Positions 1 to 20,054 of a stretch of 20,054 nt of DNA are shown here, piece after piece. Each line of letters opens with the position of its first letter. Position 1 is the first letter of the stretch. Origin of the DNA: a virus. The stretch lies in the IMG/VR virus record IMGVR_UViG_3300010399_000085, positions 1-20,054 of that record. One strand, 5' to 3'. The notes beneath the pieces are model-generated. The model was not told where the DNA came from. It ran no database searches and saw nothing but the letters and a program-made list of their open reading frames with translations. A program made the position numbers and the translations under genes.

Positions 1-34
1 CCTAAGTGGCTTGCAGGAAAATTTTGAACCGGCC
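1..34. other. Left edge, no complete gene
   Basis: These 34 bases lie downstream of the last stop codon of the operon in this window. No start codon followed by a usable frame can be judged here. The next tail gene, if there is one, begins beyond the edge. Confidence 0.5.
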
Positions 35-706
35 TTAAAGCTGTTCGAACACTTCCTGAATAATATCAAGGCCGACGAGACAGTAGTTGAAATTACAAGT
101 GTCGACAAGGTTGTTTCCGCCTGCCTGGCGTATACCGACATCGTTACTTGAGGCGTTGCAACCAGTGATGCAGAAATATTCTCCTCGTGAAAGGGATTCT
201 ATTCCCACTTTATTCGCATTGAACGTGCATGCCGTAATCGTTCCACCCAAAGTGCCGTTTGTTTGCGTGTTGGTGTACCCAAATCCAGCCCCAGGAAATC
301 CAGTGAACTGGCATCCGAACGTTTCGGTGTATCCAGCCCCATTAATGTAAATTCCATATTGGCTTGCTCGGCTTGCCGTGTCCTTTCCTTCTCCTTGAAA
401 CTTCAGAAATGAGAACTTCGTGTAGCTACCTGTACTCGTCACCTCGAAAACCTGAGTGTTCGTGGTTGGCTTGAATAGCGGGAACTGTCCGGTGATTTGA
501 ACCTGCTTTGTGAGCTGTATTTTGGCGGCAAGTTTGTACGTCCCTGACGGGAAGTAAAACGTAGTGCCGGCGGGGAATTTATTGATAACGGCTTGTATCA
601 GTGCGTCGTCATTCGAGATGCCATCTCCTTTAACGCCGTAATCTTTGACGTTTACAATCCCCGTATTTAGTTTTGGCCTTGGAAAGGCGTATAATCCTAC
701 TTCCAT
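35..706 (-). CDS. Pectate-lyase-like beta-helix tail protein
   Basis: A 223-residue protein that probably forms part of a tailspike or receptor-binding structure. Residues about 18-48 carry the signature VKDYGVKGDG followed by a DD pair, as seen at the start of pectate-lyase-superfamily (Pectate_lyase_3) domains in many phage tailspikes. The rest has the short beta-strand turns and N/G-rich rungs of a right-handed beta-helix (for example TITACTFNANKVGIES and NLVDTCNFNYCLVGLDI). Such domains often bind or cleave surface polysaccharide, but no catalytic residues can be assigned here. It starts three bases after the stop of the upstream gene and is the last gene in view, in the usual place for adhesion proteins. 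The final residues (IIQEVFEQL) break the rung pattern and both other minus-strand frames stay open to the edge, so a truncated or frameshifted C-terminus is possible. Fold call fairly sure, enzyme activity unknown. Confidence 0.75.
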   Translation of the reverse strand: MEVGLYAFPRPKLNTGIVNVKDYGVKGDGISNDDALIQAVINKFPAGTTFYFPSGTYKLAAKIQLTKQVQITGQFPLFKPTTNTQVFEVTSTGSYTKFSFLKFQGEGKDTASRASQYGIYINGAGYTETFGCQFTGFPGAGFGYTNTQTNGTLGGTITACTFNANKVGIESLSRGEYFCITGCNASSNDVGIRQAGGNNLVDTCNFNYCLVGLDIIQEVFEQL

Positions 707-709
707 AAA

Positions 710-1138
710 TTAAGCTGTAAAGTCTCCACCTTCTGCGATTACATCGTGATCATCGGATGCCGAAGCCCGGATACCCATGGTCACGCCGATCAAGTGTGTT
801 GTATCCTTCAAGAAAATTCGGTTTGGATACGTGAATACCCTCTTTGCGCCGGCCGCTGTTTGGGACGACGTTAGTCCGCTTTCAGCAAGTTCGTCGTACA
901 GATACCATGTTGTGCCTGTGTCTATGGATCGCCATACCCGCATGACGTTGTTCGCGCTGGCTCCGACCGTGGCCTGAGCTGACATGAACGTGATTTGGTC
1001 GCACCTACTACCGTCCGCCGCCCCGGCCATTATTGTAGTGATCGTTCCAGACCCATCCCGGGCGGTGTTCGCGGCTGTCAGTGTTGCCACTCCTACTTTT
1101 GGAATGCGGGTAAATATTGCGCTTGTGTTCGTTGCCAT
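710..1138 (-). CDS. Small tail-associated structural protein
   Basis: A 142-residue protein of unknown function between the tail fibre and the beta-helix protein, with three-base gaps on both sides. The sequence is rich in T, A and G with alternating hydrophobic residues, consistent with a single beta-sandwich: an early DGSGTI segment, a central SANNVMRVWRSIDTGTTWYLYDEL segment split by a turn, then an FTYPNRIFLKDTTHLIGV segment. Similar small beta-rich proteins are common beside phage tail fibres, where they may act as fibre tips, decoration or fibre chaperones. There is no signal peptide or transmembrane segment. The position makes a virion role likely; anything more specific would be a guess. 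Confidence 0.7.
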   Translation of the reverse strand: MATNTSAIFTRIPKVGVATLTAANTARDGSGTITTIMAGAADGSRCDQITFMSAQATVGASANNVMRVWRSIDTGTTWYLYDELAESGLTSSQTAAGAKRVFTYPNRIFLKDTTHLIGVTMGIRASASDDHDVIAEGGDFTA

Positions 1139-1141
1139 GAT

Positions 1142-2617
1142 TTATTTGAAGTTTTGGTATGCGTAAATTTTTGTTACTGAGTTGATGCCGGCTATCGCGG
1201 TGGCTACAGCCTTTTGAGAAGGTACGAGTAAATCGCTATTAGCGGCGAAGGTTGAATCGGTGTCTATGTTGCTCACGCCGATCAGCCATTTTATGGTTGT
1301 TGTTGCGCCATCATAGTACCACGAAAGATCATAGAACACGTTTATTCCATCGGGGAATACGTATGTTGTCAATGATCCAGCATCGGTGACTGAACCGGCC
1401 GGGAATGTAACCGTGATTGCACCGGAAACGCCAGCTTTAACGACAAGCAATCCAGACGCGCCAGATTTTAAATTAGTCATGGCCAGCGTGCGCGTTGTGG
1501 CACCCATAGTCCACTTTGCTATCGGATTCTGAAGGCCCAATGTATCCCAGGTGGTTGTCGCGCCATCGGTTAATACAGTGAAGTCGATATAGACCTGCTC
1601 GTAACGAAGCGAGTCACCTGCAGCGGAACCTGCAGCAAGGCCAGTATTTTTTTGAGTGCCGCCAAATGCAAGGTTGCCCGTCATCGTGTCACCTGCTTTA
1701 TTCACGGGCACGTATGTCAGATTTGACTCAATCCGAGACCAGTTTGCTTGTGTATTGCCAGGAGTGTCAATATTGGCAAAAATGAGGTCTCCAGGAGTAA
1801 CTACCTGTCCAGTTGGAAGAGTGCCCCCGACTGAGATATACCATGCATCAGCCTTCAGGACAGCACCAGCAGTACCGGAACCAGGGTTAGGGCTTGCGCT
1901 CGTAGGGTAAGCTCCGCCGCTAGCGTCAAAAGTACCTCGAATGTCAAGCAAGCCAGCCAGGGCAGCCTGAACAAAAGCTGTCGTTGCAAACTGAGTTGTA
2001 CTTGTGCCAAAAGAAGCCGTCGGGCCTGATGGCGTGCCGGTGAATATGGGCGAATCCAATGGAGCCTTTTCTGTGTCTAGCTCGTTAAGGGCAGCCTGGG
2101 TATCCGTTGAGGACAATCCGCCCGCCGGTGTTGTGCCGATGTCAGCAGCGGTCAAGACAACTGATGGGCCAACGTCACCATTGACAGACGTTATCGTTCC
2201 ACCTCCACCTCCACCCCCGCCTGAAGGAGCGTAAATCCAAACTTTAGGATTTGTCGAGGCGTTAAAGTCATTCGGACGTGCAACATCAGGAAGTGATTCG
2301 GCGTCAGTTCCGGTGACAAGTTGATAAACTTTCAGATTGTTGGAGTCTCCGGTATCTCTGAATGCAATCATTACGCCTATCAAAACAGAACTTGATCCGG
2401 CCGTTACAATGGCTTTTAGATTGGCAATCGTGTTGATTCCGGGGGCGAGACCTTTAGCACCAGCATAGGCGTCATCCGTCAAATTAAAAAATGACTCCTC
2501 TGTTCTTTCAACAAGATCCCTAAGATCATCCGATCCAATATCTTTTGTCGTATTAGTTTTAAACTTACCACTTGAGGGGTCGTTGAATTCTGCTACGTAT
2601 GCCGTTCCTGTTGCCAT
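1142..2617 (-). CDS. Tail fibre protein
   Basis: A 491-residue modular tail fibre. Residues 1-130 look like an attachment region with a conserved LPDVARPNDF segment near 109-118. A run of eight glycines at 133-140 acts as a hinge. It is followed by TITSVNGDVGPSVVLTAADIG, and then a classic phage fibre repeat near residues 184-220 (EKAPLDSPIFTGTP and TTQFATTAFVQAAL). A second familiar fibre motif, AGDTMTGNLAFGG plus GLAAGSAAGDSLRYEQ, lies in the middle. The C-terminal third is beta-rich and ends in a short helical stretch. These motifs are typical of trimeric fibres that contact the host surface. The start ATG is one base beyond the stop of the preceding 63-residue gene. The call as a fibre is firm; the receptor is unknown. 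Confidence 0.88.
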   Translation of the reverse strand: MATGTAYVAEFNDPSSGKFKTNTTKDIGSDDLRDLVERTEESFFNLTDDAYAGAKGLAPGINTIANLKAIVTAGSSSVLIGVMIAFRDTGDSNNLKVYQLVTGTDAESLPDVARPNDFNASTNPKVWIYAPSGGGGGGGGTITSVNGDVGPSVVLTAADIGTTPAGGLSSTDTQAALNELDTEKAPLDSPIFTGTPSGPTASFGTSTTQFATTAFVQAALAGLLDIRGTFDASGGAYPTSASPNPGSGTAGAVLKADAWYISVGGTLPTGQVVTPGDLIFANIDTPGNTQANWSRIESNLTYVPVNKAGDTMTGNLAFGGTQKNTGLAAGSAAGDSLRYEQVYIDFTVLTDGATTTWDTLGLQNPIAKWTMGATTRTLAMTNLKSGASGLLVVKAGVSGAITVTFPAGSVTDAGSLTTYVFPDGINVFYDLSWYYDGATTTIKWLIGVSNIDTDSTFAANSDLLVPSQKAVATAIAGINSVTKIYAYQNFK

Positions 2618-2618
2618 T

Positions 2619-2810
2619 TTATCCTATGTTAAAATCGTTCGAAAACTCATCTTCATTAAACTCACCGCCGACTGATTCGAATTGCGTCACCACCGAACCA
2701 GAGAATACATTGCTATTTAAAATCACATCACCATCAAACACATTTCCTGATAGATTCACGTCATCTGAAAAAACATTCGCGCTCAGTATCGTGTTTGCCT
2801 CCGAAATCAT
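2619..2810 (-). CDS. 63-residue repeat protein with conserved C-terminal tag
   Basis: A tiny tail-region protein of unknown function. Residues 12-44 hold three tandem 11-residue units that each begin NVF (NVFSDDVNLSG, NVFDGDVILNS, NVFSGSVVTQF), suggesting three rungs of a short beta-solenoid. The C-terminus, GEFNEDEFSNDFNIG, nearly repeats the last residues of the 1102-residue tail-tip protein (GEFHEDEFSDDFNTGS). The start overlaps the stop of the upstream gene by four bases (ATGA), and the fibre gene starts just after it, which supports it as real despite its size. A connector between the tail tip and the fibre is one possibility, inferred only from position and the shared tag. Confidence 0.7.
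   Translation of the reverse strand: MISEANTILSANVFSDDVNLSGNVFDGDVILNSNVFSGSVVTQFESVGGEFNEDEFSNDFNIG
2621..2666 (-). repeat. Direct repeat copy A (3' end of 63-residue gene)
   Basis: This 46-base stretch matches 3165-3210 at 39 of 46 positions by eye. It encodes the acidic C-terminal tag GEFNEDEFSNDFNIG plus the stop. Roughly half of the differences are at silent positions, suggesting the peptide is selected. Confidence 0.75.
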
Positions 2811-3160
2811 TCCACAGTAAATATTTCAAACTCGTCTATATCCCTTAACTCTTGATCTTCATCAAACTCAGCGTCTGCCTGCTCCATAGATAATTTCATC
2901 GTAACAGGCCCTTCTTTAAATCGATCACTCAGTGTTTTTGTAATCTCTACCTCTACCTGCGAAGGGATGAGCCCTTCGCGTATCTCCGCATGAATAGGGT
3001 CTTGCTCTGGCGTCATGATGTACTCTGCCATCACTATACCGAATTGCTTAATCTGAGCCGATAGATAAACCAGCGATGAAAGCAACACCGGCGTAGTTCC
3101 GTTGGACGCAAGTAGGTTTCTTCTTATCAGGGCGTTCTCGCCTCTAATTATTGTTGGCAT
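2807..3160 (-). CDS. Baseplate-like small tail protein
   Basis: A 117-residue protein. The start ATG shares one base with the TAA stop of the tail-tip gene (TAATG), and its own stop forms an ATGA overlap with the next gene. The N-terminal part (RGENALIRRNLLASNGTTPVLLSSL, split by a turn) followed by SAQIKQFGIV and a hydrophobic/acidic alternation resembles the immunoglobulin-like N-terminal domain of BppU-type baseplate upper proteins, which carry fibres; this is a weak resemblance judged by eye. The C-terminal 25 residues are strongly acidic (AEFDEDQELRDIDEFEIF). No signal peptide or membrane segment. A fibre-attachment role fits its place directly before the fibre genes but is an inference. 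Confidence 0.7.
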   Translation of the reverse strand: MPTIIRGENALIRRNLLASNGTTPVLLSSLVYLSAQIKQFGIVMAEYIMTPEQDPIHAEIREGLIPSQVEVEITKTLSDRFKEGPVTMKLSMEQADAEFDEDQELRDIDEFEIFTVE

Positions 3161-6100
3161 TATGATCCTGTGTTAAAGTCGTCCGAAAATTCGTCTTCAT
3201 GAAACTCGCCTGAAGCCACCGGCTCCCCATCTTCTCCAGCGATAATTCTTATTAAGTCGACTTGGTAACTTGCCTGCTTCGCGTCAAACTCGTAAGTCAT
3301 CGCGATGTATCGGCTTAAATCAATATTGTTCCTTATGCAGTGAATGAAGTGGTAGACCACATCGCTTATCATTCGTCCTGAAAGTGCTTTGGCGGGGTCG
3401 CTGAACTGACCCACATAGTCATCCAAAAGCAATTCGCCTAAATACTTTTCTTCTGCAACTCCGTCGCGTGCCCATTTATTTGTCGGCGTACCATCCTCTA
3501 ATCTAAAATACCCTCTATACAGATTGGCAGCATTTGGAATGTTTACGATGTCTCCAAGGATGATTTCTTTTTCGAAAGTTGACTTTATCAGTTTGCTAAC
3601 TTCATGTTCGAAGGTAAGTGTTTCTGAAGGGTCAAGATTTACACCTTGGCTTGTCCAGGGCAGATAGGCAATAGATACATTATCTATCAAAAATCTTTGG
3701 ACTAGCCCAGTAAAGGCTCCAATGTTTACAATCTTATCTAACTTCCATAAATATCCAGCCCCAGAAAATGTATTTGGCCTTACTATATTTGGAAGATCCT
3801 CAGCCTCAGTTGAATATTCTGATTTATAATAATATGTATTTGAGTCAGAATCTTCAGCGACTAAACGTTGTAGCCCTTGAGGCTCCAGATAAGCATCCAG
3901 GTCAAAAGTTTTTAAATCAGTAATATCTTCAAAATCTCTCCCATTATGATTATGCATATAAAAGGAGATTTGAATTTTGCCGCTTCCAATAGGTGCGCCG
4001 TTGTTACTAGCCAATGCCGTTACATCCAGTGTTTGGAATGATCCGTAGTCAGTTACATAAATTTCATTCTTGTACGGTGTTGATTCCCACTTATTGAATC
4101 CTGGATCATCATTGTAGTTTATGAAGTAAATGCTTGTCAGTCCGTCGTCACTTGTTATCTTCAATTCCCATGAAATCCTGATCCAAGGGACATTGTTTGT
4201 CGGCAATACCTGATATTGAAATTTGATTCTTATTTGATCTGGTGCCCCCCCTTCAAAAGGGACCTCTACGGAATAAAGTTTACTATCATTTTGAAGCCCA
4301 GTGGCCCTTGTATAATCAGCAAAAAATGCTCCCGTGCTTTCGCCATTGTCAACCTTCTGCAATCCATAAGTGATCCCTGGCTGGTTAATGATGAAGTTCC
4401 AGTTCTTAAACATTTTATTCCCCGACCCAAGATCGACTAAATCATCCTCTTCAAATCTACCCTCATCGATCAGATTTCCATCTTTACCAAGATTTTGGGT
4501 TATTGTGAACTTGCCATAATTACGAAGGAATGAAAGCACCTGAGATTTATCTCGCCATGCCAAACGATTAGTGTCTGATGGATACTTCAATTCGAGCAAC
4601 GGGTCAAGCGTTCCGTAGCTTTCATAATTTCCGTTGTAATCGAACTGTCTGAAGTTGATCGTTCTTACGCGGTCAGATTTACGAACGATCCACCAATAAC
4701 CCATGGACTGGAATATTTCGCCGCGAATCGTATCCGCGAATGATTGCAAAACTTTGTCGCAAGTTGTCGGCGTGCCTTTGCTGTCAAGATAAATCCTTGA
4801 GTCAACATAGAGTTGGTCGAATGGGTCCTCGCTGAAAACAACGGCCGGTCCAGTTAATGGAAAGTCATGAATCCTCATGGTCATTCCTGTTCCGCTATTC
4901 ACCTCAGCTACTATCCCAACTTTAGCCACCCTGACAGGGGCGGTTGCCCCATATGGGTAACTGATATTAAAATCAAACGAAACGAATTCTGTAGTTGTAG
5001 GATTACCCAACAATACTCCAAATTCATCATAAAAATTATAATGTAAATTAAGACTATCACCGGGAGCGAATCCGGATGATTGCCGATTGATCATGTATGA
5101 ATATGCACCGGGTTGAGATGAGATAGGCAAATTGTAAGTATACTCTTTGCTTGATCCCGTAGTTAGTGTTGTGTAAATCTCTGCGCCATCCAAAATCCAA
5201 TCATCTCCAGAGCCCTGGTTTGTCCATCCAGGATCATTAAGAGGTGGTAAAAACTGAATATTTCCTGATTCGTTTTTGTCCATTCCTTCGTCAAAGACAT
5301 TTATGGTTGATCTGATTGGCAATTGTAGTCCTGTCAACTTGAAAATATCTGCCATAATCTTCATCACACGAAGATTACCTTTGAACTTGTTGCCGCTGTC
5401 ATCAACGAAATCATAGTTTTTCATTTCGCCTAGGCCACAAGTTGCTGTAACCGACACCTCGAAAGGCTCGTGGATATATGGTTCCGTGTAGAATTCATTG
5501 AGTATGAATCCGATAAAGAATGGCTGAGGATCATTATCCACATAGTAGATGACCTTGAACTTTCTGTCATCCGGTCCGAACAATTCAGCGAACTTTCCGG
5601 GAGTCTCAGACATTAAAGTCAGCGTTATCTCGGCCGGATAAATGACAATGTTAGGATCATTCGCATTTCCGTTGTAGCGCAGTAGGATAGGAGTTGCTCC
5701 CTCGTATATTTCTTCCAATTCTCCTTCGTACCCTCGTTCCAGAATATCTACCCTGTGATGTTTTTGGCTTTCTTCCAAGAGATCGTCAAACTCCATCCGG
5801 TACTTAATTCCATATTCTGGTTTAAATTCCAGGTTGATTAGGATGTTATCCAGGCACCCGATAGGGTCTTTCGCGTAGACCGTGTATAGGCCTGAGGCGA
5901 GTCCTGTAAAATCGCCGGTTAATTGACCCTCTGTGTTATAATCGAAATCGGCGTTTAGTGCGAATTTTGGGACTCCATTTGAAGTGGTAGCGGTGACATG
6001 TATTTGCCCGTCTGTGGAAACTGCTGTTGTTGGCCTGACCACTGTGTAAATGCTCGAGAACTCAAGATCACAAACCGGTGTGTACTGGCATTCAGCCGCA

Positions 6101-6468
6101 CCAGGGATGTAAGACATGGCCCCATAAGGGAAATTACCAACCGGCGAGAATTTCACTAGCGTGGTTAAATCACAGCGCTGATAGTACGGCTGAGGTGTGA
6201 TGATAGTGGCTACTCCACCATACCCAGTAATGAATGTTCCAACGCTGGCATTGAAATAGAGATCGGGGCCGCTTATAATCGGACCTCCCCCAAGCAATCC
6301 GGTATCCGGGTCTGTCCCAGAATGAAGCTCGATGGAAACGACATCGGTAATGTCGTCGATAATAATATGCACAAATAGGCCGATAGTCCAATCAATAGGA
6401 CCCGATTCCGTGTACCATGTGGCGGCAAATCCTGTGTCAATGCGATATATTAAAACCGGCGTCCTCAC
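3160..6468 (-). CDS. Tail-tip / baseplate hub protein with SprB-like repeat
   Basis: A 1102-residue protein immediately after the tape measure (ATGA overlap at 6465-6468), the usual place for distal-tail and tail-associated proteins; no separate Dit gene is seen, so it may cover both roles. Residues about 133-214 resemble an SprB repeat (DGQIHVTATTSNGVPKF, then FTGLASGLYTVYAKDPIGC). Residues about 221-350 match the hub-like region common in Bacteroidota phages (IKYRMEFDDL, HHRVDILERGYEGELEEI, PFFIGFILNEFYTEPYI, VSVTATCGLGEMKNY). A beta-rich middle, probably including carbohydrate-binding-like folds, follows. Near residues 885-915 is an EDLPNIVRPNTF segment like one in the fibre. The protein ends in the acidic tag GEFHEDEFSDDFNTGS. 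It probably closes the tail tube and starts host contact. Family call strong, domain borders approximate. Confidence 0.82.
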   Translation of the reverse strand: MRTPVLIYRIDTGFAATWYTESGPIDWTIGLFVHIIIDDITDVVSIELHSGTDPDTGLLGGGPIISGPDLYFNASVGTFITGYGGVATIITPQPYYQRCDLTTLVKFSPVGNFPYGAMSYIPGAAECQYTPVCDLEFSSIYTVVRPTTAVSTDGQIHVTATTSNGVPKFALNADFDYNTEGQLTGDFTGLASGLYTVYAKDPIGCLDNILINLEFKPEYGIKYRMEFDDLLEESQKHHRVDILERGYEGELEEIYEGATPILLRYNGNANDPNIVIYPAEITLTLMSETPGKFAELFGPDDRKFKVIYYVDNDPQPFFIGFILNEFYTEPYIHEPFEVSVTATCGLGEMKNYDFVDDSGNKFKGNLRVMKIMADIFKLTGLQLPIRSTINVFDEGMDKNESGNIQFLPPLNDPGWTNQGSGDDWILDGAEIYTTLTTGSSKEYTYNLPISSQPGAYSYMINRQSSGFAPGDSLNLHYNFYDEFGVLLGNPTTTEFVSFDFNISYPYGATAPVRVAKVGIVAEVNSGTGMTMRIHDFPLTGPAVVFSEDPFDQLYVDSRIYLDSKGTPTTCDKVLQSFADTIRGEIFQSMGYWWIVRKSDRVRTINFRQFDYNGNYESYGTLDPLLELKYPSDTNRLAWRDKSQVLSFLRNYGKFTITQNLGKDGNLIDEGRFEEDDLVDLGSGNKMFKNWNFIINQPGITYGLQKVDNGESTGAFFADYTRATGLQNDSKLYSVEVPFEGGAPDQIRIKFQYQVLPTNNVPWIRISWELKITSDDGLTSIYFINYNDDPGFNKWESTPYKNEIYVTDYGSFQTLDVTALASNNGAPIGSGKIQISFYMHNHNGRDFEDITDLKTFDLDAYLEPQGLQRLVAEDSDSNTYYYKSEYSTEAEDLPNIVRPNTFSGAGYLWKLDKIVNIGAFTGLVQRFLIDNVSIAYLPWTSQGVNLDPSETLTFEHEVSKLIKSTFEKEIILGDIVNIPNAANLYRGYFRLEDGTPTNKWARDGVAEEKYLGELLLDDYVGQFSDPAKALSGRMISDVVYHFIHCIRNNIDLSRYIAMTYEFDAKQASYQVDLIRIIAGEDGEPVASGEFHEDEFSDDFNTGS
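3165..3210 (-). repeat. Direct repeat copy B (3' end of tail-tip gene)
   Basis: This is the partner of 2621-2666 and encodes the C-terminal tag GEFHEDEFSDDFNTG of the tail-tip protein. The two copies lie 544 bases apart, each at the extreme 3' end of its gene. Confidence 0.75.
5827..6072 (-). other. SprB-type repeat domain coding segment
   Basis: This segment encodes residues about 133-214 of the tail-tip protein. The pattern is a leading Cys, then DGQIHV, a GVPKFALN turn, FTGLASGLYTVYAKD and GC. This is the layout of SprB repeats, short Ig-like modules abundant in surface adhesins and gliding proteins of Bacteroidota. It is recognised by eye only. Confidence 0.6.
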
Positions 6469-8462
6469 CCTGTTCTACCTGTTTTATTGTTCTGAGAATC
6501 GATTACGGCCACCAACTCGCGACCATTGGCTACGAGTCGGCCGGTAACCACAATATCCTGTTGCTGTCCTACGGGCGAGAATCTGGCCGCCTGTGTTGTT
6601 GCCCGGCCTCCACCAGCAGATGCTGATACACTTCCGCCTGCGCCACCGACAGCAGAAGAGAACAAAGCGGAAATAGCAGCCACGCCTGCAGCAGCCAAAG
6701 CCACAATTACTGGCGGCGGCGCGCCTGTTTTACCGGCTCCTGCGATAGTTCCGGCCAGGGCTTGTTGAAGGAAGAGCTTTATGATCTCCCCCGTAACTTG
6801 TTTTACAGCCTGCAAAACACTTTTTTGACCGCTTATCACATCACCAACTGAATCACCTATAATGCTTCCCGCGCGTGCGGCGGTGTCGGCAAGTTGCTGT
6901 TGTTTTTGTATCTGTTGATCCAGAGCGATTGCTGATGCTGTAGCCGCATCCTGGGCCGCCTGACCGCTCTTTTCGTAGGCCTTTGAAATGCCATCCAGTG
7001 CGTCAACAGCATCTGGAGCCTTGGTTATAATGGCCCCCGCGATGTCGGTATTTGCATTGGCGTCGGATAAAAATGTCAATCCTGACGGCGTGAACGAATT
7101 TCGTGTTGCTTTTTTAAGCGTTCTGGACGGCAACTGATCTGTTAAATGTTTTGATGCCTCGCTCAATGGATGAGAGGCATTAAGTAAATCAAGTTGTTCC
7201 TTTAATGCCTCGATCTGTGCATTGAATCCGGCTATCTCGGTTGTTGAGAATGAGGCTTTCTTTTGATCCTCAAGGTCTTTTAAGCTTAATTCTATGCCTT
7301 GAATTATAGAGGCATTATCTATCAAATCTTGCTTCGCTTTTTCGGCCGCCTGGTGTGCCTTTATCTGGGCTTTAAATGCTTCCTTTTCTGCCTGTCTGTC
7401 TGCCTTAATGCTCTCTACTCGTTTTGTAATGTATGCATTCCATAAAAAAGTAGCTTCTTCGACAGATGCACCTTCTCTGGTTAGCGCTGTTATGAAAGAT
7501 CGTAGGTTTGTTTTAGCATTTGCAATCAGGTCAGTGTTAGATATTTTGTCAAATGGAGCAATGATTTCGCTCACCAATTTATCACCGTTCAATCTGGCGG
7601 TTGCCAATGCATATTCACCAACCGATTGTGAAAGCTCATCAAACCGCTTTATGCCGTAGCTGGCTTTTCTTAATTCAAGCTCATTGCCTAGATTCGCTGT
7701 TACTTTTGTGAGTTGAGTAAGGGATTCAATAATGGCATTCAGAGGCCCCCCAGATAGGTTGCCAACGGTCAACAAAAGATTATCGAATGCATCCCCGAGG
7801 TTAGAAATGCGTCCTCCCAGGGTCTGGGAAATGGCCGCCATAGACCCGCTGACACCTTCGAGGTCTCCCAGGGATAAAATATACTTCCTGATTTCGTCGG
7901 CGGTGAATTTGGTTTGAGTTTCGACCCCTTTGAAGGTAAACTTCACCTGGTCGCCTGATTTTTGGGCACGGATGCCAAATTCCTTCAATCGCTCAAACTC
8001 GCCGGTCTGCGCATCAATGATCGCTTCCGTGAGTTGGTCAAAGCTTTTTCCTGTGGATGATGAAAGGTCCCCAAGTTTACGAAGTTCGTTAGTCGTTGGT
8101 TTGAATCCCTGATTCGCAAGTTTTACAAATGATCCGGTGAGCTCCTGAACGGAAAATGGCGTTTTGGCTGCGAAATCCTTGATGTTGGCCAGGGCCTTTT
8201 GCGCCTCGCTGCCGCTACCGAGGGTATTTGTAAGAACAGCCTCGAACTTTTGGAAATTAGAGGTGACGTCGATGACTTGTTTTGCGATCAGACCGAAACT
8301 TACGGCCCCGATCGCTCCTTTTAATTGACTTGAGACGGTTTCGGCAGTTTTTCCGAATACTCCGAGTTGTTTGTTCGCGGTGGTTAAAGACTTTCCAAAC
8401 TCAGGAGAGACGCCCCCGGAGATCAGAACTGACATGCTGGCCAAAATGTCTCTAAGCGCCAT
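6465..8462 (-). CDS. Tail tape measure protein
   Basis: A 665-residue tape measure protein. It spans the tail lumen, sets tail length and is ejected at infection. Residues about 60-185 match the N-terminal tape-measure domain (TSNFQKFEAVLTNTLGSGSE, AAKTPFSVQELTGSFVKLAN, FDQLTEAIIDAQTGEFERLKEFGI-type segments). Helical, Lys/Glu/Gln-rich stretches follow. An Ala/Gly-rich hydrophobic stretch at about 570-615 could insert in the host membrane. The C-terminus (IVVTGRLVANGRELVAVI) resembles tape-measure ends. By the usual rule of about 0.15 nm per residue, the tail would be near 100 nm, relatively short for a siphovirus. It starts right after the frameshifted chaperone, the standard order, and ends in an ATGA overlap with the tail-tip gene. 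No lysozyme or peptidase domain is seen. Confidence 0.92.
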   Translation of the reverse strand: MALRDILASMSVLISGGVSPEFGKSLTTANKQLGVFGKTAETVSSQLKGAIGAVSFGLIAKQVIDVTSNFQKFEAVLTNTLGSGSEAQKALANIKDFAAKTPFSVQELTGSFVKLANQGFKPTTNELRKLGDLSSSTGKSFDQLTEAIIDAQTGEFERLKEFGIRAQKSGDQVKFTFKGVETQTKFTADEIRKYILSLGDLEGVSGSMAAISQTLGGRISNLGDAFDNLLLTVGNLSGGPLNAIIESLTQLTKVTANLGNELELRKASYGIKRFDELSQSVGEYALATARLNGDKLVSEIIAPFDKISNTDLIANAKTNLRSFITALTREGASVEEATFLWNAYITKRVESIKADRQAEKEAFKAQIKAHQAAEKAKQDLIDNASIIQGIELSLKDLEDQKKASFSTTEIAGFNAQIEALKEQLDLLNASHPLSEASKHLTDQLPSRTLKKATRNSFTPSGLTFLSDANANTDIAGAIITKAPDAVDALDGISKAYEKSGQAAQDAATASAIALDQQIQKQQQLADTAARAGSIIGDSVGDVISGQKSVLQAVKQVTGEIIKLFLQQALAGTIAGAGKTGAPPPVIVALAAAGVAAISALFSSAVGGAGGSVSASAGGGRATTQAARFSPVGQQQDIVVTGRLVANGRELVAVIDSQNNKTGRTG

Positions 8463-8463
8463 T

Positions 8464-9146
8464 TTATTTCTTTTTTATCTTAGACCCGAGACGGCGTTTT
8501 ACCGCCTCCATGTCGATAACTTTTACCTTGTTCTCTGCGCTGTCCTTTTTATCAAAGCTCAGCTCTATCAAATCCTTTGGGTGCCTGATCTTGTCTTTCT
8601 TCGACCGGTGAGCATTCCCGAAATCGGCCCACATAATCCTCATCCGAGCCCACTCCATCTCCTCCCTTTCTTTGTCCCGGTCTATTTCCAGGTTCCTACG
8701 CTCCGTTAAAAGGCTCAAATCATACCAGGAACAGCGCCAGAACTTTTTCGAAGACAACCCCAGGTTAATGCGGGCATAATCGTACAAATCCTTTATTCCA
8801 AATGCCCCGCTGTTTCCTTCGGGGCTTGGCCGTTTTTTGGTAGGTACGAATCGATCGACTTAATGTAGATCTCCATCGCCTTCTCAAGGCCAATCGCCTC
8901 AATCCACTTGGAAACCATCGGAACGGTGACCTTCTTTTTGATTTCCCTGAACTCATTGTATGCGCGTGCGCCACCATAGAAATAACTCAGTACATGCCGG
9001 GAGCCATGGCCGGTCCCGATTTGCTGGAAGACTGCCAGGATCGGTAGTTGACTTTCCTCTTCTGTATAGGAAGAAGCAAGCATGCCAAATTCAAACCCAA
9101 TAGTCTCGCCATTGATCTCGACTTCAAAAACTCCACTTCCGATCAT
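8464..9146 (-). CDS. Tail assembly chaperone, -1 frameshift fusion (G-T type)
   Basis: Predicted 227-residue product made when ribosomes slip -1 at the heptamer A AAA AAC (8832-8838). The first 105 residues come from the upstream frame. Reading then continues at 8832 with RPSPEGNSGAFGIKDLYDYARINL and runs to the TAA at 8464. The frame is open throughout. The downstream frame has no ATG near its beginning, only a TTG at 8787, which fits access by frameshifting rather than separate initiation. The extension is rich in charged and aromatic residues (SKKFWRCSWYDLSLLTERR) and ends SKIKKK. This copies the gpG/gpGT arrangement of lambda and many siphoviruses, in which the extension recruits tail tube subunits to the tape measure. 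It lies directly between the tail tube and tape measure genes, as expected. Confidence 0.85.
8793..9146 (-). CDS. Tail assembly chaperone, unshifted form (G type)
   Basis: A 117-residue protein translated without frameshifting. It begins in an ATGA overlap with the stop of the tail tube gene. The N-terminal half is beta-rich (MIGSGVFEVEINGETIGFEF) and the rest helical (EFREIKKKVTVPMVSKWIEA). In gpG-like chaperones this short form is made in excess of the fusion and coats the tape measure before the tube polymerises. Its last 12 residues lie past the slippery site and are unique to this form. Assignment rests on gene order and the frameshift signal; sequence resemblance to known chaperones is low by eye. 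Confidence 0.85.
   Translation of the reverse strand: MIGSGVFEVEINGETIGFEFGMLASSYTEEESQLPILAVFQQIGTGHGSRHVLSYFYGGARAYNEFREIKKKVTVPMVSKWIEAIGLEKAMEIYIKSIDSYLPKNGQAPKETAGHLE
8832..8838 (-). promoter_or_regulatory. Programmed -1 ribosomal frameshift site AAAAAAC
   Basis: The minus strand reads CCA AAA AAC GGC in the zero frame of the upstream gene, with AAC as codon 105, giving the heptamer A AAA AAC of the X XXY YYZ type. Slippage by -1 enters the frame of the downstream ORF without meeting a stop. Location near the 3' end of the first chaperone gene is the standard position. A downstream stimulatory hairpin was not assigned. Confidence 0.85.
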
Positions 9147-9553
9147 GTGTTGTCTCCTTTTGTAATGGTTCCGGTGATTTGGAATGTTGCATCAAAGCTC
9201 ACATTGTCATTTACAGGCGACGAACCTCCGATGGTTGTGATATAGCAATCAGCTTCCAAGAAGAAATCACCAGTTACGTCAGTTGACCATCTGGCGGTAA
9301 ACTTGGTGCCGTTCAAAAACAGAGTCATCAAGTCTTCGATCTGATAAGCACCGTCAAACTTCCACAGACCGGAAACGCTGAACGTTCCGTCCGTGCCTCC
9401 TACCTTGTATTGCTTTGCACCGTTGTTGTCTTTACAGGTAGCTTCAATGATCTCCCTGGAGAAACTGAAAGAGGCCTCTGTCGTACAAACTATGGGGTCC
9501 CCATCCACGTAAAGAAGGAGAATGTTACCCTCTACTGTTCCTAATGTTGGCAT
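9143..9553 (-). CDS. Major tail tube protein
   Basis: A 136-residue protein forming the stacked rings of the tail tube. Features of the family are an N-terminal strand plus short helix (GNILLLYVDGDPIVCTTEAS), the segment FSREIIEATCKDNNGAKQYKVGG, a SFSFSRE-like strand near residue 28, and repeated beta-strands (TKFTARWSTD, FFLEADCYITTIGG, VSFDATFQITGTIT). This is the TP901-1-like tube layout in a short form. The leader CTTTTTAATCAAAATG is A/T-rich without a Shine-Dalgarno motif, typical of well-expressed Bacteroidota genes. It overlaps the small gene before it by 29 bases and the chaperone gene after it by four. Position between the tail terminator and the chaperone fits exactly. Confidence 0.88.
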   Translation of the reverse strand: MPTLGTVEGNILLLYVDGDPIVCTTEASFSFSREIIEATCKDNNGAKQYKVGGTDGTFSVSGLWKFDGAYQIEDLMTLFLNGTKFTARWSTDVTGDFFLEADCYITTIGGSSPVNDNVSFDATFQITGTITKGDNT

Positions 9554-9728
9554 TTTGATTAAAAAGGTTTGTTTTCATTTTCTTTGGGGGCATACCACCT
9601 TGATACGCCATAGCTATTCCATCTACAATCATTTTTTCAGCCTCTTTTCGTCTTCGGTTGAAAACTGCACCCATTGGCATCTTCTTTCCGGTGCGCATGA
9701 CATACGATTTTAGCAATCTGACCATCAT
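9525..9728 (-). CDS. Small basic protein between tail terminator and tube
   Basis: A 67-residue protein of unknown function, MMVRLLKSYVMRTGKKMPMG onward, very basic in its first half, with a helical middle (NRRRKEAEKMIVDGIAMAYQ) and a GGMPPKKMKT segment. The start at 9728 forms an ATGA overlap with the tail-terminator stop, the same coupling as in most genes here; the longer frame from 9767 would overlap that gene by over 40 bases and is less likely. Its last 29 bases overlap the start of the tail tube gene. Coupling and orderly composition support a real gene, and it may help the head-tail or tube joining step. Confidence 0.65.
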   Translation of the reverse strand: MMVRLLKSYVMRTGKKMPMGAVFNRRRKEAEKMIVDGIAMAYQGGMPPKKMKTNLFNQNANIRNSRG

Positions 9729-10135
9729 GGCGTGTGTCTGGCTGAATAAGTGTCGCGAAGAATACAAGTTTTATCTTCTGCGTAGTAGAGGTCTTCGCCG
9801 CTCCCTACATACCAAATTTTCTTTATGTCTACTCCTGCTGACGTACCCGTGTAATTTTCAATCACAGCGCGTATAGCCTTTAGGATGTCAAATGCCTTTT
9901 TATAAGTATCCGCGTAGGCGCAAACATCAAAAGTTGTTGTATCGCAATCGCTCTTGACATTCTTTGCGATGTTTCCCACCGCCGACGTCCTCCTGACGGT
10001 CACGTAAGGTCTATTTTCAGCCTGTTCAGCGAACAGAGGATAAACCTTTATCGCTGGCGGGTTCGTTCCTGCTGTCCCCACAAGGTTCTGCACCGTTGCA
10101 TCCGCCACCGCCAAAGCAATTACCCCGCTGATCAT
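9725..10135 (-). CDS. Tail terminator / completion protein, DUF3168-type
   Basis: A 136-residue protein fitting the DUF3168 (gp17/HK97 gp11-like) family that caps the tail tube and joins it to the head. The layout matches: an N-terminal helix (VIALAVADATVQNLVG), a YPLFAEQAENRPYVTVRR segment with proline-rich turn, a strand with a DTTTFDVCAYADTYKKAFD motif, a helix (ILKAIRAVIENY), and a final strand pair. The usual family length is about 120-140 residues. It has ATGA overlaps on both sides, follows the gp10-like gene and precedes the tail tube, the conserved order in HK97-like phages. Confidence 0.85.
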   Translation of the reverse strand: MISGVIALAVADATVQNLVGTAGTNPPAIKVYPLFAEQAENRPYVTVRRTSAVGNIAKNVKSDCDTTTFDVCAYADTYKKAFDILKAIRAVIENYTGTSAGVDIKKIWYVGSGEDLYYAEDKTCILRDTYSARHTP

Positions 10136-10578
10136 CGTACCGTTCGTTTCAGGTAAGCGATGGTTACCTTTGACAGTTCCGTTTTCTCTCTTTCCATGAC
10201 TTCGTTTTTGGTCTGGTCGAAAGCGGGCCTTTCATAAGGTCGCGCGGGCATTACCCCACGGTTCGCGCCTCTTCTGGTTCGTCTGGGCTTCGTTCCGTAC
10301 TCAGGCAAGTGAGCTGCGTAGCCTTTAAACCCACCTTTACGGCGAGGTCCTACGGATATTTCACCCAGTCGGCCTTGATTCTTGGATCCTGACTTCACTA
10401 TCCCAATGGATTCGGCCAGGTTTCCGGTTAAACCAACTGGCGCAAGCCTGTGTATCCGATCAACCAAAGGTCGCGCTGCATTCACGTTGGCTTTTTGCAT
10501 GAGCTTGTCCGTGAACTGGCGGGGAAGCCCTCGAAACGCCTCCTGTATCTCTTTCATGCCTAGTATCTTGACGCTCAT
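10132..10578 (-). CDS. HK97 gp10-like head-tail protein
   Basis: A 148-residue member of the HK97 gp10 / minor tail family that takes part in the neck between head and tail. It begins MSVKILGMKEIQEAFRGLPR with the helix typical of this family, followed by MQKANVNAARPLVDRIHRLAPVG, where the APVxTGxLxxSI pattern is present as APVGLTGNLAESIG. Then comes a YAAHLPEYGTKPRRTRRG segment and an ARPYERPAFDQTK motif near the C-terminus, both diagnostic of the family. It is highly basic. Both junctions are ATGA overlaps. Family assignment is firm. Confidence 0.9.
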   Translation of the reverse strand: MSVKILGMKEIQEAFRGLPRQFTDKLMQKANVNAARPLVDRIHRLAPVGLTGNLAESIGIVKSGSKNQGRLGEISVGPRRKGGFKGYAAHLPEYGTKPRRTRRGANRGVMPARPYERPAFDQTKNEVMEREKTELSKVTIAYLKRTVR

Positions 10579-10913
10579 ACCTCATCTAAAAGTTTAGCCT
10601 TTATTTCAATGGTCCCCTTTCTGTTCGGTTCTGTGATGGATTGAATATCATAGTACCGGGTATTATAAAGGACCCTCATTTTCTCCGTTATGCCGGCCTT
10701 ATACCGGACTTTGAAAATCGTGTTTCGTACTGGTGTGATCTGATCAGATTCAAAATTTTCTCTTCCTTTCTCTTCCTTCACTTCCGACCAGGCAGGGTAA
10801 AAATCAGTCCATCCAGTTGTTTCGTTCGCGTTGTATTCGTCAAGCGTCTCAATTGGGGCTTGAATCGTTATTCTCCGATCCATCAATCCAACTTCAAGGC
10901 TAGACCGTAACAT
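10575..10913 (-). CDS. Phage head-tail adaptor (H-T join type)
   Basis: A 112-residue protein of the Phage_H_T_join (SPP1 gp16-like) family, a stopper or adaptor ring placed under the connector. Family features are LMDRRITIQAPIETLDEYNA, the ETTGWTDFYPAWSEVKEEKG strand-turn, VRNTIFKVRYKAGITEKMRV and RYYDIQSITEPNRKGTIEIK. The true start may be the internal ATG at 10883 (MDRRITIQ), which would remove the 14-base overlap with the glycosyltransferase gene and give the usual N-terminus. It ends in an ATGA overlap with the gp10-like gene. Confidence 0.88.
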   Translation of the reverse strand: MLRSSLEVGLMDRRITIQAPIETLDEYNANETTGWTDFYPAWSEVKEEKGRENFESDQITPVRNTIFKVRYKAGITEKMRVLYNTRYYDIQSITEPNRKGTIEIKAKLLDEV

Positions 10914-11595
10914 GAATCAAGTTTTTTATGCCTTCTTTCTCTCCTTCACTCAGTCCTGACAGCGCTTTTTCGATGTCATACTCTTTGCCGATGTCGTAAC
11001 GGAATGGCCAGATGTTAGTCGGGCTCTTGATGTCGATCCCGACCGGCTCCGAGCACTTTATTTTTTTCTCCATCACTCCGCGCCGGCCAAAGAACAAATT
11101 TGAACTGCCATCAAGGCCTCTGTTTATGTTCGGGTTCCAGACGTTGGTTCCCCATCGCTCAAAAACACTTCTCTTCACAGCCCGACCCATGCCGAAACTG
11201 TCATTTGTCTGATACTCTCGGCAGTCTCCGGTCTCTGTGTTGATGTAGGCCACGTTATTGATACCGATCATTTCCCGGCCGATATGAGGAGCGATGTAAG
11301 AGAGATATTCGTCTTTCAAAACATCATCACTGCCCATTTCAACCGTGTAATCCCATTCGAATTCCATCGCCTGTCCAAGTCCAAAGTTTTTCTTCTCCCC
11401 AAGCGGCTGATTTTCATGGAAGCAATAGTTGATTCCATATTTGCTGCACAGCCCAGCCATGGATGCCTCCGAGATCACAGCAAAAGCTTCAATGTCAAAG
11501 AGCCGCGACTTTTTAAGTCGGTTGATTCCCATGAAGCAGATCTCCGTGATCTCGGGACGTTTCCAAACGGCGAGGAAGATCAAAAGCTTTGTCAT
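10900..11595 (-). CDS. GT-A-like glycosyltransferase in the connector cluster
   Basis: A 231-residue protein that resembles family-2-type GT-A glycosyltransferases, which use nucleotide sugars. Supporting motifs are an N-terminal strand followed by WKRPEIT (residues 5-17, like the usual TxxRP opening), LGEKKNFGL at 65-73, the DXD-like metal site GSDD at 88-91 at the end of a hydrophobic strand, FGMGRAVKRSVFE at 134-146, and a candidate acceptor-site Asp in NRGLDGSS (Asp162). There is no signal peptide or membrane segment, so it would act in the cytoplasm. It sits between the connector and the adaptor, coupled by an ATGA overlap at its start. Modification of virion proteins, of the host surface, or of DNA are possible roles; the position in the structural operon favours virion or late use. 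The enzyme class is likely, the substrate unknown. Confidence 0.72.
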   Translation of the reverse strand: MTKLLIFLAVWKRPEITEICFMGINRLKKSRLFDIEAFAVISEASMAGLCSKYGINYCFHENQPLGEKKNFGLGQAMEFEWDYTVEMGSDDVLKDEYLSYIAPHIGREMIGINNVAYINTETGDCREYQTNDSFGMGRAVKRSVFERWGTNVWNPNINRGLDGSSNLFFGRRGVMEKKIKCSEPVGIDIKSPTNIWPFRYDIGKEYDIEKALSGLSEGEKEGIKNLIHVTV

Positions 11596-12155
11596 CCCAG
11601 CATTTTGTAAGGAAACATTGACTGATGAGACCCCATCGACACTGTGCTCACGTTTCCCTCCACTTCATCCTGGCGACTTTCCAGTGAAGTGGTTGCTTGT
11701 TTGAGAATCGCCAGCTTAATTCCGTAGGGAAGATTCTGAATTCCATACCCTGCCGCGAACTCGATGACAACCGCGTCTTTCCGGTTATACAAATTAGGAA
11801 GCGGGGCAATGAACTTCACATCCAGATAATCATCCGGACCATTGTCAGTGATCTCATAATTATCTGCTGGCAAATCCTGTATAGCGTTGGCAATGTCGTA
11901 ATATTTTATAATGACCGTGGTTAAATCCACCGGAGTAATATCAAAAGATGTGTCTGAAAAACTACGGAACACGGCCCGCCAGGTGGATTTGAGTAACGTT
12001 CGACGGGTATACTGCGCGCATTGATCTGTTGCCGCGCTCAAGAACGTGTTTAAGCTAGAATCCTGACTTTGGTCATTATCCAGCTTGGCATGCTCTCGAA
12101 AGTCGGCCAATGTCACTACTTGCGGTTCCGTTATCGTTACCAAATTACTTGTCAT
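11592..12155 (-). CDS. Head-tail connector, gp6-like
   Basis: A 187-residue protein of the HK97 gp6 / YqbG-like connector family, whose ring sits below the portal. The opening TEPQVVTLADFREHAKLDND and the helix LNTFLSAATDQCAQYTRRTL are characteristic, followed by a strand-rich core (WRAVFRSFSD, VIIKYYDIANA) and a C-terminal segment (VVIEFAAGYGIQNLPYGIKL, then helix LAILKQATTSLE) with the FxAGYG pattern of the family. The start overlaps the previous 59-residue gene by 11 bases; the end overlaps the glycosyltransferase by four. Assignment is firm. Confidence 0.9.
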   Translation of the reverse strand: MTSNLVTITEPQVVTLADFREHAKLDNDQSQDSSLNTFLSAATDQCAQYTRRTLLKSTWRAVFRSFSDTSFDITPVDLTTVIIKYYDIANAIQDLPADNYEITDNGPDDYLDVKFIAPLPNLYNRKDAVVIEFAAGYGIQNLPYGIKLAILKQATTSLESRQDEVEGNVSTVSMGSHQSMFPYKMLG

Positions 12156-12324
12156 CTTTGACCCTCGCGGCGTTTAATGCGTCCGTTGCTTTTTTATCCT
12201 TTGTGTTCTCTCGGTGGATTACCGCATATCCTTGCTTGATCAAATCTTTGGCGAGCTCGATAGAAACATCGTAAGAATGCCCCTTTTCGAGGTCGCCAAA
12301 GTTTTCAATCAAGCGGACAATCAT
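12145..12324 (-). CDS. 59-residue protein, small domain similar to 12746-12961 product
   Basis: A short ORF reading MIVRLIENFGDLEKGHSYDV, then SIELAKDLIKQGYAVIHREN, then a charged tail. It begins in an ATGA overlap with the stop of the secreted-protein gene and ends 11 bases inside the connector start, so it fills the gap exactly. The segment YDVSIELAKDLIKQGYAVI aligns with FEVGKKTAKELEARGWVKL in the 71-residue protein on the other side of the secreted gene, both with the pattern aromatic-x-V, A-K-x-L and G-aromatic. Small domains of this type are frequent in phage head clusters. Function unknown; the basis is gene packing, similarity to its neighbour and coding-like composition. Confidence 0.72.
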   Translation of the reverse strand: MIVRLIENFGDLEKGHSYDVSIELAKDLIKQGYAVIHRENTKDKKATDALNAARVKDDK

Positions 12325-12749
12325 TTCGCCCGGAAAATGTAGGCTCTAAACGACGCTGCCATTGTACCCGTGCCGGTCCAACTCACTCGATAGTAAGTGA
12401 AAGGGCTACCGGTTAGAATGTAATGGTAGGTATTCGTCGCATCCGTGGCCGTAATAGTCGCCAGAGCCGTTTGCGTGCCTACCGTGTTGAGCGCTTTAAA
12501 GTTGGTGCCATCCAAAGACCCCTGGAGCGTAATTGTACCCCCGACCGTGCCGGAGATCTTCGTTACCGCGATCCAAATGGTTGTGGTGGTGGCTGGAGCT
12601 GCTGAAACCAACGGGCTTTGCATGTACTGCGTGGCCGTGTTTGTCACCGTGTCCGACGTTAAGTTATAAACGCTCAGGAAGTTGCCCACCTGGCATTGCG
12701 CGGCCGTGAAGGCTACCAACAGGCCCGCGAGTATGATAAGTTTTTTCAT
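12321..12749 (-). CDS. Secreted-type beta-rich protein in head cluster
   Basis: A 142-residue protein with a clear Sec signal peptide: MKK, hydrophobic core LIILAGLLVAF, then TAAQCQ, with probable cleavage after Ala17. The Cys at 19 is preceded by Gln, so it does not fit a lipobox. The mature part is Thr/Ala/Gly-rich and beta-strand-like (TTTTIWIAVTKISGTVGG, GSLDGTNFKALNTVG, YHYILTGSPFTYYRVSWTG), resembling small phage decoration or Ig-like domains. A signal peptide is unexpected in an intracellular assembly cluster, so the protein may act in the periplasm or at the cell surface rather than in the virion, perhaps as an exclusion or surface factor. Alternatively the hydrophobic N-terminus is retained. 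Both junctions are ATGA overlaps. Confidence 0.75.
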   Translation of the reverse strand: MKKLIILAGLLVAFTAAQCQVGNFLSVYNLTSDTVTNTATQYMQSPLVSAAPATTTTIWIAVTKISGTVGGTITLQGSLDGTNFKALNTVGTQTALATITATDATNTYHYILTGSPFTYYRVSWTGTGTMAASFRAYIFRAK

Positions 12750-12961
12750 TTTTTCAGTTTTACCCAGCCCCGAGCCTCAAGCTCTTTAGCCGTCTTTTTT
12801 CCTACTTCGAATTCTGCACCGGTTTCGTGGTACGGGTCACCGTCTTGAGAAATTACGGTCACCGAAACATCAATCATTGAGTCCTTTGAAATTTCGAATG
12901 CCTTTTCTTCGGGCTTTTCGACTTTCTCATCTTGAGGTGTTTCTGCTTTTGGTTTTGCCAT
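12746..12961 (-). CDS. 71-residue protein after the major capsid gene
   Basis: A small protein, strongly charged at the N-terminus (Lys/Glu/Pro-rich, residues 1-22) and with a compact C-terminal domain ending EVGKKTAKELEARGWVKLKK. The C-terminal pattern (V, AK-x-L, GW) is shared with the 59-residue gene at 12145-12324, suggesting duplication or a common fold. It starts 12 bases after the capsid gene and ends in an ATGA overlap with the secreted-protein gene. This position is often held by a head decoration or a gpFI-like assembly factor; that is a guess from place only. Confidence 0.68.
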   Translation of the reverse strand: MAKPKAETPQDEKVEKPEEKAFEISKDSMIDVSVTVISQDGDPYHETGAEFEVGKKTAKELEARGWVKLKK

Positions 12962-12973
12962 GGTGATTATTGA

Positions 12974-14257
12974 TTAGACAATTGCAATTGCAGTTTTGAT
13001 GTCGGCGATTTGCTCGTAAAGGAACCCAGCGGCGTGGTTGTCGCTGTGGAACGAATGGAAACGAGTCTCCGCGATGGCGGTCACCAAGTTTTTGGTGAAG
13101 TCGTCGTTCTCCCATCCGAAGGCGATTCTGAAATCCTTGTAAATCAAAGTTTTCAGGTAGTCCAACGCGATCACCATGATATCTCCTACAATTACGTTGT
13201 AGTCCTCGGTAATGAATGCACCGCCGCCAACAGGGCGAAGGTTCAGACCCAAATATTGGCCTTGGCTGATGGCTTTCGACATCTCCATGTTTGCCACGTC
13301 TACCGGGTTCATAAGAACCAGGATAGGGCCTTCAACATAGGCGGCGCGGAGCTGTGCTACAGCGGCACGAACGGCATCCCAGTTGTTCGGATTGGTGGTT
13401 TGCACACCGGTAAGCGTGTAGTCCACAGCGAACGAACGGATACCGGCCGGGTCCGTAGCGGAAGCGGCGGCGGCACCCATAAGGATGCTGTTGATATGGG
13501 CTTTGAGTTGATACTGGAGCTCGCCGGTGATAAGCGAAGTCATACCGTCCACATCATCCAAAAGCTCGGTGGCCACTTTCATGGACACGGCGGGCTTTTT
13601 GGCATTGGATTTCTCAACCTCCAAAGTGAATGACACGGGAGGCTTCGCGCTGCCCGGGGCCAGGAAGTCAGCGGCACCGGAGGCGGCAGGGACTTTCTTG
13701 TTCACCCATGGATACGTTTCCAGGGAGGTACGTCCTTTGGGCAACAGGTCCCACAGGGTGGGCTGAGTGCGTAAAAGATCGATCATCGGAGCGCCGTTCT
13801 GCAAAGCAGGGATCGCGCTGGTGGTGATGGTATTGGTCGCCGTGTTGGCTGGCGTCATAGGAGAGTTCGCGGCGCGAAATTCAACCTCGATCACCTGAAG
13901 GTCTTGCTTGCTGCGGCCTTCTTTGATTTTGGTGATGGCTTCCCGGTTGCTCTCCACCCATTTTGCCACGCTGGCGCGGACCGAAAGATCTTCGATCACA
14001 ATGGGGGCCGGGTTTGCGGCGGCACCTGCATTGGGCGCGCCGGCAACAGGTTTTGCGCCGGCTTTGTCGCGGGCTTCCTGGGCTTCAAGGTCTTTGATTT
14101 CGTCGGCCAGGTCGCCAAGCTGTTTTTGCAGATCGGCATACTTGGTCTTTTCTTCCGGAGTCCGGTTACGTTGTTCAGTTTCACATTTGTCAAAAATGGC
14201 CTTCATTTCGCCTTCTATTCTTGACCGCTCTTCGAGCAAGTGCTTCAGTCTTTTCAT
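12974..14257 (-). CDS. Major capsid protein, HK97 fold
   Basis: A 427-residue major capsid protein. Residues 1-65 form a charged coiled coil (LLEERSRIEGEMKAIFDKCE and similar), the scaffolding delta domain expected to be removed by the protease encoded just upstream. A flexible Ala/Pro/Gly linker follows (residues about 66-85). The mature HK97-like body begins near residue 110, with TITTSAIPALQNGAPMIDLL as the N-arm, a spine-helix region (LITGELQYQLKAHINSILMG) and the A-domain (WDAVRAAVAQLRAAYVEGPI, then ILVLMNPVDVANME). It ends with IAETRFHSFHSDNHAAGFLY, the usual close of the fold. The leader AAAATAAAATCATAAAACA is extremely A-rich without a Shine-Dalgarno motif. The start is in an ATGA overlap with the protease stop. 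Confidence 0.95.
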   Translation of the reverse strand: MKRLKHLLEERSRIEGEMKAIFDKCETEQRNRTPEEKTKYADLQKQLGDLADEIKDLEAQEARDKAGAKPVAGAPNAGAAANPAPIVIEDLSVRASVAKWVESNREAITKIKEGRSKQDLQVIEVEFRAANSPMTPANTATNTITTSAIPALQNGAPMIDLLRTQPTLWDLLPKGRTSLETYPWVNKKVPAASGAADFLAPGSAKPPVSFTLEVEKSNAKKPAVSMKVATELLDDVDGMTSLITGELQYQLKAHINSILMGAAAASATDPAGIRSFAVDYTLTGVQTTNPNNWDAVRAAVAQLRAAYVEGPILVLMNPVDVANMEMSKAISQGQYLGLNLRPVGGGAFITEDYNVIVGDIMVIALDYLKTLIYKDFRIAFGWENDDFTKNLVTAIAETRFHSFHSDNHAAGFLYEQIADIKTAIAIV

Positions 14258-14889
14258 TGTTTTATGATTTTATTTTTAACTAAATCTCGCTTCATGGCAT
14301 CAAGGTCCATTTCTGCTAAGTCTTTTGTGTTGTCCGGGTGCGTGGTCTCATAAGACCGCTTTGCAACCGTTGTATTTTGATAAGCCGGGTATGTCACCGG
14401 TGAGAAATCGTAAAGTCGTTTGATCCTGAGGACGGTGCGGTGTTCTTTACCGTTTCTGGTCTCCCAGCGATCGTCTTTCACCGAGAAAGCAAAGGAGCTC
14501 TGGGAAACATCCCCACGTTTGACCTTTTCCATCACGCGCACGTGATCAGGGTCATTGGGATTGTAGCGGATGGAGTATTTTGCGCCTGTCTTATCGATGG
14601 TCCAAGTCATCGTTCCAGAAGCCGTCCGGCCCAGCACCTGGTCGTCGTCGTGGTTGAACAATCCCCGTACGTCGTCGCCCATCACCTCAGAAAACGCTAG
14701 CGGGTCGATTTCCTCAGACATCCACCCAAGGTCAGCCACGTCTCCGAAAGTCGCGCCGTAGCCCTCAAAGAAAATATCTGTCCCTTCTGCACGAACCTCC
14801 ACCTTATTGGGTTGGGCGTAGCGCCGTTCCGCGCCATCGATCTTTTCGATATAGTCAAGCTTCATGGCCGTTGGTTTTATGGTGTCCAT
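14254..14889 (-). CDS. Prohead protease, HK97 family
   Basis: A 211-residue serine protease that trims the capsid scaffold domain before DNA packaging. Family motifs are FFEGYGATFGDVADLGWMSE at residues 40-60, EEIDPLAFSE, the catalytic His in GLFNHDDDQVLGR (His80), the nucleophile region GDVSQSSFAFS (Ser131 or Ser132), and YDFSPVTYPAY at 160-170. The first ATG (14889) lies 35 bases inside the portal gene with a TTAAATTGA leader; an internal ATG at 14865 would reduce the overlap to 11 bases. The end forms an ATGA overlap with the capsid gene. The portal-protease-capsid order is the classic HK97 one. Confidence 0.94.
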   Translation of the reverse strand: MDTIKPTAMKLDYIEKIDGAERRYAQPNKVEVRAEGTDIFFEGYGATFGDVADLGWMSEEIDPLAFSEVMGDDVRGLFNHDDDQVLGRTASGTMTWTIDKTGAKYSIRYNPNDPDHVRVMEKVKRGDVSQSSFAFSVKDDRWETRNGKEHRTVLRIKRLYDFSPVTYPAYQNTTVAKRSYETTHPDNTKDLAEMDLDAMKRDLVKNKIIKQ

Positions 14890-16195
14890 TCAATTTAATA
14901 GCGTGATCCAAAGCCCGTTGTTGTTGGCTACCGCCCGGATCTGATGCGCTGGAAGTAGCCGGTTCGGTCATGGTATCGACGAAATCATCCACGCGGTCGA
15001 CCGGAATCATATTTGCGGGTACATAACGTCTGTCGCCGCCTTCCCACTTGTTCCAGTCTTCCAATTCGGCGATTTGGTCTCCGCTGATCGCTCCAATGTT
15101 GAAAAGCGTCCGGTAACCCTCTGTTCGGGTCTTGAAATCCCCGCGGAGCAACGCGCTGGCGTTGAACTTCACATAATAAGGAGTACGGGAGGTTGCATTG
15201 GATTCGGCGAACAGTTTTGAATTGCATTCCTGCTCGATATTGGTCACAATTGGGAGTAGAGTATACTTCACAAAGGTCAAATCCTGCTGTTCGGCATTCG
15301 CCCATGTAGCGCGCTGGTAGTTCTGAGCCAGCGACGGCGGCACGCGGAAGATGCCGTAAATGTTCTGATCGGTAGCGCTGATAGCCTCAAGATATTGGGC
15401 ATCGCTCGGGGTGATCATTAAAGGGTTGTATTTCAGGCCGAACGGCAATACCGGAGTTTTGCCGGTATCAATATTTTCTCGCCAACCGTCCTGAAGTTTG
15501 CCTTCCTGCTTCTTAACTACGTCGAAATGAGCCTCGGTTGAGAAGTATCCAGGGGGTTTTGTTCCGATCGCATTCGAACCATATTTTTTGAGCTTCTTAC
15601 CATATCCAATGGTCTCAGCATTGTATCCAATCTTCGAAATCCCATAGTAACCATCTAAGGAAAGGTCTTTAAAGTGCAGCATTTCCCAGAACGCGTACCG
15701 CTTTCCTCCATGCTGATAATAAGCGTCGCCCGAATCACTTACCATAATCTGAACTCCCAAGGGATCACACACAATGTCTAATCGGTTTGGCCTCATCGCA
15801 CGGGTGTATGTCACTACAGCAAAACAGTTACCGTACAAGTCGATATGGGCGCAGACGGTTTTCCAGAAATCAGCAGCAGTTTGAAACGGGTTCGGCCTAT
15901 TATGAATGAGGTTGTAAACAGGGTGTTCGTAAGCGGTGCGGGAGCCCTGATCGGTGTCTTGCTTGACACTCGCGGGCATCGTGGATAGAGATTCGGCGCG
16001 GACAAGGACACAAGTAAAGACCGTGGCCTGTCGCATGGCGTCCTTCGTGCTGATGGTTTTGCATAGGTCGTCAGCATCAGCACCGACCCACCAGCGGGCG
16101 AAATCGCCATTTAATAGGGAAAAGACTTGCTGTGACCGGTAACTGATGTTACGGAAAACATTGCCAACGCCGTGGAAAAATTGCTTTATCCCCAT
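14855..16195 (-). CDS. Portal protein, HK97 family
   Basis: A 446-residue portal that forms the dodecameric ring at the head vertex, where the terminase docks and DNA passes. Family segments are KDAMRQATVFTCVLVRAESL and STMPASVKQD near residues 50-85, then HPVYNLIHNRPNPFQTAADF, the stem approach DLYGNCFAVVTY, a wing strand region ending FWEMLHFKDLSLDGYYGISK, and the late motif YGIFRVPPSLA with the NAEQQDLTFVKYTLLPIVTNI helix. The length is usual for the family. It starts at ATG 16195 after a short stretch with no Shine-Dalgarno motif, and there is a plus-strand gene immediately upstream rather than a coupled one, so this segment may need its own promoter or read-through. Confidence 0.95.
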   Translation of the reverse strand: MGIKQFFHGVGNVFRNISYRSQQVFSLLNGDFARWWVGADADDLCKTISTKDAMRQATVFTCVLVRAESLSTMPASVKQDTDQGSRTAYEHPVYNLIHNRPNPFQTAADFWKTVCAHIDLYGNCFAVVTYTRAMRPNRLDIVCDPLGVQIMVSDSGDAYYQHGGKRYAFWEMLHFKDLSLDGYYGISKIGYNAETIGYGKKLKKYGSNAIGTKPPGYFSTEAHFDVVKKQEGKLQDGWRENIDTGKTPVLPFGLKYNPLMITPSDAQYLEAISATDQNIYGIFRVPPSLAQNYQRATWANAEQQDLTFVKYTLLPIVTNIEQECNSKLFAESNATSRTPYYVKFNASALLRGDFKTRTEGYRTLFNIGAISGDQIAELEDWNKWEGGDRRYVPANMIPVDRVDDFVDTMTEPATSSASDPGGSQQQRALDHAIKLNGHHKTNGHEA

Positions 16196-16249
16196 TGAGG
16201 GACAAAAGAGGGCAGGAAACTTCCAAAATAGTGAAACAATGTTTAACTT
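16196..16249. other. 54-base divergent gap between portal and plus-strand gene
   Basis: This gap separates the portal start (minus) from the lone plus-strand gene. The minus strand has TATTTTGG at 16223-16230, seven of eight matches to the Bacteroidota -7 motif TAnnTTTG, but no convincing TTTG partner at the right distance. No hairpin terminator was seen. A promoter is possible but weakly supported. Confidence 0.25.
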
Positions 16250-16435
16250 GTGGGAAACATTCCGGATTTGGACAAGAAACTGTTCGATTTCTTCACGGAG
16301 AAGTTAAACAAAAACCTCCCGGCCGCCAGGTCGATGCAAGAAGCATTCGAAAAAACGAATGAGGAAATTGGATTCTCCGCTTACAGCTCGTTCCATAGTT
16401 ACAACATGGTGAAGAGACGGAAAAAGAAAAAATAG
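16250..16435 (+). CDS. Lone plus-strand small basic protein
   Basis: A 61-residue protein, the only convincing gene on the plus strand. It starts at GTG 16250 and ends with TAG at 16435, exactly one base before the stop of the convergent 42-residue minus-strand gene. Codons look coding: acidic/amphipathic N-terminal helix (IPDLDKKLFDFFTEKLNK), a second helix (RSMQEAFEKTNEEIGFSAYS), then a very basic tail VKRRKKKK. The pattern, small helical body with aromatic SSFHSYN segment and an arginine/lysine tail, recalls short DNA- or RNA-binding phage proteins, but no named family is recognised. No competing long minus-strand frame covers this interval. Function unknown. Confidence 0.65.
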   Translation: MGNIPDLDKKLFDFFTEKLNKNLPAARSMQEAFEKTNEEIGFSAYSSFHSYNMVKRRKKKK

Positions 16436-16564
16436 TTAGCTCACAACCTCCACATTCTCGATCCCCGAAAACGATTTGAACCAGCCACAGAAAAGCACCG
16501 ACCCAGAATCGGATTTGCGCCAGATATACCAGCCTTGATTGTGGGCACGTGCGTAGTGGGTCAT
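16436..16564 (-). CDS. 42-residue ORF coupled to 16561-16902 gene
   Basis: A very short ORF, MTHYARAHNQGWYIWRKSDS then a GSVLFCGWFKSF stretch, with stop TAA at 16436-16438. Its ATG overlaps the TGA of the upstream gene by four bases, the coupling seen across this operon. Aromatic-rich strands (GWYIW, VLFCGWF) suggest a small beta fold. It ends directly against the stop of the plus-strand gene. Too short for family recognition; the coupling is the main support. Confidence 0.55.
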   Translation of the reverse strand: MTHYARAHNQGWYIWRKSDSGSVLFCGWFKSFSGIENVEVVS

Positions 16565-16902
16565 TTCATCACAATTTTTAGATTCCTCATTGATGCGAAC
16601 GATACGTATCTGCCAGATTTTTTAAGGGCCTTTTTCAATTTTCTTGGATGGCGTTTCATCCTGGCTTGCATCTGTTTATTGAGCGCCTTCACAAGATCAT
16701 TACGCAGATCATCAATAATGTCCTTGTACAATTCACTATCTCGATATGAGGCATTTTTAACAGTAGCCCTCTCATACTTCATAATTTTGGATTCAGGGAT
16801 GCCAAATGCTTTATTGATTAGATCCATGGTGCCGCCGCAATCATGCATAAATTGGCGTTCAGCATCTGTCATTTCAAGGGGCATATATTTCAGATCGCTC
16901 AT
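16561..16902 (-). CDS. Basic helical protein of unknown function
   Basis: A 113-residue protein between terminase and portal, coupled by ATGA overlaps to both neighbours. The N-terminal half (MTDAERQFMHDCGGTMDLIN, then KAFGIPESKIMKYE) looks like a small helix-turn-helix-like bundle, and the C-terminal half is strongly basic (MQARMKRHPRKLKKALKKSG). A nucleic-acid-binding role would fit both its charge and its place beside packaging genes. No catalytic motif or membrane segment is seen, and no family is recognised. Confidence 0.72.
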   Translation of the reverse strand: MSDLKYMPLEMTDAERQFMHDCGGTMDLINKAFGIPESKIMKYERATVKNASYRDSELYKDIIDDLRNDLVKALNKQMQARMKRHPRKLKKALKKSGRYVSFASMRNLKIVMK

Positions 16903-17345
16903 TTCCGTTTCTTTTTCTTTGGATGGAATCTAGGCCCTGCGCCCTTTGCTGTTGTAATGAACTTGGACGCCGCGTTAACTTCATTCAATTCCTTTAAGGC
17001 TACAGAAAGTCTCTTGAGATCAGATTCACGTTTCTCCCTTTCGGCCTGTTCGTTAATCATTCGCGCATCTTCAATCAATAAATTCAGAATGACATAAGGC
17101 GATAATGCTCGTTGGGCGGAGTGATCCAATATTTTTTCTGTTATACTGTAATCTTTAACCACATCATAAATATATCTTACGACGGCTATAGAATGTGGGT
17201 AACGAGTCGCTATCTCTACAATTTTCTCATCATCTTCCCATGCTGGCATATTCTTAATCCACTCAGGAGACGTGAGATATTCAATCTGTTTCTTCAGATC
17301 GAAATCCTTAACAAACTTCTCATGAAATTCTCTATCCTGGTTCAT
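16899..17345 (-). CDS. Helical protein of unknown function next to terminase
   Basis: A 148-residue, mostly helical protein. It starts inside an ATGA overlap with the terminase stop and ends in another with the 113-residue gene. The middle has hydrophobic helices (YPHSIAVVRYIYDVVKDYSI, then ALSPYVILNLLIED), followed by a charged coiled-coil-like stretch (ARMINEQAEREKRESDLKRL) and a basic tail (HPKKKKRK). No nuclease, HNH or ATPase motif is seen. Its fixed coupling to the large terminase suggests a packaging or head assembly partner, which is an inference. Confidence 0.72.
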   Translation of the reverse strand: MNQDREFHEKFVKDFDLKKQIEYLTSPEWIKNMPAWEDDEKIVEIATRYPHSIAVVRYIYDVVKDYSITEKILDHSAQRALSPYVILNLLIEDARMINEQAEREKRESDLKRLSVALKELNEVNAASKFITTAKGAGPRFHPKKKKRK

Positions 17346-19069
17346 ATATAAAGTATCCCAATATCACCGCCACCCTCTGTCTCGATAGTCTTCCATTGTG
17401 CAATCGCACTGATCGCCGCCGAAATCCCCACCACCCGGCTCTCACTCTTCTCTATCCTTATCCCTGACTCTTTCCGAATCACATTGCAGTTTCCATTCAT
17501 CCAAGTTAAGACAGGATTATTGAAGTGCTCAACTTTGTGAGCTGTCAACAAATCTTCCCACTGTGAAGTAGGGTCCCCGATGCCACCGACCGTCTGCGAC
17601 AACGGGTTACCTACTATCCCCATCTTAATCAACCCCTGCACAATGTCGTTATTTTCTTTGATCTTCGGAAAGGCGAAAGAGTGCATGTAGTACTTGCCGA
17701 TTTCTTCCGAAAGCCAGTCGATCACCATGGAGTTTTCCACCGTGTTCCCTTCATCAACCTTGATGTAATCGAGCCACTTCCCGTACCCATCGAACTTATC
17801 CGGGTTGTTGTTAATGTACTCCCGGGGCATCCAAAAAAACACCTTAACCCTTACGATGTCACCGGGAAATACAAGAACAAAAGCGCTTAACCCTTTCGCG
17901 CCGACGAGCTCGATCCCTCCGTAACAAACCTGCCCTTCAAGTTCGTCTTCATCGGTCCCATGCGCATTGGCGTTCCAGGTTTCGGCGCTGATGAACGTCG
18001 TGGGTGAATCCACCCACATATTGAAATTGAAAGTCAGAACGTCTACTTCTTTTGTTCCGCCTTCGTTCTTGGCTTTCGTTAATTGGCTCTTTAAAAAGTG
18101 ATCGTAAACCGAAACTTTGTAGTTAGGATTCGACTGCTGGTAGATTTCAGGGTGGTCCATCAAGTAACCGATCGTAAGTTCGAACGGCTTTCCATCTTCC
18201 CCGATAGGTCTATCCATTTCGAAGATGAACGCCAGGTAAGTATCATCCTCGATCGTTCCCTCCATAATATCTATCCCTGTTTTTCTCAACTTCGTATAGC
18301 ATGGCCCTTGTTTCTTTGGTCCTGAGGTGGTTATGCAGACCGTCAATGGCTCCTCGCGTGCCCCCTGCGCGTTCTCCATGGCATTCAGAAGGGAGTCACT
18401 ATCGGCCATCGCGTACTCGTCGATGATGACTAAAGAGGGATTCTTTCCGTGCTTCCCGCCCGCTGTTCTCTTTGTTTGGTCCTCCGGCTCTTTGGCCATG
18501 GTCTCGATAAACCCGTCCCGCTCCTCGTGGGTAATCGTAAGAATCTTTCCATTGTACTTGCTGAGCTTAACCGTGTCGTCCTCGATATAGTCCGCCAGAA
18601 CTGGGGAATTCTCGATGGTCTTACCAGCGTAGTTTACGCAGATGTTTGCCTGCTCATGGTTGGTGGCTCCGACGAAAACCTTTGGCGCGTTGATCCGGTC
18701 GGCGAACAAGTGGAACAAGGAAAAGAACGCGGCCATTGCTGTTTTTGCATTCTTCTTTCCGGTCTCGATAAACGCCATCTTGACCCTCCTAAGCCCGGTT
18801 TCCACCACGATCCACCCATACACCTGCTGAATTATGAACTTCTGCCACGGCTCCAGCATGACCGGCTGCCCGCGCCATTTGTCCTCCCAGTGGTTTAAGT
18901 TCTCCTCGATGAAGATGATGGGCAAGTTGGCCTGGTCCTCATAGAAGTAGATGTCCTCCCGCTCAAGATCTGAGATAAACCGTTTGGCCGAAAGCTTCAT
19001 TAAATGCCCTGTTTTTAGGACATTCTCTGGCTCCAGGACCCAGCGGGCGTATTGTTCGGCGGCGCTCAA
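17342..19069 (-). CDS. Large terminase subunit, HK97/P27-type, nuclease residues altered
   Basis: The DNA-packaging motor, 575 residues from the TTG at 19069, chosen because TTGA overlaps the previous stop; a TTG at 19090 gives 582. Numbering here follows 19069. The ATPase domain has a P-loop-like TGKKNAKT at 103-110, where Ala replaces the usual Gly of the NGK[ST] core, Walker B SLVIIDEYA (Asp217-Glu218) and the coupling motif CITTSG near 245-250. The C-terminal nuclease-type domain is recognisable (CYGGIELVGAKGLSAFVLVF, NNPVLTWMNGN), but where the family has catalytic Asp residues this protein has Glu387 (GGIEL), Pro468 (FAFPK) and Val547 (SRVVGI). It may therefore be a poor or inactive nuclease. 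It is preceded by a small accessory gene and followed by two unknown helical proteins. Identity as terminase is firm; the loss is inferred from alignment by memory. Confidence 0.93.
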   Translation of the reverse strand: MSAAEQYARWVLEPENVLKTGHLMKLSAKRFISDLEREDIYFYEDQANLPIIFIEENLNHWEDKWRGQPVMLEPWQKFIIQQVYGWIVVETGLRRVKMAFIETGKKNAKTAMAAFFSLFHLFADRINAPKVFVGATNHEQANICVNYAGKTIENSPVLADYIEDDTVKLSKYNGKILTITHEERDGFIETMAKEPEDQTKRTAGGKHGKNPSLVIIDEYAMADSDSLLNAMENAQGAREEPLTVCITTSGPKKQGPCYTKLRKTGIDIMEGTIEDDTYLAFIFEMDRPIGEDGKPFELTIGYLMDHPEIYQQSNPNYKVSVYDHFLKSQLTKAKNEGGTKEVDVLTFNFNMWVDSPTTFISAETWNANAHGTDEDELEGQVCYGGIELVGAKGLSAFVLVFPGDIVRVKVFFWMPREYINNNPDKFDGYGKWLDYIKVDEGNTVENSMVIDWLSEEIGKYYMHSFAFPKIKENNDIVQGLIKMGIVGNPLSQTVGGIGDPTSQWEDLLTAHKVEHFNNPVLTWMNGNCNVIRKESGIRIEKSESRVVGISAAISAIAQWKTIETEGGGDIGILYI

Positions 19070-19212
19070 TTCGGAAACTTTAAAACCCAAACCGCATCAT
19101 ACGAATAGACCTGAGCACCGCCATGCGGGTAAGTCCCCACAAGGCGCGGGTTAATGAAATCGCGCCCGCGGAAGACATTTAGGATAAGGCTGTAGTGCAC
19201 GGACTGATACAT
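19066..19212 (-). CDS. 48-residue ORF before the large terminase
   Basis: A short frame, MYQSVHYSLILNVFRGRDFI then NPRLVGTYPHGGAQVYSYDA and a short end. It begins four bases after the stop of the 125-residue gene and its TGA overlaps the proposed TTG start of the terminase (TTGA). It fills an otherwise unused gap in a cluster with almost no free bases. Composition is protein-like, but the size prevents recognition. Moderate support. Confidence 0.5.
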   Translation of the reverse strand: MYQSVHYSLILNVFRGRDFINPRLVGTYPHGGAQVYSYDAVWVLKFPN

Positions 19213-19216
19213 GGCG

Positions 19217-19594
19217 TTATCCGAAAATTCGCTTGAAAAATGATTCTGTTTTGGGACCCCATCCTATCCAGTCCGGCGGTTGATCCGCTTCGGGTTCAGG
19301 AGGTATATCCCACATCACGACATCCATTCGTTCTCTTTCCTCTACGCGAAATCCCCTAACCCTCAATACTGCGCGAACATCGATCCGTAGTCTCCAAATA
19401 AAATGGCATTCGAATTCACCAGCTTTCGCTGCTTTCTCTATGTCCTTCATGGCGTCAGCGAGTCGTTTATGAAAATCGTTCTCTAAATAAACTTGCTTGG
19501 CAGGTTGAGCTGCGTCCGTCATTGATCTTGCTTTTTCTGCATCAAAAACCATATAAAATTCTGTTTTGTCTGTCTTGACTCGGGATACATCCAA
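19217..19594 (-). CDS. Small accessory protein between terminase genes
   Basis: A 125-residue protein between the small and large terminase genes. It has a long helix (YLENDFHKRLADAMKDIEKA), then AAKAGEFECHFIWRLR and VLRVRGFRVEERERMDVVMW, a helix-strand pattern (small residues before GEF, then a GF-x-V segment ending in W) that recurs in small uncharacterised phage proteins where GKY, GYxV and ISW motifs appear in the same order. The C-terminus is proline-rich and acidic (DIPPEPEADQPPD) and ends ESFFKRIFG. Starts three bases after the small terminase stop. Function unknown. Confidence 0.72.
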   Translation of the reverse strand: MDVSRVKTDKTEFYMVFDAEKARSMTDAAQPAKQVYLENDFHKRLADAMKDIEKAAKAGEFECHFIWRLRIDVRAVLRVRGFRVEERERMDVVMWDIPPEPEADQPPDWIGWGPKTESFFKRIFG

Positions 19595-19597
19595 TTT

Positions 19598-19987
19598 TTA
19601 TTTGGCAATCTTCAAGTTTGAGAAGTCTTTCTTCTTCGGCTTGTCAGTCATCTTTTTGAAAATCTTCTCCCGATCCCCAGGGTTCAACCCGAACTTGCCC
19701 GCGTGCTTCAGAATGTTCCCGTACTCGTTCTTCATCACCGTGTACTCGGGGCGGATCTGCGAGTACTCCCCGCCTTTCTCCGTGATGATCGTCATCGATA
19801 CCCCGTCATCCTTGCATACCTTCGCGTTCTCCGCGTACAAACAAAAGCTATTCGCCAGCATCGCCAGCTCGAATCGGTCCGCGTCCATCATCTTCATCTT
19901 CGCCCGGCAGTGATCAAGCAGGGCCTCCAGGATAACCTCGCCAGCATCCGATAAAAAGTCATCCCCAAATTGTGCGTTTTTACTCAT
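19598..19987 (-). CDS. Small terminase subunit, P27-like
   Basis: A 129-residue protein of the P27 (Terminase_4-type) small terminase family, which recognises phage DNA and hands it to the large subunit. Family features are an N-terminal helix (AGEVILEALLDHCRAKMKMM), the DADRFELAMLANSFCLYAEN helix where P27 proteins have the alternating D-x-x-L-E/A helix, a middle strand-turn with a GGEYSQIRPEYTVMKNEYGN segment (usual Q-P sequence region), and the closing ILKHAGKFGLNPGDREKIF, matching the typical L-x-x-x-G-L-x-P-x-D/E-R ending. Length is near the family norm. It is the first gene in view of the operon and lies 67 bases from the right edge. Confidence 0.87.
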   Translation of the reverse strand: MSKNAQFGDDFLSDAGEVILEALLDHCRAKMKMMDADRFELAMLANSFCLYAENAKVCKDDGVSMTIITEKGGEYSQIRPEYTVMKNEYGNILKHAGKFGLNPGDREKIFKKMTDKPKKKDFSNLKIAK

Positions 19988-20054
19988 TTTAAGCTGTTTT
20001 TAAAGTTTTACCCCCGGGTTATTGAAAAATTGAGCGAACAAAAAAAGTGAAAAG
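19988..20054 (-). other. Leader upstream of small terminase
   Basis: These 67 bases precede the small terminase start on the minus strand. The sequence is A/T-rich around a CCCGGG block (TAACCCGGGGGTAAAACTTT), with TTTTTTTG further upstream. TTTG and TAAAACTTT could be a degenerate Bacteroidota promoter, but neither matches well. No Shine-Dalgarno motif is obvious before the ATG (AAACAGCTTAAAATG). No gene is seen here. Confidence 0.3.

Follow-up and report, generated by a model that had tools for sequence, protein, structure and literature searches.

How is the genome of a tailed phage cut for packaging when the nuclease half of its large terminase lacks the catalytic acids? This question is raised by the terL gene of IMGVR_UViG_3300010399_000085, an uncultured tailed phage of which the whole stretch of 20,054 nt (hereafter the window) was analysed (Table 1). 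An earlier note on this DNA had read the gene as a large terminase that keeps the Asp-Glu of its Walker B motif and an otherwise preserved nuclease domain in which the three catalytic positions read Glu, Pro and Val, and had proposed that this motor pumps DNA while another protein does the cutting.

Table 1. Features of the window that bear on packaging and cutting (all on the minus strand).
Feature	Position	Strand	Remarks
terL, large terminase	17342..19069	-	intact frame, 575 aa
ATPase (motor) domain, residues ~47-353	18011..18931	-	Walker A K109 and Walker B D217 E218 retained
RNase H-fold nuclease domain, residues ~355-564	17378..18007	-	catalytic residues missing
Codon E387	17909..17911	-	HK97 D302 position; end of first nuclease strand 381-387
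Codon G393	17891..17893	-	position of the fourth conserved Asp (164/165 intact relatives)
Codon P468	17666..17668	-	HK97 D388 position; end of strand 461-468
Codon V547	17429..17431	-	HK97 D471 position; start of helix 547-564
Portal protein	14855..16195	-	motor docking partner
terS, small terminase, P27/Terminase_4 family	19598..19987	-	NCBIfam match under its cut-off
Putative cos-like terminus	20033..20054	-	5'-CTTTTCACTTTTTTTGTTCGCT-3' from contig edge; 67 bases upstream of terS

The terL frame starts with a TTG codon at 19069 (MSAAEQY), exactly as in relatives, and remains open down to 17342. Its product matches Pfam TerL_ATPase (9e-24), Pfam TerL_nuclease (1.5e-8) and the PHROG 9 terminase family (4e-102), and its best solved relative is the HK97 large terminase 6z6d (phmmer, E 1e-21). 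Open reading frame, frame and family matches agree with the gene call of the earlier note and place the window TerL among the HK97-type large terminases. Its ATPase motifs are preserved, since K109 of Walker A and D217-E218 of Walker B, the pair that had been singled out before, are invariant among the relatives. The protein thus shows the ATPase motifs and the RNase H-fold C-terminal domain of HK97-type enzymes and lacks their catalytic Asp triad. It is homologous to the HK97-type large terminases, but with the triad absent it is not an active-nuclease member of this group.

The catalytic residues of HK97 TerL are D302, D388 and D471 (PMC9410871). In the phmmer alignment of the two proteins, GGIEL of the window falls on AGLDL, SFAFPK on SMAFDR, and SRVVGI on GRIDGM, so that all three catalytic Asp residues are replaced, by E387, P468 and V547; both the residues and the codon coordinates given earlier were right. 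A fourth conserved Asp, located six residues beyond the first one, is Gly393 in the window, while the 165 TerLs with an intact triad described below carry Asp at this site in 164 cases and Asn in one. The mapping of the three catalytic positions combines the sequence alignment with the strand and helix elements of an AlphaFold2 model, which was built from a 24-sequence alignment and has a mean pLDDT of 88. In this model E387 ends a strand (381-387), P468 ends another (461-468), and a helix begins at 547, which are the places expected for catalytic residues. Comparison of the model with 6z6d by VIA-align gave a Z of 29.8 over 466 residues, with a different relative placement of the two domains (rmsd 9.6), and residues 355-560 matched the metal-bound G20c nuclease with a Z of 14.7 and an rmsd of 3.3. 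Judged by the model, the window TerL is a protein with a retained RNase H-type nuclease fold, and these structural matches bear out the view that the domain is otherwise preserved.

The loss is shared by a whole group of phages. We collected 195 distinct TerLs through IMG/VR searches with the window protein and successive alignments, and through one scan of bacterial genomes. In 165 of them the three positions read D, D, D, and the other 30, all with open frames, lack the triad, none of these retaining more than one of the three Asp residues. A tree of ATPase-domain sequences only, which is thereby independent of the nuclease trait, unites the 30 triad-less proteins in a single clade (SH-aLRT 100) that is nested among intact HK97-type TerLs and implies one change. 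This confirms that the loss of the triad is a property of the lineage and not of one damaged gene. A second, intact TerL was not found in the 13 contigs of the clade that were searched, each of which has one TerL_nuclease gene. No cultured relatives were present among 50,697 phage records (best identity ~32%), and no bacterial genome contig exceeded 28% identity in a search with short peptide patterns, which may miss some. One phage of the clade (L060) carries at 10463-11848 a tyrosine integrase with Arm-DNA-bind_5 and Phage_int_SAM_5 domains, pointing to temperate phages that may infect Bacteroidota.

In three close pairs within the clade, dN/dS in the nuclease domain is 0.02-0.05. Such low values indicate purifying selection on a domain that is still needed. 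In addition, N446, R532, N525 and Q558 are specific to the clade and nearly invariant, which suggests a new or modified role of the domain, for example gripping DNA or a partner. The nuclease half diverges faster than the ATPase half within the clade, but this is suggestive only, because the pairs cannot count as independent comparisons and an exchange of the two TerL halves seems to have taken place within the clade. The window and L007, for instance, are 79% identical in the ATPase half and 49% in the nuclease half, and the corresponding values for the window and L062 are 69% and 68% (17378-19069).

If these terminases do not cut, it matters whether their genomes still have fixed ends. At least nine contigs of the clade start at the same homologous place (the window, L007, L062, L064, L067, L074, L078 and L188, with L085 within one base), and six nuclease-intact relatives (L011, L013, L079, L104, L105 and L210) begin at the same homologous site. 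The distance from the contig edge to terS is 65 bases in L007 and 92 bases in L064/G002, the edges being homologous. The shared layout consists of a (C/G/A)TTTCGA-like start, a T tract, TTCGC and a G-rich box, followed by terS; the ends of L082 and of L071/L072, which are nearly identical to each other, fall in this stretch too, but the sequence there is more diverged. We roughly estimate that chance would put a contig edge within one base of a given site on the order of once in a thousand cases, and the repeated coincidence of edges therefore points to physical genome ends. On this assembly evidence, the window probably stops on its right side at a physical, cos-like genome end rather than at an arbitrary contig break. 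Two hallmarks of cos packaging are thus seen in the window, a terS gene beside terL and, as far as contig edges tell, fixed ends at a conserved site. Seven contigs of the clade run through the site, most of them with a shared junction of the AAACCGCGC/TTTCGA type, indicating that the ends are joined in some molecules. The junction typically reads GAAACCGCGC/TTTCGA and has partial dyad symmetry, and some 40 bases ahead of it lies a box resembling GGGTAGGG. The ends of G002 are short of a few bases that the contigs running through the site possess, a difference compatible with the trimming of 3' overhangs. HK97 TerS binds 15-29 bases beyond its cut, beside an A tract (PMC11331095), and the T tract of the clade site is similarly placed. 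A pattern scan of IMG/VR with the cos-like 17-mer matched the contig of L007 (as L089) and four others. The fixed ends argue that cutting persists in the clade without an active site in TerL.

Which protein would then cut? The earlier note had named two places to look, the genes next to terL and an HNH gene beyond the right edge. The former did not hold up: the neighbours at 19217-19594 and 16899-17345 have no significant family match, and neither was accepted as the missing nuclease, since they do not occur at the same place in relatives and are thus poor candidates. Some further observations concern these and other genes of the clade. The 148-aa product of 16899-17345, which follows terL, has a weak, below-threshold match to the nucleotidyltransferase family DUF2204, and by eye the gap between terL and the portal gene is a variable cargo spot that elsewhere in the clade holds glycosyltransferase-like, PP-loop-like and asparagine synthase-like genes. 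Just before the portal gene, a minus-strand gene of about 61 aa is seen in L007 (5475-5660), G002 (5281-5466) and G015 (17449-17634). The gene at 10900-11595 (231 aa), located within the head-tail connector cluster, has counterparts in the same position in L007 (9913-10617) and G002 (9741-10475) but no PHROG or NCBIfam match; our impression is that its product looks like a glycosyltransferase-type protein.

The second place proved more rewarding. All seven contigs of the clade that cross the site (L009, L065, L068, L069, L070, L191 and L203, with L068 and L069 being closely related) have, upstream of terS, a gene for an HNH protein whose D-H..N..H motif is intact. In G002 and G009, which are long, linear and start at terS or cos, the HNH gene lies near the opposite (right) end, and in G022 it lies just downstream of terL; no HNH gene was seen in G011, the contig of which begins inside terS. 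The earlier guess was thus correct in placing an HNH gene upstream of the site, as the relatives show, whereas the edge beyond which it was sought is probably the genome end itself. The window contig has no HNH gene because it ends at this putative cos, and since the contigs of relatives end at the same base, the gene is expected towards the opposite terminus of the linear genome. In the relatives, then, a gene for an HNH protein, its motif intact, is found by terS and cos, as in the HNH-assisted system of the HK97 gp74 type, and gp74 reportedly promotes cleavage at cos (PMC9410871, PMC11331095). The HNH proteins of the clade fall in phage HNH families, and their nearest solved structure is that of Geobacillus virus E2 (GVE2; 5h0m), an enzyme that nicks DNA unaided (PMC5304195). 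Phages with an intact TerL nuclease also have HNH genes next to their terminases, and the clade is thus not distinguished by having one. The simplest history is accordingly that a two-enzyme cos cutter lost its TerL half once.

Taken together, the loss of the triad across the clade, the fixed ends that are kept and, in relatives, an HNH gene close to cos support the proposal that the motor pumps while another protein cuts. The explanation that we favour, with good though not overwhelming confidence, is that TerL is a predicted inactive, motor-only protein and that cos is cut by the HNH protein, which we infer to be the cutter; the pairing of an HNH cutter with an inactive TerL in this clade appears fairly probable. 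The ATPase half of TerL would drive DNA through the portal, while the RNase H-like half, devoid of its metal-binding acids, would not cut but be kept as a structural and DNA-gripping domain. Genomes would be cut at the fixed site just upstream of terS by the small HNH endonuclease encoded across the junction, and so at the opposite end once the genome is linear; with the small terminase and the motor positioning it at cos, this enzyme would nick both strands.

Another phage nuclease or a host enzyme might make the cut in place of the HNH protein. The action of the latter is deduced here, many genes of the clade have no assigned function, and the surroundings of terminases have been called a hot spot for homing endonucleases, homing HNH genes being often found there (PMC10448857). 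However, the HNH gene is present in every contig of the clade that shows the far side of the site, and the contigs examined revealed no other nuclease gene that recurs at one position beside the site. We therefore regard a different cutter as unlikely.

A second possibility is that the nuclease domain itself still cuts, its metal site having been rebuilt from E387 together with further acids (E505, E514 or E445, for example). E387 is acidic in the window, most of the 30 members have E or D at this position, and E505 is nearly invariant. RNase H-type two-metal catalysis requires the first Asp, but position 387 can also be K, H, Q, Y or W in members with similar domains, including K in L062, which is about 68% identical to the window; this makes a rebuilt site unlikely. 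Position 468 (P, N, K, R, L or D) is acidic in two members only, position 547 (V, L, A, S, G, C or Y) is acidic in none, and E505 is equally conserved in intact TerLs and thus no replacement for the triad. Nor did the alignment of the clade reveal a clade-specific conserved acid in the nuclease domain that could substitute for it. The variety of residues at the catalytic positions fits lost chemistry rather than a shifted active site, and we consider the TerLs of this clade very unlikely to cut. The chance of a rebuilt site appears small.

Equally small is the chance that these phages have unit-length genomes like phi29, for example through protein-primed replication, in which case cutting would be needless, the nuclease would have decayed, and the fixed ends would be replication ends. 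There is a precedent in phi29 gp16, whose nuclease domain is vestigial and which packages genomes of unit length (PMC7672431), and fixed contig ends as such are compatible with this idea. Against it, no protein-primed DNA polymerase B (PF03175) was found in 13 contigs of the clade, which are not necessarily complete genomes (among 14 control genomes searched for PF03175 only E. coli matched, weakly), seven contigs run through the site as joined ends, terS is retained, and the nuclease-intact relatives share the same end. The marks of a phi29-like ATPase system, namely a protein-primed polymerase and the lack of a small terminase, are thus not seen: the window has terS, and PF03175 is missing from the 13 contigs of relatives. 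The last alternative, a broken or decaying gene in a defective prophage or a product of sequencing errors, has nothing but the substitutions themselves in its favour and is excluded by the 30 distinct sequences that share the loss, the low dN/dS in three pairs, and head and tail gene frames that are open throughout.

With the motor-only TerL and HNH cutter as the preferred reading, the clade can be compared with known systems. It resembles HK97 (6z6d, TerS, gp74) in both domain folds, the ATPase motifs, the cos-type fixed ends, the gene order terS-terL-portal-protease-capsid and an HNH gene upstream of terS; unlike in HK97 TerL, which has D302, D388 and D471, the triad is replaced and its loss is fixed. 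It resembles phi29 gp16 in that the RNase H-type domain of its packaging ATPase has kept the fold and lost the catalytic acids (PMC7672431). However, phi29 has no small terminase and uses pRNA and protein-capped unit genomes, whereas the window has terS and keeps a cos-like end, and the domain of gp16 is reduced and without detectable sequence similarity to terminase nucleases, whereas that of the window is complete and similar. GVE2, whose TerL is among the nearest from cultured phages (~30-31%), lies outside the triad-less clade, and the TerL of a related Geobacillus phage (L004) has an intact D, D, D.

The terminase nuclease domain has been called universal in Caudovirales, the tailed phages (PMC7824862), phi29-like phages, in which it is inactive, being the known exception (PMC7672431). 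The literature searched, which was that available without subscription, contained no description of a comparable terminase clade. On balance, we lean towards a further packaging arrangement besides the lambda/HK97-type, headful and phi29-type ones, in which cos phages would use a motor-only terminase, sequence-specific cutting would be left wholly to a separate HNH protein, and the old nuclease domain would serve as a docking and DNA-holding part. A match to the TerL_nuclease domain does not prove activity. For HK97, a split of the cos strand cuts between TerL and the HNH protein has been proposed as one option (PMC11331095). A cos lineage without an active site in TerL is a natural experiment on the question of which strand is cut by TerL and which, if any, by HNH, and since TerL is very unlikely to cut in this clade, its purified components would show directly whether the HNH protein makes both cuts.
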